A DNA stretch of 64,000 nt, taken from positions 1,408,457 through 1,472,456 of the forward strand of contig NZ_JACXLC010000001.1 in NCBI RefSeq assembly GCF_014705715.1. Reading direction: 5' to 3'. This DNA comes from Erythrobacter rubeus (GTDB lineage: Bacteria > Pseudomonadota > Alphaproteobacteria > Sphingomonadales > Sphingomonadaceae). Shown one piece after another: positions 1-64,000 of the stretch. Under the pieces are notes generated by a model, which worked only from the letters and a program-made list of their open reading frames with translations, ran no database searches and was not told the DNA's origin. The position numbers were made by a program, and so were the translations under genes. Each line of letters begins with the position of its first letter. The stretch's first letter is position 1.

Positions 1-330
1 CAGCCCCTCGATGTAATTGCGCTTGTAGAAGTTCAGCGTGAGGTCTGCGACTTCCTGCGGCGTAAACCGCGCGCGCCGCACGTTTGAGCTCTTGCGATTG
101 ATGCAGTAGTGACAATCGAAAATACAGTGATTGGTCAGCAATATCTTGAGCAGCGAAATGCATCGTCCGTCGGGCGCATAGGCGTGGCAAATGCCCATCC
201 CCTCGGTCGACCCGATACCCTTACCGCCCAGCGAATTCTTCTTTGCTGTGCCCGAAGACGCGCACGACGCATCGTATTTCGCCGCATCGGCGAGAATTTC
301 CAGTTTCTGTCTCAGAGTGTGCTGTGGCAT
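1..330 (-). CDS. Putative DNA modification/repair radical SAM protein (3' part outside window)
   Basis: The first 110 codons are present and the gene runs off the left edge. Near residue 90 the sequence NHCIFDCHYCINR carries the CX3CX2C cluster motif that binds the [4Fe-4S] of radical SAM enzymes. The opening (MPQHTLRQKLEILADAAKYDASCASSGT) and the motif context match the family known as rSAM linked to UDG (TIGR03916, spore-photoproduct-lyase-like), normally about 400 residues and paired with a uracil-DNA-glycosylase-like partner. That partner would lie left of the window. The ATG at 328-330 is preceded by AAGGA about 8 bases upstream. A LexA box lies just upstream, which supports a role in repair. 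The exact reaction is not known for this family. Confidence 0.85.
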   Translation of the reverse strand, partial: MPQHTLRQKLEILADAAKYDASCASSGTAKKNSLGGKGIGSTEGMGICHAYAPDGRCISLLKILLTNHCIFDCHYCINRKSSNVRRARFTPQEVADLTLNFYKRNYIEGL

Positions 331-344
331 TGGAACATCCTTAT

Positions 345-359
345 GTTCCTTTTATGTTC
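345..359 (-). promoter_or_regulatory. LexA (SOS) box of the radical SAM gene
   Basis: The plus strand reads GTTCCTTTTATGTTC, a perfect GTTC-N7-GTTC direct repeat, the LexA operator of Alphaproteobacteria. It lies 15 bases upstream of the start codon of the minus-strand radical SAM gene, where bound LexA would block transcription. The same motif with the same geometry precedes imuA in this window. Confidence 0.85.
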
Positions 360-461
360 TCCTACTAAATTGGGCAAATGCAAATGTTGCAATCAATCGG
401 AATCCCCAACGAAAAGAGGGCCGGACGCATGCCCGACCCTCACTAAATCGATCCAGCCTGT

Positions 462-1082
462 TTATTCTGGGCTGTATGGGATCGTCGATTTGTGGACTGC
501 CATTTTCAGATCACCTGCAGCGTCGCGAATGTAGCCAATCGTGTACTCGACCTTCGTCTCTTCGCCACCGTCTGCCGGAGTGAAATAGTAATTACCCATG
601 GCAACCGCCATGTTGCAGATGTTGTTTGTAATTCCGGCGTTCTGCCAGCGCACCGAGGTCCACGGAGTAATCGCGAAGCCCTTGTCTTCCGGATAGGATG
701 GATTGCCACCTACAAAATACGAGAGCGCGCCATCGAAGGAGGGCCGGAATTGCTCAACCGATGCGAGTGTCGGCTTAAACAACACAAGGCTCTCGTCATA
801 AGCATAGAACTCGTCGATGTGATCGATGGCAGCCTGGCGGTAGTCTCCACCTTCCGAGTAGACATTACCAATTTTCACAATGCCTTCGCCCCAGGCTTCT
901 TGCGCTGCAACAACCTCCGGTTCAGTGATGCATTCGAGCTGTGCTGCTGTCGGTGCGCGAGGTTGATCGCTTCCAATTGGTGCAGTCTGTGATGTCTGAG
1001 CTACCGCGCTTACTGAAAAAGCAGCGCCTAGAATAGCAGCGGAAAAACCGGCTTTAGTCAAAGCGGGAACAATATTTGTCAC
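462..1082 (-). CDS. Secreted protein of unknown function, possibly NTF2/SnoaL-like
   Basis: A 206-residue protein. I place the start at the GTG at 1082 because AAGGGAG sits 8 bases upstream, rather than at the ATG 21 bases further up. The N-terminus is then a typical Sec signal peptide: hydrophobic stretch FSAAILGAAFSVSAVAQ with likely cleavage after AVA. The mature part (CITEPEVVAAQEAWGEGIVKI, FYAYDE, VLFKPTLA, then a beta-rich end) resembles periplasmic proteins with a cystatin-like or SnoaL-like fold, some of which are misannotated as phosphoribosyl-AMP cyclohydrolase. None of the metal ligands of that enzyme is visible. Function unknown; it stands alone on this strand. Confidence 0.75.
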   Translation of the reverse strand: MTNIVPALTKAGFSAAILGAAFSVSAVAQTSQTAPIGSDQPRAPTAAQLECITEPEVVAAQEAWGEGIVKIGNVYSEGGDYRQAAIDHIDEFYAYDESLVLFKPTLASVEQFRPSFDGALSYFVGGNPSYPEDKGFAITPWTSVRWQNAGITNNICNMAVAMGNYYFTPADGGEETKVEYTIGYIRDAAGDLKMAVHKSTIPYSPE

Positions 1083-1301
1083 GTCGATATCTCCCTTGAC
1101 CATGCCTCAGCTTTTCACTCGGCATGGCAGACTTAATGAGTCCTGTCGGCCTGACGCTGACAGGTAACATTGTAACGTAATGAGAGCCGGTCGGTTCCGC
1201 CGAAAACGTGAATTGCAGCGGGTTTCAAGGGAGATAATTGTGGAAGCAAAAAGAGAGCGTAGTCATCGTAAGCTCGCCCCCTCGTCCTGTGTCTGGCGTG
1301 A

Positions 1302-1646
1302 TTACAGACGACGCTTCGCGTCGGAGTCGCCATCTTCATCCAGGAAGCTCTTGGACCGTTCCTTGCATAGGTGGTCAAGCACGGCTGCGTGCATTTCACC
1401 TTCGAAAGAAATGCCTGCCAGTTTGCCTTCGACCCAAGCCACTTTGCCAAGAGGGGCATTCACGCCGTCCACTCTCATGGTGACACGGTCACCCACGCTG
1501 GCGAAGCCGGCGGATCCCCTGATCTTGCATCCGCCTTCGGAAATATCGATCAGGTCGACATAGACCGGACGCGATTTGACGCGGCCCTTGACCATCAGGC
1601 TGAGCGAGCGGCGCTCTGCAGCGCGCGAGATGCTGTGCATGTTCAT
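1302..1646 (-). CDS. PilZ domain protein
   Basis: A 114-residue single-domain protein. It has the PilZ signature in order: RRSLSL near residue 12 (an RxxxR-like c-di-GMP contact region, here shortened) and DISEGGCKIRG near residue 33 (the D/NxSxxG motif), followed by a small beta barrel. PilZ domains bind cyclic di-GMP and act as effectors on motility, adhesion or polysaccharide export. The N-terminal arginine motif is not textbook, so binding should not be assumed. It lies downstream of imuB on the same strand, with a 78-base gap, in the place where dnaE2 is often found in related genomes. Confidence 0.85.
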   Translation of the reverse strand: MNMHSISRAAERRSLSLMVKGRVKSRPVYVDLIDISEGGCKIRGSAGFASVGDRVTMRVDGVNAPLGKVAWVEGKLAGISFEGEMHAAVLDHLCKERSKSFLDEDGDSDAKRRL

Positions 1647-1724
1647 AATCCCGCTCTAGCTAGCAATCGTAAAAAAATGCTGAGCAAGAATAATCAGATG
1701 TCTCGCTGAAATTGTTGCGAAAAT

Positions 1725-3356
1725 TCAAGAATAGAGCCCCTGCAGGTACCATTGCGGCATTCCTCCTCGGCCATCACCGGCTATTCCGTGGCGGTAAATC
1801 CAGTATCGCTGGCCTTCGGTGTTTTCGATCCGATAGTAATCGCGCAGTCGAACGGTCGACTTTTCACGCCACCATTCGGGCGCAATTCTTTCAGGCCCTT
1901 CGACACGCGCCACCTCACAAACCTTGCCGCGCCAGCGGAACCGCTGCGGCAAGCCATCGGGCGACGCGTACAGCACCGATATGAGCTCGGGTTTATCGAG
2001 TAGTTTCAATGGCCTTTCATGGAATTCCAATACGGCCTGCGAAGTCGGCTCCGGCTCCAACGGCGGCTGCCATGTCTGTGCGCGCTCGGGCAGGTGACTG
2101 GACCGCGGCACTGGGCGGCGCACGGCTTTCGGGCCAAGCCGGACGGTCAGCCGGTCGATACAGGCACTCAGCGACGTTCCCTGACGTTCCGATGCTTCTT
2201 CGACATCACCCTGCGACAAAGCGAGCGGTTCGGTCCAGCTCGCCCGCAGCCGCACGGTCTCGATCCCGAAACCGGCCTCTATATCGTCGAGCCTGCTGGC
2301 AAAAAGACGTGTGATGTGCCCTGCCTCGCGCGTCGCCGCCGCCAGTTCGAGACCCCGCACAATCGTTTCGCCGTCGACGCGCCACAGGCCCAATTCGAGC
2401 CGCCGGGCACCCTGCCCCCGGGCCTCCAGTTCTCGCGCCATGTCGCCTGCGAGATCGGCAAGCACCTGATCGAGCAGCGAGCGGTGACGGATCGGCTCCA
2501 TCAGCCGGCGCTGCACTAACGGCGCGTGGTGCGCTGCCATGGGCAGCAGCGGCTCCTGCACTTTGCCGAGCAATTGATCGAGCCGGACCAGCGGATTGGC
2601 CGATGGCGATTTGCGATTGCGAAACCGGCGGTGGAGCGCATCGCGGGCAGCGGCCTCCGCATGGTCGACAGGTCCGGTCGCAATCGCTGCCAGATCGCCC
2701 AACCGCTTGAGGCCAAGGCGGCGCAAGATCGTCAGCACATCTTGGTCGAGCCGCAGCGCCGCAACAGGAAGATTGGCGAGGCGGTGCGCGCTATCCTCTG
2801 ACGGGCCCAATATTGCTCCGTCTGGGCCGAAATGCGCCAGTGCCCAGGCAGCGCCTGCCGTGGGAGCGATCGCACAGCGGATTCGCAGGCCACGGGCAGC
2901 GAAAGCCTGCCCAACATCGGCAAGCAGCTCCACTTCTCCTCCGAACAGGTGAGCGGCGGCGGTTATGTCCACCAACACCCCATCGGGCGGATCAAGCGCA
3001 GTCCACGGGCCCCAGCGCTGACACCAGAGCGCCAGCTTTTCAAGGTGATGGAGATCACCTGCCGTATCTGCCGGAACGGTTTGAATGCCGGGGTACAAAG
3101 CGCGCGCATCGGCCAGCATCATGCCCGCCTGCGCGCCTGCCGCGATGCCTGCGTCGTTGACTGCATCGATCCGCGGGCCGTGCGCGGTTTCGGTGATGAG
3201 CGCAGTGGGAAGAGCATCCACGCCCTCCCCCGCCTCACATCCTTGCGAAAGCCGCCAGCGATCGACCGACAGTCGGGCGAACCAGATCGCCAATATCCTG
3301 CGTGTTGGCTGCGCGTGGAGCTGCGGCGCGCCGCGCTCGCAAATGTCCGTTATCAT
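1725..3356 (-). CDS. imuB: ImuB, Y-family DNA polymerase-like mutagenesis protein
   Basis: A 543-residue protein related to Y-family polymerases (DinB/UmuC) but of the ImuB type. In this family it acts as a non-catalytic hub that links ImuA, the error-prone polymerase DnaE2 and the beta clamp during SOS mutagenesis. The N-terminus RRILAIWFARLSVDRW replaces the catalytic acidic motif of active Y-polymerases, as expected for ImuB. The thumb/little-finger part follows (LRRLGLKRLGDLAAI, a helix-hairpin-helix), and the C-terminal tail ends WYLQGLYS. The proposed ATG lies 122 bases inside the imuA reading frame in another frame, so the two are translationally nested. No dnaE2 follows; a PilZ gene does. 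Confidence 0.92.
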   Translation of the reverse strand: MITDICERGAPQLHAQPTRRILAIWFARLSVDRWRLSQGCEAGEGVDALPTALITETAHGPRIDAVNDAGIAAGAQAGMMLADARALYPGIQTVPADTAGDLHHLEKLALWCQRWGPWTALDPPDGVLVDITAAAHLFGGEVELLADVGQAFAARGLRIRCAIAPTAGAAWALAHFGPDGAILGPSEDSAHRLANLPVAALRLDQDVLTILRRLGLKRLGDLAAIATGPVDHAEAAARDALHRRFRNRKSPSANPLVRLDQLLGKVQEPLLPMAAHHAPLVQRRLMEPIRHRSLLDQVLADLAGDMARELEARGQGARRLELGLWRVDGETIVRGLELAAATREAGHITRLFASRLDDIEAGFGIETVRLRASWTEPLALSQGDVEEASERQGTSLSACIDRLTVRLGPKAVRRPVPRSSHLPERAQTWQPPLEPEPTSQAVLEFHERPLKLLDKPELISVLYASPDGLPQRFRWRGKVCEVARVEGPERIAPEWWREKSTVRLRDYYRIENTEGQRYWIYRHGIAGDGRGGMPQWYLQGLYS

Positions 3357-4089
3357 TGTTCAAAATCCATTCTCCGGGTGCATGGCTGCGCGCCCGGAAC
3401 AGTTCGGCCTTCCATGCAGGTGCGCCGGGTGCAGCGGCGTTCCAGCGCGCCGGTGCGGAGGGAGCAGAGCTGACCCGCCAGCGCATCCGTGCAGAGGACA
3501 GCTCTGCCTCTGCATCAAGGCGCACCAGCCACAGCGCCACTCCATGCTTTTCCGCAGCGAGGCTAAGCCTGCGCGAAGCGGTGAAATCGAGCGCACGCGG
3601 ATTGCCGGTTATCTCTCCGATCACGCAGGCGAGATCGCGGCAACGCAGACCTTCTTCCAAGGCGAATAGCGCGTCCTCCGGGCTGGCCGCTTCGACATGA
3701 ATCAATCGGTCGCGCCATTCAGGCGGCAGACCATGGCGATAGGGCCGGCCGCTGCGCTGCACAGCCCCCTTGTCCTGCACCCATAGAACCTGGCGGCGAT
3801 CCTCGTCCTCGGCCAATGGATCTGCCGCCTGCCCTGCTATCCGAAGCGCATCACGCGCCAGCGCCGATGCCAGCCCCGCACCGCCAGCGTCCGATGAACT
3901 GGCGAAAATCTCGCTATGCCAAGGCTGATCGGAAAGGCCCGGACGCCAGCGACCTTCGCGCGCTTTTGACAGCGCGGCGATTTCCCCGGCGGAAAGACGC
4001 GGCATCACGCCAATATCCGGCGTGCCAATTTCCGGATCGGGAAAACCTGGAAGCGCTTTTGCGCCGCTGGAGCAAACGGAAGCCGTCAT
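3235..4089 (-). CDS. imuA: ImuA, RecA-like SOS mutagenesis protein
   Basis: A 284-residue protein of the ImuA family, a degenerate RecA/SulA-like accessory factor of the ImuA-ImuB-DnaE2 translesion mutasome. Family features are the core VLWVQDKGAVQRSGRPY, GLPPEWRDRLIHVEAASPEDALFALEEGLRC and DFTASRRLSLAAEKHGVALWLVR. I prefer the ATG at 4089, with AAGG 6 bases upstream, over a GTG at 4107. A perfect LexA box lies about 50 bases upstream and a 7-bp hairpin lies between box and gene. Its 3' end overlaps the start of imuB, so the two form one SOS-controlled unit. Confidence 0.9.
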   Translation of the reverse strand: MTASVCSSGAKALPGFPDPEIGTPDIGVMPRLSAGEIAALSKAREGRWRPGLSDQPWHSEIFASSSDAGGAGLASALARDALRIAGQAADPLAEDEDRRQVLWVQDKGAVQRSGRPYRHGLPPEWRDRLIHVEAASPEDALFALEEGLRCRDLACVIGEITGNPRALDFTASRRLSLAAEKHGVALWLVRLDAEAELSSARMRWRVSSAPSAPARWNAAAPGAPAWKAELFRARSHAPGEWILNNDNGHLRARRAAAPRAANTQDIGDLVRPTVGRSLAAFARM

Positions 4090-4114
4090 CTGAAACCTTG
4101 AGAACACTTGATAG

Positions 4115-4132
4115 GAGACTCACCCGAGTCTC
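4115..4132 (-). other. Hairpin in the imuA 5' leader
   Basis: A perfect inverted repeat GAGACTC-ACCC-GAGTCTC (7-bp arms, 4-base loop) lies between the imuA LexA box and the imuA start. It would fold in the imuA mRNA leader. It has no U-tract, so it is not a terminator by itself. A role in mRNA stability or translation is only a possibility. Confidence 0.45.
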
Positions 4133-4136
4133 ATTT

Positions 4137-4151
4137 GTTCCCATTATGTTC
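4137..4151 (-). promoter_or_regulatory. LexA (SOS) box of imuAB
   Basis: The plus strand reads GTTCCCATTATGTTC, a perfect GTTC-N7-GTTC operator, 48 bases upstream of the chosen imuA start. imuA-imuB cassettes in Alphaproteobacteria are established LexA targets, so this site is expected, and its presence supports the same reading for the box at 345-359. Confidence 0.9.
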
Positions 4152-4271
4152 CACACTCGGTGTCCGGATGCAATGCTCTTTGCAGCCTATCCGCCCAAAG
4201 CCTCATCCCATCGGTCGTTACGGAACTCCAGACTGCGATATGCGTTAATCCAGCAAATACAGGAGATTATA

Positions 4272-4754
4272 ATGCGCTACGACCAAGGCAACGCCGACGA
4301 ACTGAAAACGAAATTCTGGAAGGCATTGGACGATTCCCCCTTCCTGTTCCTCCAGCGCGACGGCGAACCGCAAACAGCCGTTCCGATGACGGCGCAGACC
4401 GACAAGGATGCAGACAGCGCAATCTGGTTCTTCACCCAGAAGAACAGCGATTTTGCCAAGCTCGGCCCAGTCACCGCCACTTACGAAGGCAAGGGCCATG
4501 ACGTTTACGCCCGTTTCCATGGCAGCCTTTTCATCGAAGACGATCAGGGCCGCTTCGAGCAGTTCTGGAACAATTTCGTGAAGGCCTGGTACGATGGCGG
4601 CAAGGACGACCCCGACATCCTCTTCCTCCGCATGGACCTGCGCGAAGCGGAAATCTGGAGCGGCGAGATGGGTATTCTCACCACCGCGAAGATGGCAATG
4701 GGAATGACTGTCCACGACGATGTTCAGGACAAGCACGCCGAAACGACGCTTTAA
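4272..4754 (+). CDS. Pyridoxamine 5'-phosphate oxidase-family (general stress) protein
   Basis: A 160-residue single-domain protein with the split-barrel flavin-binding fold of the PPOX/general stress protein 26 family. The start at 4272 follows AGGAGA at 4261-4266. The typical pattern is visible: KFWKALDDSPFLFLQ, then PMTAQTDKDADSAIWFFTQKNSDFAK, then HDVYARFHGSLFIEDDQ, ending in a conserved acidic and tryptophan-containing segment (LFLRMDLREAEIWSGEMG). Members bind FMN, FAD or F420-like cofactors; the substrate is not known here, and it is unlikely to be the biosynthetic PdxH. A strong terminator follows directly. Confidence 0.85.
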   Translation: MRYDQGNADELKTKFWKALDDSPFLFLQRDGEPQTAVPMTAQTDKDADSAIWFFTQKNSDFAKLGPVTATYEGKGHDVYARFHGSLFIEDDQGRFEQFWNNFVKAWYDGGKDDPDILFLRMDLREAEIWSGEMGILTTAKMAMGMTVHDDVQDKHAETTL

Positions 4755-4794
4755 GAACAAACACCCGGAAACGAAAACATAACACCGGGTCGCA

Positions 4795-4830
4795 AAAGGG
4801 CCGCTCTCATATGGGAGCGGCCCTTTTTTT
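4795..4830. terminator. Bidirectional intrinsic terminator
   Basis: GGGCCGCTC at 4798-4806 pairs with GAGCGGCCC at 4815-4823 across an 8-base loop. It is flanked by AAAA on the left and TTTTTTT on the right, so a U-tract forms on both strands. It serves the PPOX gene (plus) and the convergent symporter gene (minus), whose stop codon is at 4832. Confidence 0.92.
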
Positions 4831-4831
4831 G

Positions 4832-6265
4832 TCAGTCGCCCAAGATACCTGGGAACAAACCCGTGATAAGGATCGTGCCCACGGCAAGCGGACAAAGCCA
4901 CGCAATCGAAAACCGCCAGACGGCCAGCCAGAACCCGGAAATGCCGGTCATCTGCTCCACAAGTTTGCGGTCGGCCTTCCAGCCGACAAATATCGCCGTG
5001 AAGAATGCACCCAGCGGCAGCATGACCTTGCCAGTGAATCCGTCGATCGTATCGAGAATATCGAGTTCGGCGAAGAGCGGCCAGAAGCTCAGCAATCGTA
5101 CATCGGACCACAGGTTATAGCCGAGCAGGCATGCAATACCGATCAGGAATGCCCCTCCCCCGAATACCAGCGAGGACTTGCGGCGGCTCCAACCCATCTC
5201 GCCGATGCCCCATGCGGTCGGCACCTCGAGAAGCGAGATCGAGCTCGTCACCGCCGCGACCAGGATCAGCACGAAAAACAGGAAGCCAATCAAAGCCCCG
5301 GCGGGCATAGTCTGAAAGGCGAACGGCAGCGTCTGGAACACCAGCGTCGGCCCAGCGGCGGGATCGAGGCCCACGGCGAACACGATCGGGAAGATCATGA
5401 GGCCGGAAAGCAGGGCGACGCCCGTATCAGCAAAGGCAATGGTGATCGACGTCGGGCCGAGCCCCGAGGATCCCTTAATGTAGGAACCGTAGGTGATCAG
5501 CCCAGCCACACCGAGAGACAGTGAAAACAGCGCCTGTCCCAGCGCGGTGTTCATCACCTGCGGCGTCAACTTCGACCAGTCGGGCGTGAATAAAAATGCC
5601 AAGGCATCTCCCATATCGCCTACGAATGCCCCGTAGATCGTGATCGCGATCAGGAGGACGAAGAACATCGGCATCAGGATCGTCGCCGCCGCCTCGATCC
5701 CCGAACCGATGCCGCGCGCGACGATGAACAGCGTAACGCCCATGAAAGCCAGATGCATGCTCAGAAGCAGCACCGGGTTCGCAAACAGATCCCCCATGCG
5801 CCCCTGTATGGCATCCTGGCTTTCACCCATCAGAGCCCCGCGGAAAGGGTCTCCTGCGAGCACAGCGCTTATGAAGTCGGCGCCCATGACCCCGGCGTAA
5901 TAAAGCACCCAGCCGGCAACGACCGAGTAGAAAGAGACGATCAGGAAAGCCGCGATGACGCCCATGATACCGAAAGCGGACCACCGCTTCGACACACCCG
6001 ATTTCTCGGCGACCTTCCGGATCGATCCGACGGCATCGTCCTGACCTGTCCGACCAAGGAAGATTTCGGAAATTACCAGAGGAAGGCCGAGCAGGAACAC
6101 GCAGGCGACGTAGAACAACACAAATGCGCCGCCGCCATTTTCCCCGGCGAGTGTCGGAAAGCGCCAGACATTTCCGAGCCCGACAGCAGCGCCGACCGCT
6201 GCCAAGATAAACGCACTGCGGGAGGACCAGCCCTCCCGTTCGCCCGAGGCGGTGGATGCTACCAT
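4832..6265 (-). CDS. Sodium-dependent transporter, NSS/SNF family
   Basis: A 477-residue integral membrane protein of the neurotransmitter:sodium symporter family, which in bacteria imports amino acids or similar solutes with Na+. The family hallmark is at the N-terminus: WSSRSAFILAAVGAAVGLGNVWRFPTLAGENGGGAFVLFY, the unwound TM1 with the Na+ site and the GGGAF motif. About 11-12 hydrophobic segments follow. I chose the ATG at 6265 (MVASTASG) because upstream in-frame methionines encode a non-conserved extension. The gene is divergent from panB, ends at a shared terminator, and its substrate cannot be told from sequence. Confidence 0.92.
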   Translation of the reverse strand: MVASTASGEREGWSSRSAFILAAVGAAVGLGNVWRFPTLAGENGGGAFVLFYVACVFLLGLPLVISEIFLGRTGQDDAVGSIRKVAEKSGVSKRWSAFGIMGVIAAFLIVSFYSVVAGWVLYYAGVMGADFISAVLAGDPFRGALMGESQDAIQGRMGDLFANPVLLLSMHLAFMGVTLFIVARGIGSGIEAAATILMPMFFVLLIAITIYGAFVGDMGDALAFLFTPDWSKLTPQVMNTALGQALFSLSLGVAGLITYGSYIKGSSGLGPTSITIAFADTGVALLSGLMIFPIVFAVGLDPAAGPTLVFQTLPFAFQTMPAGALIGFLFFVLILVAAVTSSISLLEVPTAWGIGEMGWSRRKSSLVFGGGAFLIGIACLLGYNLWSDVRLLSFWPLFAELDILDTIDGFTGKVMLPLGAFFTAIFVGWKADRKLVEQMTGISGFWLAVWRFSIAWLCPLAVGTILITGLFPGILGD

Positions 6266-6408
6266 GATTGAAAATGTACCCTCTTGCCGTGCGTTCCCGA
6301 CGCACCATCCCATATCCCCCTCTCTGCAATGATTCTGCCCCGACGCCAAGGGCCCAAAGAGATATCAACAATTGGCCTTTGCCCCGCGGGCCGTTAAAAG
6401 CCGCCGTC

Positions 6409-7281
6409 ATGTCTACGACCTTTCAGCTCGACACGAGCACCAGCCGGGCCAACCCCACACCCAAACCGCGCAAGCGGCTGACAGTGCCGCGCATTCGCGA
6501 CCACAAGAAGGACGGCCAGACCAAGGAGCCACTGGTGATGCTCACCGCCTATACGGCGCGGCAGGCGCAGCTGCTCGACACGCATTGCGATATCCTGCTG
6601 GTCGGAGACTCGCTGGGTCAGGTTATTTACGGGCTGGACAGCACTCTTCCCGTCACCGCCGACATGATGATTGCCCATGGGGCAGCGGTCGTGCGTGGGA
6701 GCTATCACAGCCTCGTGGTGGTCGACATGCCCTTCGGCACTTACGAAGGTTCAAAGGAACAGGCGTTCGAGACCGCGAGCAAGATCATGGCGGATACCGG
6801 CTGCGCGGCGGTGAAGCTCGAAGGTGGAGAGGCGATGGCCGAAACGATCGCGTTTCTCACCAATCGCGGCATCCCGGTCATGGGCCATGTAGGCCTCACG
6901 CCGCAGGCGGTGAATGTGCTGGGCGGTTATGCCGCGCGCGGCCGTAGCCAACAGGAGCACGACAAGATCCTGCGCGATGGCAAGGCGGTTCAGGATGCCG
7001 GCGCATTTTCGCTGGTAGCCGAAGGCGTCATCGAGCCGATCGCTATCGCACTCACGCAATCGCTCGAAATTCCCGTTATCGGCATCGGTGCGTCGGCGCA
7101 GTGCGATGGACAGGTCTTGGTCACCGAAGACATGCTCGGCATGTTCGAGCGCGTCCCGCGCTTCGTCAAACGGTATGAGGACATCGCTAGCGTAATCGAC
7201 AAGACCGTCGCCAAATACGCCGAAGAAGTCCGCGATCGCAGCTTCCCCACCGCAGAACAGACTTATCAGCCCAAGAGCTGA
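6409..7281 (+). CDS. panB: 3-methyl-2-oxobutanoate hydroxymethyltransferase
   Basis: PanB transfers a hydroxymethyl group from 5,10-methylene-THF to 2-oxoisovalerate, giving ketopantoate, the first step to pantothenate and CoA. The 290-residue protein shows the family motifs: [16 protein letters not shown], the metal-binding [31 protein letters not shown], and the catalytic GHVGLTPQ and [14 protein letters not shown] segments. The ATG at 6409 (MSTTFQLD) fits family length; the 47 upstream in-frame codons look non-coding. A DUF475 membrane protein follows 26 bases later and may be co-transcribed. Confidence 0.95.
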
Positions 7282-7307
7282 TCGAAACTCTCAGGGTCCA
7301 TCGACAC

Positions 7308-8384
7308 ATGCAAACGCTGCTGCGTTACTACACCTTTTCGCTGTTCTTCACCGCAGCGTGTTTTGCTCTCGCCGGTTGGTACGGTTGGAGCAGCACGGGC
7401 ACGCTGGGCGGAATGCTCTCGATCCTCTGGATCGTCTTCGTGCTCTCCATTCTGGAAGTGTCGCTGAGCTTCGATAACGCTGTCGTCAACGCGACGGTGC
7501 TGCGCGAAATGGACCCGGTCTGGCAGCAGCGCTTCCTCACGATCGGCATCCTGATCGCGGTTTTCGGCATGCGTATCGTATTTCCCATCGCCATCGTCTC
7601 GATCGCGGCTCAGATCGGCCCGTGGGAGGCGGTCCAGCTATCGCTTGGCAATCCTGAGGAATACGAACGTATCGTATCGGCCGCGCATATCGGTATTGCC
7701 GGTTTCGGCGGCGCTTTCTTGGCCATGGTGGGGCTTACGTTCTTCTTCGACGAGGAGAAGGACATTCACTGGATCGCGGTAATAGAGCGCGCGGTGAACA
7801 GGTTCTCTAGCGTTCCTGCGGTGGAAATCGGATTGGTCCTCGCGGTGATTTACGGCGTATCGACATTGCTCACGCCCGAGGATGCATTGACCTTCCTGAC
7901 AGCAGGTATCCTGGGAGTCGTGACGTTTATCGGCGTCCACGCGCTGGGCGCGATAATCGAACAGAGCGAGGCGAAGAAGAAGGCAGCAGGCGAAGTCGTG
8001 CGATCGGGGCTTGGCGGGTTCCTCTATCTCGAAGTGCTCGATGCAAGCTTCAGTTTCGACGGCGTGATCGGAGCCTTCGCCCTTTCGAACAACATGATCG
8101 TCATCGCGATTGGACTTTCGGTCGGGGCGATGTTCGTCCGCTCGATGACGATCCATCTCGTCCGGGCGGGCACGCTTTCGCAGTTCAGATATCTCGAGCA
8201 CGGGGCATTCTGGGCGATCATCGTCCTGGGCTTCATCATGCTGCTTTCGGCAAAATACCACATCCCGGAAACGATCACGGGACTGATCGGCGCTGTTCTG
8301 ATCGGGATTTCGCTGTGGTGGTCGATCCGGCACAACCGGCGGCAGGCGCCCGCCAACTCTAATGCGGATGCGCCAGCCGAGTAG
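7308..8384 (+). CDS. DUF475 (TerC-like) integral membrane protein
   Basis: A 358-residue polytopic membrane protein of the DUF475 family, related to TerC. It carries the two internally repeated acidic membrane motifs of that group: LEVSLSFDNAVVNATVL near residue 50 and LEVLDASFSFDGVIGAFALS near residue 245. TerC-superfamily members are implicated in metal-ion (manganese) handling or resistance, but the role of DUF475 is not established. It follows panB closely. Its last 26 bases overlap the 3' end of the convergent symporter-like gene. Confidence 0.9.
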   Translation: MQTLLRYYTFSLFFTAACFALAGWYGWSSTGTLGGMLSILWIVFVLSILEVSLSFDNAVVNATVLREMDPVWQQRFLTIGILIAVFGMRIVFPIAIVSIAAQIGPWEAVQLSLGNPEEYERIVSAAHIGIAGFGGAFLAMVGLTFFFDEEKDIHWIAVIERAVNRFSSVPAVEIGLVLAVIYGVSTLLTPEDALTFLTAGILGVVTFIGVHALGAIIEQSEAKKKAAGEVVRSGLGGFLYLEVLDASFSFDGVIGAFALSNNMIVIAIGLSVGAMFVRSMTIHLVRAGTLSQFRYLEHGAFWAIIVLGFIMLLSAKYHIPETITGLIGAVLIGISLWWSIRHNRRQAPANSNADAPAE

Positions 8385-9324
8385 CGATCGGCGCTGCCAC
8401 CAGCAATTGCAGCAGGTGGTAAAGCAGGAGCGGCGCTATCACGAAGCCCGCCATTTCAGGCGCGAAAAGGATCGCTGCCAGGGGCGCGCCTATCGCAACG
8501 CTTTTCTGCGGCCCGGCAAATAGGAAAGCGATCTGGTCCTCACGGCTGTATCCACCCAGCCCGGCAGCTTTCCACGCGAGGAAATAGGCCAAAGTCATGA
8601 AACCGATCGTGACCGCCATCAGCCAGGCACCCGCTACCGGTGAGATATTGGAAATTAGGCCCTGACCAACCGCCCCTGACATCGCAACATACACTGCGAT
8701 CCCGATGACCATCCGATCGAGCCAGACGATTTTTGCCTTGCGCTCAATCAGCCAATCCCTCGTGAAGCCTTGAACCATCTGCCCCATAGCGAAAGGCAGG
8801 AGCAGGATGACACCAATCCTCATGATCGTCTCGGTTCCAAGGTCGACTGCCTCGCTACCCGCTATCAGCGCGAATAAGGGCGCGCACAAAAACACGCCGA
8901 GAATGTTGATCAGCGCCGCACCCACCACGGAAAGCGCGGCATTGCCACCGGCAAGCGTTGTGTAGCTCGTCGCCGACTGGATGGTCGAAGGCAGCACCCC
9001 GAGGAAAATGAAACCCAGCGCAATGTCGGGCGGCACCAGCAAACCGGCAATGCTGGCCGAACCGGCTCCTAGCAAAGCCATCGCCCCGAACACGAACAGC
9101 GTCAGCGGTACGAAGAACCGCCAGTTTGCCGCAGCTCGTGCAATCTCACCGCGAGCAATCCTCATTCCATTGACGAGAAACAACAGGAAGATCGAGATAT
9201 TGGAAATGACTTGCGCGGTCTCTCGGGCCTCTTGCGCGGCGGGTATGACAAAGGCGAGCCCGGTCGCGATCAGCAATACTGCGATCATCGGATCGGAGAG
9301 AGTCGACTTCCGTTTCGGCATCAA
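8359..9324 (-). CDS. Bile acid:sodium symporter-like (SBF_like) transporter
   Basis: A 321-residue protein with about ten hydrophobic segments, matching the SBF-like group within the bile acid/Na+ symporter superfamily (yeast YBR287/Rch1-like proteins). Diagnostic parts are LVNGMRIARGEIARA near residue 50, GVLPSTIQSATSYTTLAGGNAALSVVGAALINILG near residue 110 (the crossover helix), and FLFAGPQKSVAIGAPLAAILF near residue 270. The substrate is unknown. It is convergent with and overlaps the DUF475 gene, and lies 56 bases downstream of prsR on the same strand. Confidence 0.88.
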   Translation of the reverse strand: MMPKRKSTLSDPMIAVLLIATGLAFVIPAAQEARETAQVISNISIFLLFLVNGMRIARGEIARAAANWRFFVPLTLFVFGAMALLGAGSASIAGLLVPPDIALGFIFLGVLPSTIQSATSYTTLAGGNAALSVVGAALINILGVFLCAPLFALIAGSEAVDLGTETIMRIGVILLLPFAMGQMVQGFTRDWLIERKAKIVWLDRMVIGIAVYVAMSGAVGQGLISNISPVAGAWLMAVTIGFMTLAYFLAWKAAGLGGYSREDQIAFLFAGPQKSVAIGAPLAAILFAPEMAGFVIAPLLLYHLLQLLVAAPIATRLAHPH

Positions 9325-9380
9325 AAGCGCCCTGCCCGCGCTCGCGGCCCATGTCGAGCAGCTAGACCGCGGCGTAAAGG

Positions 9381-10745
9381 TCAGGCGTGCAGATCGTATT
9401 GCTTAAGGAGATCATAGAGCGTTGGACGGCTGATGCCGAGCAGCTTTGCCGTGCTCGAAATATTGCCTTCACTGCGAGCAAGAGCATGACGGATGACCCG
9501 CCGGTCGGCCTGCTCCCGCGCGGATTTCAGGTTGAGCACCTCTGCGCTGTCTTCCTCCTGGTCATCGAAATCGAGATCGCCCGCACTCACCAGCTTCCCG
9601 TCAGCCATGATGACGGCGCGCTTTATGCGGTTTTCAAGCTCGCGGACATTACCAGGCCAGTCATGGGCGTCGATCGCAGTCAGCGCGTCGGGCGCGAAAC
9701 CGGTCACAGCCGGGTTCATTTCCTTGGCAAACCGTTTGAGAAACGCTTTCGCGAGCAGTGTCGCATCGCCGTGCCGCTCAGCGAGGCCTGGTATGCGCAC
9801 GACAATTTCGGCCAGCCTGTAGAACAAGTCCTCGCGAAATGTCCCGGCACCGATCATGGCCTCGAGATCCTGATGCGTGGCACAAACGATCCGCGTATCG
9901 ACGGCAATCGTCTTGCGACCGCCGATCCGCTCGATCGTGCGCTCTTGCAAGAAGCGCAGCAGCTTGACCTGCAATGGCAGGGGGATGTCGCCGACTTCGT
10001 CCAGAAACAGCGTGCCGCCATTGGCGCTTTCGATCTTGCCTTCGGTGGTTTTTACAGCGCCAGTGAATGCGCCTTTTTCGTGGCCGAACAATTCGCTTTC
10101 AAGGAGGTTCTCCGGAATCGCAGCGCAGTTGATCGCGACGAACGGCCCGTTGCAGCGATTGCTCGCATCGTGAAGACCCTGCGCAAGCAATTCCTTGCCG
10201 GTCCCGCTCGCGCCAAGCAGCATGACGGACACGCTCGTGCTCGCGACCCGCTCGATCGTGCGCGCGACTTTCACCATTTCGGGTGCCCCGGTGATCAACC
10301 GGCCAAGCACGGTCTTATCCTCGCTCGCATGTTCGAGCAGCCGCCTGTTCTCCGCCTCGATCTGATGGAGGTTGAAGGCCCGCCGTACGATCAGGCCCAG
10401 CGCATCGATATCCACCGGCTTCTGGTAGAAATCGTAAGCGCCGCGCTCGATCGCCTGCAGGGCGCTTTCGCGCGCGCCATGACCGCTGGCGACGATAACC
10501 TTGGTATCGGGTTTCAATTCCATGATCGCGTCGAGCACCGCGAAACCTTCCTTGGTTCCATCGGGATCCGGCGGCAGGCCGAGATCGAGCGTTACCACGG
10601 CCGGAGCCTCGCTCCGCAAAGCAGCGATAGCGCTATCTCGGTCGCCCGCGATGACAACCTCGAAGTCCTCGTAAGCCCATTTTAATTGGGCCTGCAGACC
10701 CTCATCATCCTCGACGACAAGCAGTGTGGGTTTCTTGTCAGCCAT
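9381..10745 (-). CDS. prsR: PEP-CTERM-box response regulator transcription factor PrsR
   Basis: A 454-residue sigma-54-dependent response regulator, the cognate partner of PrsK. Its domains run in order: receiver with phospho-acceptor Asp54 (VVTLDLGLPPD) and Lys109; AAA+ domain with Walker A GASGTGKE near 178-185, the sigma-54 contact loop GAFTGA at 225-230, and Walker B GGTLFLDEVGDI; and a C-terminal Fis-type helix-turn-helix (NISSTAKLLGISRPTLYDLL). The TIGR02915-type family controls exopolysaccharide and PEP-CTERM protein genes in exosortase-bearing bacteria. The start overlaps the end of prsK by 8 bases, so the two are translationally coupled. Confidence 0.93.
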   Translation of the reverse strand: MADKKPTLLVVEDDEGLQAQLKWAYEDFEVVIAGDRDSAIAALRSEAPAVVTLDLGLPPDPDGTKEGFAVLDAIMELKPDTKVIVASGHGARESALQAIERGAYDFYQKPVDIDALGLIVRRAFNLHQIEAENRRLLEHASEDKTVLGRLITGAPEMVKVARTIERVASTSVSVMLLGASGTGKELLAQGLHDASNRCNGPFVAINCAAIPENLLESELFGHEKGAFTGAVKTTEGKIESANGGTLFLDEVGDIPLPLQVKLLRFLQERTIERIGGRKTIAVDTRIVCATHQDLEAMIGAGTFREDLFYRLAEIVVRIPGLAERHGDATLLAKAFLKRFAKEMNPAVTGFAPDALTAIDAHDWPGNVRELENRIKRAVIMADGKLVSAGDLDFDDQEEDSAEVLNLKSAREQADRRVIRHALARSEGNISSTAKLLGISRPTLYDLLKQYDLHA

Positions 10746-12873
10746 TGGCGACCTCTTTCGGCGGCGACTTGCTCGCGCTTGAGTTGTAGGAGAGACGGTG
10801 GGTTTCGGCGACCGGGAGTATCACCCTGAAACGGGTGCCTACCCCTTCGCGCGATTCGACCATCAATCGCCCGCCGAGCGCCTTGATCATCTCCCGCGCC
10901 TCGAACGCGCCGATACCGAAGCCGCCGTCTTTCGATGAGACAAACGGTTTGAACAGGCCGCTGCGGACGAATTCCGGGGTCATTCCGTGTCCCGCATCGA
11001 CGATATCGATCTGTCCGTTCAGTCCCTCATGCGACGCGCTGATATAAACGGGCGAGTTCGGTGCGCTTGCATCGATAGCGTTTTGCACGAGATGAACGAC
11101 CGCCTGCTCCAAGGTCTCGGGATCAGCCATTACGCGAACGGTCTGCGTTTGATTGAAAATGACAGGGTGGACCGGTTTGAAACGCGCGGCCAGCGAGCGC
11201 CCGAATTCACCCAGCTCCAGTTCAGATAGCTCCTGAACCGGCCCCGCGCCGTACCTGCCAAGACGTGCCAGCAGAGCCGACAGCTTCTCGGACGAATTGC
11301 GCAGCGTCACCAGCATATCCTTGCGAAAAGCCGGATTATCGGCGTGTTTCTGCGCATTCGCAGAAAGCAGCGACAGCTGGCTGGCCAGGTTCTTGATGTC
11401 GTGCATCACGAAAGCCATACGCCGATTGAACTCGTCGAACCGGCTCGCATCCATCAATGCTTGCTGCCCGGCTTGCTCGGCGAGGTAGCTGGCGAGCTGT
11501 TGCCCTACGACCCGCAGCAGGTCGAAATCCTCCCAGTCGAGCCGGCGCTCTATGCGCGGACGGGCGAGGACTATCGCGCCCACCAAGCGATCGAAGTGGA
11601 TCAGCGGGACGAGCGCCCAGATGTCTTCTTCCTGCGTCATCCAGTCAGGAATGTGCGCCAGCTCGCCCCGATGCTCGATGCCGGTCCGAACCTCTCCCAT
11701 GTCGATGATATGACCATGCTTCTCGAGAAAACCGGACAGGCCGTAATCGCCCGCGATTGCGGGCACTTCGATCGTGGCCCAGTTCCAACGGGCGGTTAGC
11801 TCCAGGCTGGCTTCTTCGTTCGCAACCAGCAGCAGACCAGCTGGGCTGTCCGCTATATCGGCAATCGCCTTTACCGCGCGTTCGTGGAAGCTCGCACTGT
11901 TGTCTGCCCCGCGCCCTATCGTGGCCGTGAAGCGCAACCATTCCTCACGGTAATCGTAGCGGTGCTGGAAGAGGTGCTTGGTCGCGGTAACTCGTAACCA
12001 GCCACGCACCCCCTTCGAAGCGAGCAAGACAGTCGCAATACCGATGCCGAGCATCAGAAAGAGGATCTGCCCGGCACGGGCGAAATCGCCACCGAGCAGT
12101 GTCAGAGACCGCGTTACTAGGGTCATGATAAGCAGGTAGCTGCTGATGAAGAGCAGCGAGAGCGTCTGGAAGGTCACCGAGCGTGATGGCCGGAATTGCA
12201 GCTCGGCGCTGGCGGCGGTTCCGCCCACGACCAAACCACCAGCCATTGCGCCCACAAACAGGCCTCGGGCCGCGACCAGGTACTCGGGATACTCGCCTAA
12301 GAGATATGCGGTGGTGAAAAGATTGAGATCGTAGGCAAAGATGGCGGCCAGCGCCGCAGCGCTCCAGCGCAGAACCTGCCGCGACGCTGCACCGGCGCCC
12401 GCATAGAGATTGTGCACCAGTAGCAACGCGCCGACAGCGACCAGCATGTTCAAAATCGCCGCGGCTTCGAAAGTCAGTGCCGCGATTTCCGGGACAAAGC
12501 CAACGCGCAACTGCATAAACAACAGCACCGGTTGAAACAGCTGAACCAGTGCAAGAGCGATGACGACCGGACGGATCGGCTTCAGGCTCTCATCGCATCC
12601 ATCTGCCGAGAAAAGTCTAAATATCAATGCGATGAAAGCCAGATTTCGACCAGTTTCTGCGAGCACTGCAATCGGCTGCAAGGGTCCGAATGCCGCTGCG
12701 ATGCCGCACCAGGTCGCCGTTGTCAGGCATGCTGCGATCAACGGCAGCCGGTCACGGCGCGCCCCGTCCCCGAACCGCATAATCCAGACCGCAGCGCCCG
12801 AGCTCACGACCGCCCCTGCGATATAGCATGCGATGCTCACATAGAGCTTAAGGCCGGCCGGATCATCGATCAT
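10738..12873 (-). CDS. prsK: PEP-CTERM system sensor histidine kinase PrsK
   Basis: A 711-residue membrane histidine kinase. The N-terminal 300 residues hold seven or eight hydrophobic helices. A GAF-like sensor domain follows (about 330-470). The dimerisation/phospho-acceptor segment is MAFVMHDIKNLASQLSLL, with the His in the H-box. The ATPase domain has NAIDAS (N-box), DAGHGMTPEFV (G1) and GFGIGAFEAREM (G2), ending FRVILPV. This architecture is that of PrsK (TIGR02916). I prefer the ATG at 12873, with GGGGA 6 bases upstream, over that at 12912. It is transcribed with prsR. The exosortase/EPS genes it would control are not in this window. Confidence 0.92.
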   Translation of the reverse strand: MIDDPAGLKLYVSIACYIAGAVVSSGAAVWIMRFGDGARRDRLPLIAACLTTATWCGIAAAFGPLQPIAVLAETGRNLAFIALIFRLFSADGCDESLKPIRPVVIALALVQLFQPVLLFMQLRVGFVPEIAALTFEAAAILNMLVAVGALLLVHNLYAGAGAASRQVLRWSAAALAAIFAYDLNLFTTAYLLGEYPEYLVAARGLFVGAMAGGLVVGGTAASAELQFRPSRSVTFQTLSLLFISSYLLIMTLVTRSLTLLGGDFARAGQILFLMLGIGIATVLLASKGVRGWLRVTATKHLFQHRYDYREEWLRFTATIGRGADNSASFHERAVKAIADIADSPAGLLLVANEEASLELTARWNWATIEVPAIAGDYGLSGFLEKHGHIIDMGEVRTGIEHRGELAHIPDWMTQEEDIWALVPLIHFDRLVGAIVLARPRIERRLDWEDFDLLRVVGQQLASYLAEQAGQQALMDASRFDEFNRRMAFVMHDIKNLASQLSLLSANAQKHADNPAFRKDMLVTLRNSSEKLSALLARLGRYGAGPVQELSELELGEFGRSLAARFKPVHPVIFNQTQTVRVMADPETLEQAVVHLVQNAIDASAPNSPVYISASHEGLNGQIDIVDAGHGMTPEFVRSGLFKPFVSSKDGGFGIGAFEAREMIKALGGRLMVESREGVGTRFRVILPVAETHRLSYNSSASKSPPKEVANG

Positions 12874-13143
12874 CCATATTCCCCGATCCAAGGACAACCT
12901 GCAGAGGGACACTGGGCGCGACCGGACTAATCAGCGCGCAATTTTGCACAATGGCCGGCTTTGCAATGCAAGGCTGAAAACAGCGGATCATGCGTCGAAA
13001 CTTCACCAACTAGGACAGGTTCGGTTTTCGGCTTTAAGCCTGAGACCTTAAGTGTCGGTAAACTTTACAGCGTCTCCGAAAGCCCCGTCCTTCGCGGGCT
13101 AGCGAGGTTAATTTGGCTTTAGCGAGGTGTCTTTGGCGCCTGC

Positions 13144-14481
13144 TTACGGTCCCGTTTCCGCCGCGAGCCTGCGCGATGCCGGGGTCAGGCAGTCCACCCG
13201 GCCGCAGCGCGGGCACCCCACTCCAAGCGGAACGGCATCATCCGGTGCCAATGAAACGCCTCTGGCATGGGCGAGCTCGCCCGCAAACCGCGCTTCTAGA
13301 CCCAGCACCACGGCCTTGCGCGACGAGCACGCCACGCCGTCGACCTCGACCGTCCGCGCGATGGTAAACCAGTGCTTGGGCACCGCCTCCCCTTCGCCAA
13401 ACATCACCGATTGCGTGAGCAGCGAACCGCGGTTCTCGAATGCTGCGTAGGTCACCCAGGCAGGCCACCGCGCACCGTCGATCGGGTGGATCGCGCCGCT
13501 CGCCCCGGACGTAAAGTGCACCATGCGACCAGTCCGTCCGAACCGCGCGCTGAAGAACGGCAGCCCGCGCTCGCCCACCCGCTGCAAAGTCGTGAGCCGC
13601 TGTGCGATCTGATCGAAGCTGGAGGCGAAACGACGCTGGAGGATGTTGACGTCATAACCCGTCTGTTCGCACGCGCGCAGGAACCTGCGGTACGGCATCA
13701 GTAAAGCGCCCGCGACATAATCGGTGACGTGCTCGCGGAACATGTCACGCGCATCGGTAGATGAAAGGTTCGCGCCCGCGACCAGCGTCTCGATCTGCTC
13801 GCGCTGTTCGAGAGCGCCCACCTGTCGCGCAATCTGGAACCGGCGCGCTGCACCCGGTAGCATTTCGGACAGCTGCAATTGTCTCGCGTGAAGATCGAGC
13901 CGGTGGACGATCCCCGGCATGACTTCGGTCGGCAAGATGCGAACCGACAGCTGATGCTTTTCACGCAAGCGCTCCATCAAGGCAGCGCCCGTATCGCCTC
14001 GAGAAAGACGCAACTCATCCGCTGTTTCCTCAGCAGAATGGTCTAGATCGGCGAAGTGGTTTTGCCACCTTTCAACTGCGCGCCTGGCATCGCCAACGGG
14101 GTCGTCTGCTCGCGCTTTACCCTCCCCGGCGGTATCGTAGAGCCGCGCAAACGCTGCTGCCGCCTGCGGTGCAGCGGCGAGGAATTCCTGCACCTCTTCG
14201 CGGTCGATCGAGAGATCCGCAAAGCGTTTATCCGCCATGCGCCGCACCAGTCCGTCTATGCCGCCAATCGCCTCGTCTTCCCGAAGGGAGCGCGGATCAA
14301 AATCATAGCGCTCGATCACCTGGACCAGTACCCGAGCGGAAAGCGGGCGCTGGTTGCGCTCGATCAAGTTCAGATAGCTTGGGGAAATACCCAAAGATGC
14401 GGCCATTGCCGCCTGCGTGAGCCCTTCACGCTTGCGCAAACGCCGCAGCGCCGGTCCCGCCAGGAGTGCTGTTTCGGTCAT
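13144..14481 (-). CDS. Short-chain fatty acyl-type transcriptional regulator (ScfR/RamB family)
   Basis: A 445-residue regulator. An XRE helix-turn-helix at residues 8-63 (LRRLRKREGLTQAAMAASLG) is followed by an IrrE/ImmA-like middle and a DUF2083 C-terminal region ending in a cysteine cluster CPRCGRVDC. This is the ScfR family, whose members (RamB, PccR, MccR) sense acyl-CoA esters and control acetate or propionate assimilation genes. It is divergent from isocitrate lyase with 153 bases between, and two perfect inverted repeats lie in that gap. It most likely controls aceA and perhaps itself. The direction of control cannot be read from the sequence. Confidence 0.9.
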   Translation of the reverse strand: MTETALLAGPALRRLRKREGLTQAAMAASLGISPSYLNLIERNQRPLSARVLVQVIERYDFDPRSLREDEAIGGIDGLVRRMADKRFADLSIDREEVQEFLAAAPQAAAAFARLYDTAGEGKARADDPVGDARRAVERWQNHFADLDHSAEETADELRLSRGDTGAALMERLREKHQLSVRILPTEVMPGIVHRLDLHARQLQLSEMLPGAARRFQIARQVGALEQREQIETLVAGANLSSTDARDMFREHVTDYVAGALLMPYRRFLRACEQTGYDVNILQRRFASSFDQIAQRLTTLQRVGERGLPFFSARFGRTGRMVHFTSGASGAIHPIDGARWPAWVTYAAFENRGSLLTQSVMFGEGEAVPKHWFTIARTVEVDGVACSSRKAVVLGLEARFAGELAHARGVSLAPDDAVPLGVGCPRCGRVDCLTPASRRLAAETGP

Positions 14482-14490
14482 GCTTCAGCA

Positions 14491-14506
14491 TGTAAATAAA
14501 TTTACA
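14491..14506. promoter_or_regulatory. Inverted repeat near the scfR start, candidate operator
   Basis: TGTAAAT-AA-ATTTACA is a perfect 7-bp inverted repeat that begins 10 bases upstream of the regulator start codon. AT-rich perfect symmetry in a GC-rich genome, in the gap between a regulator and its probable target, makes it a candidate binding site for autoregulation. No experimental motif for this exact sequence is known to me. Confidence 0.5.
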
Positions 14507-14548
14507 CGGTTACACAAGTTCTGGCGCGATGACCGGTATAGAGACAAC

Positions 14549-14563
14549 AAAGTTTGTAACTTT
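14549..14563. promoter_or_regulatory. Inverted repeat upstream of aceA, candidate ScfR operator
   Basis: AAAGTT-TGT-AACTTT is a perfect 6-bp inverted repeat about 72 bases upstream of the aceA start. Its core TTTGTAAC resembles the TTTGCAAA element reported for the ScfR member PccR, so it is the better candidate for the activator or repressor site of isocitrate lyase. The likeness is by eye only. Confidence 0.5.
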
Positions 14564-14634
14564 CCCTGTTATGCTGCGTCGCAACAGGGCATCCCGACCT
14601 CATAAACCTCCCCAAGATTTTTAGGAGATCGGAC

Positions 14635-16233
14635 ATGACCTATCAGAACACAATCGCCCAGATGCAAAGCATCATCGACGCCAACGGACCAAGCTGGGGC
14701 GCGATCCACGCAGAAGCCGCCGCGCGCATGGCAATCCAGAATCGCTTCCCGACCGGGCTCGACATCGCGAAATACACCGCGAAGATCATGCGTGCCGACA
14801 TGGAAGCCTATGACGCAGACTCTGCGGACTACACCCAGTCGCTCGGCTGCTGGCACGGTTTCATCGCGCAGCAGAAGATGATCGCGATCAAGAAGCACTT
14901 CGGTTCGACAAAGCAGCGTTACCTCTACCTTTCGGGCTGGATGGTTGCAGCGCTTCGCAGCGAATTTGGTCCGCTTCCCGACCAGTCGATGCACGAGAAG
15001 ACCAGCGTGCCAGCGCTCATCGAGGAGCTTTACACGTTCCTGAAGCAGGCCGATGCGCGCGAGCTTGGCGGACTGTTCCGTGATCTCGATGCTGCGCGCG
15101 AAGCTGGTGATCAGATGAAGGCGAAGGATATCCAGAACCAGATCGACAATTACGAAACGCACGTCGTGCCGATCATCGCCGATATCGATGCCGGTTTCGG
15201 CAACGCCGAGGCAACATATCTTCTCGCCAAGAAGATGATCGAAGCGGGTGCATGCGCGCTCCAGATTGAAAACCAGGTTTCGGACGAAAAGCAATGCGGC
15301 CACCAGGACGGCAAGGTCACCGTTCCGCACGAAGATTTCCACCAGAAAATCCGCGCATGCCGCCACGCCTTTCTTGAAATGGGTGTCGAAGACGGCGTCA
15401 TCGTCGCTCGTACAGACAGCCTTGGCGCTGGCCTGACCAAACAGATCGCCTACACCAAGGAAGAAGGCGATCTTGGCGACCAGTACAATTCCTTCCTCGA
15501 TTGCGAAGAGGTCGATCCGGCCAACATCAAGAATGGCGACGTCTTCCTCAGCCGCGATGGCAAGCTGCTGCGACCGAAGCGTCTTCCATCGAACCTCTAC
15601 CAGTTCCGCGCCGGGACAGGTGAAGATCGCTGCGTGCTCGACGGGATCACCTCGCTTCAGGCGGGTGCTGATCTGCTCTGGATCGAGACCGAGAAGCCGC
15701 ATGTCGAGCAGATCGCCGGCATGGTCGACCGGATCCGTGAAGTCGTTCCGAACGCGAAGCTGGTCTACAACAACTCGCCATCGTTCAACTGGACGCTGAA
15801 CTTCCGTCAGCAGGTCTTTGACGCATGGTCCGAAGCGGGCAAGGACGTGTCGGCTTACGACCGCGATGCGCTGATGAGTGTCGATTATGACGGTACCGAA
15901 CTCGCCGCCGAAGCCGATGAGAAGATCCGCACCTTCCAGGCCGATGCCTCGAAGCGCGCGGGCATCTTCCACCACCTGATCACTCTGCCGACCTATCATA
16001 CGGCCGCGCTCAGCACCGACAACCTCGCGAAGGAGTACTTCGGTGAACAGGCGATGCTCGGCTACGTCAAGAACGTGCAGCGTGAGGAGATTCGCCAGGG
16101 CATCGCGTGCGTCAAGCACCAGAACATGGCTGGCTCCGACATCGGTGACGATCACAAGGAATACTTCGCTGGTGAAGCCGCGTTGAAAGCAGGCGGTGCC
16201 GACAATACGATGAACCAGTTCGAAGCTGCTTGA
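14635..16233 (+). CDS. aceA: Isocitrate lyase
   Basis: Isocitrate lyase cleaves isocitrate to glyoxylate and succinate, the first step of the glyoxylate shunt used on acetate and fatty acids. The 532-residue protein is of the long ICL type (about 530 residues). It has the catalytic loop KQCGHQ with Cys221, the Mg2+-binding ADIDAGFGN at 182-190, and the substrate-contact VYNNSPSFNW. An AGGAGA ribosome site lies 7-8 bases before the ATG at 14635. A divergent ScfR-type regulator lies upstream. No malate synthase is present in the window. Confidence 0.96.
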   Translation: MTYQNTIAQMQSIIDANGPSWGAIHAEAAARMAIQNRFPTGLDIAKYTAKIMRADMEAYDADSADYTQSLGCWHGFIAQQKMIAIKKHFGSTKQRYLYLSGWMVAALRSEFGPLPDQSMHEKTSVPALIEELYTFLKQADARELGGLFRDLDAAREAGDQMKAKDIQNQIDNYETHVVPIIADIDAGFGNAEATYLLAKKMIEAGACALQIENQVSDEKQCGHQDGKVTVPHEDFHQKIRACRHAFLEMGVEDGVIVARTDSLGAGLTKQIAYTKEEGDLGDQYNSFLDCEEVDPANIKNGDVFLSRDGKLLRPKRLPSNLYQFRAGTGEDRCVLDGITSLQAGADLLWIETEKPHVEQIAGMVDRIREVVPNAKLVYNNSPSFNWTLNFRQQVFDAWSEAGKDVSAYDRDALMSVDYDGTELAAEADEKIRTFQADASKRAGIFHHLITLPTYHTAALSTDNLAKEYFGEQAMLGYVKNVQREEIRQGIACVKHQNMAGSDIGDDHKEYFAGEAALKAGGADNTMNQFEAA

Positions 16234-16248
16234 TTAACTGATGTTTCT

Positions 16249-16275
16249 GCAAGGCTGGACCTGATCCGGCCTTGC
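16249..16275 (+). terminator. Stem-loop after aceA, possible terminator
   Basis: GCAAGGCTGG pairs with CCGGCCTTGC across a 7-base loop, giving 10 bp with one G-T pair, 15 bases after the aceA stop. There is no U-tract, so it may be a weak intrinsic terminator or an mRNA-end stabiliser. Confidence 0.5.
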
Positions 16276-16348
16276 GGGAACCATCCTTGCCCTCCATTAG
16301 CTTAACCATCGTCACCACGTCCGCGAGAGGACCAGGGAGAGAGATACG

Positions 16349-16534
16349 ATGAGCGATACTGATACCCCGAAAACCGAACCGGCCCGTGCACGCGCGCTTC
16401 TTTCGACCGCCGATATGAAGCTGCTGCGCCGTGCGCTTGAAAGCCATGCCCGGGGAACCGAGGACCGCGACGAGCTCGCCAAGATCAACGCGCTGCACCA
16501 CCGGCTGGGCACCTACGTGCCATCCGCCGACTGA
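16349..16534 (+). CDS. Small protein of unknown function (61 aa)
   Basis: A 61-residue charged protein with no signal peptide or membrane segment: MSDTDTPKTEPARAR, then a helical part ADMKLLRRALESHARGTEDRDELAKINALHHRLGTYV. A strong AGGGAGAGAG ribosome site precedes the ATG. The length, the good ribosome site and the codon use suggest a real gene. It lies 115 bases downstream of aceA behind a hairpin, so it probably has its own promoter. I do not recognise a family. Confidence 0.65.
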   Translation: MSDTDTPKTEPARARALLSTADMKLLRRALESHARGTEDRDELAKINALHHRLGTYVPSAD

Positions 16535-16573
16535 GGCGCGATAACCTGCACCAGTTCTCCTGGGGAGGAGAAT

Positions 16574-16616
16574 ACGGCCGTCGATGCGCTGTGACCCGCA
16601 GCGTGTCGGCGGCCGT
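16574..16616. terminator. Long imperfect stem-loop between convergent genes
   Basis: ACGGCCG at 16574-16580 pairs with CGGCCGT at 16610-16616, and inner segments CGA/TCG and CGCTG/CAGCG also pair. The result is a long imperfect hairpin in the 95-base gap between the 61-aa gene and the convergent amidohydrolase gene. There is no clear U-tract. A transcription-end role is suggested by position only. Confidence 0.4.
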
Positions 16617-16629
16617 TACCTTGTGAGCC

Positions 16630-17973
16630 CTAGCCTCCGCTTTTCGGCATCAGGTCCAGCGTCGCGGCGGTCATCGCTTCGGTTGCGGTGGCGATCACCA
16701 CCTCGGCATCGGGAGCCCAGAACGGCGAATGCAGGCTGACGAGCTCAACCTCGCCGCGCTGCGCGGCCTCATACCGCTCCAAAGGCACACCGCCGACCCA
16801 GAAGATCAGCGATTCGATGTTGTCAGGGTCCGCCAGGTAGAATTGCCCGAAATCCTCACCGCCCATGACCGGCTGCACTTCCCTGATCCGGTCACCGAAG
16901 CGATCCGCCAGACCAGCCATCACCTGCTCGGTGAACTCGGGGGTGTTGTAGGTCGAAGGCAGATAGGGCTCCTGCACGGTCACGGTCGGTAGCATGTCTT
17001 CTGCGAGCCCCGCGGCCATGGCCTCAGCCTTCGCAATGCGCCTGATCCCGTCGAGCAGCGCCGCGCGCGATTCGGCGCCGTAGGAGCGCACGGTCAGTTG
17101 CAGCTTCGCCTCATCAGGGATGATGTTGTGCTTTGCGCCGGCGAGGAAGCTGCCCACTGTAACAACCGCCGAATCCAGCGGGTTCGTCTCCCGGCTCACC
17201 AGCGTCTGGAGCCGCATCACGATTGAGGAGGCGATCACGATCGGGTCCTTGGTCGTGTGCGGATAGGCACCGTGCCCGCCCACGCCCTTGACCGAGATGT
17301 CCACGCTGTCGACGTTGGCGAGCGCGTATCCCTTGGCATAGCCGATGAAGCCCGCTGGAGCGCCCGCCGCATCGTGGAAGCCCAGCACGTAGTCAGGCTT
17401 CGGGAAGCGTTCGTACAGCCCGTCTTCGAGCATGGCGAGCGCGCCTAGCCCCAATTCCTCGGCGGGTTGCAGGATCATCACCAGCGTGCCCGACCACTCG
17501 TCCCGCCGCTCGGCCAGCAGCTGCGCCGCGCCGACCCACGCGGCCATGTGCGTGTCGTGTCCGCAGGCATGCATGATGCCGCTTTCGACACCGCTCGCGG
17601 GGACACCGCGCGCCTTCGAGGCATAGGGCAGTCCGGTCTGTTCGGTCACCGGCAGGCCATCCATGTCGGCCCGCAGCATCACCGTCGGCCCTTCCCCATT
17701 GCGCATGACGGCGACCACGCCGGTCTGGCCCACACCCTCGGTCACTTCGAAGCCGAGTTCGCGCGCGCGTGCTGCCAGCTTCTTGGCGGTCTCGAACTCC
17801 TGAAAGCTCAGCTCCGGATTGGCATGCAGGTCCTTGTAGACCTCCATCAGCCCCGGTATGTCGGCCATCACCTCGGCGCGGAGCCCATCGCCGCCGTGGT
17901 CGTCCGCCATCGCAGGCGATCCCCATACCACGGCCAGAGCCGCGCCCGCTGTCAGTACCCGTTTCAGCATCAC
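16630..17973 (-). CDS. Exported M20-family amidohydrolase/peptidase
   Basis: A 447-residue metallohydrolase of family M20D (IAA-amino acid hydrolase, hippurate hydrolase and N-acyl amino acid amidohydrolase type). A signal peptide (KRVLTAGAALAVVWGSPAMADD) sends it to the periplasm. Active-site motifs are present: GIMHACGHDTHMAAWVGAA (metal Cys/His ligands), LQPAEELGLGA (catalytic Glu), GGHGAYPHTTKDP in the dimerisation domain, and MGGEDFGQF. Substrates of this group are N-acylated or amide-linked amino acids. It lies downstream of an SLC13 permease on the same strand, 211 bases away; a functional link is possible but not shown. Confidence 0.93.
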   Translation of the reverse strand: MMLKRVLTAGAALAVVWGSPAMADDHGGDGLRAEVMADIPGLMEVYKDLHANPELSFQEFETAKKLAARARELGFEVTEGVGQTGVVAVMRNGEGPTVMLRADMDGLPVTEQTGLPYASKARGVPASGVESGIMHACGHDTHMAAWVGAAQLLAERRDEWSGTLVMILQPAEELGLGALAMLEDGLYERFPKPDYVLGFHDAAGAPAGFIGYAKGYALANVDSVDISVKGVGGHGAYPHTTKDPIVIASSIVMRLQTLVSRETNPLDSAVVTVGSFLAGAKHNIIPDEAKLQLTVRSYGAESRAALLDGIRRIAKAEAMAAGLAEDMLPTVTVQEPYLPSTYNTPEFTEQVMAGLADRFGDRIREVQPVMGGEDFGQFYLADPDNIESLIFWVGGVPLERYEAAQRGEVELVSLHSPFWAPDAEVVIATATEAMTAATLDLMPKSGG

Positions 17974-18183
17974 TCTCTCCCCTTACGTCCAACCCTCGCC
18001 TGCACTCCGTTCGTCGCAGCTGAGGGGCACATGGACCGCGTGTTACACGGTCCTGAAGTCAAAATCCCCATGACCGGAAACGCGCCAATTGATCGATTAA
18101 TTCGATAAAAGAAGCGCGCCGAACCTGTCATCCCACCTATCTGCCACACGTATGCAGGCGTAGGAAAGCGTACCCGCAACCGG

Positions 18184-19983
18184 TCACAAACCGTACCACA
18201 GCACCAGCACGACAGACAGCGCGGTCACCATCAGCGCGACCAGCGGCACGCCCGTGCGAATGTAATCGGCGAAATCATAATTCCCTTCCGCCATGATCAG
18301 CATGTTCGTCTGGTACGCAATCGGCGTCGCGTAACACAGATTGCAGCCGAACAGCACGGCGAGCACAAGCGGCTCAGGCGGCAGGCCCAACTGCGCGGCG
18401 ATACTGAAGGCGATGGGAGTGCCAACCGTCGCCGCGGTGGCATTCGATGCGAAGTTCGTCAGCACCGTCACAAACGCCATGATCGCGGCGAGCACGAGCG
18501 CTGGCGGCAAGACCCCCAGACCTATCGATAACGCTTCTCCCAGCCACGCGGCCGCGCCGCTTTCATCGATGACGCGCCCGATGGCGATACTCGCAGCCAC
18601 CAGCACGATCACCTGCCCCGACAGCGCCCTTCCTACTCGGTCGAACTTCACACAGCCGGTCACGAACATCAGGATCGCCCCCGCCAATGCCGAGATCGCA
18701 ATCGGGAAGATGCCGAAGGACGCGGTAAGTACCGCAAAACCCATGATCACCGCAGACAGCAGCGCTTTCGACCGGCGCGGCAATTCCCGTGCGCCTTCGA
18801 GCATCAGCAGGCTGTCTGCGCGCGCGAAAGCCTGCAGATCGTCCTGCAGGCCCATGACGAGCAGCACGTCGCCTTCCATCATGCGGAGGTCGCCCCCGCC
18901 GGAATACTGGTCCTTCTCGCCCAGCAATCTGTCGGGGCGGTGAATGCCGAGCACGGCGACGCCGTAAAGATCGGCGATGCCCGAAGAGGGCAGCGTCCGC
19001 GTGATCAGGCGCGAATCCGCCGTCACGGTCATCTCGACGACCATGACGTCTTCCCTGCTCGACGAAGCATTGCGCTTGATCCGGTCGAGCACCCAGCTCG
19101 GGGCGAGTTCGCCTTTCAGTTCGCGCACCGCATCTTCGAGCGCTTCGTGCGATCCGGAAATATGCAGCCGCTGCTGCACCTGCATCGGCCCGGTGGGCTC
19201 ACCGTGATAACGGATGCCTTCCGGCAGGACCGTGACCAGTTCCGCCGCGCTCTTGCCGACCAGGCTGCTTTCGCTGCCGAGCCTCAGCCGCGTGTGAAAC
19301 CGCCTGAAATTCTGTTCTGTCTCGACTCGGTTGTCGTCGAGCAGGCGCGGCATGATCAGCCACATATAGGGAAGCGCGACGAGCGCGGCGATAAGCACCA
19401 GCGGCGTGAAATCGAACACGCCGATTTCGCGCATGCCTAGGTCCACCGCGATGGAAACAACCAGAATGTTGGTCGATGTGCCGATAGTCGTCGCCAGCCC
19501 GCCGATCAGCGACGCCGCGTTCAACGGCATGAGCGTCTTCGATGTCGGCAAGGCACCGCGCGCCGCCAGCGCCGCAAAAATCGGGATCATCAAAACCAGC
19601 ACCGGGGTGTTGTTGACGAACATCGACAGCACGAACGCGATCAGCAGCGAAACCAGCAGGCCTAGCTGCAAGTTCATTCTGAACACGCGTTCGAGGATGC
19701 GAGCGGCAGGTTCCAGAGCGCCAGTTACCACCAGCCCCCTGCCCATCACCATCAGCGCGCAAATCGTGATCAGCGCGTAATGGCCGAATCCGCCGAATGC
19801 GAGCGCCAGCCCGTCGATCGGCCGCGTCCCTTCGAGCGGAAAGAAATAGAGGCCGACAGCAATGACCGCGATGGTGAGCAGCGACACGATCTCGATCGAC
19901 ATCCGTCCGCGCACAAAGCCCACGAACATGAGGATGGTGACCACCATTGCGGCGAGTGCATGATAGGATGGAAATTCGATCAT
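18184..19983 (-). CDS. SLC13 family permease with RCK_C (TrkA-C) domains
   Basis: A 599-residue membrane protein. Two membrane halves flank a soluble middle of about 190 residues. The N-half has the conserved FVNNTPVLVLMIPIF and SLIGGLATTIGTSTNILVVSIAV; the C-half has FASNATAATVGTPIAFSIA, the paired SNT/TNT hairpins of the DASS/SLC13 superfamily. Between them are two TrkA_C-like segments (LRLGSESSLVGKSAAEL and MTVTADSRLITRTL), typical of the bacterial YbhI/sulfur-transporter-like branch. Transported substrate (dicarboxylate, sulfate or citrate) unknown. It may share a transcript with the amidohydrolase downstream. Confidence 0.92.
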   Translation of the reverse strand: MIEFPSYHALAAMVVTILMFVGFVRGRMSIEIVSLLTIAVIAVGLYFFPLEGTRPIDGLALAFGGFGHYALITICALMVMGRGLVVTGALEPAARILERVFRMNLQLGLLVSLLIAFVLSMFVNNTPVLVLMIPIFAALAARGALPTSKTLMPLNAASLIGGLATTIGTSTNILVVSIAVDLGMREIGVFDFTPLVLIAALVALPYMWLIMPRLLDDNRVETEQNFRRFHTRLRLGSESSLVGKSAAELVTVLPEGIRYHGEPTGPMQVQQRLHISGSHEALEDAVRELKGELAPSWVLDRIKRNASSSREDVMVVEMTVTADSRLITRTLPSSGIADLYGVAVLGIHRPDRLLGEKDQYSGGGDLRMMEGDVLLVMGLQDDLQAFARADSLLMLEGARELPRRSKALLSAVIMGFAVLTASFGIFPIAISALAGAILMFVTGCVKFDRVGRALSGQVIVLVAASIAIGRVIDESGAAAWLGEALSIGLGVLPPALVLAAIMAFVTVLTNFASNATAATVGTPIAFSIAAQLGLPPEPLVLAVLFGCNLCYATPIAYQTNMLIMAEGNYDFADYIRTGVPLVALMVTALSVVLVLWYGL

Positions 19984-20109
19984 GTCCGGTTCCCGCGATC
20001 TCTCAACTTAAGGCGAGAAGATCAAGCGAATAAAGTCGGATGCTGCGCTTGCCTCGGCAAGGTCGCCGGTCGATGGTGCTTGCAGAGGATTTGAAGGAAG
20101 GCCGCATAA

Positions 20110-21159
20110 ATGAAAGCTCTGGTGTTCAATGGACCGCGCGACATTCGCTATGAAAGCTATGCCGATCCCGAGCTGCGCACCGCCAACAGCGCCATTCTGA
20201 AGGTCGAAAGCTGCTCGATCTGCGGCAGCGATCTGCACATGTATCACGGCGCGCATATCGGCAATACGGAGTACAGCGCGGACGCGCCGAAATTCTGCTG
20301 CGGCCATGAATTCATCGGCGAAGTGGTAGAAACCGGCAGCGATGTTCACACCTTCAAGGTCGGCGACAAGGTGCTCGCGGCGGGCGGCACTGGCTGCGGG
20401 AATTGCCCGCAATGCCTCGTCGGCGATGTACTGGCCTGCCGCGAGGCGACCGCATTCGGCATCGGGCCAACCCTGCAGGGCGGTCAGGCCGAATTCGTGA
20501 ACGTGCCCAATGCGGACGCGACGCTCTATTCGACCGATGGCCTTACGACCGAGCAATCGCTTCTGCTGACCGACGGGATGGCGACTGCATATTTCGGCCT
20601 GACGCGCGCGGAACCGCAGCCAGGCGGGACAGTCGCGGTCATTGGCCTCGGGCCGATTGGGCTGATCGCGGTCGAGCTCGCTCTCCTGCTCGGCGCTTCG
20701 CGGGTGTTCGCGATCGATCCGGTGGCCTCGCGCCGCGATATGGCCGCAGCACTCGGCGCGGAGGTTTACGCCCCCGGCTCCGATCTGACCGCGCAGATCA
20801 TGGACGCAACCGGCCGCGTCGGCGTGCAATCGGTGTTCGAGGCTTCCGGCGCCAAGGGCGCCATCAATTCTGTGCTGCCGCTCGTCGCGCGGCAGGGCAC
20901 GGCCAGCTTTATTGGCATTCCCGAACCCGACGACGCGCTGCCACTGCCGCTTATCCTGTTCAAGAACGTCACCGTGCGCGGCGGGATTTGCGAGGTGCAG
21001 AATATGTGGCCGCATCTGGTCCCGCTGGTCCAGTCGGGTCGGATCAAGTCGGCGGGACTATTCAGCCACTCATTCGACCTCAGCGAAGGGGCGGAGGCGT
21101 ACAAGCTTTTCGACAGCCGCGATGAAGGCGTGATCAAGCTTCGCATCGACGTGAACTGA
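20110..21159 (+). CDS. Zinc-binding alcohol dehydrogenase
   Basis: A 349-residue medium-chain dehydrogenase. The GroES-like catalytic domain has Zn ligands in ESCSICGSDLHMYHG (Cys) and CCGHEFIGEVVETG (His-Glu). The structural zinc lobe TGCGNCPQCLVGDVLAC has its four cysteines. The Rossmann fold follows with VAVIGLGPIGLIAVE near residue 175. The cofactor is NAD(H) or NADP(H); after the second strand the sequence FAIDPVA has Asp, which favours NAD. The substrate is not known. The start follows GAAGGAAGG, and the gene is a single unit ahead of tRNA-Leu. Confidence 0.92.
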   Translation: MKALVFNGPRDIRYESYADPELRTANSAILKVESCSICGSDLHMYHGAHIGNTEYSADAPKFCCGHEFIGEVVETGSDVHTFKVGDKVLAAGGTGCGNCPQCLVGDVLACREATAFGIGPTLQGGQAEFVNVPNADATLYSTDGLTTEQSLLLTDGMATAYFGLTRAEPQPGGTVAVIGLGPIGLIAVELALLLGASRVFAIDPVASRRDMAAALGAEVYAPGSDLTAQIMDATGRVGVQSVFEASGAKGAINSVLPLVARQGTASFIGIPEPDDALPLPLILFKNVTVRGGICEVQNMWPHLVPLVQSGRIKSAGLFSHSFDLSEGAEAYKLFDSRDEGVIKLRIDVN

Positions 21160-21211
21160 CGTAGCAGGAGCAAGGGCGGGCTGGCGCGGCTAGGATACGC
21201 GAAATGCGCTC

Positions 21212-21240
21212 TTGAAGCCGGTGAAGGAGCCAGCTAACAG
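21212..21240 (+). promoter_or_regulatory. Candidate promoter of tRNA-Leu
   Basis: TTGAAG at 21212-21217 (-35) and TAACAG at 21235-21240 (-10) are separated by 17 bases and end 19 bases before the mature tRNA. The fit to sigma-70 is moderate; the placement is right. Confidence 0.45.
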
Positions 21241-21259
21241 CCGCGCTCTGCTCAGGCGT

Positions 21260-21344
21260 GCCCCTGTGGTGGAATTGGTAGACGCGAGCGACTCAAAATC
21301 GCTTTCCTTCGGGAGTGCCCGTTCGAGTCGGGCCAGGGGCACCA
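21260..21344 (+). tRNA. tRNA-Leu (anticodon CAA)
   Basis: The acceptor arms GCCCCTG and CAGGGGC pair over 7 bp, with discriminator A and an encoded CCA. The anticodon loop CTCAAAA sits on the stem GCGA/TCGC and gives anticodon CAA, which reads UUG. There is a long variable arm (CTTTCCTTCGGGAG region), as expected for a class II leucine tRNA, and the T-loop is GTTCGAGTC. Confidence 0.96.
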
Positions 21345-21347
21345 GCT

Positions 21348-22166
21348 TTAGCGCAGACTTCCAGCCAGGATCTTGTGCAGGCGTGAATGCAGCGCATCGT
21401 TGGCCGCGAGCACCTGAGCCGAATGGATCGGATTGGACCGGCCGCGATAATCCGAAACGAAACCGCCGGCTTCGCGCACCAGCAGGCAACCCGCCGCTGT
21501 GTCCCAATCGTTGAGACCGCTCTCCCAGAACCCGTCGAAGCGTCCCTGCGCGACATAGGCCATGTCGAGCGATGCTGCGCCGAACCGGCGAATACCGGCG
21601 ACCTCGGGGCCGATCGCACCGAAGATGCGGCTCCATTCGGCGAAGTCGCCATGCCCCTGAAACGGAATGCCGGTTGCGATCAGCGCCTCGGAAAGCTGGC
21701 GGCGGCCGGATACCCGCAGCCGCGCATCCTGCAGCCAGGCACCGCGTGATTTCTCCGCCCAATAGGTCTCGTCATTGATCGGATGATACACGACCGCGGC
21801 GGTGACTTCGCCCCAGCCTTTGCCATCGAGCCGCGGCTCCTGCACGGCGATGCTGATTGCGAAATGCGGGATACCGTGGAGAAAGTTGGTCGTCCCGTCG
21901 AGCGGATCGACGATCCAGCGCGGCATGCCCTCATCGCCTTCGATCACGCCCGCTTCTTCCATGACGAAGCCCCAGCCGGGCCGCGCCGCCAGCAGTTCAT
22001 CATAGAGCGTGCGCTCGGCGCGCATATCGGCCTTGGACACGAAATCCGCAGGTCCCTTGCGGCTGACCTGCAAGTGCTCGACCTCGCCAAAGTCGCGGCG
22101 CAGGCGGCCACCCGCCTTGCGCGCGGCGCGCTCCATGACGCGGATCAGACCTGAAAACATGCTCAT
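21348..22166 (-). CDS. Inositol monophosphatase family protein
   Basis: A 272-residue Mg2+-dependent sugar phosphatase of the IMPase/SuhB superfamily. The metal-binding motifs are intact: MEEAG near 70, the signature IVDPLDGTTNFLHG near 85, and the second motif LNDWDTAAGCLL near 220. Likely substrate is inositol-1-phosphate or a related sugar phosphate; SuhB also has a moonlighting role in rRNA antitermination. The gene ends 3 bases from the convergent tRNA-Leu and lies 18 bases downstream of efp on the same strand, so co-transcription with efp is likely. A second paralogue is at 61464. Confidence 0.93.
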   Translation of the reverse strand: MSMFSGLIRVMERAARKAGGRLRRDFGEVEHLQVSRKGPADFVSKADMRAERTLYDELLAARPGWGFVMEEAGVIEGDEGMPRWIVDPLDGTTNFLHGIPHFAISIAVQEPRLDGKGWGEVTAAVVYHPINDETYWAEKSRGAWLQDARLRVSGRRQLSEALIATGIPFQGHGDFAEWSRIFGAIGPEVAGIRRFGAASLDMAYVAQGRFDGFWESGLNDWDTAAGCLLVREAGGFVSDYRGRSNPIHSAQVLAANDALHSRLHKILAGSLR

Positions 22167-22184
22167 GCCAAAAACTCCGCGCGC

Positions 22185-22748
22185 TTAGCTCGCTTTCCCG
22201 ACATAGGTCTGTTCGTAGACATCGACCACGATCCGGGTGCCGCTCTCGATGTGCGGCGGGACCATGATGCGAACGCCGTTGTCGAGCACGGCAGGTTTGT
22301 AGCTGGAAGACGCCGTCTGGCCCTTCACCACCGCATCGGCCTCGACGATTTCGGCCTCGACCTGCTGGGGAAGCTCGACGCTGATCGGCTTTTCCTCCCA
22401 CAGCTCCAGCTTCACCTGCATCCCGTCCTGCAGGAACGGGCGGGCATCGCCGAGCAGATCGGAAGGGAGCATGATCTGCTCGTAAGTGTTCTGATCCATG
22501 AACACGAGCATGTCGCCGTCTTCGTAAAGGAACTGGTATTCCTGCGTATCGAGCCGGACTTTCTCGACGCTGTCGGCGCTCCGGAACCGGACGTTGGTTT
22601 TGCGCCCGTCCTGCAGGTTCTTCATCTCGACCTGCATATACGCCCCGCCCTTGCCCGGCTGGGTGTGCTGGATCTTGGCGACTTTCCAGATACCGCCTTC
22701 ATATTCGAGGATATTGCCGGGACGAATGTCGACGCCGCTGATTTTCAT
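22185..22748 (-). CDS. efp: Elongation factor P
   Basis: EF-P rescues ribosomes stalled at polyproline stretches. The 187-residue protein has the three beta-barrel domains: a KOW-like start ([23 protein letters not shown]), the OB domains, and the C-terminal signature [29 protein letters not shown]. The loop [10 protein letters not shown] presents Lys32 at the position beta-lysylated in E. coli. No EpmA or EarP modification gene lies in the window. The ATG at 22748 gives the usual length. Confidence 0.97.
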
Positions 22749-22973
22749 GGGGCCATGTGCCTTTGTATCGGAAGAAACGGCGCGCCGTGTCGCAGGCGCG
22801 CGCGGAAATATGGGATGCGCGCCAATAGCGAAGGCCGCTGCTCTCGGCAAGCATCGCCCGCCCCCGCCGCGCCGCCGCCCGCATTTTCAGCTTGAATTCA
22901 GCCAGCCGGGCCTAAGACGTGGCGCAAATATGCGCGGGACGCTATAAGCGGCCCCGCGGTGAGGGATTCCGAT

Positions 22974-23345
22974 ATGACTTCGAAAAACGTCTTTTTGGCA
23001 GCGGCTCCTGCCGCACTGTTCGCATTGGCGGGGCCTGTCTTCGCACAGACCGCACCGTCCGGCTCACCCGGCGGGATGCTGCGCACGATGCCGCACGGCA
23101 TCTATCAATGCACCCTGCCCGGCGACGCTGCGGGAGCGGCCTACGAAACCGTCGAGGAAGAAGGATTCTCGATCGGTCCGGCGTCCAGCTACACCAGCCC
23201 GGAAGGACGCGGTACCTACATCATGCGCGGCAATACGCTGACCTTCACGCGCGGCCCGAAGAAGGGTGAACAGTTCGAACGCGTGGGGACGAACCAACTG
23301 AAGCGCGGCAAACTGCGCTGCACACGCCTCGGCGGGACGGGCTGA
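22974..23345 (+). CDS. Small secreted protein of unknown function
   Basis: A 123-residue protein starting at the ATG at 22974, with GAGGGA at the right distance. A clear signal peptide (FLAAAPAALFALAGPVFAQ, likely cut after VFA) leads a mature domain of about 95 residues with two cysteines (YQCTLPGD and KLRCTRLG) that could form one disulfide. The middle (FSIGPASSYTSPEGRGTYIMRGNTLTFTRGPKKGEQFERV) looks like a small beta structure. No family recognised. It is divergent from efp. Confidence 0.78.
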   Translation: MTSKNVFLAAAPAALFALAGPVFAQTAPSGSPGGMLRTMPHGIYQCTLPGDAAGAAYETVEEEGFSIGPASSYTSPEGRGTYIMRGNTLTFTRGPKKGEQFERVGTNQLKRGKLRCTRLGGTG

Positions 23346-23567
23346 TTAATCTTCAGGAACTGAGCCCTCGCCAGGCGGAGTGAACTCTGGCACCTCAACC
23401 GGCCTGTCCCCATCAACCGAATTCGCATCCAACGAAACCGGTGCAGCCTCATTGCCGCCTTGTCGTTCGTCTGCCATTTCCAGCAGCGAACTGCCAAAAA
23501 CGATCCAGACTATCGATGTTAGCGTCGCAGTGACGACGATCGTGAGCAAGCGGTCGAAGAATTTCAT
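23346..23567 (-). CDS. Small membrane-anchored protein of unknown function (73 aa)
   Basis: A 73-residue protein with one N-terminal transmembrane segment (LLTIVVTATLTSIVWIVFGSSLL) and an acidic, proline-containing tail (EVPEFTPPGEGSVPED) likely in the periplasm. GGAG lies 3 bases before the chosen ATG at 23567; the long upstream in-frame extension looks non-coding. Its stop codon directly abuts the convergent secreted-protein gene. It is divergent from trkH. No known family. Confidence 0.6.
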   Translation of the reverse strand: MKFFDRLLTIVVTATLTSIVWIVFGSSLLEMADERQGGNEAAPVSLDANSVDGDRPVEVPEFTPPGEGSVPED

Positions 23568-23757
23568 CCGCTCCGAATAGCCTGCGCGCAGGGTTCGGTC
23601 ACGCGGCCTTTCAACCAACACGTCCGTAACCCACCGGGAACCTTGCCGGCGTTGAGCGGTTTTTTTGGCTGCTCCTCCCAATAAGGGCAATCGATTTGTG
23701 CGACCTCCGTCAAGCTTTTGACCTTTCGGTAGAAATCGATCGAAGAAGGCGAAGACC

Positions 23758-25077
23758 CTGCAAAACCCGACACGCCTAATCCCGGTTCTGTTCCTTGCGA
23801 CGATTGCGCTGGGCACCCTCCTGCTCCTGCTACCGATTGCCCGCGCGGAAGAAGGCGGCGCGCCGTTCATGACCGCGCTTTTCACCGCGACTTCGGCAGT
23901 GGCAGTGACCGGCCTGATCGTCGTTGACACGCCGACCTATTGGACCGGTTTTGGTCAAGGGGTAATCTTGTTCCTGTTCCAGATCGGCGGCTTCGGCATC
24001 ATGACCGCCGCCACGCTGCTGGGTCTCGTCGCGGGCCGCACATTCGGTTTGAAAGACCGCATGGCGACGCAGATCGAGCGCAGCCGACTCGATATTGGCG
24101 ACGCCAAATCGGTGCTCAAACTCGTGCTCGCCATAACTCTGGTGGTCGAAGCAATCGTCACAGCGATCCTGACCCTCCGGCTGAGACTGGCCTACGATTA
24201 CGATTGGGGATCGGCGCTTTGGAACGGCCTTTTTCAAGCTGTAAGCGCTTTCAACAACGCGGGGTTTTCGACTTATTCGGACAGCCTGATGGGTTTTCAA
24301 AGCGATGCAATCATCCTCGCACCCATCATGATCGCTGTTATTATCACCGCGCTCGGCTTCCCGGTCATGCAGGAATTGCGCGAGCGCCCTTTCGAATTCG
24401 AACGGTGGACGCTCCATTCTAAAATCACGGTGACGGGCACGGTCGTGCTCCTGCTTGCAGGCTGGCTCGGAATGATGGCTGCAGAATGGACCAATCCGGA
24501 AACGCTCGGACCAATGCAATTGGGCGAAAAGGCGCTCAATGCTGCGTTCCATTCGGTGATGCCGCGCACTGCCGGGTTCAACAGCCTCGACGTTGGTAGC
24601 TTCCGCGATGAAACGCTGATGGGCAATTACCTGCTCATGTTCATCGGAGGCGGCAGTGCCGGGACTGCTGGCGGTATCAAGATTACGACATTCGTGCTGA
24701 TCCTGGCGATTGTCGTATCCGAAGTGCGCGGCCAGCGCGACGCCGTGTTGTTCGGTCGGCGTGTTCACCAGGACGTCGAACGTCAGGCGCTCTCCGTGGT
24801 GGTTCTAGCGCTGCTGCTCATCGCGGTTGCCACCTCGATCCTTCTTGCGATCACACCGCATTCTTTGCGCGATATCTTGTTTGAAACGGTCTCGGCGTTT
24901 TCGACCGTCGGTCTTTCCACCGGGATCACCGGCGAACTGCCCGTTCTTGGCCAGTTGGTCATCATCGTCCTGATGTTCGTAGGCCGGGTCGGAACAATCA
25001 CCGTCGCAACGGCACTAGCGCTCGGAGCAGCGCGGCGCCCCTATCGCTATCCTGAGGAGAACCCCATTGTCGGCTGA
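23758..25077 (+). CDS. trkH: Potassium uptake membrane subunit TrkH/KtrB, probable CTG start
   Basis: The K+-translocating subunit. Four M1-P-M2 repeats with filter-like loops are visible: FTATSAVAVTGLIVVD, FQAVSAFNNAGFSTYS, FHSVMPRTAGFNSLD and FETVSAFSTVGLSTGI. The coding frame extends upstream of the first ATG (23869), since NPTRLIPVLFLATIALGTLLLLLPIAR is the conserved first helix. No ATG, GTG or TTG exists in that frame after the stop at 23719. The CTG at 23758 has AGAAGG 8 bases before it and gives 439 residues, a normal size. A 1-base frameshift from a TTG near 23718 is the alternative. The gene overlaps trkA by 11 bases. Confidence 0.9.
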   Translation: MQNPTRLIPVLFLATIALGTLLLLLPIARAEEGGAPFMTALFTATSAVAVTGLIVVDTPTYWTGFGQGVILFLFQIGGFGIMTAATLLGLVAGRTFGLKDRMATQIERSRLDIGDAKSVLKLVLAITLVVEAIVTAILTLRLRLAYDYDWGSALWNGLFQAVSAFNNAGFSTYSDSLMGFQSDAIILAPIMIAVIITALGFPVMQELRERPFEFERWTLHSKITVTGTVVLLLAGWLGMMAAEWTNPETLGPMQLGEKALNAAFHSVMPRTAGFNSLDVGSFRDETLMGNYLLMFIGGGSAGTAGGIKITTFVLILAIVVSEVRGQRDAVLFGRRVHQDVERQALSVVVLALLLIAVATSILLAITPHSLRDILFETVSAFSTVGLSTGITGELPVLGQLVIIVLMFVGRVGTITVATALALGAARRPYRYPEENPIVG

Positions 25078-25735
25078 TAAACGCAAACCCATCCTCGTCA
25101 TCGGATTGGGCCGGTTCGGCCAAGCGGTGGCGAAATCCCTGAAGCGTATGGGTCACGAGGTCCTGGGCGTCGATTGCAACCCGCAAAGCGTCCAGGCGAT
25201 GGCAGATACGCTTACTCAATGTGTGGAAGCCGACACCACCGACACTGAAACGCTCCGCCGCTTGGGTGTCGAGGATTTCGAAGCGGCCGTCGTCGGGATC
25301 GGCAGCGATATCGAGGCGAGCGTGCTGACTACCCTCGCCCTGTCAGATCTCGGCGTGACGCAAATCTGGGCAAAAGCGGTCAATGACAACCACGGCCGCA
25401 TTCTCGATCGCACAGGCGCGACGAACATCGTCTATCCCGAGGCACGCATGGGTGAACGCGTAGCGCATATCCTGAGCGGGAAGATGATCGACTACATCGA
25501 ATTCGATGATGACTTCGCCATTGCCAAGCTGGCCGCGCCAAAGGACATCGCCGAAAAGACACTCGGTCAAAGCGCGATCAGGACGCATCACGGTATCACC
25601 GTAGTGGGTGTTAAAAGCCCGACCAAAGACTTCGAATACGCGCAGCCGCATACCATGATCGAGCTGGGTGATCTGCTGATCGTGTCGGGCACGCGGCAAA
25701 ATGTCGAACGCTTCGTGGCCGCAGCAAGCGGTTGA
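25067..25735 (+). CDS. trkA: Potassium uptake regulatory subunit TrkA/KtrA
   Basis: A 222-residue cytoplasmic RCK protein that gates TrkH. The RCK_N Rossmann fold is at the start (ILVIGLGRFGQAVAKSLKRMGHEVLGVDCN), and the RCK_C domain follows (about 140-222). The single RCK unit is the KtrA arrangement, rather than the double unit of E. coli TrkA. I use the TTG start at 25067 because GAGGAG lies about 8 bases upstream and no ATG is available near the conserved start. The overlap with trkH indicates one operon. Confidence 0.92.
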   Translation: MSADKRKPILVIGLGRFGQAVAKSLKRMGHEVLGVDCNPQSVQAMADTLTQCVEADTTDTETLRRLGVEDFEAAVVGIGSDIEASVLTTLALSDLGVTQIWAKAVNDNHGRILDRTGATNIVYPEARMGERVAHILSGKMIDYIEFDDDFAIAKLAAPKDIAEKTLGQSAIRTHHGITVVGVKSPTKDFEYAQPHTMIELGDLLIVSGTRQNVERFVAAASG

Positions 25736-25747
25736 GCGCGAAGCTGG

Positions 25748-26383
25748 TCAGGCGGAGCGGATCGCCTTGGTGAAAGCTTCGATGGCGGCGACCTCGTCGC
25801 CGTTCCAGACTGAGCCGGACACCGCGAGGAAATCGGCCCCCGCTGCGATCAGCTCTTTGCAATTATCGGGCGTAATGCCGCCAATCGCGACGCAGGGGAT
25901 TTCGAACAGCGTGCTCCACCATTCGATGATGTCGGCGGTCGGGTGCTCTGCATCACCCTTGTCCTTGGTCATGCTGTCGAAGAACGCGCCGAAGGCGACG
26001 TAATCCGCGCCCGCTTCGCCCGCTTCCATCGCCAGATGTTTCGAGGCATGGCAGGTGACGCCGATCTGCGCCTCCCGGCCGAGCTCTTCGCGCACTTCCT
26101 TCGGATCGCCATCGTCCTGACCGAGATGAACCCCGTCGGCCTTTAGCCGTTTTGCCAGAGGCACGCTGTCATTGACGATAAACGCAACCTCGTGTTCGGC
26201 GCATATCGCCTGAAGCGGCGCGGCAAGGGCGGCCGCCTCGTGCTGATCCAGCCCCTTTACCCGGAACTGAAACGCGGTCACGACGCCCTTTCCGGCAGCC
26301 AGCGTACGTTCGAGCCGAGCAGGAAAATCTCCCGACACATCTGGCGGCGAGATCAGGTACAATTGGGTGGCGATTTCACTCAT
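25748..26383 (-). CDS. thiE: Thiamine phosphate synthase
   Basis: ThiE joins HMP-pyrophosphate with the thiazole phosphate to make thiamine phosphate. The 211-residue TIM-barrel protein has QFRVKGLD (pyrophosphate contact), FIVNDSVPLAKRLKADGVHLGQDD, GVTCHASKHLAMEAGEAGADYVAFGAFFDSMTK and CVAIGGITPDNCKELIAAGADFLAVSGSVW, the standard run of motifs. The ATG at 26383 (MSEIATQ) is preferred over that 54 bases upstream. No TPP riboswitch is visible upstream. It stands alone, so the remainder of thiamine synthesis is elsewhere. Confidence 0.93.
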   Translation of the reverse strand: MSEIATQLYLISPPDVSGDFPARLERTLAAGKGVVTAFQFRVKGLDQHEAAALAAPLQAICAEHEVAFIVNDSVPLAKRLKADGVHLGQDDGDPKEVREELGREAQIGVTCHASKHLAMEAGEAGADYVAFGAFFDSMTKDKGDAEHPTADIIEWWSTLFEIPCVAIGGITPDNCKELIAAGADFLAVSGSVWNGDEVAAIEAFTKAIRSA

Positions 26384-26533
26384 CCGCGCCCCATAGCGCG
26401 CAATGTCACGCGCGCCAATCGCTGCCAAACCGCGCACCTAAAACGGCTGACTGTCCCATGGTGAACCAATCGTAAACGACGGGCGATTTTCGGTTCGATC
26501 CGAGCTATAACTTCAGGGGAAGGAGCAGACCTG

Positions 26534-26923
26534 ATGACCGCATTCATTCGCAGCGCGTTGGCCATGGCTGGCGCAGCGGCCCTCGCCGCATCAGCGACCG
26601 CGCAAGACAGCTATTACGCCGTTTACGACGTCGCCTTTTTCGAACGGGTCGCAGTGGGTGAAGTCGAGATCACGCCGTTCGGCATCATCGAGGAGTCACG
26701 TTGCACGGATAGGGAACTGTGCCGAAAGAACGACCGCCTGATCATCGCTGCGGTGCTGCATAGCGGCACAGCTGTGCGGGAGATCCCGCTCGTGCTGGGC
26801 AGAGCGACGCGTGTGCCGGGTGGATTCCTGCGCCTGACAAGAAGCGGTGCAGAGCCCGTCAGATACGGGGCAATCCCTCTTGGCCGCTACAGCCTCGATA
26901 TCGAATATATTTCCGATTACTGA
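26534..26923 (+). CDS. Small secreted protein of unknown function
   Basis: A 129-residue protein. The N-terminus FIRSALAMAGAAALAASATAQDS is a signal peptide with likely cleavage after ATA. The mature part of about 106 residues has a cysteine pair (SRCTDRELCRKND), which may form a disulfide, and ends ISDY. An AGGGGAAGGAG-like ribosome site lies 8-12 bases before the ATG. It lies in a gap between two minus-strand genes. No family recognised. Confidence 0.72.
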   Translation: MTAFIRSALAMAGAAALAASATAQDSYYAVYDVAFFERVAVGEVEITPFGIIEESRCTDRELCRKNDRLIIAAVLHSGTAVREIPLVLGRATRVPGGFLRLTRSGAEPVRYGAIPLGRYSLDIEYISDY

Positions 26924-26942
26924 TCGAGAACCAAATCGCCGA

Positions 26943-27833
26943 TCAGCTGGCGACGCTGGCCTCGGCAATCTGACCGATGGCCTGGCTTAAAGTGCTGTCG
27001 AATTCCTCGTCCGACTGGCCTTTGCGCAGGTCCTGCAGCAGCCCGCGGCTGAAGCTGGCGATCATTCCGCTGTTCTTGGAGAGTTTCGCGCACGCTTCGT
27101 CGGTGGAAAAGCCACCCGAGAGCGCGACGACGCGCAGTACGTTGGGATGCTCGATCACCGGTTTGTAGTGATCGGGCTTAACCGGGATCGACAGCTTGAG
27201 CATCACTTCGCGGCCTTCCGGCAGGGCATCGAGATGCTCGAGGATTTCAGCGCGCAGCATCTCTTCGCCCTCAGCGCGATCGGCGGCGGTGATGTCGTAT
27301 TCCGGCTCCAGCATGGGCATCAGACCAGCATCGGCAATCTGGTCGCCGACATCGAACTGTTGTTTCACGATCGCGGCGATACCGGCGGGATTGGCCGACT
27401 TGATGACGGACCGCATCTTGGTCCCGAACATGCCCATGCGCACCGACTTTTCAAGCAGAGCAGGTAGCTTGTCGAGCGGCTTCATCAGCTGGACGCCGTC
27501 TGCCTCGTCGGCAAGGCCCCGATCCACCTTGATGAACGGCACAATTCCCCGATCTTTCAGCGCATCTGCGGTCGGCTTGCCATCAACCATTCCGTCCATG
27601 GTTTTTTCGAACAGGATCGCGCCGATCACCTTCCCGCTGCCAAAGCACGGCGAGGTGATGACCCGGCTACGCATCGAGTGAATCTGGCCGAACATTTCAT
27701 CATCGTTCGACCATTCGCTGTCCTCCACACCATATCCACGAAGCGCCTTCGGCGTCGAACCACCGGACTGGTCGAGCGCCGCGATAAAGCCCTGCCCGTT
27801 CCTGATCTTGGCGGTCATCTGTTCGGTGTTCAT
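26943..27833 (-). CDS. fda: Class I fructose-bisphosphate aldolase
   Basis: A 296-residue class I (Schiff-base) aldolase of the bacterial type that cleaves fructose 1,6-bisphosphate to the two triose phosphates. The N-terminus KIRNGQGFIAALDQSGGSTPKALRGYG is the family signature. IPFIKVDRG and VMLKLSIPVKPDHY carry the lysines of the active site, and VVALSGGFSTDEACAKLSKN is the phosphate-binding end. The ATG at 27833 gives the family start; the upstream codons to 27926 do not look coding. It lies 2 kb from tkt-gap-pgk, separated by a plus-strand flavodoxin-like gene. Confidence 0.93.
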   Translation of the reverse strand: MNTEQMTAKIRNGQGFIAALDQSGGSTPKALRGYGVEDSEWSNDDEMFGQIHSMRSRVITSPCFGSGKVIGAILFEKTMDGMVDGKPTADALKDRGIVPFIKVDRGLADEADGVQLMKPLDKLPALLEKSVRMGMFGTKMRSVIKSANPAGIAAIVKQQFDVGDQIADAGLMPMLEPEYDITAADRAEGEEMLRAEILEHLDALPEGREVMLKLSIPVKPDHYKPVIEHPNVLRVVALSGGFSTDEACAKLSKNSGMIASFSRGLLQDLRKGQSDEEFDSTLSQAIGQIAEASVAS

Positions 27834-27970
27834 GGAGGTCCCCATCCTTGGTATTTCGATGCATGAAGTGGTCTCGCGCGCCTTACTAAGAGCGCCGGAG
27901 TACTGCAACATCGGACGCGGAAACAATCCTCTCTTGAGGCGTAAGTCTTTTGAAAAACGGAGGAAGTGCG

Positions 27971-28726
27971 ATGCTCGATGAAACCCAGGAGCGGCTCTGC
28001 AAGGAGAACGAAACCGACTTCAGCGATCTCACCGCGCTGTTCATCAATTGCACGCTCAAATACAGCCCCGAGAAAAGCCATACCGAAACGCTGATCGACA
28101 TGTCGGCTGCGATCATGCGCGAAACAGGGGTATCGGTCGAGCAGGTCCGCGCGGCGGATTACGACATCGCTTACGGCGTCTATCCGGACATGACCCAACA
28201 CGGTGCGGCCAGCGATGAATGGCCTGCGCTCTGGGAAAAGGTCGAAGCCGCCGACATCCTTGTGCTCGGCACGCCGATCTGGCTGGGCGAGAAAAGCTCC
28301 GTGTGCCAGCTGATCATCGAAAAACTCTATGCCCATTCCGGCCAGCAGAACGATAAAGGTCAGTACATCTTTTACGGCAAGGTGGGCGGCTGCCTGGTCA
28401 CCGGCAACGAGGACGGTATAAAGCATGTCGGCATGGGCGTGCTCTACGGCATGCAGCATGTTGGCTTCACCATCCCGCCGCAGGCCGATGCGGGCTGGAT
28501 CGGCGAGGCCGGTCCGGGTGCGTCCTTCGGTGACGAGTTGGACGATGGGTCGCGCGCCGGGTTCGAGAACAGCTTCACCCGCCGCAACACGACCTTCATG
28601 ACGTGGAACCTGATGCATCTCGCCAGAATGCTGAAAGATGCAGGCGGCATCCCGGCTTACGGCAATTCAAAGGAATTATGGGAGGACGGCTATCGTTTCG
28701 ATGCGCCCAATCCCGAATATCGATAG
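27971..28726 (+). CDS. Flavodoxin/NADPH-dependent FMN reductase family protein
   Basis: A 251-residue flavodoxin-fold protein. The first strand and FMN phosphate region read LFINCTLKYSPEKSHTETLID, where S-x-T residues replace the usual loop. AADILVLGTPIWLGEKSSVCQLIIEKL is the second FMN-binding loop, and YGKVGGCLVTGNEDG the third, all typical of NAD(P)H-dependent oxidoreductases of the NADPH-FMN reductase type. Substrate unknown. GGAGGAAG lies just before the ATG at 27971. It is divergent from the aldolase gene and its end forms a terminator hairpin. Confidence 0.88.
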   Translation: MLDETQERLCKENETDFSDLTALFINCTLKYSPEKSHTETLIDMSAAIMRETGVSVEQVRAADYDIAYGVYPDMTQHGAASDEWPALWEKVEAADILVLGTPIWLGEKSSVCQLIIEKLYAHSGQQNDKGQYIFYGKVGGCLVTGNEDGIKHVGMGVLYGMQHVGFTIPPQADAGWIGEAGPGASFGDELDDGSRAGFENSFTRRNTTFMTWNLMHLARMLKDAGGIPAYGNSKELWEDGYRFDAPNPEYR

Positions 28727-28742
28727 CCGTTACGCCTTTTTT
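28686..28742 (+). terminator. Hairpin across the stop codon, followed by a U-tract
   Basis: ACGGCTATCG (28686-28695) and CGATAGCCGT (28721-28730) are a perfect 10-bp inverted repeat with a 25-base loop, and the stop codon TAG lies within the right arm. A run of six T follows at 28737-28742. It would end the flavodoxin-gene transcript, and it overlaps the 3' end of the convergent thioesterase gene by one base. Confidence 0.6.
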
Positions 28743-29185
28743 GAGAATTTCCGGATGATGCCGGTAAAGCTCAGCGCCGGCTTGCCGTCGCCGGTAACAA
28801 GACCGCGCACGAAGATCGTCTTGCCCCCGCCGCGGGTTACTTCGCCGCGCGCTTCAACCAGCGCTCCCGATTGAACCGCGCCCAGGAAATCGCCGGAGAG
28901 GTTCATGGTGACGGCATGCTCGCCTGACTTCAGCTCGTCATTGGCGATGGCGAACAGGGCGAAATCGGCAAAGGTGAGCAGGCACCCGCCGTGCATGAAG
29001 CCGCCTCCATTCATGTGCCGATCCTCGGCGCGAAAAGCGCTCAGATAAGAGCCGTCATCCTCGCGCCGCATGAAGAACGGGCCGGAGCGGCTTTCGTAAG
29101 GATCGTGGTCCCAGTGATGCCATCCGACAAACTCGCCCTCTGTGCAGACGACCGCACTGCCGTAACCTTCATCCTGTTCGCTCAT
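28730..29185 (-). CDS. PaaI-type hotdog thioesterase
   Basis: A 151-residue single hotdog-fold protein. The key segment HMNGGGFMHGGCLLTFADFALFAIAND contains the HGG motif and catalytic acidic residue of the PaaI/4-hydroxybenzoyl-CoA thioesterase group, which hydrolyses acyl-CoA esters. The C-terminal strand VEARGEVTRGGGKTIFVRGLV is typical. The ATG at 29185 follows GAGGGG. It starts 7 bases after the NTF2-like gene, so it is the last gene of the tkt-gap-pgk unit. The substrate is unknown. Confidence 0.88.
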   Translation of the reverse strand: MSEQDEGYGSAVVCTEGEFVGWHHWDHDPYESRSGPFFMRREDDGSYLSAFRAEDRHMNGGGFMHGGCLLTFADFALFAIANDELKSGEHAVTMNLSGDFLGAVQSGALVEARGEVTRGGGKTIFVRGLVTGDGKPALSFTGIIRKFSKKA

Positions 29186-29192
29186 ACGCCCC

Positions 29193-29618
29193 TCACCTCC
29201 ACAATTGCAGCTTGCGGATCCGGTGGTCGAGGTCGTCATCGCTGTTGGTAGGTGCGAGACTGCGTTCGGCCAGTTTCCAGCCCCCGATGCGGGCCTTGCG
29301 CCACAGGTCGGTAATGATGAAATCGCCCGACCAGTCTTTCGCGCCAAGCTTCAGTTCGAGCTGCGCTCCGGCAACATACCAGGCCAGCCTGCCATATTTG
29401 CGCACGAAGGATTCGCCCAGACGAAACCCGGTGCAGCGAAAGCCTTGTTCGATACCGGCGACGAAGCTTGGGCGGTCGAGCAGTTCGGGCGGCTTCGTGC
29501 CCAGCATCATCATGAAATCGCGCGTCGCCAGCTGGCGGATCGAACCGGCATCGCGGTGCATCCAGCTTTGCATGAAGTGAAGCTCGTTTGCCTCGATGAT
29601 TGCAGCGATATTGGCCAT
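29193..29618 (-). CDS. NTF2-like (DUF4440/SnoaL-type) protein
   Basis: A 141-residue cytoplasmic protein with the cone-shaped NTF2-like fold. It opens with a helix (AAIIEANELHFMQSWMHRDAGSIRQLATRDFMMMLG), followed by beta strands ending SGDFIITDLWRKARIGGWKLAERSLAP, the DLW-x-K-x-xxGW pattern of DUF4440-like proteins. Such proteins bind small ligands or act as small enzymes; function here is unknown. It begins 16 bases after pgk and precedes the thioesterase by 7 bases. Confidence 0.85.
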   Translation of the reverse strand: MANIAAIIEANELHFMQSWMHRDAGSIRQLATRDFMMMLGTKPPELLDRPSFVAGIEQGFRCTGFRLGESFVRKYGRLAWYVAGAQLELKLGAKDWSGDFIITDLWRKARIGGWKLAERSLAPTNSDDDLDHRIRKLQLWR

Positions 29619-29634
29619 AAGTCCTGTCCTGCGA

Positions 29635-30834
29635 TCAGGCGCTGAGCGCCGCGACGCCCGGCAATTCCTTGCCTTCCATCCATTCCAGGAACGCGCCGCC
29701 TGCTGTCGAGATATAGGTCACGTCGTCGGTCACACCCGCTTGCGCCAGAGCTGCGACGGTATCGCCGCCGCCAGCCACGCTCGTCAGCGAGCCTTCCTGT
29801 GTGAGTGCAGCCGCGTGGCGCGCCAGAGCCATGGTCGCAGTGTCGAACGGTTCGGTTTCGAACGCGCCGAGCGGGCCGTTCCACACGAGAGTGCGGCAAG
29901 TCTTCAGAACATCGGCAAGCGCCTCGGTGGCCTGCGGACCGATATCCAGGATCATTTCGTCCTCCGCCACTTCGTGAACGTTGCAGGTGCGCAGGCTGTC
30001 CGGGTTCTCGGCGAATTCCTTCGCAACAACCACGTCATAAGGCAAATGGACCGTGCAGCCCGCGTGGTCTGCTTCATCCATGATCTTCGATGCGGTGTCG
30101 GCAAGGTCGTGCTCGCACAGAGACTTGCCGACATCCACGCCTCGTGCGGCGAGGAACGTGTTGGCCATGCCCCCGCCGATGATGAGGTGCTGCACCTTGC
30201 CGACGAGATTTTCGAGCACCGCAAGCTTGGTCGAAACCTTCGCCCCGCCAACAACCGCCGCGACAGGCTGCTCAGGGTTGCCGAGCGCTGCGTCGAGCGC
30301 TTTCAGCTCCTTTTCCATCGCGCGGCCTGCATAGGATGGCAGGTGGTGCGTGACGCCTTCTGTCGTCGCATGAGCCCGGTGGGCGGCGCTGAACGCGTCA
30401 TTGACGTAGAAATCTCCATGCGCAGCAATCGCCTGCGCAAAGTTGGGATCGTTGTCCTCCTCGCCCGGCCAGAAGCGGGTGTTGTCGAGCAGGCCGATAT
30501 CGCCGTCGCGCAGGATGCCGATCGACTGTTCGACCACCGGCCCAGCGACTTCGGGAATGAACATCAACTCCTTGCCCAGCACCTCTTCGACATCGCCCAC
30601 GACCATGCTGGTCGAAAGCACCGACGACCTTTTGCCGCCCGGACGCCCGAAATGCGCAAGCAGAAGAACCTTCGCGCCCTTCTCCGACAATTCGAGGATC
30701 GTCGGCTTGACCGCTTCGACGCGCGTGACGTCGGTCGCCGAACCGTCCTTCATCGGCAGGTTCAGGTCGACCCGGACGAGCGCGACCTTGCCGGTTACGT
30801 CGCCGAGATCGTCGAGCGTCTTGAAAGCAGCCAT
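29635..30834 (-). CDS. pgk: Phosphoglycerate kinase
   Basis: Pgk interconverts 1,3-bisphosphoglycerate plus ADP and 3-phosphoglycerate plus ATP. The 399-residue two-lobe protein shows the signature VALVRVDLNLPMKDG near 17-31, the arginine-rich LLLAHFGRPGGKRS, the hinge and ADP site VAAVVGGAKVSTKLAVLENL, and the C-terminal nucleotide motif SVAGGGDTVAAL. It follows gap by 24 bases in the tkt-gap-pgk operon. Confidence 0.97.
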   Translation of the reverse strand: MAAFKTLDDLGDVTGKVALVRVDLNLPMKDGSATDVTRVEAVKPTILELSEKGAKVLLLAHFGRPGGKRSSVLSTSMVVGDVEEVLGKELMFIPEVAGPVVEQSIGILRDGDIGLLDNTRFWPGEEDNDPNFAQAIAAHGDFYVNDAFSAAHRAHATTEGVTHHLPSYAGRAMEKELKALDAALGNPEQPVAAVVGGAKVSTKLAVLENLVGKVQHLIIGGGMANTFLAARGVDVGKSLCEHDLADTASKIMDEADHAGCTVHLPYDVVVAKEFAENPDSLRTCNVHEVAEDEMILDIGPQATEALADVLKTCRTLVWNGPLGAFETEPFDTATMALARHAAALTQEGSLTSVAGGGDTVAALAQAGVTDDVTYISTAGGAFLEWMEGKELPGVAALSA

Positions 30835-30858
30835 GGCGAAAGTCTCCCTTGCGTTGGC

Positions 30859-31866
30859 TTAGAGGAACTTCGCCATCACGCCCGCAGTGTCGATCATGCG
30901 GTTCGAGAAGCCCCATTCGTTGTCGTACCACGACACAACGCGGGCAAGCTTGCCTTCCATCACGCTGGTTTCGAGGCTGTCGATGGTCGAGCTCGCCGGG
31001 TGGTGGTTGAAGTCCGAGGAAACGAGCGGTTCGTCGGTGTAGTCGAGCACGCCCTTCATCGCGCCGTCCGCGGCAGCCTTGAGCGCTGCGTTCAGCTCAT
31101 CGGCGCTGGTATCGCGCTTGGGCTGGAACACCAGATCGACGAGACTGACATTCGGAGTCGGCACGCGGACCGAAGAGCCATCGAGCTTGCCTGCCAGCTC
31201 TGGCAGGACGAGGCCGACAGCGCGGGCTGCGCCGGTAGTCGTCGGGATCATGTTCTGCGCACCGCCGCGCGCACGGCGCATGTCGGAATGCATCTGATCG
31301 AGCATACGCTGATCGTTTGTGTAGGAATGGATCGTGGTCATGAAACCGCGCTCGATGCCCACGGTGTCGTGCAGCACTTTCGCAACCGGCGACAGGCAGT
31401 TCGTCGTGCAGCTGGCATTGGAGACGATCACGTCCTCTGCGGTCAGCACATCGTGGTTGACCCCGTACACGATGGTCGCCGACACGTTCTTGGCCGGCGC
31501 CGAGATCAGCACGCGTTTCGCGCCCGCTTTGAGATGCGGCTCTGCGGCTTCGTGGCTCTGGAAGAAACCGGTGCACTCCAGCACGATATCGACGCCCTGA
31601 TCGCCGTGCGGGAGGTTGCCCGGATCACGTTCGGAGGTGACCGCGATTGACTTGCCATCGACCACGATGGCGCCGTCCTTCACATCCACCGATCCGGGGA
31701 AGCGCCCGTGAGTGGAATCGTATTTGAACAGCAGCGCGTTGGCATTGGTGTCAGCCAGATCGTTGATCGAAACCAGTTCGAGATCGTGATCGCTCCGCTC
31801 CAGGATCGCGCGCGCGACAAGACGTCCAATGCGGCCGAAACCGTTGATGGCGACTTTGGTGGCCAT
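30859..31866 (-). CDS. gap: Glyceraldehyde-3-phosphate dehydrogenase
   Basis: The enzyme oxidises glyceraldehyde 3-phosphate to 1,3-bisphosphoglycerate. The 335-residue protein has the Rossmann start [17 protein letters not shown], Asp36 (SINDL) that favours NAD+, and the catalytic signature [12 protein letters not shown] with Cys153, plus [10 protein letters not shown] and [12 protein letters not shown]. It starts 15 bases after tkt and is followed by pgk, so it serves glycolysis/gluconeogenesis and pentose-phosphate flux in one transcript. Confidence 0.97.
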
Positions 31867-31881
31867 GAAAGAAACTCCTGC

Positions 31882-33879
31882 TTATGTGTTCAATTTGTTC
31901 TGGATTTGCGGAACGATCGCGTCCGCTGTGAAACCGAAATGGGAGAAGAGATCGCTCGCCGGGGCCGATGCGCCGAAGCTGTCGATCCCGATATTGAGGC
32001 CGCCGCAGCCCGTATAGCGTTCCCAGCCCAGCGTACTTCCCGCCTCGATGGAAACGATGAGCGCGTCTGCGGGAAGGATATCGGCGCGGTAATCCTCGTC
32101 CTGCTGGTCGAAGAGTTCGGCGCACACCATCGATACGACATCGACGCCAACGCCGTCTTGCTCCAGCCGATCGGCGCATTCCACCGCGAGCGACACCTCG
32201 CTGCCCGATGCTACGATCACGACCTTGCGATCCGCGCTCGCGGCGCGCATCCGGTAGCCGCCCTTGGCGCTGCGATTGGTCTCGCCCGACCAGTCGGCAT
32301 CGCCCTCCCCGCGAAGCTGTGGAAGCCCCTGCCGCGACAGCGCGAGCACCGATGGCGTATGCGGCGTCTGCAAAGCAAGCGCCCAGCACTCCGCCGTCTC
32401 GATCGTGTCGCAGGGGCGGTAGACATTGAGGTTCGGCACAAGGCGCAGGCTCATGACCTGCTCGACCGGTTGGTGCGTCGGGCCATCTTCGCCCAGCCCG
32501 ATGCTGTCATGCGTCATCACATAGACAACGCCGACCTTTTGCAGCGCCGACAGGCGGATCGCGTTGCGGCAGTAGTCGGAGAAAATCAGGAACGTCCCGC
32601 CATACGGGACGACCCCGCCATGCAGCGCCATGCCGTTCATCGCCGCGGCCATGCCGAATTCGCGGATGCCGTAATAGACGTAGCGACCCGAATAATCGTC
32701 CGCCGTGAAAGGCGCCGTTGCCGATGTCTTGGTGTTGTTCGACCCGGTGAGATCGGCAGAGCCGCCGATCAGGTGCCGGATGTTCTCCGTAAGCGGCTCG
32801 AGCGCCATTTCAGAAGCCTTGCGCGTCGCCACTTTCTGCGGGTCCGCCGCAAGCGTCTGGATGTGCGCGGTGACCGCAGCAGACGCGCTGTCGCCAACGC
32901 CGTCCATGCGCTTCTCAAATTGATCCTTCAGCTCCGATCCGGCAAGCCGGTTCTGCCATTCTCCATTGGCCTCGCGCCCGGCATCACCAGTCGCCCGCCA
33001 GTCGGCAAGAATATCTCCAGGCACTTCAAACGGCTCAGCATCCCAGCCAAGCGCCTCGCGCGCACCGGCGATTTCCTCGGGGCCCAGAGGCGCGCCGTGG
33101 GTGGCGGCGGTGCCCTGCTTGTTCGGGGCGCCCTTGCCGATAATCGTCCGGCAGGCGACGAGCGAGGGGCGTTCGTCCGCTTTCGCTTCTTCGAGAGCGC
33201 GGTCGATATCATCGAAATCGTGACCGTCGCACGAGACGACATGCCATCCGGTCGCTTCGTAGCGGGCCTTTATATCTTCGCTGGTCGAGAGGTCGGCCGG
33301 GCCATCGATGGTGATGTTGTTGTCATCCCACAGCACGATAAGCCGCCCAAGATGCAAGTGCCCGGCAAGACCGATCGCCTCGTGGTTGATGCCTTCCATC
33401 AGGCATCCGTCACCGGCGACGACCCACGTGCGGTGGTCGACGAGACCATCGCCGAATTCCGCATTCAGATGACGCTCCGCCATCGCCATGCCAACCGCCA
33501 TTGCGAGACCTTGACCCAGCGGCCCGGTGGTGCATTCGACACCTTCGAGCAGGAAGTTTTCCGGATGCCCCGCGCACGGGCTGCCGAGTTGGCGAAAATT
33601 GCGGATTTCCTCCATCGTCGGGCGAGCGTAGCCGGACAGGTGCAGCAGGCTGTAGATCAGCATCGATCCGTGCCCGGCAGACAGCACGAAGCGGTCCCGG
33701 TCGGCCCAGTCGGGACGCGACGGATCGAACTTCAGGTGGTTCTGGAACAGCACCGATGCGACATCGGCCATGCCCATCGGCATACCGGGGTGGCCCGAAT
33801 TGGCGGCCTGTACCGCGTCCATCGAAAGCGCGCGAATGGCGTTGGCCATGTCTTGCAAGCGGGCGGTATCAATCGTCAT
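31882..33879 (-). CDS. tkt: Transketolase
   Basis: Transketolase moves two-carbon units in the pentose phosphate pathway with TPP. The 665-residue protein has the N-terminal [23 protein letters not shown], the TPP-binding [16 protein letters not shown] ... [12 protein letters not shown], and the central pyrimidine-binding and signature region with [19 protein letters not shown] and [19 protein letters not shown]. It is the first gene of the tkt-gap-pgk-NTF2-thioesterase unit. The 250-base upstream region to the next gene must hold the promoter; I see no confident site. Confidence 0.97.
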
Positions 33880-34129
33880 GCGGCTCGGGTGCCTCCTGCT
33901 GGCGTGCGGCGGTGAGATGTTCCGTGCCGCTCGGACTACGACCGCGGGTCCGGTCGATTCGATCCATTATGCGATGCCATTGCCGAGCCCTATTGTGAGG
34001 TCAAGCGGTCCCCGCCAGCGTCCGCCACTTGCTCCCCAATTGGCAATGCTGATTTGCGGCCAAGAGCACTTATCAACAGGCGCCGGCAAAGCTTTGCGCG
34101 GCAAGGGCAATCTTGGTATTTATCGCGCC

Positions 34130-34354
34130 ATGGGCGAGAGCCGGATCGTATCCGCCATGACGCGTATCGACGCCGCTTTGCAGCGGATCGCCTCTGCGCG
34201 CTCGGCGATTTCGGAAAGCTCCGGTAATCGCGGGAGCGGCGACGGCACCAACGTCAAGATTCTCGCTCTGGTTAACGCACACGAAAAACTGCGCGAGGAA
34301 GTCGCTGAAACCGTGAGCGAACTCGACGCGGTCATCGCCGATCTCGAAAGGTGA
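34130..34354 (+). CDS. Small coiled-coil-like protein upstream of zapA (74 aa)
   Basis: A 74-residue, largely helical protein (MTRIDAALQRIASARSAISES, then VKILALVNAHEKLREEVAETVSELDAVIADLER), with heptad-like leucine and alanine spacing but no membrane segment. It precedes zapA by 10 bases and is very likely co-transcribed. Small helical proteins are common at this position in Sphingomonadales, and a role with ZapA in division is only inferred from location. Confidence 0.75.
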   Translation: MGESRIVSAMTRIDAALQRIASARSAISESSGNRGSGDGTNVKILALVNAHEKLREEVAETVSELDAVIADLER

Positions 34355-34364
34355 CGATACTGGC

Positions 34365-34856
34365 ATGAGCGAAGTTACCCTGACCGTCGGCCCGAAATCC
34401 TACACCATCATCTGCGCCGATGGCGAAGAAGAACACATCATGAAGCTCGGCGCGATGATCGAGGAGCGGTATGCGAAGCTCGGCAATGCGCGCACGCCGC
34501 AAGAGGCGCAGAACCTGCTGTTCGCCGCACTTTTCCTCGCCGACGAGCTGGCGGAGGCACGCAAAAGCGCCAAAAAGTCGAGCGAAAATGTCGAGCATGA
34601 GAAAGCGCGATCGGGCGGTAAGAAAGCGGAACTTCGCGCCGAAATCGAAACGCTGACCAAGGCCGAAGCGCGCGCCCGCGAAGAGGTGAAGGACCTGAAA
34701 GCTCAGCTCGCCGAAATGCGCGAGGCCGCCAGCCACCAGCACGATCTGTTCGGCGCGCCCTCCGTCAGCGATGAAATCATCGAGAAGCTGGAAACACTCG
34801 CTACCCGCGCCGAAGAGACCGCCACTGCGCTTGAAGAGGTGAGCGGAGCGTCCTAA
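34365..34856 (+). CDS. zapA: Cell division protein ZapA
   Basis: ZapA bundles FtsZ filaments and supports Z-ring formation. The 163-residue protein has the ZapA domain at the N-terminus (VTLTVGPKSYTIICADGEEEHIMKLGAMIEERYAKLG), with a long charged coiled-coil tail (AEARKSAKKSSENVEHEK, AEARAREEVKDLKAQLAEMREAASHQHD). It is longer than E. coli ZapA (109), which is usual for alphaproteobacteria. The 6S RNA and fau follow, a widely conserved order. Confidence 0.92.
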   Translation: MSEVTLTVGPKSYTIICADGEEEHIMKLGAMIEERYAKLGNARTPQEAQNLLFAALFLADELAEARKSAKKSSENVEHEKARSGGKKAELRAEIETLTKAEARAREEVKDLKAQLAEMREAASHQHDLFGAPSVSDEIIEKLETLATRAEETATALEEVSGAS

Positions 34857-34892
34857 GTTATGCGATGGCGGGGCTGCCCGGCACGAGCCGAT

Positions 34893-35060
34893 TGAACATC
34901 CCTGAGGCTATAAGCAATCCATCGGGAGCTGTCCCTGCTCTGGAACACGGGTTCGTCCTGGGAACCGGGGCATACGGCGCCCACCTGACGTTTTCGCGTC
35001 AGTGGATTTCTCTGGCAACGACCCATGGTGGTCCCGTCATCATTTGTTGGCCTCAAGCGC
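34893..35060 (+). ncRNA. ssrS: 6S RNA
   Basis: The region between zapA and 5-formyl-THF cyclo-ligase is the classic site of 6S RNA, which binds sigma-70 RNA polymerase as an open-promoter mimic. The sequence fits. The segment CCCTGAGGCTATAAGC resembles the E. coli 6S CCCUGAGCCGAUAU region. TGAGGC (34903-34908) can pair with GCCTCA (35050-35055) as a closing stem. Inner stems include CGGGA/TCCCG, GGTTC/GAACC, and CCACCTGACG with CGTCAGTGG. Both ends are approximate to about 15 bases. Confidence 0.75.
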
Positions 35061-35160
35061 CGGCGTTCGCATTCGCTCACTTGGCTTTCCTCGCTCACTG
35101 CGACCTGAAGGTCGCGTCGCTGCGGGCGCCCGGTCGGGCTTGCGGCCATTCGGGCCGAAG

Positions 35161-35745
35161 ATGAAAGCTAGCGTGATCTCGAAAACGACACTTCGAAAAA
35201 ATTTGCGAAAGATGCGGCGCGAACATGTGGCGGCGCAGCCTGATGCTATTCGCGCGCTGCTGTTTCACAGGCCGCCTGCGCCGCTGCTCGCGAAAATTGG
35301 CGATGATGCGGTGATTGGTCTCTATTCAGCCAATGCCGATGAGGCCCCCGCAGGTGGGTATGCGAAGTTCTTTCATGAGCGAGGGCACGCAATCGCCCTG
35401 CCCGCCTTCACGGATCAACGCGCCACGATGACATTCCGCGAGCACACCGATCCCTTTGGCGAAGGCGATCTCGAAGCCGGACCGTTCGATATTGCGCAGC
35501 CGCGCCCCGATGCGCGCGAAGTCTTGCCCGATGTGTTGTTTGTTCCGCTGATCGGTTTCACCGCTTCGGGCGAACGGCTTGGTCAGGGCGGCGGCCATTA
35601 CGATCGCTGGCTCGCGGAACATCCCGGCCGGATCGCGATTGGTCTCGCGTGGGACGCGCAGCTTTGCGATGCCCTGCCTACCGAACCGCACGATATCGCG
35701 CTCGACGCGGTGATAACGCCAACCAGGATGTACGGGATCAGCTGA
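35161..35745 (+). CDS. fau: 5-formyltetrahydrofolate cyclo-ligase
   Basis: The enzyme converts 5-formyl-THF to 5,10-methenyl-THF using ATP. The 194-residue protein has the family motifs KTTLRKNLRKMRREHVAAQ at the N-terminus, VIGLYSANADEAP, and the signature LLPDVLFVPLIGFTASGERLGQGGGHYDRWLAEHPG (here beginning VLPDV), where GxGGGxYDR contacts substrate and ATP. The ATG at 35161 follows the 6S RNA; the frame is open further upstream but runs over the 6S gene. Confidence 0.93.
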   Translation: MKASVISKTTLRKNLRKMRREHVAAQPDAIRALLFHRPPAPLLAKIGDDAVIGLYSANADEAPAGGYAKFFHERGHAIALPAFTDQRATMTFREHTDPFGEGDLEAGPFDIAQPRPDAREVLPDVLFVPLIGFTASGERLGQGGGHYDRWLAEHPGRIAIGLAWDAQLCDALPTEPHDIALDAVITPTRMYGIS

Positions 35746-35990
35746 TGCGAGAAACACCGACATGGCGCATACCGGCGGGGATCATCGGCCTGTTCGTATT
35801 CCTGATCGCCTATGGAGTGATCATAGCCCGCTACGCGCCGGACATTATCGGAGGCTGGCCCGGTTGGGCGCAAACCGTCATCTACCTCGTGCTCGGCCTC
35901 ATCTGGCTACTGCCGCTGCGCCGGTTCCTGATCTGGATGGAAACGGGCCGCTGGTCGCCGCCCGCTGAACCCGGCCCCGACGCAAGCTAA
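35745..35990 (+). CDS. DUF2842 membrane protein
   Basis: An 81-residue protein with two transmembrane helices: IPAGIIGLFVFLIAYGVIIAR and AQTVIYLVLGLIWLLPLRRFLIWM. The motif IIGGWPGWAQ between them and LPLRRFLIWMETGRW at the end identify DUF2842, an alphaproteobacterial family of unknown role. Its ATG shares bases with the fau stop codon (TGATG), so the two are translationally coupled. Its last 4 bases overlap the convergent AHSA1 gene. Confidence 0.9.
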   Translation: MRETPTWRIPAGIIGLFVFLIAYGVIIARYAPDIIGGWPGWAQTVIYLVLGLIWLLPLRRFLIWMETGRWSPPAEPGPDAS

Positions 35991-36514
35991 ACTCGCGCCG
36001 CATATTCTTTCTCAAGCTGACCGTCGCGCGCCCAGAAATCGGACTTGCGCGGGCCGTTCACGACTTCGCAGAGAAGATCGAAATGGCCATGCCATCCCGC
36101 AAGGACGCCGACCAACATATCGCGTCCGGCAAGGCCCGTATGAACGAGGTGCAATTCGGTCTTCCCGCCATCCGTTTCGCGTAGGGTGATGTCCACGGTG
36201 CTTTCGCCCTCACCCTCCGCTTCGAACCAGGTGAAGACCAGACGGTGCGGCGGGCAGTATTCGATGATCCTGCCGCGATGCGTGGCGATTTCTTCGGAGG
36301 CGTACTTTTCCGGCGGGTCTCGGTCCGATAGACGCCGGTGATCGAATTCGAACACGATCTCACCGCCCGCGTGGTCGTCGGTCGAACCGCCGCAAAACCA
36401 CAATTTTCGCTTTTCGCCATCCACAAGGAATTCCCAGACCCGCGCCGGTGCCGCATCGAATATGCGTGTGAATTCGACCTGTGCCGGGCCGGTTTGCCTG
36501 CCGTAATCACTCAT
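35987..36514 (-). CDS. SRPBCC (AHSA1/Aha1-like) family protein
   Basis: A 175-residue START-like domain protein. FTRIFDAAPARVWEFLVDGEKRKLWF is the family start, DITLRETDGGKTELHLVHTGL the middle strand, and GWHGHFDLLCEVVNG the C-terminal helix that closes the ligand cavity. These proteins bind hydrophobic ligands. The gene overlaps the ArsR-type regulator by 8 bases, forming the common ArsR-AHSA1 module in which the regulator autoregulates the pair. The start at 36514 (MSDYGRQ) is the natural one. Confidence 0.9.
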   Translation of the reverse strand: MSDYGRQTGPAQVEFTRIFDAAPARVWEFLVDGEKRKLWFCGGSTDDHAGGEIVFEFDHRRLSDRDPPEKYASEEIATHRGRIIEYCPPHRLVFTWFEAEGEGESTVDITLRETDGGKTELHLVHTGLAGRDMLVGVLAGWHGHFDLLCEVVNGPRKSDFWARDGQLEKEYAARV

Positions 36515-36839
36515 CGTCCTGCTCCCTGATGGCCGCATCCAGCGCATCGAGCCGGTCATTCCAGAATGCGCTGTATTTCTGGGTCCAGTCGCGCGCGGCA
36601 AGGAGAGCTTCGGGTCGCAGCCTGCAAACCCGCTCCCGCCCGCGCTTCTCCCGCGTCAGCAACCCTGCCTGTTCGAGCACACCGATATGCTTGGATGCTC
36701 CCGCCAGCGTCATGTCGAGCGGCTCGGCCAGATCGCCGATCGTGCGTTCACCGCGGCTCAGCTCCTGGATCATCCGCAGCCGCGTGGGCTCTCCGAGAGC
36801 GCGAAAGACCGTGTCGATGCTCGCGTTACTATCAACCAT
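36507..36839 (-). CDS. ArsR/SmtB-type winged-helix regulator
   Basis: A 110-residue regulator starting at the ATG at 36839. Its winged helix reads VFRALGEPTRLRMIQELSRGERTIGDLAEPLDMTLAGASKHIGVLEQAGLLTREKRGRERVCRL. The metal-binding ELCVCDL motif of true metalloregulators is absent (ERTIGDLAEPL), so it probably responds to something other than arsenite-type metals, as do most ArsR-AHSA1 pairs. Twin palindromes lie over and 40 bases upstream of its start. The start codon lies inside the first one, and no clear ribosome site is visible. Confidence 0.9.
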   Translation of the reverse strand: MVDSNASIDTVFRALGEPTRLRMIQELSRGERTIGDLAEPLDMTLAGASKHIGVLEQAGLLTREKRGRERVCRLRPEALLAARDWTQKYSAFWNDRLDALDAAIREQDDE

Positions 36840-36847
36840 ATGGTTTA
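36832..36847. promoter_or_regulatory. ArsR operator copy 1 (overlaps the start codon)
   Basis: TCAACCATATGGTTTA contains the perfect palindrome AACCAT-ATGGTT, which covers the regulator start codon. A near-identical copy lies exactly 40 bases upstream (36872-36887). Paired, helically phased palindromes at an ArsR gene point to autorepression. Confidence 0.65.
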
Positions 36848-36871
36848 GTATTTCAGCGGGACGCGGAAAAG

Positions 36872-36887
36872 TCAACCAGATGGTTTA
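36872..36887. promoter_or_regulatory. ArsR operator copy 2
   Basis: TCAACCAGATGGTTTA differs from copy 1 by one base (G for T at the centre) and lies 40 bases from it, close to four helical turns. The -35/-10 region of the regulator gene would lie between or across the two copies. Confidence 0.62.
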
Positions 36888-36945
36888 CAATAGTGCCAGC
36901 TAGGAACCGGAACGAGGCGATCGGATTTTGAGGAAAATCCCCAAG

Positions 36946-37022
36946 TGGCGCGAGTGACGGGACTTGAACCCGCGACCTTCGGCGTGACAGGCCGACACTC
37001 TAACCAACTGAGCTACACCCGC
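36946..37022 (-). tRNA. tRNA-Asp (anticodon GTC)
   Basis: Read on the minus strand, acceptor arms GCGGGTG and CACTCGC pair with one G-T, followed by discriminator G and encoded CCA. The anticodon loop CTGTCAC gives GTC. The D-loop (GCTCAGTTGGTTAGAG) and T-loop (GGTTCAAGTCC) are standard. 77 nt. Confidence 0.97.
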
Positions 37023-37042
37023 GCAGCCACTTGGGAGCCGCG

Positions 37043-37071
37043 CAAATAGGGCCGCGTGCAAATGCTGTCAA
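37043..37071 (-). promoter_or_regulatory. Promoter of tRNA-Asp
   Basis: On the minus strand, TTGACA (37071-37066) is a perfect -35 and TATTTG (37048-37043) the -10, with 17 bases between. The -10 ends 20 bases before the mature tRNA 5' end. Confidence 0.65.
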
Positions 37072-37121
37072 CGGCCCTCTTCGCGAAAACTCGAACTTTA
37101 TTGTGTCATCGAATTTTGCGC

Positions 37122-38423
37122 TCAATCCGACAGCAGCAGAACCGGAGTTTCGATCAGCTTTTTCATTTCCTGAATGAAGCTTGCCGCGTCGTATCCATCG
37201 ACCACGCGGTGATCGCAGCTGATCGAGATGTTCATTAGCTTGCGCTTCTCGATCCGCTCCTGCCCGTCCGGTCCGGTAACGAACATCGGGCGCTCGATAA
37301 TGCGGTTCGGTCCGATAATGGCGACTTCCGGGCGGTTGATCACCGGGGTCGTTGCAACGCCGCCCAGCGGGCCGAGTGAAGTTACGGTCAGGGTCGATCC
37401 GGACAGCTCATCCGACTTTGCCGATCCATCGCGCGCTGCCTCTGCCAGGCGGGCGATCTCACGCGCAAGCTGCCAGATGTTGCGGCTCTGCGCGTCTTTG
37501 ATGACCGGCACCATCAGGCCGTTATCGGTCTGCGCGGCCATTCCGAGATGCACTGCGCCGTGGCGCGTCACGACATTCGCCTCGTCATCGTAGCGCGCAT
37601 TGATCATCGGATAATCCGGGATCAGCTTGCAGATCGCGGTGACTAGCAATGGCAGCATCGTCAGCTTCGGCTTTTCGCCGCGCGCGCTGTTCAGGTCGGC
37701 GCGCATCCGTTCCATCTCGTTGACATCGCATTCCTCGACATAAGTGAAATGCGGGATGTTGCGCTTCGACGCGCTCATGTTCTGCGCGATCCGCTTGCGC
37801 AGGCCGATGACCTTGATCGCTTCGTCCTCGCGGGTCGCGCCCGCCGGAGCGAACCCTCCGCCCGCATTGTAGGACAGGAACTGGTCGAGATCGCCGTGGC
37901 GCACGCGGCCATCTTCCGCAGCCTTCACATCGGCCAGATTGACCCCGAGTTCGCGGGCGCGTTTGCGCACGGCCGGGCTCGCAAGCACCTTTGCGCTCGG
38001 CGAAGGCTCCGGGGCGGGAGCGACCGGCTGCGGCGGCGCGGGCTCTGGGTCTGCTTCCATCGCATCATCCGCATCGGAGGCGTCGGGATTTTCGACCTCG
38101 ATCCGCGCTTCAACCTCTTCGCTGACCGGAGCGGGCGCCGGTTCGGGAGCGGATTCTTCCTCCACATCGTCGGGCACTTCGCCCTCTACTTCGACGACAA
38201 GCAGCATCGATCCGACTGCGATCACGTCGCCGACTTCACCGGCCACCTCGATAACCTTGCCTTCGACCGGGCTTTCGATGTCGATCGTCGCCTTGTCGGT
38301 CATCACGTCGACCAGATGCTGGTCTTCGCTGACGGTGTCGCCGACCTTGACCTGCCATTCGACGATCTCAGCCTCGGCGACGCCTTCGCCCACGTCGGGC
38401 ATGTTGAATGTGAACTTGGCCAT
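37122..38423 (-). CDS. bkdB: Branched-chain 2-oxo acid dehydrogenase E2 (dihydrolipoyl acyltransferase)
   Basis: The 433-residue E2 core of the complex that converts branched-chain 2-oxo acids to acyl-CoA. A lipoyl domain (1-80) carries Lys44 in VMTDKATIDIES. An acidic, proline-rich linker follows (about 85-140), then the E1/E3-binding domain (LASPAVRKRARELGVNLADVKAAEDGRVRHGDL), then the acyltransferase domain with the catalytic SCDHRVVDGYDAASF at the C-terminus. The single lipoyl domain and bkdA neighbours favour BCKDH over pyruvate dehydrogenase. It starts 4 bases after bkdA2. The E3 gene is not in the window. Confidence 0.93.
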   Translation of the reverse strand: MAKFTFNMPDVGEGVAEAEIVEWQVKVGDTVSEDQHLVDVMTDKATIDIESPVEGKVIEVAGEVGDVIAVGSMLLVVEVEGEVPDDVEEESAPEPAPAPVSEEVEARIEVENPDASDADDAMEADPEPAPPQPVAPAPEPSPSAKVLASPAVRKRARELGVNLADVKAAEDGRVRHGDLDQFLSYNAGGGFAPAGATREDEAIKVIGLRKRIAQNMSASKRNIPHFTYVEECDVNEMERMRADLNSARGEKPKLTMLPLLVTAICKLIPDYPMINARYDDEANVVTRHGAVHLGMAAQTDNGLMVPVIKDAQSRNIWQLAREIARLAEAARDGSAKSDELSGSTLTVTSLGPLGGVATTPVINRPEVAIIGPNRIIERPMFVTGPDGQERIEKRKLMNISISCDHRVVDGYDAASFIQEMKKLIETPVLLLSD

Positions 38424-38427
38424 CGGG

Positions 38428-39489
38428 TCAGTCCTTCAGAATTGTATCGAGTGCTTCGCCGATGCGAACGGGGCCTGGGAAATAGGCCCATTCGAGGCTG
38501 TGCGGATAGGGCGTGTCGAAGCCGGTGACGCGTTCGACCGGTGCTTCGAGATGATAAAAACAGCGTTCGGTGACGAGCGCAGAAAGCTCCGCGCCGAACC
38601 CGCTGGTGCGGGTCGCCTCGTGCACGATCAGGCAGCGGCCGGTCTTCTTGACCGATTCCTCGATTGCCTCGATGTCGAGCGGGACGAGCGTACGCAGGTC
38701 GAGGATTTCGGCATCCACACCCTTCTCGCGGCACACGGCCTCTGCCACGTGGACCATCGTGCCGTAGGTCAGCACCGTGAGCGCTTCGCCTTCGGTGACC
38801 GTGCGCGCCTTGCCGAGCGGGATCTTGTAATACCCCTCCGGCACCGCGGCATCCTTGTGCTTTTTCCACGGCTCGACCGGCTTGTCGTAATAGCCCGAGA
38901 ACGGGCCGTTATAGATGCGCTTCGGTTCGAAGAAGATCACCGGGTCGTTGTCTTCGATGCAGGAAATCAGCAGGCCCTTGGCGTCGTGAGGCGTTGCCGG
39001 GATCACGGTTTTCAGACCGGCGACGTGGGTAAAAATGCTTTCCGGGCTCTGCGAGTGCGTTTGCCCGCCGAAAATCCCTCCGCCAAAGGGCGAGCGGACC
39101 GTCATTGGCGCGATATACTCGGTGGCCGAGCGATAGCGCAGCCGCGCCGCTTCGGAAATCAGCTGGTCGAGGCCCGGATAGATGTAATCGGCGAACTGGA
39201 TCTCCGGCACTGGACGCAGGCCGTATGCGCCCATGCCCACGGCGACACCGATGATGCCGCATTCGCTGATCGGCGTGTCGAACACGCGGGTCTTGCCGTG
39301 CTTTTCCTGAAGACCCGCGGTGCAGCGGAACACGCCGCCGAAATATCCGACATCCTCGCCCATCACGATCACGTCGTCATCACGCTCCAGCATGATGTCG
39401 AGCGCTTCGTTGATCGCCTCGATCATGTTGATCCGGCGTTCTTCGGTCTCGTCTGCCTGCGGTTTGGTTGTTTCGGTTTGAGCGTTCAT
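38428..39489 (-). CDS. bkdA2: Branched-chain 2-oxo acid dehydrogenase E1 beta subunit
   Basis: A 353-residue E1 beta. Family features include INEALDIMLERDDDVIVMGEDVGYFGGVFRCTAGLQEKHG (TPP pyrimidine contact Glu), FDTPISECGIIGVAVGMGAYGLRPVPEIQFADYIYPGLDQLISEAAR, and the C-terminal transketolase_C domain with LRTLVPLDIEAIEESVKKTGR. The ATG at 39489 overlaps the bkdA1 stop (ATGA). It forms the alpha2-beta2 E1 with BkdA1. Confidence 0.94.
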   Translation of the reverse strand: MNAQTETTKPQADETEERRINMIEAINEALDIMLERDDDVIVMGEDVGYFGGVFRCTAGLQEKHGKTRVFDTPISECGIIGVAVGMGAYGLRPVPEIQFADYIYPGLDQLISEAARLRYRSATEYIAPMTVRSPFGGGIFGGQTHSQSPESIFTHVAGLKTVIPATPHDAKGLLISCIEDNDPVIFFEPKRIYNGPFSGYYDKPVEPWKKHKDAAVPEGYYKIPLGKARTVTEGEALTVLTYGTMVHVAEAVCREKGVDAEILDLRTLVPLDIEAIEESVKKTGRCLIVHEATRTSGFGAELSALVTERCFYHLEAPVERVTGFDTPYPHSLEWAYFPGPVRIGEALDTILKD

Positions 39490-40802
39490 TTGCCCGCTCC
39501 ATCCTTGGGGTGCTTGTCCGGCCATTTCGTTTCGCGTTCGCGGGTCGCCTGCGCGGCCTGTTCTTCGAGATGCCAGGGCAGCTCTTCGAACACGTCTTCG
39601 AACATGGTGTGGAAGGGATGGTGGAGGCCGTGACCCAGAATGCCGTTCTTTTCGGCTTCCTTGGTGACCGCTTTCACCTCTTCGGCGCAGCGCTGATCCA
39701 TTGCCGCTTGGCGATCCTCGTCCCACTCGCCGATCGCGATGAGGTGTTTCTTGAGCCGCATGACCGGATCGCCCAACGGCCATTCCTCGCGTTCCTGGGC
39801 GCTCCTGTAACCGGAGGGATCATCCGATGTGGAATGCCCCTCAGCGCGGTAGGTGAAGTATTCGATCAGCGTCGGCCCCTGATTGGCCCTCGCCCGGTTC
39901 GCTGCCCATCTCTGCGCGGCATAGCAAGCAAGCGCATCGTTCCCATCGACCCTCAGGCCGGCAAGGCCATATCCGAGAGCACGCGCGGCAAAAGTCGTAC
40001 GCTCTGACCCTGCAAAACCGGAGAAGCTCGAAATCGCCCACTGGTTGTTTATAACGTTGAGGATAACCGGTGCATTATAAACGGTCGCAAAGGTGCAGGC
40101 GCTGTGGAAATCGCCCTCTGCGGTCGAGCCCTCGCCCACCCATGTCGCGGCGATCCGGCTGTCGCCCTTGATCGCGCTCGCCATCGCCCAGCCAACCGCC
40201 TGAGGTGTCTGCGTGGCGAGGTTGCCCGAGATGCTGAAAAAGCTGTGCTCGCGGCTCGAATACATGATCGGCAGTTGGCGGCCTTTGAGCTTGTCGCCTT
40301 TGTTCGAATAGATCTGGTTGATCATCTCGATCAGGGGATAGCCGCGCGCGATCAGGATGCCCTGCTGGCGATAGCTGGGGAACACCATATCGTCCGAAGC
40401 AAGCGCCATCGAAGCGGCAACGCTGGTCGCCTCTTCGCCGGTACACTTCATATAAAACGACGTCTTGCCCTGCCGCTGACCGCGAAACATGCGTTCATCG
40501 AAAGCCCGGACCATCGCCATGTGGCCGAGCATGGTGCGCAGGGTTTCGGGATCGAGTTTCGGGTCCCACGGACCGTGCGCCTTGTCATCGTCGCCAAGCA
40601 CGCGCACGAGCCCGTAGGCGAGATCCTTCATATCTTCGGGCTTGGCGCTTTCATCGGGGCGCGGCTGGGCACCGGGCTCGCCAATGTCGACATCGTTGAA
40701 ATTCACCGGGTCGCCGGGGCGCGAGCGCGGCTCTGGCACGTGCAGTGCGAGCGCAGGCCGGTTGTCGCCGGATTTGGAGTTCGTATCGGCCGCTTCGGCC
40801 AT
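39486..40802 (-). CDS. bkdA1: Branched-chain 2-oxo acid dehydrogenase E1 alpha subunit
   Basis: A 438-residue E1 alpha. About 70 residues precede the TPP domain, where MVRAFDERMFRGQRQGKTSFYMKCTGEEATSVAASMAL is the family start. GEGSTAEGDFHSACTFATVYNAPVILNVINNQWAIS is the TPP/Mg2+ motif (GDG-like, with NNQ), and YRAEGHSTSDDPSGYRS is the phosphorylation-loop region. The start at 40802 follows GGGAGA. It is the first gene of bkdA1-bkdA2-bkdB. The complex degrades valine, leucine and isoleucine and also primes branched-chain fatty acids. Confidence 0.94.
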   Translation of the reverse strand: MAEAADTNSKSGDNRPALALHVPEPRSRPGDPVNFNDVDIGEPGAQPRPDESAKPEDMKDLAYGLVRVLGDDDKAHGPWDPKLDPETLRTMLGHMAMVRAFDERMFRGQRQGKTSFYMKCTGEEATSVAASMALASDDMVFPSYRQQGILIARGYPLIEMINQIYSNKGDKLKGRQLPIMYSSREHSFFSISGNLATQTPQAVGWAMASAIKGDSRIAATWVGEGSTAEGDFHSACTFATVYNAPVILNVINNQWAISSFSGFAGSERTTFAARALGYGLAGLRVDGNDALACYAAQRWAANRARANQGPTLIEYFTYRAEGHSTSDDPSGYRSAQEREEWPLGDPVMRLKKHLIAIGEWDEDRQAAMDQRCAEEVKAVTKEAEKNGILGHGLHHPFHTMFEDVFEELPWHLEEQAAQATRERETKWPDKHPKDGAGK

Positions 40803-40932
40803 AAGGGTGCTCTCCCATCGAGGGTACGCAGACATTGGCGAAATGCAGCGGCCAAAGACCCGCCGCAGCGCACATTCCAGCGCTAGGGAATAGCGGTTAT
40901 GTCAGGCTTTACCCACCGTCAAGCGGGCCGGA

Positions 40933-41901
40933 TCAAACCGCAACAGGAGCCTTGATCGGCGGCTGCGGCGCGTAATCATGCACCACGAAATCCTCGATTT
41001 TGTAATCGAAAATTGTTTCTGGCTTTCTGGTGATTTCCAAGGTGGGGTTGCCTGATGGCTCGCGCGCAAGCTGTTCGGTGATCAAATGCTCGTGATTGAG
41101 ATAAAGGTGAACATCGCCGCCCATCCATATCAGTTCGCCCGGCTCCAGATCGGTCTGCTGCGCCATCATCCGGGTCAGCAGCGCCGCCGACCAGAGATTG
41201 AACGGCAGGCCGAGCGCGACATCGCAGCTACGCTGATAGAGCATGCAGTTGAGCCGGTTTCCTGCAACGTGGAACTGGTAGGTCTTGTGACAGGGAGGCA
41301 AAGCCATGCGGTCCAGCTCCGCCACGTTCCAACCTTCGATAATGTGGCGGCGGCTGCCCGGATTGTTCCGCAGGCTCTCGATCACCTGCGCGACCTGATT
41401 GATCCCCTCACCGCGCTCGTACAGCCCATCCTTGCGATAGCGATAGGTCGGCCAATCGACCCATTGCTTGCCATAGACCGGGCCAAGGTCGCCCCAGCGC
41501 TTCGCAAAATCTTCGTCATCGGCGATACGCTGCACGAAATCGCCTAGCGCGATATCCTCGCCCGTCTCCTTGACGTAGCGGGCATGCGGCCATTCGTTCC
41601 AGATCTTCACGCCCTGAAGCACCAGCGGGCGAATGTTGGTCTCGCCCGTCAGGAACCACAGCATCTCGCGGGTGGCCGTCTTCCAGTAAACCCGCTTCGT
41701 CGTGAGTAGGGGCATCGCGCCGCCGCCAAGATCGTAGCGCAGCATCGCCCCTGCAATCGAGCGCGTACCGACGCCCGTCCGATCGGCCCGTTCGCTGCCT
41801 GTCTCCCAGATCTGGCGCATCAGATCGAGATATTGCCACTCCGGGTGGCCGGGACCGTGCAGCTTGGAGGGAATCGTATCAGGTGTGTGAAGCGTCGCCA
41901 T
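40933..41901 (-). CDS. thyA: Thymidylate synthase
   Basis: ThyA methylates dUMP to dTMP with 5,10-methylene-THF. The 322-residue protein has RTGVGTRSIAGAMLRYDL, PLLTTKRVYWKTATREMLWFLTGETN, the catalytic ALPPCHKTYQFHV with Cys204, the phosphate-binding RSCDVALGLPFN, and DVHLYLNHEHL at the C-terminal part. It is longer than the 264-residue E. coli enzyme because of an inserted region, as in many bacteria. The start at 41901 is chosen over 41952. Confidence 0.96.
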   Translation of the reverse strand: MATLHTPDTIPSKLHGPGHPEWQYLDLMRQIWETGSERADRTGVGTRSIAGAMLRYDLGGGAMPLLTTKRVYWKTATREMLWFLTGETNIRPLVLQGVKIWNEWPHARYVKETGEDIALGDFVQRIADDEDFAKRWGDLGPVYGKQWVDWPTYRYRKDGLYERGEGINQVAQVIESLRNNPGSRRHIIEGWNVAELDRMALPPCHKTYQFHVAGNRLNCMLYQRSCDVALGLPFNLWSAALLTRMMAQQTDLEPGELIWMGGDVHLYLNHEHLITEQLAREPSGNPTLEITRKPETIFDYKIEDFVVHDYAPQPPIKAPVAV

Positions 41902-41930
41902 GGGCGAAACTATACGCGGCAATTGCCTGC

Positions 41931-41959
41931 TTGCCACCCCGGCCATCCACACTTATAGG
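41931..41959 (+). promoter_or_regulatory. Candidate promoter of tRNA-Pro
   Basis: TTGCCA (41931-41936) and TATAGG (41954-41959) are separated by 17 bases, 44 bases upstream of the mature tRNA-Pro. It partly overlaps the thyA leader on the other strand. Confidence 0.5.
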
Positions 41960-42003
41960 CGCGCCCCTAACTCGCAGAGCCGTCGCGCTCCGCGGTCACG
42001 AGT

Positions 42004-42080
42004 CGGGAAGTAGCTCAGCCTGGTAGAGCACCGTCTTCGGGAGGCGGGGGCCGGAGGTTCGAATCCTCTCTTCCCGACCA
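42004..42080 (+). tRNA. tRNA-Pro (anticodon CGG)
   Basis: Acceptor arms CGGGAAG and CTTCCCG pair over 7 bp, followed by discriminator A and encoded CCA. The anticodon loop TTCGGGA gives CGG, reading CCG. The T-arm has GGTTCGAATCC. 77 nt. Confidence 0.97.
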
Positions 42081-42089
42081 TTCTCGCCT

Positions 42090-42545
42090 TCAGACAATCG
42101 CCTCGGCAACGAAGCCCAGCAGGATCGTCAGGGTGCCCAAGCCCACCGACAGCTGCACGCGCAAGCGCATGAAATCCTTCGCCGCGTAACCGAGCGCGCG
42201 GTCGACCAGCGGCGATGCGAGGATCAGCGCGCCAAGATAGATGAGTGCCGGCCCCGGCCAGTCCCATCCGAAACTCCATGGCAGAAACAATGCGACCGCA
42301 AGCAGGCTGGGCATGACGGCGAGCAGATAGGAGCCTGCCCCGCCCTTTCCGCTGGCGATCGCCTGCCCCCACCAGACGCCACCGAGAAAACTGAAGATCG
42401 CCGCGGCGTAGGCGTACCCGCCCGAAAGCGCAGAAAAACGGTACTCGCTGCCGCTTACGGCGAGCGCAAGGCAAATGATCTGCGGGAGCAATCCGGCATA
42501 TCCCAGCCAGCGCGATGCCGGGGTGAGCGAGGTTTTTCCGTCCAT
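42090..42545 (-). CDS. DUF3429 membrane protein
   Basis: A 151-residue protein with four or five hydrophobic segments. WLGYAGLLPQIICLALAV near the N-terminus and YAAAIFSFLGGVWWGQAIA near 45-65 are the signature of DUF3429, a bacterial inner-membrane family of unknown function. The gene is divergent from the SDR gene and convergent with tRNA-Pro, 9 bases away. Confidence 0.88.
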   Translation of the reverse strand: MDGKTSLTPASRWLGYAGLLPQIICLALAVSGSEYRFSALSGGYAYAAAIFSFLGGVWWGQAIASGKGGAGSYLLAVMPSLLAVALFLPWSFGWDWPGPALIYLGALILASPLVDRALGYAAKDFMRLRVQLSVGLGTLTILLGFVAEAIV

Positions 42546-42622
42546 GCCTGCTCAATCGCGCGGATACCGGCGTGGTTCCCGCGCGCTTGCTCAGCTGCTG
42601 CCTTTAAGGCACGGCTGCTCGC

Positions 42623-43396
42623 ATGGACCTGTTCGATCTCACCGGCCGCGTCGCGGTCATCACTGGCGGCAATGGCGGCCTTGGACTTGGAATGGCGCGG
42701 GGGCTGGTGAAGGCCGGCGCGAATGTCGCGATCTGGGCGCGCAACGAAGAGAAGAATGCGAAGGCGCTGCTGGAACTCCAGTCGATCGGCCGGGCAGAGG
42801 TAAAGACGCTTATCTGCGATGTCGCCGAAGAAACCCAGATCGAAGATGCGATGGGCGCGACCCTCGACACGTTCGGGCGCGTCGATGCGTGCTTTGCCAA
42901 TGCCGGTCGCAGCGGATCGGGCGCCGGTGTCCCGGACATGACCGAGGCAGGCTGGGACGCTGTCATGGCGGTCAATGCGCGCGGCCCCGCCCTCACCTAC
43001 AAGCATGTGACCCGCCACATGATCGAACGCGCGAAAAACGGTGATCCGGGCGGAAAGCTGATCGCGACCAGCTCCGGCCAGTCGATCATGGGCGTCAACC
43101 GAAGTTCCGATTATGCGGCGTCCAAGGCGGCGATCAACGGCCTGACGCGCGGCGCGGCATTCGAACTTGCGCGCCACAAGATCACCGCCAATGCCCTGCT
43201 GTTCGGCTATTACGAAACGGATATCACCGCCGCAGCTGATCCGAAGTTTGCAGCATGGATGGAAAAGCGCATTCCGCTGCGCCGTCCGGGCGATCACGAG
43301 GGGTTGGAAGGTCTGGCAGTGTTCTGGGCATCACCGCATAGCGATTACATCACGGGGCAATGCCTGCCTGTCGATGGCGGGCTCTGCATAAGCTGA
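42623..43396 (+). CDS. Short-chain dehydrogenase/reductase
   Basis: A 257-residue SDR. It has the cofactor motif VITGGNGGLGLGMA near residue 11, CDVAEETQIEDAM (Asp for the adenine), NAGRSGSG, catalytic Ser in TSSGQSIMG, and Tyr-Lys in SDYAASKAAINGLTRGAAFE. The C-terminus ends YITGQCLPVDGGLCIS, as in classical SDRs. No basic residue follows the second strand in a clear NADP pattern; cofactor and substrate are open. Confidence 0.92.
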   Translation: MDLFDLTGRVAVITGGNGGLGLGMARGLVKAGANVAIWARNEEKNAKALLELQSIGRAEVKTLICDVAEETQIEDAMGATLDTFGRVDACFANAGRSGSGAGVPDMTEAGWDAVMAVNARGPALTYKHVTRHMIERAKNGDPGGKLIATSSGQSIMGVNRSSDYAASKAAINGLTRGAAFELARHKITANALLFGYYETDITAAADPKFAAWMEKRIPLRRPGDHEGLEGLAVFWASPHSDYITGQCLPVDGGLCIS

Positions 43397-43535
43397 CCAA
43401 CCCCACGCAAACGCAGAGACAAGCAATTGGTTCCAAAGGTTTTTTCGGAACGATCGAGCACCCACACCCGTTGAGTGAGCAAACGACGACGCGAATTGGC
43501 GTCACATGTCCAATCAAATTTAGGAGCCCCGCTCA

Positions 43536-43718
43536 ATGCTCGAACTTATTGCACTGATCGCCACCATCCTTCTTCCGCCACTCGGCGTTGCACTGAAGAA
43601 GGGTCTTGGAACAGACTTCATCATCAACCTGATCCTGACGCTGCTGTTCTTCATCCCCGGCCTGATCCACGCCGTGTATGTGAACTACATCGCAGGCGGA
43701 ACACGCGCCATCGCGTAA
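43536..43718 (+). CDS. Pmp3/YqaE (UPF0057) small membrane protein
   Basis: A 60-residue proteolipid with two transmembrane helices: LIALIATILLPPLGVALKKG and FIINLILTLLFFIPGLIHAVYV. The PPLGV and GLIHAxYV motifs are diagnostic for the Pmp3 family, linked in yeast, plants and bacteria to membrane potential and to salt or cold stress. AGGAG lies about 11 bases upstream of the ATG. A GC-rich hairpin follows as terminator. Confidence 0.93.
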   Translation: MLELIALIATILLPPLGVALKKGLGTDFIINLILTLLFFIPGLIHAVYVNYIAGGTRAIA

Positions 43719-43756
43719 GCCGACCAACACATTCTCTCGACGATTATCGAGCGGCC

Positions 43757-43783
43757 CGGGCCCGGAGGTTCTCTCCGGGCCCG
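43757..43783 (+). terminator. GC-rich stem-loop after the Pmp3 gene
   Basis: CGGGCCCGGAG pairs with CTCCGGGCCCG, an 11-bp perfect stem with a 5-base loop, 38 bases after the Pmp3 stop. The tail CGTCGTTTGTGCTTT is only moderately U-rich. A second, weaker hairpin follows at 43801-43818 with a similar 3' sequence. Confidence 0.6.
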
Positions 43784-43867
43784 CGTCGTTTGTGCTTTGG
43801 ACCCGCGGGATCATTCCCGGGTTCGCGTCGTTGGTGTATGGGATCACAAAGGACACCACCGAGAAAC

Positions 43868-45223
43868 ATGGCCGACAAATCCGACCGTTCACGCGAACGC
43901 TCAGTTCCTTCCGGACGCATCTCGCGCTTCGCCAGCTTCGGCAGGCTCGCCAGCGGGGTGGCCGGCGGGATGATGGCGGAAGGCGCCCGGCGCCTGCGCA
44001 CCGGTGACAGCCTCTCGGCGCGCGACCTGATCCTGACGCCAGGCAATGTGCAGCGCATGGCCGATCGCCTGTCGCATCTACGCGGCGCGGCGATGAAGAT
44101 GGGGCAAATGATCTCGATGGATTCGGGCGATTTCCTGCCGAAGGAACTCGCCGACATCCTCGCCACCCTGCGTGACCAGGCGAATTTCATGCCCGCGCGT
44201 CAGCTCGACAAGGTGCTGAAAGAGGAATGGGGCAATGATTGGCGCAAACAGTTCCGCTGGTTCAACCCGCGCCCCATCGCGGCCGCTTCGATCGGGCAGG
44301 TGCACAAGGCGCTGACCCGCGATGGGCAGGAACTGGCAATCAAGGTCCAGTATCCGGGCGTCGCGCAAAGCATCGACAGCGATGTCGATAATGTGATGAC
44401 GCTGCTGCGTGTTGCCGGGTTTGCCCCGCCCGAGCTCGAAATCGACAAACTGCTTGCCGCTGCCAAACAACAATTGCACGAAGAAGCCGATTATGAGCGC
44501 GAGGGCGCCCAGATGGCGCTCTACCGGGAGAAGCTCGCCGATACGCCCGGGTTCGTGGTTCCAACGCTGCATGAAGGGCTGACGCGCGAGCGCATTCTGG
44601 CGATGAGTTTCGAGGAAGGCGTCTCGATCGAGGCGCTCGCCCAGGAAACCGACGAACGCCGCGATGAAGTTATGAGCAGGCTGATGAAGCTGGTCGCGCG
44701 CGAGCTCTTCGAATTCGGCGTCATGCAGACCGATCCGAACTTCGCGAACTACTTGTTCCGGCCCAAGAGCGGCGACATAGTCGTGCTCGATTTCGGCGCA
44801 TGCCGCGATGTCGATCCGGATGTGAGTAACGCCTATCGCCGTCTGCTCGAAGCCGGGCTCGCAGGCGACCGCGACAAGGTCCGCGAGGAAACCATCGCCG
44901 CCGGTTTCATGCTGCCGGTCGTCGCCGAGAAATACCGCGAGCGGGTCGACCGGATGATCGACATCGTGGTCGGCGAAATGCGCGAGGACAAACCGTTCGA
45001 CTTCGGCGACCGCGCCTTCGTCCCGCTCCTGCGCGAAGAGGGTTGGGAAATCGCGCAGGACAAGGAAACCTGGGCCTTCCCGCCTGTCGAAACGCTGTTC
45101 GTGCAGCGCAAGGTTTCCGGCACGGCGCTGCTCGGCGCGAGGCTGAAAGCGCAGGTGAACGTGCGCCGGATTACCGAAGAGGTGCTCGCATCGACCGAGC
45201 CGATGCAGGCTAAGGCGGCTTAA
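43868..45223 (+). CDS. ABC1/AarF/UbiB-family atypical kinase
   Basis: A 451-residue ADCK/UbiB-like protein. The KxGQ extension is HLRGAAMKMGQMISMDSGDFLPKELADILATLRDQA. The ATP-binding glycine-poor loop is AAASIGQVHKA, the Lys is in LAIKVQYPGV, the ExD region is HEEADYEREGAQM, the catalytic loop is QTDPNFANYLF and the DFG is VLDFGACRDV. It lacks the C-terminal membrane helices of E. coli UbiB, as do many alphaproteobacterial members. UbiB proteins support ubiquinone biosynthesis and lipid handling. It overlaps the convergent DUF885 gene by 4 bases. Confidence 0.92.
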   Translation: MADKSDRSRERSVPSGRISRFASFGRLASGVAGGMMAEGARRLRTGDSLSARDLILTPGNVQRMADRLSHLRGAAMKMGQMISMDSGDFLPKELADILATLRDQANFMPARQLDKVLKEEWGNDWRKQFRWFNPRPIAAASIGQVHKALTRDGQELAIKVQYPGVAQSIDSDVDNVMTLLRVAGFAPPELEIDKLLAAAKQQLHEEADYEREGAQMALYREKLADTPGFVVPTLHEGLTRERILAMSFEEGVSIEALAQETDERRDEVMSRLMKLVARELFEFGVMQTDPNFANYLFRPKSGDIVVLDFGACRDVDPDVSNAYRRLLEAGLAGDRDKVREETIAAGFMLPVVAEKYRERVDRMIDIVVGEMREDKPFDFGDRAFVPLLREEGWEIAQDKETWAFPPVETLFVQRKVSGTALLGARLKAQVNVRRITEEVLASTEPMQAKAA

Positions 45224-46983
45224 CCCGCGCTCTGCTGCTCGGCGATCCAGCGATCGACATATTCTTCCAGCACTGAAAGCGGAATGGAGCCGTTCTCAAG
45301 AACGGTGTCGTGGAAGGCACGCAGATCGAAATCGGCACCCAGGGCCGCTTCTGCAAGCTCGCGCAGTTCGCGGATCTTGAGCTCGCCGATCTTGTAAGCA
45401 AGCGCCTGCCCCGGCCAGGTCATGTAGCGATTGACCTCGGCATCGATATTGCCCGGTGAAAGCGCGGTGTTGTCGAGCATGAAGTCGACCGCCTGCTGTT
45501 TCGACCAGCCCTTCGAATGGATGCCGGTATCGACCACCAACCGCGCCGCGCGCCACATCTCATAAGATAGGCGGCCCATTTCCTTTGCGGGCGTATCGTA
45601 GAGGCCCATCTCGATCCCGAGCCGTTCGGAATACAGTCCCCACCCCTCGACGAAGGCGGTGAAGAAAGTGCCGTTGGCGCGCAGTGGGTGGATATCGAGT
45701 TCCTGCTGGATCGATATCTGGTGATGGTGCCCCGGCACCGCTTCATGCACACCAAGCGCGGGCAATTCCCACAGCGGACGCTGGTCGAGCTCGGTGAGGT
45801 TGAGTCGGTAGATACCCGCCTGTCCGGTTTCGAGCGAACCCGGTTCGTAATAGGCAGTCGTGTTGCCCGGCGCGTTCGCAGCGGGGATCGGAAGGACCGT
45901 ATAGGGCTGGCGCGGCAGACGACCGAACAGCTTCGGCATCCAGCCATCGATCTCCTTCGCCAGCGCCTGCGTATAGCGCAGATACTCGCCTTCGTCGGTC
46001 ATGTAATATTGCGGATCGGTACGCAGATGCTCGATGAAGGCCTCGCGCGTGTCGAAGCCCGCCTCGGTCGCGGTTTCACCCATTTCGGCGCGGATGCGCG
46101 CGACTTCCGACAGCCCAAGCTCGTGCACCTCGTCCGGCGTCATGTCGGTCGTGGTAAAGCTGCGAACGCGGTAGGCGTAATAGTCCTCGCCACCCGGCGT
46201 CGCGAGAATGCCAGGAGTGCCGGTGCGGCAATTGGGTTCGTATTCCGCCCTGTAGAAGCTCAGGAACCGCTCGTAGGCCGGGAAGACCGACCCTTCGAGC
46301 GCGGCGCGCGCCTCGGCCTTCAGCCTCTCCCAATCTTCTTCGGAGATGGACGCAGGCTTGTCGCCGGCAAATGGCTGCCAGAATGGCGAGGTGGTGTAGT
46401 CCTCAGCGATCTGCTGAGCGATGCGGGCGTCAAGGCCTTCCATCGGCTCGCACGGCTGCGTCAATCCGCGCGCGACGGCTTCGCGGCTACGCTCGATCCC
46501 TTGCGCATTCATGCGGTCAAACTCTGTCAGTCTTCCGACATAGCTTTCGTAATCGGCCAGCGTGAACAGAGGCGAACTATAGGGGAGCGAAGCGAAGCCG
46601 GAGAACCAGCCACCGCGATTGGTAAAAAGGATGTAGCGATCGTGATCGAACTGCGCGCTCGCAAGCTGATCTTCGAAGCTGCTTTTGAGGATCGCGTAAT
46701 CGACCTGCAGCTCGGCGGGCAGCTGCTCCGCATCGATTGCGTTCAGCCGGGCGAGGTATCCGCGCGTCTGTTCGATCTGGCGCTCATATTCTTCCAGCGA
46801 CAGATCACCCAACTTCCCGTCGCCGCGCCGGTCGCCAACACTGGTGGCGAGCTGCGGCGAAGCATCGAGCGCCGCCTGCCAGACTTCCTCGCGCAGCTCC
46901 TCGTAATCCTCCTGCGGCCCGGCCCATGCAGGGGCGGTCAAAGTGGTTGTGGCAAGGGCGATGGCGGCAAAGATCGGACGCAT
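45220..46983 (-). CDS. Exported DUF885 protein (metallopeptidase-like)
   Basis: A 587-residue protein with a signal peptide (PIFAAIALATTTLTAPAWAGPQ). The C-terminal half contains LPALGVHEAVPGHHHQISIQQEL, an HExxxxHH motif that, with downstream Glu residues (FVEGWGLYSERLG), looks like a zinc site similar to M3/M32-type peptidases. DUF885 proteins are thought to be lipoprotein or periplasmic peptidases, though most lack biochemical proof. GGGAGA precedes the ATG at 46983. It is convergent with the UbiB-like gene. Confidence 0.88.
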   Translation of the reverse strand: MRPIFAAIALATTTLTAPAWAGPQEDYEELREEVWQAALDASPQLATSVGDRRGDGKLGDLSLEEYERQIEQTRGYLARLNAIDAEQLPAELQVDYAILKSSFEDQLASAQFDHDRYILFTNRGGWFSGFASLPYSSPLFTLADYESYVGRLTEFDRMNAQGIERSREAVARGLTQPCEPMEGLDARIAQQIAEDYTTSPFWQPFAGDKPASISEEDWERLKAEARAALEGSVFPAYERFLSFYRAEYEPNCRTGTPGILATPGGEDYYAYRVRSFTTTDMTPDEVHELGLSEVARIRAEMGETATEAGFDTREAFIEHLRTDPQYYMTDEGEYLRYTQALAKEIDGWMPKLFGRLPRQPYTVLPIPAANAPGNTTAYYEPGSLETGQAGIYRLNLTELDQRPLWELPALGVHEAVPGHHHQISIQQELDIHPLRANGTFFTAFVEGWGLYSERLGIEMGLYDTPAKEMGRLSYEMWRAARLVVDTGIHSKGWSKQQAVDFMLDNTALSPGNIDAEVNRYMTWPGQALAYKIGELKIRELRELAEAALGADFDLRAFHDTVLENGSIPLSVLEEYVDRWIAEQQSAG

Positions 46984-47048
46984 GATTGTCTCCCGTTTGG
47001 TGCATTCCATATTGCCTCGGCCACGCGCGGTCCAGTAGGATGCGTACC

Positions 47049-47510
47049 ATGCCCAAACCCGCGCTGCTGTTCGTCTGCCTCGGCAATATCTGCCGCTCAC
47101 CCTTGGCGGAGGGAGCGATGCGCCGTGCAGCTTCCGATGCGGGGCTCGACGTCGTTATCGATAGCTGCGGCACAGCGTCGTATCACATCGACTCCCCGCC
47201 CGATCCGCGTTCGGTCGAGACGGCGGCAGCGAACGGCATCGACATATCGGGCCTGCGCGGGCGGCAGCTCGTGCGCGAGGACTTTGCCCGCTTCACGCAC
47301 ATCTTCGGGATGGACCACCAGAATCTGCGCAATATCGAAGCGGTTCGCCCCGAAGGCTCCACCACGCATGTCTCGCTGCTGATGGACATGGTTCCGGGCC
47401 GCGAAGGCGCGGCCATTTCCGACCCGTATTATGATGGTGAGGATCAGTTCGACGAAACCTGGCAAGATGTCTGGGCGGCCGCTCAAGCGCTGGTGGAGCA
47501 ACTGCGCTAG
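47049..47510 (+). CDS. Low-molecular-weight protein-tyrosine phosphatase
   Basis: A 153-residue LMW-PTP. The P-loop is VCLGNICRSP with nucleophile Cys10 and Arg16 (CX5R), and the general acid Asp is in ISDPYYDG near residue 125. Bacterial members dephosphorylate tyrosine kinases of polysaccharide export, or arsenate in other branches; the DPYY form fits the protein-phosphatase type. The start at 47049 (MPKPALLFV) is the conserved one. It stands alone between DUF885 and recG. Confidence 0.93.
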   Translation: MPKPALLFVCLGNICRSPLAEGAMRRAASDAGLDVVIDSCGTASYHIDSPPDPRSVETAAANGIDISGLRGRQLVREDFARFTHIFGMDHQNLRNIEAVRPEGSTTHVSLLMDMVPGREGAAISDPYYDGEDQFDETWQDVWAAAQALVEQLR

Positions 47511-47574
47511 GCGCGCTTGCCGAATGGCGAGCCGCCAAAGCTGCGTTGATAATACGGGATGGGGTCAGACCTCT

Positions 47575-49650
47575 TCAGCCCCCTCGCAGCAATTGCACGC
47601 CCCAATCGCGCTCGAACAGGTACAGCAATTGCCGAGCGGCCTCGCCTCGCTCGCTGGTGAGACCTCCATCGCGGTCCATCAGCAGCCGCGCATCGCCGTG
47701 GGCAACCGGAAGCAAGCGCTGCACCTGATCGAGATCGGCAATGCGAAACGCCGCCTCGCCCGATTGGCGCGTGCCGAGCAGTTCGCCGCCGCCGCGCAGT
47801 TCCAGATCCTCTTCGGCAATGCGAAAACCATCCTGCGTTTCGCGCATCAGGGCGAGGCGTTTTTGCGCGGTTTCGCTCAGCTCCGACCCCCGGAGCAGCA
47901 GGCACCGGCTTTTCTCGCTCCCGCGCCCCACGCGCCCACGCAATTGGTGCAGCTGGGCCAGCCCGAAACGCTCCGCCTGCTCGATCACCATCAGCGTGGA
48001 AGATGGCACGTCCACGCCCACTTCGATCACGGTCGTCGCTACCAGCAATTTCGCCTCGCCGCTGGCGAAGCGCTCCATATTGGCGTCCTTTTCCTCCGGC
48101 TTTAGCTGCCCGTGCACCATCACGACATCATCGCCGAAGCGCTCGCGCAATTCGGCGTAGCGAGCCTCTGCCGCGGCGATGTCGGACGCCTGGAAAGCGC
48201 CATTCATCTCGCGCACCATAGGGCAAACCCAATAGGCCTGCTGGCCCGTGGCGAGGTGACGCTGAACCCCGGCGATCACGTCCTCTGCCCGGTCCTGCGA
48301 CACGACAAGCGTTTCGATCGCCTGCCTGCCGGGCGGCAATTCATCGAGCCGGCTAACGTCCATCTCCCCATATTGCGCGAGCGTGAGGGAGCGCGGGATC
48401 GGCGTTGCTGTCATCGCTAGAGTGTGCGGCGCGCGCTTGCCCTTGGCCGCCAGCGCGAGCCGCTGGGCCACGCCGAACCGGTGCTGCTCATCCACGACCA
48501 CGAGGCCAAGGTCTTTGTAACTCACCGTGTCCTGAAAGATCGCATGCGTGCCGACGAGAATATCGATCGAACCATCAATTAAGCCCATCAGGATGCCCTC
48601 GCGCTCGCGCCCCTTGGCCCTGCCCGTCAGCAAAGCGACTTCGGCTCCCGTAGGCGCGGCCATTTTGCGCAGTGTCTCGAAATGCTGGCGGGCGAGGATT
48701 TCGGTCGGGGCGAGCAGCGCGGCCTGCTTGCCCGCCTCGACCGCGATCAACATCGCTGCGAGCGCAACCACTGTCTTGCCCGCGCCGACATCGCCTTGCA
48801 GCAGGCGCAGCATGGGTGCCTCCTGCTGCAGGTCGCCTTCAATTTCGGAGATCGAGCGTTTCTGCGCGCCGGTCATCTCGAACGGCAGGTCGAGCTTTGC
48901 GCGCAAACTGCCATCGCCCGCAAGCGCCTGCCCCTTGCGACGGCGACTATCGGCTTTCACCAATAACAGCGCGAGGCTGTTCGCCAGCAATTCGTCGTAG
49001 GCGAGCCGGTCGCGCGCGCCCTCGCTGCGATCCTTGTGCGACAGATGCAGCGCATCGCGCCATGTCGGCCAGCCTTCGTGTTCGAACTGGCCCGGCTCGA
49101 TCCATTCGGGAAGCTCGGGCAAGCGCTCGAGCGCCTGCGAGGCAAGCGAAGCGATCCGCGGCTGGGTCAGCCCTTCCGACAGCGCATAAACCGGCTCGAC
49201 AAGACGGCCCATATGGGCCGCGCTGTCCTTCTCGATATGGTCGGGATGGACGATCTGCAGCATGTCGCCATAGCGATCGAGCCGTCCCGCGACCCAGCGT
49301 TTCTCCCCCACCGGAAGCTGTTTCCTCGCCGTATAGGACGCGCGTCCGAAATAGGTGAGCGCGCAGATATTGCCCGCCTCGTCCTGTGCCAGCACGCGGT
49401 ACGGCCCCCGTCCCGGATTGCGCGCGGCGCGGTGCTCGGTCGGCGTGAGCGCGACGATGACCTGCTCACCTTCACCGCCTTCATCGAGGTTCGCAATCGC
49501 GCGGCGCGTCACGAACCGTTCGGGCAGGTGATAGGCGACGTCCTTTACCCGCGTGAGGCCCAGCTTTTCCAGCGGCTTCATCAGCTTCGGCCCCACGCCG
49601 TCAAGGTCGCGGACTTCTGCAAACAGCGGATTGAGAACCTCGGGGCGCAT
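47575..49650 (-). CDS. recG: ATP-dependent DNA helicase RecG
   Basis: RecG remodels stalled forks and Holliday junctions. The 691-residue protein has the N-terminal wedge (DLDGVGPKLMKPLEKLGLTRVKDVAYHLPERFVTRR), Walker A LLQGDVGAGKTVVALAA, the DEQH-type Walker B VVVDEQHRFGV, motif III MTATPIPRSLTL, and the C-terminal QLRGRVGRG with the TRG motif region. It is divergent from sdhE and mfd, the usual alphaproteobacterial order. Confidence 0.96.
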   Translation of the reverse strand: MRPEVLNPLFAEVRDLDGVGPKLMKPLEKLGLTRVKDVAYHLPERFVTRRAIANLDEGGEGEQVIVALTPTEHRAARNPGRGPYRVLAQDEAGNICALTYFGRASYTARKQLPVGEKRWVAGRLDRYGDMLQIVHPDHIEKDSAAHMGRLVEPVYALSEGLTQPRIASLASQALERLPELPEWIEPGQFEHEGWPTWRDALHLSHKDRSEGARDRLAYDELLANSLALLLVKADSRRRKGQALAGDGSLRAKLDLPFEMTGAQKRSISEIEGDLQQEAPMLRLLQGDVGAGKTVVALAAMLIAVEAGKQAALLAPTEILARQHFETLRKMAAPTGAEVALLTGRAKGREREGILMGLIDGSIDILVGTHAIFQDTVSYKDLGLVVVDEQHRFGVAQRLALAAKGKRAPHTLAMTATPIPRSLTLAQYGEMDVSRLDELPPGRQAIETLVVSQDRAEDVIAGVQRHLATGQQAYWVCPMVREMNGAFQASDIAAAEARYAELRERFGDDVVMVHGQLKPEEKDANMERFASGEAKLLVATTVIEVGVDVPSSTLMVIEQAERFGLAQLHQLRGRVGRGSEKSRCLLLRGSELSETAQKRLALMRETQDGFRIAEEDLELRGGGELLGTRQSGEAAFRIADLDQVQRLLPVAHGDARLLMDRDGGLTSERGEAARQLLYLFERDWGVQLLRGG

Positions 49651-49705
49651 GGCGGCACTCTATACCGCCTTGAACGCGATTGCCGAGTGCCTTACCTGCC
49701 TCTGC

Positions 49706-49984
49706 ATGACGGATATGCCCACATTCGACGAGCGGCTGGCCCGCGCCAAGTTTCGCGCCTGGCATCGCGGCACGCGCGAGGCGGATTATATGATCGGCGG
49801 GTTTTTCGATCGGTACTCGTCGCAGTGGGATGAGCAAGCACTCGGTTGGTTCGAGGATCTGCTCGCCGAAGACGATGTGGACGTGATGGCGTGGGCGCTG
49901 AAAACCGCTCCCGTGCCGGAGCGCTTTCAAGGCGAGCAGATCGTGAAGATGCAGGCGCTCGACTACGTCGATATCCCGCGCTAA
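49706..49984 (+). CDS. sdhE: Succinate dehydrogenase assembly factor 2 (SdhE)
   Basis: SdhE attaches or stabilises FAD on the SdhA flavoprotein. The 92-residue helical protein contains the family motif READYMIGGFFDRY (the RGxxE-like region, here FRAWHRGTREADYMIGGF) and WFEDLLAEDDVDVMAWALK. The ATG at 49706 gives a normal length; the frame is open upstream into the recG leader but is not conserved. It precedes mfd by 59 bases. Confidence 0.92.
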   Translation: MTDMPTFDERLARAKFRAWHRGTREADYMIGGFFDRYSSQWDEQALGWFEDLLAEDDVDVMAWALKTAPVPERFQGEQIVKMQALDYVDIPR

Positions 49985-50043
49985 GCGGCGCTCTCTTCAC
50001 GCGCCGGGAACACTCGCCCGCCCTGGCCTTTGACTGGACAGAT

Positions 50044-53000
50044 ATGCCCGACATGAACCGTATTCTGGCGGCGGAGAAGCCGCTCACGCTTTCGTCGCTG
50101 CCCCGCGGCGCGGTTCCGCTGGTCATGAGCGACCTGGCGCGCGCGGCGAAACAGCGCGCCGTCTTCATCGCGGCAGACGATTCGGCGATGCGCGCCGCCG
50201 CCGAAGCCGCGCGGTTCTTCGCGCCAGAGGTCGAAGTCATCGAATACCCTGCGTGGGATTGCCTGCCATACGACCGCGCGAGCCCGGCCCTTTCGGTGAG
50301 CGCGGCGCGCCTGTCTGCGCTCTTCAAGCTGCAGCATCCCGCCGCCGGGTCGCAATTGCTGGTCACAACGGTCAACGCAGTGTTGCAACGCGCGCTCACG
50401 CCCTTCCGCATCCGTGAGAGCGTGCGCGAATTCAAGGCGGGCACGACCATCGGGCACGAAAGCCTTGCAGCCTTGCTCACGCGTCAGGGGTACAGCCGAA
50501 CCGATACAGTTATCGACCACGGCGAGTTCGCCGTGCGCGGATCGATCGTCGACATCTTCCCGTCCTCGCTCGACGAAGGGTTGAGGCTCGATTTCTTCGG
50601 TGACGAGCTGGAAAGCCTGCGGCTGTTCGATCCCGGCACGCAGCGCTCGACCGGTACGTTAAACGCGCACCTGTTGCTGCCCGCGTCGGAGGCGCTGCTG
50701 GACGAGGACAGCATCAAACGGTTCCGCTCGCGCTACAGGGAGATGTTCGGTGCCGCCGCGACGCAGGACCCGCTTTACGAAGCCGTCAGCGATGGCCGGC
50801 GGCTAGCGGGCATGGAGCACTGGTTGCCGCTGTTTGAGAAGAAACTGGCGACCCTTTTCGACCACTTAAGCGCGGACGATGTCGTGGTGATCGATCAAAG
50901 CGCGATCGGCGCTGCAGACGAACGCCTGACCGACATTCAGGACTACCATGATCAGCGTGAACGCATCGCCGCCGACAAGACCGGCAGCTACCGCCCGCTC
51001 GATCCCGGCGCGCTGTATCTTGAAAAGGACGAATTCGAGACCGCGCTCACAGCCGCTCCCGCGCACCGCGCCAGCGTGTTCGCCGCACCCGAAAGCGAAG
51101 CCAGCATCGATTTCGGCTTCAAGGCGGCCCGCGATTTCACGCCCGAGCGCGGGCGCGGCGACAATGTCTACGAGGCCGCAGCCGCGCATCTGAAAGCGGT
51201 CGCCAAGTCGGGCCGCAAGCCGCTGCTCGCCGCCTATTCGACCGGCAGCCGCTCACGCATTGCCTCGATCCTGTCGGAGGCTGGGTGCGAGAGCGTCCAG
51301 GCCGATAGCTGGCAGGAGGCGCTCGGGATCTCGGCACCGAAGTCTGGCAGTGCAAAGACGGCGGCGATGGTTTTGCCGCTCGAAACCGGCTTCGCCAATG
51401 ACGATCTCGAAATCCTCACCGAGCAGGATGTGCTGGGTGACCGGCTTGTCCGCCGCAAGAAAAAGCGCAAGGATTCCGATGCCTTCCTCGCCGAACTTCA
51501 GGCGCTGGCGAGAGGCGATCTGGTGGTCCATGTCGAGCATGGCATCGGCAAATATCTCGGCCTCGATCCCGTCCCCGTCGGCAAGAGCCAGCACGATTGC
51601 GTCGCGCTCGAATACAAAGGCGGCGACAAGCTGTTCATCCCCGTCGAGAACATCGACGTGCTCTCGCGCTATGGCTCGTCCGAGGACGCGGTCATGCTCG
51701 ACAGGCTGGGCGGCGAAGCATGGCAGAAACGCCGCGCGAAGCTGAAAGAGCGCATTACCGCGATCGCAGGCGAGTTGATGAAGGTCGCAGCCGAACGCGC
51801 GCTGAAGAAAGCGCCGGTCTTCGAGGCCGAGGAAGCCAGCTACAACCAGTTCGTTGACCGCTTCCCGTGGGAGGAAACAGACGATCAGGACGCCGCCATC
51901 GCCGACGTGCTGCGCGACCTGGAAAGCGGCAAACCGATGGATCGGCTCGTGTGCGGCGATGTCGGCTTCGGCAAGACCGAGGTTGCCCTGCGCGCCGCTT
52001 TCGTCGCTGCGATGAGCGGCCAGCAGGTTGCTGTCGTCGCTCCCACCACCCTTCTCGCGCGTCAGCACTACCAGAACTTCGCCGAACGCTTTGCCGGTTT
52101 CCCGCTGAAAGTCGGCAGACTGTCGCGCCTCGTCTCCTCGAAGGAGATGACGGAAACGCGCGAAGGGCTGGCGAGCGGCGATATCGACATCGTCGTCGGC
52201 ACCCACGCGATCCTCTCCAAATCGACGGAATTCGCAAATCTCGGCCTCGTAATCGTCGATGAGGAGCAGCGTTTCGGAGTGACCCACAAGGAGAAGCTCA
52301 AGCAGTTGCGCTCCGACGTCCATATGCTGACGCTGACCGCCACACCCATCCCGCGCACGCTGCAAATGGCGATGACGGGCCTGCGCGAGCTTTCGACGAT
52401 CCAGACCCCGCCGGTCGATCGCCTCGCGGTGCGCACCTATGTGATGGAATGGGACGACATGGTGATGCGGGAGGCGCTGCTGCGCGAACACCATCGCGGC
52501 GGGCAGAGCTTCATCGTCGTCCCGCGCATCTCCGACATGGCAGCAGTCGAGGAATGGCTTCACGAGCACGTGCCCGAGGTGAAAGCGATCAGCGCGCACG
52601 GCCAGATGGGCGCGGGCGAGATCGAAGAGCGCATGAGCGCGTTCTACGAAGGGAAATACGAAGTGCTGCTGTCGACCACGATCGTCGAATCCGGCCTCGA
52701 CCTGCCGAGCGCAAACACGATCATAATCCACCGCGCCGACCGGTTCGGTCTGGCCCAGCTTTACCAGCTGCGCGGGCGCGTGGGCCGGTCGAAACTGCGC
52801 GCCTACGCCTATCTCACTTATGAAAAGGACGTGCAGCTTTCCGAAGTCGCCGAGAAGCGCCTGAAAGTGCTGAGCGACCTCGACAGCCTCGGCGCAGGCT
52901 TCCAACTCGCCAGCCACGATCTCGACATTCGCGGCGCAGGAAACCTGCTGGGCGACGAGCAGTCCGGTCATATCCGCGAGGTCGGCTTCGAACTTTACCA

Positions 53001-53547
53001 ATCCATGCTCGAAGACGCGATCCTTGCCGCCAAAGCCGGCGAGATGGGCCTCGAAAAGCCGCGCGATGCCGTCAGTCCGCAGATCACGGTCGATGCGCCG
53101 ATCATGATCCCGGAAGAATACGTCCCCGACCTCGCCGTGCGCATGGCGCTCTATCGCCGCCTCAACCAGGCCCAGGACAAGGCCGAGATCGAGAGCCTCG
53201 CAGCCGAGATGATCGACCGCTTCGGCGACCTACCGCAGCCGACCAAGAACCTCATCCGACTGATCGAGATCAAGCACCAGGCGATCGAAGCCAACATCGC
53301 GAAAATCGACGTCGGCGCGCGTGGCACGCTCGTCACGTTCCACAATGACGATTTTCCCGATGGGCCGGGCCTGATCGCCTATGTCGACAAGCTACAAGGC
53401 ACGGCGAAGCTGCGTCCCGACATGAAGCTGGTCATCAACCGCGCCTGGGGCGATCCCGAAAGCCGTCTCAACGGGCTATTCCAGCTGACGAAGGGTTTGT
53501 CAGGAATTGTCAGGAAAGCGCGAAAGAAAGCGAAGGAGCCCGCCTGA
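50044..53547 (+). CDS. mfd: Transcription-repair coupling factor Mfd
   Basis: Mfd removes RNA polymerase stalled at lesions and recruits UvrA. The 1167-residue protein shows UvrB-like N-terminal domains, the RNA polymerase-interaction (CarD-like) domain GDLVVHVEHGIGKYLGL near 500, Walker A CGDVGFGKTEVALRAAF, the DEEQ motif VIVDEEQRFGV, LTATPIPRTLQMAM, the translocation motif QLRGRVGRSKLRAYAYL, and the C-terminal TRCF domain. I start at the ATG at 50044 (MPDMNRIL); the ATG 9 bases on is equally possible. Confidence 0.96.
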   Translation: MPDMNRILAAEKPLTLSSLPRGAVPLVMSDLARAAKQRAVFIAADDSAMRAAAEAARFFAPEVEVIEYPAWDCLPYDRASPALSVSAARLSALFKLQHPAAGSQLLVTTVNAVLQRALTPFRIRESVREFKAGTTIGHESLAALLTRQGYSRTDTVIDHGEFAVRGSIVDIFPSSLDEGLRLDFFGDELESLRLFDPGTQRSTGTLNAHLLLPASEALLDEDSIKRFRSRYREMFGAAATQDPLYEAVSDGRRLAGMEHWLPLFEKKLATLFDHLSADDVVVIDQSAIGAADERLTDIQDYHDQRERIAADKTGSYRPLDPGALYLEKDEFETALTAAPAHRASVFAAPESEASIDFGFKAARDFTPERGRGDNVYEAAAAHLKAVAKSGRKPLLAAYSTGSRSRIASILSEAGCESVQADSWQEALGISAPKSGSAKTAAMVLPLETGFANDDLEILTEQDVLGDRLVRRKKKRKDSDAFLAELQALARGDLVVHVEHGIGKYLGLDPVPVGKSQHDCVALEYKGGDKLFIPVENIDVLSRYGSSEDAVMLDRLGGEAWQKRRAKLKERITAIAGELMKVAAERALKKAPVFEAEEASYNQFVDRFPWEETDDQDAAIADVLRDLESGKPMDRLVCGDVGFGKTEVALRAAFVAAMSGQQVAVVAPTTLLARQHYQNFAERFAGFPLKVGRLSRLVSSKEMTETREGLASGDIDIVVGTHAILSKSTEFANLGLVIVDEEQRFGVTHKEKLKQLRSDVHMLTLTATPIPRTLQMAMTGLRELSTIQTPPVDRLAVRTYVMEWDDMVMREALLREHHRGGQSFIVVPRISDMAAVEEWLHEHVPEVKAISAHGQMGAGEIEERMSAFYEGKYEVLLSTTIVESGLDLPSANTIIIHRADRFGLAQLYQLRGRVGRSKLRAYAYLTYEKDVQLSEVAEKRLKVLSDLDSLGAGFQLASHDLDIRGAGNLLGDEQSGHIREVGFELYQSMLEDAILAAKAGEMGLEKPRDAVSPQITVDAPIMIPEEYVPDLAVRMALYRRLNQAQDKAEIESLAAEMIDRFGDLPQPTKNLIRLIEIKHQAIEANIAKIDVGARGTLVTFHNDDFPDGPGLIAYVDKLQGTAKLRPDMKLVINRAWGDPESRLNGLFQLTKGLSGIVRKARKKAKEPA

Positions 53548-53552
53548 CCTTG

Positions 53553-54395
53553 CTATCCGTGGCCGCGGCCTCGGGCGGTGGCTGCCAGTGTCAGCATGTC
53601 CTCGCTTTTCATCGGCTGGGCTCGCAGAAAACCCTGCCAATACTCGCACCCTTCGGCTTTGATGGCGGCGCGCTGGATCTCGCTTTCGATCCCTTCTGCG
53701 TAGACATCCAGTTCCAGCGCATTGCCAAGCGCCACGATCGCGCGCAGGACCGCGAGCGCCTTGGCATCGCCTGGCACATCGTCGACCATGATCTTGTCGA
53801 GCTTGATCGCATCGAGCGGCAGCTCGCGCAGATATCTAAAATTGCAGAAGCCCGCGCCGAAATCGTCGAGCGCGGTGCGAAAGCCCAGTTGGCGTAAAGC
53901 CCCCAGCGCCTCGCTCGCCTGCTTCAGGTTCCGCACCAGAAGGTCCTCGGTAATCTCCAGCATGAGCCGCTCCGGCGCGATGGCGCTCTTGCGGATCAGG
54001 TCAGCGAAATCGGAGGCAAAGCGCGGGTCGCCCAGCTCTTCGGGCGTGATGTTGAGCGACAGGCTCAACTCTTGAGGCCAATTGCCAGCATCGTCGAGCG
54101 CGCGCGCGACGACATGCCGGGATAAGGGAGCGACCAGCGCCGCGCGCTCCGCAATGGCGAAGAGATCGCGCGCGCCTACCTCTCCCAATGTCGGATGCTG
54201 CCAGCGCGCCAGCGCCTCCGCTCCGACCACCGCGCCTGTTGCGCTGGAAAACTGAGGCTGGAACAGCACCTCGATCTCGTCGCGATCAAGCGCACGCAGC
54301 AGGTCCTTGTCCAGCGCAGAAGGTTTGACGCCCGGGAAGAAACCGCGAAGCGGCTCTCTAAGCGATTGATCAAAGGGCGAGGTGTTGTCTGGCAT
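53553..54395 (-). CDS. EAL-domain cyclic di-GMP phosphodiesterase
   Basis: A 280-residue stand-alone EAL protein. The catalytic set is complete by eye: EALARW (Mg2+ Glu), the Asn in SLNIT, the Glu in LEITED, DDFGAGFCNFRYL (metal Asp pair and loop 6), the Lys in IKLDKIMV, and the Glu in YAEGIES, with GCEYWQGFLRAQP near the end. So it is probably an active c-di-GMP hydrolase. No GGDEF or sensor domain and no membrane helix is present. It is convergent with mfd, only 5 bases away. The ATG at 54395 is chosen over 54437. Confidence 0.92.
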   Translation of the reverse strand: MPDNTSPFDQSLREPLRGFFPGVKPSALDKDLLRALDRDEIEVLFQPQFSSATGAVVGAEALARWQHPTLGEVGARDLFAIAERAALVAPLSRHVVARALDDAGNWPQELSLSLNITPEELGDPRFASDFADLIRKSAIAPERLMLEITEDLLVRNLKQASEALGALRQLGFRTALDDFGAGFCNFRYLRELPLDAIKLDKIMVDDVPGDAKALAVLRAIVALGNALELDVYAEGIESEIQRAAIKAEGCEYWQGFLRAQPMKSEDMLTLAATARGRGHG

Positions 54396-54537
54396 TGGCG
54401 TCCTGATTTGATCGAACGGTAGGCCAAAAACCCGCACAAAGCCCGCACCATTTGCAATCCGACCGAAATTGGAACATCACGGCAGGCCGCAGACGCTAGA
54501 GCGAACTGGAATGGTCTTAAGGGGGCCCGACCGATCT

Positions 54538-55344
54538 ATGACCAAGTCGCGCGAAGGCCGCACCAATCCCTACAAACGCATGGCCTTGCTCGCATCCGAC
54601 ACGCCGCGCGCAAAGGAAGCGTACGATGCGATGCTGCCGCAGCAGGACTGGGTGCCGATCGAAGAGGCCGATGTGGCGGTGGTGCTCGGCGGCGATGGCT
54701 TCATGCTGCAAACGCTTCATGCCATGCTGGACCGGGGCAAGGTCATTCCCGCTTACGGGATGAACCTCGGCACGGTCGGTTTCCTGATGAACCGCTATGA
54801 CAAGCGCGCGGTGATCGCCAATCGGCTGGCCAAGGCGAACAGCAAAGCGATCGCGCCGCTCAGGATGGAAGCGGTCACACAGGACGGGACGCAGCATTCG
54901 CTGTGCGCGATCAACGAAGTGTCGCTGCTCCGCGAAACCCGCCAGACCGCAAAGATCGAAGTGACGGTCGGTAGCCGTGTCCGGATCAAGGAATTGGTGT
55001 GCGACGGTGTGCTTGTGTCCACGCCCGCCGGTTCGACGGCTTACAACCTGTCGGCCAATGGCCCCATCCTGCCGCTCGACAGCGAAGTGCTCGCGCTGAC
55101 ACCGATCAGCCCGTTCCGCCCGCGGCGCTGGCGCGGCGCAATCCTGCCCGACCGGATGCGGATCAAGCTGCGGGTGCTCGACCCGGATAAGCGCCCCGTT
55201 GCGGCCGTGGCCGACCAGAAGGAACTGCGCGATATCGCCGAAGTCACGCTGGAGATCGCGCACGAGACGGAGCTCGAATTGCTTTTTGATCCGGGCCAGT
55301 CGCTCGAAGAACGCATCGTCGCAGAGCAATTCGTGGTCGAGTGA
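54538..55344 (+). CDS. nadK: NAD kinase
   Basis: NadK phosphorylates NAD+ to NADP+. The 268-residue protein has the GGDG motif at 51-54 (VAVVLGGDGFML), the NE/S motif region LCAINEVSLLRE, and the diglycine-rich substrate loop DGVLVSTPAGSTAYNLSANGPI. GMNLGTVGFLMN is the NAD-contact strand. The start at 54538 (MTKSREG) fits related proteins. It is followed by tRNA-Asn and is divergent from the EAL gene. Confidence 0.95.
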   Translation: MTKSREGRTNPYKRMALLASDTPRAKEAYDAMLPQQDWVPIEEADVAVVLGGDGFMLQTLHAMLDRGKVIPAYGMNLGTVGFLMNRYDKRAVIANRLAKANSKAIAPLRMEAVTQDGTQHSLCAINEVSLLRETRQTAKIEVTVGSRVRIKELVCDGVLVSTPAGSTAYNLSANGPILPLDSEVLALTPISPFRPRRWRGAILPDRMRIKLRVLDPDKRPVAAVADQKELRDIAEVTLEIAHETELELLFDPGQSLEERIVAEQFVVE

Positions 55345-55364
55345 GATTTCCCGCTAAAACCCTC

Positions 55365-55393
55365 TTGCATTGAAAGAGCGCCGCCCATATACG
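55365..55393 (+). promoter_or_regulatory. Candidate promoter of tRNA-Asn
   Basis: TTGCAT (55365-55370) and TATACG (55388-55393) are separated by 17 bases, 35 bases before the mature tRNA. It lies in the 84-base gap after nadK. Confidence 0.55.
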
Positions 55394-55428
55394 CGCGCTT
55401 CGCACTCGGCAGACAAACCGGGTGCTGC

Positions 55429-55503
55429 TCCCCGATAGCTCAGCGGTAGAGTAGGTGACTGTTAATCACTTGGTCGTTGGTTCGAATCCAACTCGGGGAG
55501 CCA
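55429..55503 (+). tRNA. tRNA-Asn (anticodon GTT)
   Basis: Acceptor arms TCCCCGA and TCGGGGA pair over 7 bp, then discriminator G and encoded CCA. The anticodon loop CTGTTAA gives GTT. The T-arm is GGTTCGAATCC. 75 nt. Confidence 0.97.
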
Positions 55504-55633
55504 CTCTTTTCTCAAGACTTTGTTAACTTTTGGCCCCACTCCGTTCCCGAATTGGGACTGGGTATGGGTTACGCTTTCGTTAACGCGTGCGCGCTGTCTA
55601 GGCGGGTCTCCTGTTTCAAGAAGGAGCCCCACC

Positions 55634-55786
55634 ATGTCGAAATACACTTTTCGCAGCAGCGCGCCCGATCCGTGGACCCAGCCCCGTCCGTTCCGTGATC
55701 CCACCCTTCGCCGCTATCACTACGGCAAGATCCAGCCGATGGAAGAACCGCGCGGTTTCTTCGCGAGACTGCTTCGCGCAAGCTAA
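55634..55786 (+). CDS. Small protein of unknown function (50 aa)
   Basis: A 50-residue protein rich in Pro, Arg and aromatic residues, with no membrane helix: MSKYTFRSSAPDPWTQ, then FRDPTLRRYHYGKIQPMEEP, ending GFFARLLRAS, which could form a short amphipathic helix. AAGGAG lies 9 bases before the ATG, a strong ribosome site. The length is below most annotation thresholds, but the ribosome site and clean frame argue for expression. No family known to me. Confidence 0.65.
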   Translation: MSKYTFRSSAPDPWTQPRPFRDPTLRRYHYGKIQPMEEPRGFFARLLRAS

Positions 55787-55798
55787 AGGCCTGGGCGG

Positions 55799-56554
55799 CT
55801 AGAAACCGCCCAGCAGCCGCACACCGACGATCAGCACAAGCGCGGCGGTCAGCCATCTGATCCAGCGCTTGGGCAACACCTTGACCGCCATGAGGCTGCC
55901 GATCTGACCGCCAATCGCCACCGCGATGAGCAGCGGCAGAGCGGCAGCGATCGCGCTCCCGAAGGCCACACTGCCCGGCTTCAGCAACTGCCCGGCGAGC
56001 CCGAAAAGCGAATTCACCAGAATAAAGAAGCTCGCCGTCGCGGCGATAGCGCGGGCATCGCGCCAGCGTGTCAGATGAAGCAGCGGCGCGAGGAAAATCC
56101 CTCCGCCGATGCCGACCAGTCCCGCGAGATAACCCATGGGCGCGGCGATGATCGGGATGAAGCGCGCGAGTTTTGTCGGAGCTTCACCTTCCCGTTCGCT
56201 CACCGGTATGAGCATGGTCGCCGCCGTCAGGATCAGGCTTGCGCCCAGCAGCAGCATGAAACCGGATTGACCGATGGGCGTCAGGCCGCCCAGGAATGCA
56301 GCGGGTGCTGCGATTGCGGTCATTACGATCGCACCACGCCATGGCGTCACCCCTGCACGCGCAAAACGCACCGAGCTGCCCGCGACCACCACGATATTGC
56401 AGGCCAGCACGACAATCGGCAGCAGCCGGTAATCGAGCCCTGAAAGCGCCAGCAGCGCGGCATAGGTCGATCCGCCGCCGAAGCCGACGCTAGCATAAAG
56501 AAGCGCGGTTATGAGGAAAGCGAGCGCGAGCAGCGCCGGAACCGCTCCGATCAT
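55799..56554 (-). CDS. TauE/SafE-family sulfite exporter-like protein
   Basis: A 251-residue membrane protein with about eight helices in two repeats. The family motif appears as LLYASVGFGGGSTYAALLALSG in the first repeat and GYLAGLVGIGGGIFLAPLLHLT in the second, the GxGGG signature of TauE/SafE exporters. Substrates in the family include sulfite, sulfoacetate and other organosulfur anions; here unknown. It lies 31 bases downstream of secA on the same strand. Confidence 0.9.
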   Translation of the reverse strand: MIGAVPALLALAFLITALLYASVGFGGGSTYAALLALSGLDYRLLPIVVLACNIVVVAGSSVRFARAGVTPWRGAIVMTAIAAPAAFLGGLTPIGQSGFMLLLGASLILTAATMLIPVSEREGEAPTKLARFIPIIAAPMGYLAGLVGIGGGIFLAPLLHLTRWRDARAIAATASFFILVNSLFGLAGQLLKPGSVAFGSAIAAALPLLIAVAIGGQIGSLMAVKVLPKRWIRWLTAALVLIVGVRLLGGF

Positions 56555-56585
56555 CGCTGCCCTGCCCTAATTCCCGCGACTGCTA

Positions 56586-59348
<2,763 letters not shown>

Positions 59349-59419
59349 GGGAGAGGGTAGCCTTGAATTGCGTGCAGCCCGTGGGCGGGCTCGAAAACAC
59401 ATGAATATGTAAGGGGTGT

Positions 59420-59485
59420 TCGCGCAATGAGCGCGCGAGGGTTACGATAGAATTTCTTGGGAGCGCGCTATTCGTATGCGCGCTC
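59420..59485 (-). promoter_or_regulatory. Alternative hairpins in the secA leader, spanning the upstream stop codon
   Basis: On the minus strand, the last codons of the upstream gene contain GAGCGCGC (59485-59478). This can pair with GCGCGCTC just past its stop codon (59468-59461, 9-base loop) or with a second identical GCGCGCTC at 59436-59429. The second copy can also form its own hairpin (TCGCGC/GCGCGA, 59420-59438). These pairings exclude one another, the layout of a leader whose fold depends on where a ribosome stands. A further stem AGCCCG-CCCA-CGGGCT lies at 59377-59392 near the secA ribosome site. Confidence 0.45.
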
Positions 59486-59743
59486 AATCCCCATCAGCAC
59501 CGGCATACGCAAGGAGCGCGGACGCGGCGTGCGCCGTTCGATCCGCGAACCCTTGGCATCCGACAAGGTCTTACCCGGGCCCTGCTTTGTCTGAGCCCGC
59601 TCGCCTGTCAGCACGTCTTCGGAAGCCGCAGAAACGCTGGAATCGCAAGGGACTGGTTGGGACGCATATGACGCAGCCGCCGGCACGCTGAGCGCGGCGA
59701 GCCCCGAAATCAGGGCCAGAAAGGCTAAAAGTCTTCGCGTCAT
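59468..59743 (-). CDS. Small exported protein upstream of secA (91 aa), candidate secretion monitor
   Basis: A 91-residue protein with a clear signal peptide (RRLLAFLALISGLAALSVPAAASYA) and a short mature part that is basic near the end: ERRTPRPRSLRMPVLMGIERAYE. The start at 59743 is the only methionine ahead of the signal peptide that makes sense; longer in-frame extensions look non-coding, and no strong ribosome site is seen. The gene lies 119 bases upstream of secA on the same strand, and its final codons are part of a leader hairpin. I recognise no family. The GIERA end resembles, by eye, the GIRAGP arrest end of E. coli SecM; this may be chance. Confidence 0.65.
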   Translation of the reverse strand: MTRRLLAFLALISGLAALSVPAAASYASQPVPCDSSVSAASEDVLTGERAQTKQGPGKTLSDAKGSRIERRTPRPRSLRMPVLMGIERAYE

Positions 59744-59831
59744 TGGCGCACAAGATAGTGGTTTTGGCCCCACTCGTCCACTTCCTTTGCCGGATTTACT
59801 GTGAGCGGACGGTCGCCTAAGCGGTTGCGCC

Positions 59832-61058
59832 ATGGATCTCGCCGTATCGCCGCTCGCCCTGTCCTTTCCCGAAATGCCGCCTATCGACGGTGTGACGTTG
59901 CGCGCCGCGCGGGCGCGGTACAAGGATTGGAACCGCGCGGACCTCACCTATGTCGAGCTGTCGGAAGGGACCGCCCTCGCGGGCGTCTTCACCCGATCGC
60001 TATGCGCCTCCAGCGAGGTAGAATTGGGGCGTGAGCAGGTGAGAGGCGGTCGTGCCCGCGCACTCGTCGTCAACGCGGGTAACGCCAATGCCTTTACCGG
60101 CTATCGCGGACGCGAAGCGGTCGAGGCGATCATGAAACAGACGGCGGAGCACATTGGTTGCTTGCCTGTAGAAGTGCTGGTTTCCTCGACCGGCGTGATC
60201 GGCGTACCCCTGCCGCAGGACAAAGCACGCCAAGGGCTCGCCGCAGCATTCGCCGCCGATATCGCCGGATGGGAAGACGCCGCCACGGCGATCGGAACGA
60301 CCGACACCTTCGCGAAAGGCGCGCATGCCTCCGCCATGATCGGCGAGCAGCGCGTCGAGCTTTGCGGGATCATCAAAGGCTCCGGCATGATCGCCCCCGA
60401 CATGGCGACAATGCTCGGCTACGTCTTCACCGATGCAGCGGTAGAGCCTGCTTTCCTGCAGAACTTGCTGAATGCCGCGACCGCCGAGACGTTCAACTGC
60501 ATTACCGTAGACGGCGACACTTCGACGAGCGACACCGTGCTCGTGTTCGCAACGGGCAAAGCGGATCATGCAGTGATCGATAGCTGGGAAAGTCCGGGCG
60601 CCGATGCATTCGCGGCCGCTCTCACCGATGTCTGCCGCAACCTCGCGCAGCTCGTGGTGCGCGACGGAGAAGGAGCGAGCAAATTCATCAATGTCCGGGT
60701 TTCCGGCGCAGTTAGCGATGACAGCGCCCGCAAAGTCGGCCTCGCCATCGCAAACTCGCCGCTCGTAAAAACAGCGATTGCCGGAGAAGACGCCAATTGG
60801 GGCCGCGTTGTCATGGCGGTCGGCAAAGCAGGCGAACCGGCCGACCGTGACAGGCTCTCGATCGGTTTCGGGGGAGTATGGGCGGCGCGCGACGGCCTGC
60901 CTGTCGAAGATTACGACGAAACGCCCGTCGCCGAGCACTTGAAGGGCAAAGAGATCGAACTCGCGGTCGATCTCGGCATGGGCAGCGGCCGGGCTGTCGT
61001 ATGGACATGCGATCTCACCCACGGATACATTTCGATCAACGCGGATTATCGGAGCTGA
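59832..61058 (+). CDS. argJ: Bifunctional glutamate N-acetyltransferase/ornithine acetyltransferase
   Basis: ArgJ recycles the acetyl group between N-acetylornithine and glutamate in arginine synthesis. The 408-residue precursor self-cleaves before a conserved Thr: GSGMIAPDMATMLGYVFTDA carries the ATM site with Thr193 as the new N-terminal nucleophile. Other motifs are VVNAGNANAFTG, SSTGVIGVPLP and TVDGDTSTSDT. A full bifunctional role is likely but the mono-functional form cannot be excluded by sequence alone. A GFA gene follows after one base. Confidence 0.95.
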   Translation: MDLAVSPLALSFPEMPPIDGVTLRAARARYKDWNRADLTYVELSEGTALAGVFTRSLCASSEVELGREQVRGGRARALVVNAGNANAFTGYRGREAVEAIMKQTAEHIGCLPVEVLVSSTGVIGVPLPQDKARQGLAAAFAADIAGWEDAATAIGTTDTFAKGAHASAMIGEQRVELCGIIKGSGMIAPDMATMLGYVFTDAAVEPAFLQNLLNAATAETFNCITVDGDTSTSDTVLVFATGKADHAVIDSWESPGADAFAAALTDVCRNLAQLVVRDGEGASKFINVRVSGAVSDDSARKVGLAIANSPLVKTAIAGEDANWGRVVMAVGKAGEPADRDRLSIGFGGVWAARDGLPVEDYDETPVAEHLKGKEIELAVDLGMGSGRAVVWTCDLTHGYISINADYRS

Positions 61059-61059
61059 C

Positions 61060-61467
61060 ATGAAAGGTGGCTGTGCATGCGGGGCGGTCCGATACCGACT
61101 ATCGGGCGACCCGATTGAGACGAGCTGGTGCCATTGTCGCAACTGCCAGCGCATTTCCGGCGCGCCCGGCGCTGTCTACACAACAGTTTCCCGTACCGAT
61201 TTCGAGATTTCCGATGGCGAAACCCTGGTCGGAAGAATTCGCCTTAGTCCAGGTGCCGAGCGCCTCTTTTGCAGCCGTTGCGGGTCACCTTTGGCGACCT
61301 TGATCGAGAGCGAGCCCGACACGGTCGATGTCACGGTTGCGACTTTCGACGATCCCGATGGTTTCGAGCCTGAATTCCATATCTTCGAGCGGAGCCGCAT
61401 TGGTTGGTTCCAGACCGACGACACACTCCCTCGCTTCGCTGGGTCGCGCAAGGATAGCAATCAATGA
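61060..61467 (+). CDS. GFA/CENP-V domain zinc protein
   Basis: A 135-residue GFA-domain protein (glutathione-dependent formaldehyde-activating enzyme-like). The two zinc sites are visible: CACGAVRYRLSG with CHCRNCQRISG at the N-terminus, and FCSRCGSPLAT near 70. Most members are uncharacterised; formaldehyde activity cannot be assumed. It begins one base after the argJ stop and overlaps the next phosphatase gene by 4 bases, so argJ, GFA and phosphatase form a tight operon. Confidence 0.92.
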   Translation: MKGGCACGAVRYRLSGDPIETSWCHCRNCQRISGAPGAVYTTVSRTDFEISDGETLVGRIRLSPGAERLFCSRCGSPLATLIESEPDTVDVTVATFDDPDGFEPEFHIFERSRIGWFQTDDTLPRFAGSRKDSNQ

Positions 61468-62267
61468 GCCCACTCGACGAAGAAATCCGCGACCTTCTGC
61501 GCTTTGCCGCGCAGCGATCCATGCTGCCCCGATTTCGCGCCTTGGCAGACAGCGAAATCGAGATGAAGGGTGAGGATGACCCCGTCACCGTGGTCGACCG
61601 CGAAGTCGAAAGCTTTCTCACCGAGGCTCTGACGAAGCTCGCGCCCGGTGTCGAAGTCGTCGGCGAAGAGGCCGTTCACGCCGATGAAAGCGTGCTCGAT
61701 CACCTCTCCGGCCAATGCTGGATCATCGATCCGCTGGACGGAACCGCCAATTTTACCGAAGGCAAGGAGCCTTTCGGTATCATCGTCGCGCTCGCCGATG
61801 CCGGGAAAGCGGTGGCCGGGTGGCTCTACGATCCGAACAAGGACCGCCTGTGCCATGCGAAGCTCGGCGAAGGAGCCTTCGTCAATGGCGAGAAGGTAAG
61901 CGCGCAGACGACCGGAGACACGCCCCCTGTCGCCGCCATCAGCCGGATTTTCCTGACCGAGGAACAGCGCGCACAGGTCGATGCCAATCTCGCGCCGCAT
62001 TACTCATTGGTGGACATTCCGCGCTGCGCCGCCGAGCAATATCCGCGGCTCGCGCTGGGCGAGAACGACGTATCGAGCTTCAAGCGGACCTATGCCTGGG
62101 ACCACGCTGCTGGCGTGCTTTGGCTGAACGAGGCGGGAGGCAAAGCCGCGCGCCTCGATGGCAGCGAATACCGCGTCGATGAGCATGGAAAGCCCGGCCT
62201 GGTCGGGGCGTCGAACCCGGCGATCTGGGATGAATTTGTCGGGCGGGTGCTGAACCCGCCCGAATAA
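61464..62267 (+). CDS. hisN: Inositol-monophosphatase-family protein, probably histidinol-phosphatase HisN
   Basis: A 267-residue Mg2+ phosphatase of the IMPase superfamily with VDREVESFL, VGEEAV, the signature WIIDPLDGTANFTEG and the second metal motif YAWDHAAGVLWLNEAGG. The N-terminal part (LLRFAAQRSMLPRFR) and the DPVTVVDREVE segment are the HisN-like branch, which hydrolyses histidinol phosphate in actinobacteria and alphaproteobacteria. Inositol or adenosine phosphate activity remains possible. It overlaps the GFA gene (ATGA). Confidence 0.85.
   Translation: MSPLDEEIRDLLRFAAQRSMLPRFRALADSEIEMKGEDDPVTVVDREVESFLTEALTKLAPGVEVVGEEAVHADESVLDHLSGQCWIIDPLDGTANFTEGKEPFGIIVALADAGKAVAGWLYDPNKDRLCHAKLGEGAFVNGEKVSAQTTGDTPPVAAISRIFLTEEQRAQVDANLAPHYSLVDIPRCAAEQYPRLALGENDVSSFKRTYAWDHAAGVLWLNEAGGKAARLDGSEYRVDEHGKPGLVGASNPAIWDEFVGRVLNPPE
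62239..62263. terminator. Stem-loop at the hisN stop codon, between convergent genes
   Basis: TCGGGCGGGT pairs with ACCCGCCCGA (10 bp, 5-base loop), ending just before the hisN stop. It lies 17 bases from the stop of the convergent trxA. No U-tract on either strand, so it is a possible, unproven terminator. Confidence 0.45.
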
Positions 62268-62280
62268 TCGCTCGCCGCGA

Positions 62281-62601
62281 TCAAAGCTCGCTTTCGATCC
62301 AGTCTTTCAGCTGGCTTTTCGGAGCAGCGCCGACTTTGCGCGCGACTGCTTGACCGTTCTTGAACAGCACCATCAGCGGGATCGACTGCACACCCATTTC
62401 TGCCGGGATGCCGGTGTTCTCCATGATGTCCATCTTGGCGATAGTGACCTGCTCGCCCAGCTCGTTGCTGATCTCCTCCAGCGCCGGCGCGATCATCTTG
62501 CATGGGCCGCACCATTCCGCCCAGAAATCGACCAGCACGGGCTTGTCGCTTTCGAGCACGTCGGCCTTGAAGCTTTCGTCGGTCACGTTGACGGTGGACA
62601 T
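62281..62601 (-). CDS. trxA: Thioredoxin
   Basis: A 106-residue thioredoxin with the active site WAEWCGPCKM (Cys31, Cys34), the cis-proline region QSIPLMVLF and conserved DFWA. The ATG at 62601 follows AGGAGA. It is downstream of addA by 49 bases on the same strand, a common arrangement in Sphingomonadales. It reduces protein disulfides in the cytoplasm. Confidence 0.97.
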   Translation of the reverse strand: MSTVNVTDESFKADVLESDKPVLVDFWAEWCGPCKMIAPALEEISNELGEQVTIAKMDIMENTGIPAEMGVQSIPLMVLFKNGQAVARKVGAAPKSQLKDWIESEL

Positions 62602-62650
62602 CTGCATTCTCCTGTAACTTGGTTGCCACCTACTTAGTGGCTTTCCCCGT

Positions 62651-64000
62651 TCACTCAATATCGAGCGGGGCATAGCTTTCCTGCGCTGTCCCCAACCGAT
62701 CCTTGTGTGACGCCAGGACATCGGGCGTGATTTCGATCAGCCGGGGTGCGTGGGTGTAGAGGATCGCCGCGCGCACATTGCGCCCGGGAAAGATCACCTC
62801 CAGCGCGGCGGCATAGGCCGCCATCTGCCGGAGCGTCGCTGAAGGCACCTCATTGAGAGCCACCGGCGCGCGGCGCGTTGTCTTGAAATCGACGACTGTC
62901 ACCGTGTCATCACCCACAAGCAGCCGGTCGGCGGTGCCGCTTATCACCGTTCCCCCAACCGTCGCGGTCAGCGGTACTTCCGCCAGCGCATCGGGCGAAA
63001 AGATCGCTTCGAATTCGGCGGTTTCCAAGACAGTCAGCGCACTGGTCAGCATTTCGCCGCGCACGTCCTCGGGGAGGTCGGAAGCCTGCCGTGCGAGCCA
63101 ATCCGCACCCGCCTCTGCCCGGCGATCATTCGCGATGTCGGGCAGCCGCTCGAGGAGCCGGTGGATCAGCACTCCACGCCTTGCTGCAATCGCCAATGCA
63201 TCGGGCGGCAAAGGCGGGTCCGCGCCCTGCTCCTCTCCCGCTGCGCTGGGTGAGAGCGGGCGCGGCGGGCTTGGCTCGGGACCAATCGGTGTCGTTGCCC
63301 ATTCGGGCACTGGCGGATTCGCTTTCTCCATCATGGGCGCGTCGGCAGCGATCAGCGGATCGGCGCGCCGGCCCAGTTCCCGCCGAGCGCCCCACAAATC
63401 GTCTGCCAGTTCGTCCGCCTCGAACAGCGGCTCAAGCCGGGCATACCAGCTATCCTCGTTAGGACCCTTCTTGACGTCGCGCGGTCCCAGCGAACCGCCG
63501 ATGAACAGCGCCTCCTCCGCGCGAGTCATCGCGACGTAGAGCAGCCGCCAGTGCTCCTCCATGGTGGCCGCATCGACCGCTTCTTCGGCTGCTTCGACCG
63601 GCCCGCGCTTTTCATCCTTGGATAGCGAAGGAAGCGGGATATTGCGCCCTGAAGGCTCGCCCAAAGGGGCATCGGGCAGTTCGAGATCGCCGCCCTGCCC
63701 CGGCGCGCCGGTCGCATCGGCGAGGATCACGATCGGCGCCTGAAGTCCCTTCGACCCGTGGACCGTCATCACTCGCACCTGCCCGCCAGCGCTGTCGGCA
63801 TCGCGTTTCAGGTCTTCATTCGAGGCATCGAACCATTCGATAAAGCCCGTAAGGCTCGGCACATGCGCGCTTTCGAAAGCGAAGGCGGCGTTCACCAGCT
63901 CGTCGATCGGATCGTTTGCCTCCCGCCCGAGCCGCGCAATCAGCCGCCGCCGCCCTTCCCAAGGTCCGGTGAGCAGCCACGCCAGCAGAGCTTGCGGCGT
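62651..64000 (-). CDS. addA: Double-strand break repair helicase AddA (N-terminal part outside window)
   Basis: The last 449 codons of AddA, the UvrD-like helicase/nuclease of the AddAB recombination complex. The UvrD C-terminal motor has VRVMTVHGSKGLQAPIVILADA (motif V region) and EHWRLLYVAMTRAEEALFIGG (motif VI). The RecB-type nuclease domain follows, with ALAIAARRGVLIHRLLERLP, VISGTADRLLVGDDTVTVVDFKTTRR (Asp and Lys of the nuclease core) and LRQMAAYAAAL. The gene enters from the right edge. addB is expected upstream and out of view. Confidence 0.94.
   Translation of the reverse strand, partial: TPQALLAWLLTGPWEGRRRLIARLGREANDPIDELVNAAFAFESAHVPSLTGFIEWFDASNEDLKRDADSAGGQVRVMTVHGSKGLQAPIVILADATGAPGQGGDLELPDAPLGEPSGRNIPLPSLSKDEKRGPVEAAEEAVDAATMEEHWRLLYVAMTRAEEALFIGGSLGPRDVKKGPNEDSWYARLEPLFEADELADDLWGARRELGRRADPLIAADAPMMEKANPPVPEWATTPIGPEPSPPRPLSPSAAGEEQGADPPLPPDALAIAARRGVLIHRLLERLPDIANDRRAEAGADWLARQASDLPEDVRGEMLTSALTVLETAEFEAIFSPDALAEVPLTATVGGTVISGTADRLLVGDDTVTVVDFKTTRRAPVALNEVPSATLRQMAAYAAALEVIFPGRNVRAAILYTHAPRLIEITPDVLASHKDRLGTAQESYAPLDIE

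Follow-up and report, generated by a model that had tools for sequence, protein, structure and literature searches.

Stalling of the ribosome on SecM opens the ribosome-binding site of secA by refolding the leader RNA. SecM, found in the Enterobacterales, is an exported upstream open reading frame (uORF) that lies directly before secA and carries a conserved C-terminal motif, FxxxxWIxxxxGIRAGP, whose A-site proline is critical (PMC10951299, in the sections drawn on here). In other phyla, a Sec/YidC screen describes exported uORFs of sec genes that end in N-S-P, N-A-P or D-G-M-K; their conserved residues run up to the stop codon, and in uORFs of secA and secDF that codon is itself required for arrest (PMC10987492, main sections). 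The same source describes ApdP, an alphaproteobacterial Sec-pathway arrest peptide located upstream of secDF, and the orders it names for this peptide, in a list ending "and others", do not include Sphingomonadales. Stalling can also be read out by masking of Rho, as the relevant sections of two further reports describe: a ribosome stalled at the stop codon of TnaC in E. coli covers a Rho site just downstream (PMC8429421), and CruR of Bordetella is a signal-peptide uORF whose arrest motif lies at the C-terminus and whose readout is termination by Rho in a region richer in C than in G (PMC9426467).

The window analyzed here, a stretch of 64,000 nucleotides from Erythrobacter rubeus, contains a 91-codon open reading frame (ORF) that runs on the minus strand from an ATG at 59743 to a TAG stop at 59468-59470, separated by 119 nt from the ATG of secA (59348) on the same strand; argJ, in the opposite orientation, begins at 59832. 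Coordinates and Pfam matches confirm the layout given in the preliminary description, a 91-residue ORF with a signal peptide just upstream of secA, and the C-terminal end likewise reads RMPVLMGIERAYE, preceded by ERRTPRPRS. The main features are as follows.

59468..59743 (stop codon included), minus strand: 91-codon ORF, candidate Sec-monitoring arrest peptide (sequence, conservation)
59672..59743, minus strand: signal peptide, about residues 1-24, MTRRLLAFLALISGLAALSVPAAA (conserved basic start, hydrophobic core, small residues; predicted helix 2-18)
59471..59521, minus strand: candidate arrest motif, PRSLRMPVLMGIERAYE, the conserved last 17 codons (26 named loci, no tail filter)
59468..59470, minus strand: UAG stop codon (family stop counts)
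56586..59348, minus strand: secA (SecA Pfam domains; conserved start MFDSLM)

Searches of Pfam and NCBIfam returned no match for the ORF, and a search of Rfam with the ORF leader region (59300-59860) returned none. Elsewhere in the window, a 6S RNA gene (Rfam RF00013, 52.9 bits) lies at 34868-35038 on the plus strand.

The ORF presents all four of the sequence features used in the Sec/YidC uORF screen (PMC10987492): it is a small uORF with no known function that immediately precedes secA in the same orientation, it has an N-terminal secretion signal (by sequence pattern and predicted helix), its C-terminal sequence is conserved among homologs, and its spacer, about 65 residues from the signal peptide to the C-terminus, exceeds 30 residues and is close to the median of 71 reported there for the short class of SecM. 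Its conserved residues end at the stop codon, as in the stop-dependent sec uORFs of that source, with [DE]-R-A-x-E as the candidate arrest sequence. It differs from SecM in that its motif abuts the stop codon, in the absence of UGA stops among 107 family members and in its predicted leaderless mRNA, and unmasking of the secA ribosome site finds no support in the models presented below. On reading the tails, neither the SecM motif with its A-site proline (as defined in the sections of PMC10951299 used) nor the C-terminal N-S-P of the uA_NSP-stop type was found, and we reject identity with SecM, the motif and its critical proline being missing. The resemblance to the SecM GIRAGP end proposed in the preliminary description is accordingly a loose one, in which R-A is shared and the A-site proline is not; of the SecM-like monitor proposed there, what stands is a monitor-like ORF that has a conserved C-terminus and probably opens the secA transcript. 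A pattern search for RAPP-like tetrapeptides (RQH, ApdA, ApdP type) across the terminal 60 residues of the 187 ORFs surveyed gave three matches, none of them at the tail, and identity with this class is also rejected. ApdP differs further in its secDF2 target, and CruR in its RAPP motif, its other target genes and a copper sensing that is independent of the signal peptide (PMC10987492 and PMC9426467, respectively, in part). TnaC, a 24-residue tryptophan sensor, ends in UGA and depends on release factor 2, unlike the predicted exported peptide described here, which ends in UAG or UAA.

Literature searches that extended to the main sections of PMC10987492 found no description of a SecM-like regulator of secA in Sphingomonadales, in agreement with the preliminary description. 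The main sections of that source name no class from this order, and term searches of the available parts of an earlier screen (PMC7897499) and of a 2025 paper on RAPP-like peptides (PMC12992588) retrieved no mention of Sphingomonadales organisms.

Judging from sequence comparisons, we estimate a probability of roughly 0.72 that the ORF is the first cistron of the secA transcript and encodes a Sec-exported monitoring peptide exerting pause-and-release control over secA.

Conservation and selection of the upstream reading frame

A single-sequence search matched the ORF in 21 of 199 genomes of the host's family, and all 21 matches, which have in common a signal peptide, a variable middle and a tail, immediately precede secA in the same orientation. 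A profile built from them matched 165 of 397 genomes of the family, the secA neighbourhood having been examined for part of these 165. The 32 named loci include Erythrobacter, Porphyrobacter, Altererythrobacter, Parapontixanthobacter and Parerythrobacter records together with a Novosphingobium MAG, and the nearest named relative is Erythrobacter ani (L047; 79% identity in the ORF). The ORF is a genuine member of a conserved family. At 20 secA loci from seven other families of the order, no such ORF was seen by eye among those of at least 45 aa.

A survey anchored on secA comprised 143 loci. One even draw, in which 136 of 139 genomes had secA, supplied 134 of these, two of the 136 genomes (G007 and G070) being omitted because secA is broken or at a contig edge. 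When the upstream ORF was chosen by signal-peptide score alone and the tails were counted by hand, 63 of the 134 even-draw loci ended in [DE][RL][AS]x[EQTKD]-stop, a lower bound because in some genomes the automatic picker missed the right ORF (in G039, for example, the profile finds the real one). Among the 30 loci whose secA is nearest, again with no tail filter, 29 had the same tail and the remaining one was a wrong pick. The C-terminal conservation anticipated in the preliminary description was thus recovered, the tail being kept over many genera in the Sphingomonadales family sampled.

Two further sets were defined by the tail. The larger comprises the 107 sequences with tail [DE][RL][AS]x[EQTKD] among 187 surveyed ORFs, the other 80 being excluded because the tail differed or the wrong ORF had been picked; it keeps near-identical sequences, and p-values computed on it overstate independence because the sequences are related. 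The smaller consists of 28 close relatives picked by a pattern in the tail and was used for codon, alignment and promoter work. Because both sets are tail-selected, their tail statistics are partly circular, and the selection test was rerun without the tail filter. The tail DNA pattern occurs once in the host's own genome, a count that is uninformative because a backward control pattern is equally frequent (one occurrence).

The tail motif common to the family is P-x-x-x-G-x-[DE]-R-A-x-E-stop. Among the 26 named loci taken without tail filter, R-13, P-11, G-7 and R-4 are present in all 26, A-3 in 25 and E-1 in 24, and pN/pS is 0.24 for the last 12 codons and 0.32 for the signal peptide, compared to 0.75 for codons -40 to -17. 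The corresponding values for 30 wider loci, also unfiltered, are 0.49, 0.68 and 1.02, these loci being near saturation and the tail value being 0.44 once the wrong pick is removed; the tail-filtered set yields 0.22 (tail), 0.36 (signal peptide) and 0.76 (middle), which is partly circular. Synonymous changes are common at the P, G, D/E and A positions, where the residues themselves are kept. By these ratios, the tail and, in close relatives, the signal peptide are selected as protein, and the middle hardly so.

Across the 107 sequences the ORF has a length of 90.1 ± 1.9 aa (range 86-97), its mature middle being nearly constant in length and free in sequence. In structure predictions, the sole helix of at least four residues is the signal peptide, and the block pLDDT is 45-55 for the middle, which lacks a confident fold, and 62-75 for the tail. 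A nearly fixed length, a conserved tail and a free middle are what a nascent chain sensed by the ribosome should show, and fall short of proof.

UAG is read by release factor 1 (RF1), UGA by release factor 2 and UAA by both. The 107 ORFs stop at UAG in 98 cases and at UAA in 9, with no instance of UGA, and without the tail filter UAG closes 26 of 26 named loci and 28 of 30 wider loci, the remaining two ending in UAA. In 318 background ORFs from the window and twenty 20-kb stretches, which are mechanical calls of at least 150 aa and not annotated genes, UGA is used 165 times (52%), UAG 81 times and UAA 72 times. Codon choice is similarly skewed within the tail: Arg(-4) is CGC in 103 of 104 arginine codons (50% CGC in the middle of the same ORFs) and Glu(-1) is GAA in 86 of 98 (60% in the middle). 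The stop bias suggests a constraint on termination, a constraint on the RNA being the alternative reading.

Much of this pattern could also arise from a small exported protein, co-transcribed with secA, whose C-terminus acts in the membrane or the periplasm, perhaps as a tail recognized by a protease or a partner, and which involves no control by arrest. A signal peptide followed by a conserved end would suit a degron or docking tail, conservation extends exactly to the C-terminus, and the tail exceeds the middle in pLDDT. However, such a protein would leave unexplained the absence of UGA, the constraint on the Arg(-4) codon and the link to secA, and the mature middle has little conserved sequence and no confident fold. 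We consider this explanation improbable.

Other tails occupy the same position in sister lineages. In the even draw, R-R-x-E or similar tails were counted by hand in 14 of 134 loci and G-x-P tails in 4 of 134, and profiles of the two classes matched 33 and 8 of 249 genomes, respectively, with one of the 33 R-R-x-E matches (G105) sitting away from secA. Exported-type uORFs ending in R-R-x-E-stop, R-R-[QL]-[VI]-stop and the like precede secA at L081, L085, L086, L087, L088, L091, L094, L095, L175, L202, L207, L217, L220, L233 and L239. In other genera of the family, the exported-type uORFs before secA at L079, L156, L162 and L214 end in G-D-[RK]-...-G-[AK]-P-stop, with the terminal proline at the stop; that of L079 is longer, and its middle resembles a TonB-type domain by eye. 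Comparison of the profiles of the D-R-A-x-E (A1) and R-R-x-E-like (A2) classes gave an alignment confined to the signal peptide, too little to establish common descent, and the stops of 20 R-R-x-E-like ORFs are UAG in 12, UAA in 6 and UGA in 2.

Leader RNA and the stop-spanning stem

The preliminary description placed in the last codons of the ORF an element able to pair with either of two downstream copies of its complement, in folds that would exclude one another, and a further stem near the secA ribosome site. The elements themselves were found at the positions below.

59349..59467, minus strand: 119-nt leader, 39% C and 18% G, possible Rho loading region (base composition)
59478..59485, minus strand: 5' arm GAGCGCGC of the stem across the stop codon (sequence, folding)
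59461..59468 (last base of the stop included), minus strand: 3' arm GCGCGCTC of the stop-spanning stem (sequence, folding)
59429..59436, minus strand: second, distal copy of GCGCGCTC (sequence; rare in relatives)
59376..59391, minus strand: stem of 6 bp, AGCCCG-CCCA-CGGGCT, ahead of the secA ribosome site (sequence, alignment)
59361..59364, minus strand: Shine-Dalgarno-like AAGG of secA (sequence, alignment)

Several observations would suit a locus that is mainly an RNA element, in which a stem bridges the stop codon, whether or not its arms have other partners, and conservation of the peptide tail is a by-product. The stem has 8 bp in the window, and a compensated pair change (GAG/GAA with C/T) distinguishes L119 from L047. 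In 63 sequences, the combination of own 5' and 3' pieces folds at -10.1 kcal/mol compared to -9.0 kcal/mol for swapped pieces (0 of 2000 permutations). Covariation links the alanine wobble base to the base that follows the stop (102 sequences, Fisher p=3.9e-9), and native codons out-fold synonymous ones with a mean z of -0.74 (107 sequences). Tree-aware contrasts, however, gave five cases for the stem, two against and three uninformative out of ten (p=0.23), and in sister sequences 88 of 113 changed pairs are broken and 25 kept, with 236 unchanged. Furthermore, the frequent synonymous changes at retained P, G, D/E and A residues argue against this explanation, as does a conserved tail that, at 17 codons, reaches farther back than the stem. 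We regard an element of this kind as very unlikely, and the covariation of the stop-spanning stem as suggestive only.

The two-stem switch is not supported as a family-wide feature. A 7-nt complement at the distal position occurs in 7 of 107 sequences, with 2.8 expected from shuffling, and the alignment shows the 8-nt copy to be absent from the closest relative, L047; pairing with this second copy is rejected as a family feature. RNAalifold found no meaningful leader structure in the 28 close relatives, and the stem near the secA ribosome site shows a weak excess among close relatives (longest perfect stem 5.0 bp on average, 4.0 bp after shuffling). When a ribosome was modelled at the stop codon with pairs under its footprint forbidden, the mean unpaired probability of the secA start region went from 0.523 to 0.530 (p=0.74), and this model lends no support to a SecM-type unmasking of the secA ribosome site. 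For the window, the model pairs the secA ribosome site with a stretch of codons some 40 nt ahead of the stop, and the value rises from 0.54 to 0.83 when this stretch is blocked, an effect that is absent in the three relatives inspected and amounts to 0.523 to 0.540 in the family mean (p=0.055). The mutually exclusive folds of the preliminary description thus lack support, in view of the rarity of the distal copy, the breakage of the stem where it changes, the tree-aware contrasts and the flat occupancy model, the compensation in L047 notwithstanding.

Base composition sets the family leader apart: C and G make up 36% and 24% of it but 30% and 29% of the 45 intergenic regions taken as controls (p=1.6e-14), and it resembles in this respect the C>G regions tied to Rho in the sections of PMC9426467 considered.

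Putative promoter and transcript of the reading frame

A promoter-like pattern, which like the stop-codon bias goes beyond the preliminary description, lies immediately before the ORF. In the window it consists of two elements.

59775..59780, minus strand: putative -35 element TGGACG (comparative)
59752..59757, minus strand: putative -10 element TATCTT, 8 nt 5' of the ATG (comparative)

The pattern, TNGAC (mostly TGGAC) followed by a 16-17 nt spacer and TAT, precedes the ATG in 28 of 28 close relatives, from which it was derived, and in 93 of 107 family members, 65 of these being among the other 79 sequences. All 28 close relatives have a 17-nt spacer and a pattern that ends 7-9 nt before the ATG, and in 71 of the 93 members with the pattern this distance is 8-9 nt. 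Shuffling of the 107 upstream regions left the pattern in 3, and it occurs ahead of 2 of 405 long control ORFs. The gap between the ORF and secA, where a separate secA promoter would have counted against the preliminary description, contained this conserved type of pattern in 0 of 107 sequences, other promoter types being possible there, and a terminator scan found none on the secA strand. A scan with the E. coli sigma-70 consensus returned no promoter, so that the promoter is proposed by comparison.

In general, transcription starts 6-8 nt past a -10 element. The start is accordingly predicted at or beside the ATG, which would make the mRNA leaderless and secA dependent on this transcript; from the sequence comparison, the ORF is probably leaderless and shares the transcript of secA. 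The promoter-like pattern beside the ATG and the C-rich leader would also fit a leaderless leader ORF that merely holds ribosomes on the nascent secA transcript, for coupling or against Rho, with neither arrest nor export sensing, but this needs neither the signal peptide nor the conserved C-terminal peptide, both of which are retained, and we give it the least credence of the alternatives.

Candidate mechanism of export monitoring

The reading that we favour is that of a monitoring peptide, which is well supported as a hypothesis by the comparative evidence, its stem-switch component being unsupported. The ORF probably encodes an arrest peptide of a new motif that stalls at termination. Beyond conservation, we infer the following steps. 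P-x-x-x-G-x-[DE]-R-A-x-E, positioned at the peptidyl transferase centre, would cause the ribosome to pause. In the favoured register, the last residue, Glu, would occupy the P site and UAG the A site, and release by RF1 would be slow. In an alternative register, the slow step would be the addition of Glu to R-A-x, which corresponds to that of R-A-G-P in SecM minus the proline (PMC10951299, sections used here). If arrest occurs, we lean towards the stop codon as its site, with Glu addition ranked second. The likeness of the candidate motif to proven arrest motifs ends at R-A, and it has no proline beside the peptidyl transferase centre.

Active Sec machinery would then pull on the signal peptide and release the pause, and under poor export the ribosome would stay and secA expression would rise. 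The parked ribosome might be read out in two ways: by covering the start of the C-rich leader and keeping Rho off, as with TnaC and CruR, or by altering leader folding near the secA ribosome site, as with SecM. Rho masking is at least as likely a readout, because the leader is C-rich and G-poor, and we place it slightly below an even chance; leader folding is unlikely, and some other readout, doubtful as well, is a little less so.

Combining these elements gives the most specific form of the proposal: a class of export gauge, undescribed before, that Erythrobacter and its relatives among the Sphingomonadales would encode on a leaderless mRNA, that would rely on RF1-dependent termination arrest at R-A-x-E-stop (UAG or UAA, not UGA) and that would use Rho to set the transcription of secA. 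Sister lineages would have other tails (R-R-x-E-stop, G-x-P-stop) substituted at this position. With all of its parts taken together, this is a tentative proposal that we hold to be possible and rather doubtful.

If true, the monitor would add to the known arrest sequences a motif without proline near the peptidyl transferase centre, and its stop choice would point to RF1, the reverse of TnaC with its UGA and release factor 2. It would then become testable whether a nascent chain can block one release factor and not the other in order to sense protein export, and the large natural alignment, together with the sister tail types, would allow the residues that act on the ribosome to be mapped.
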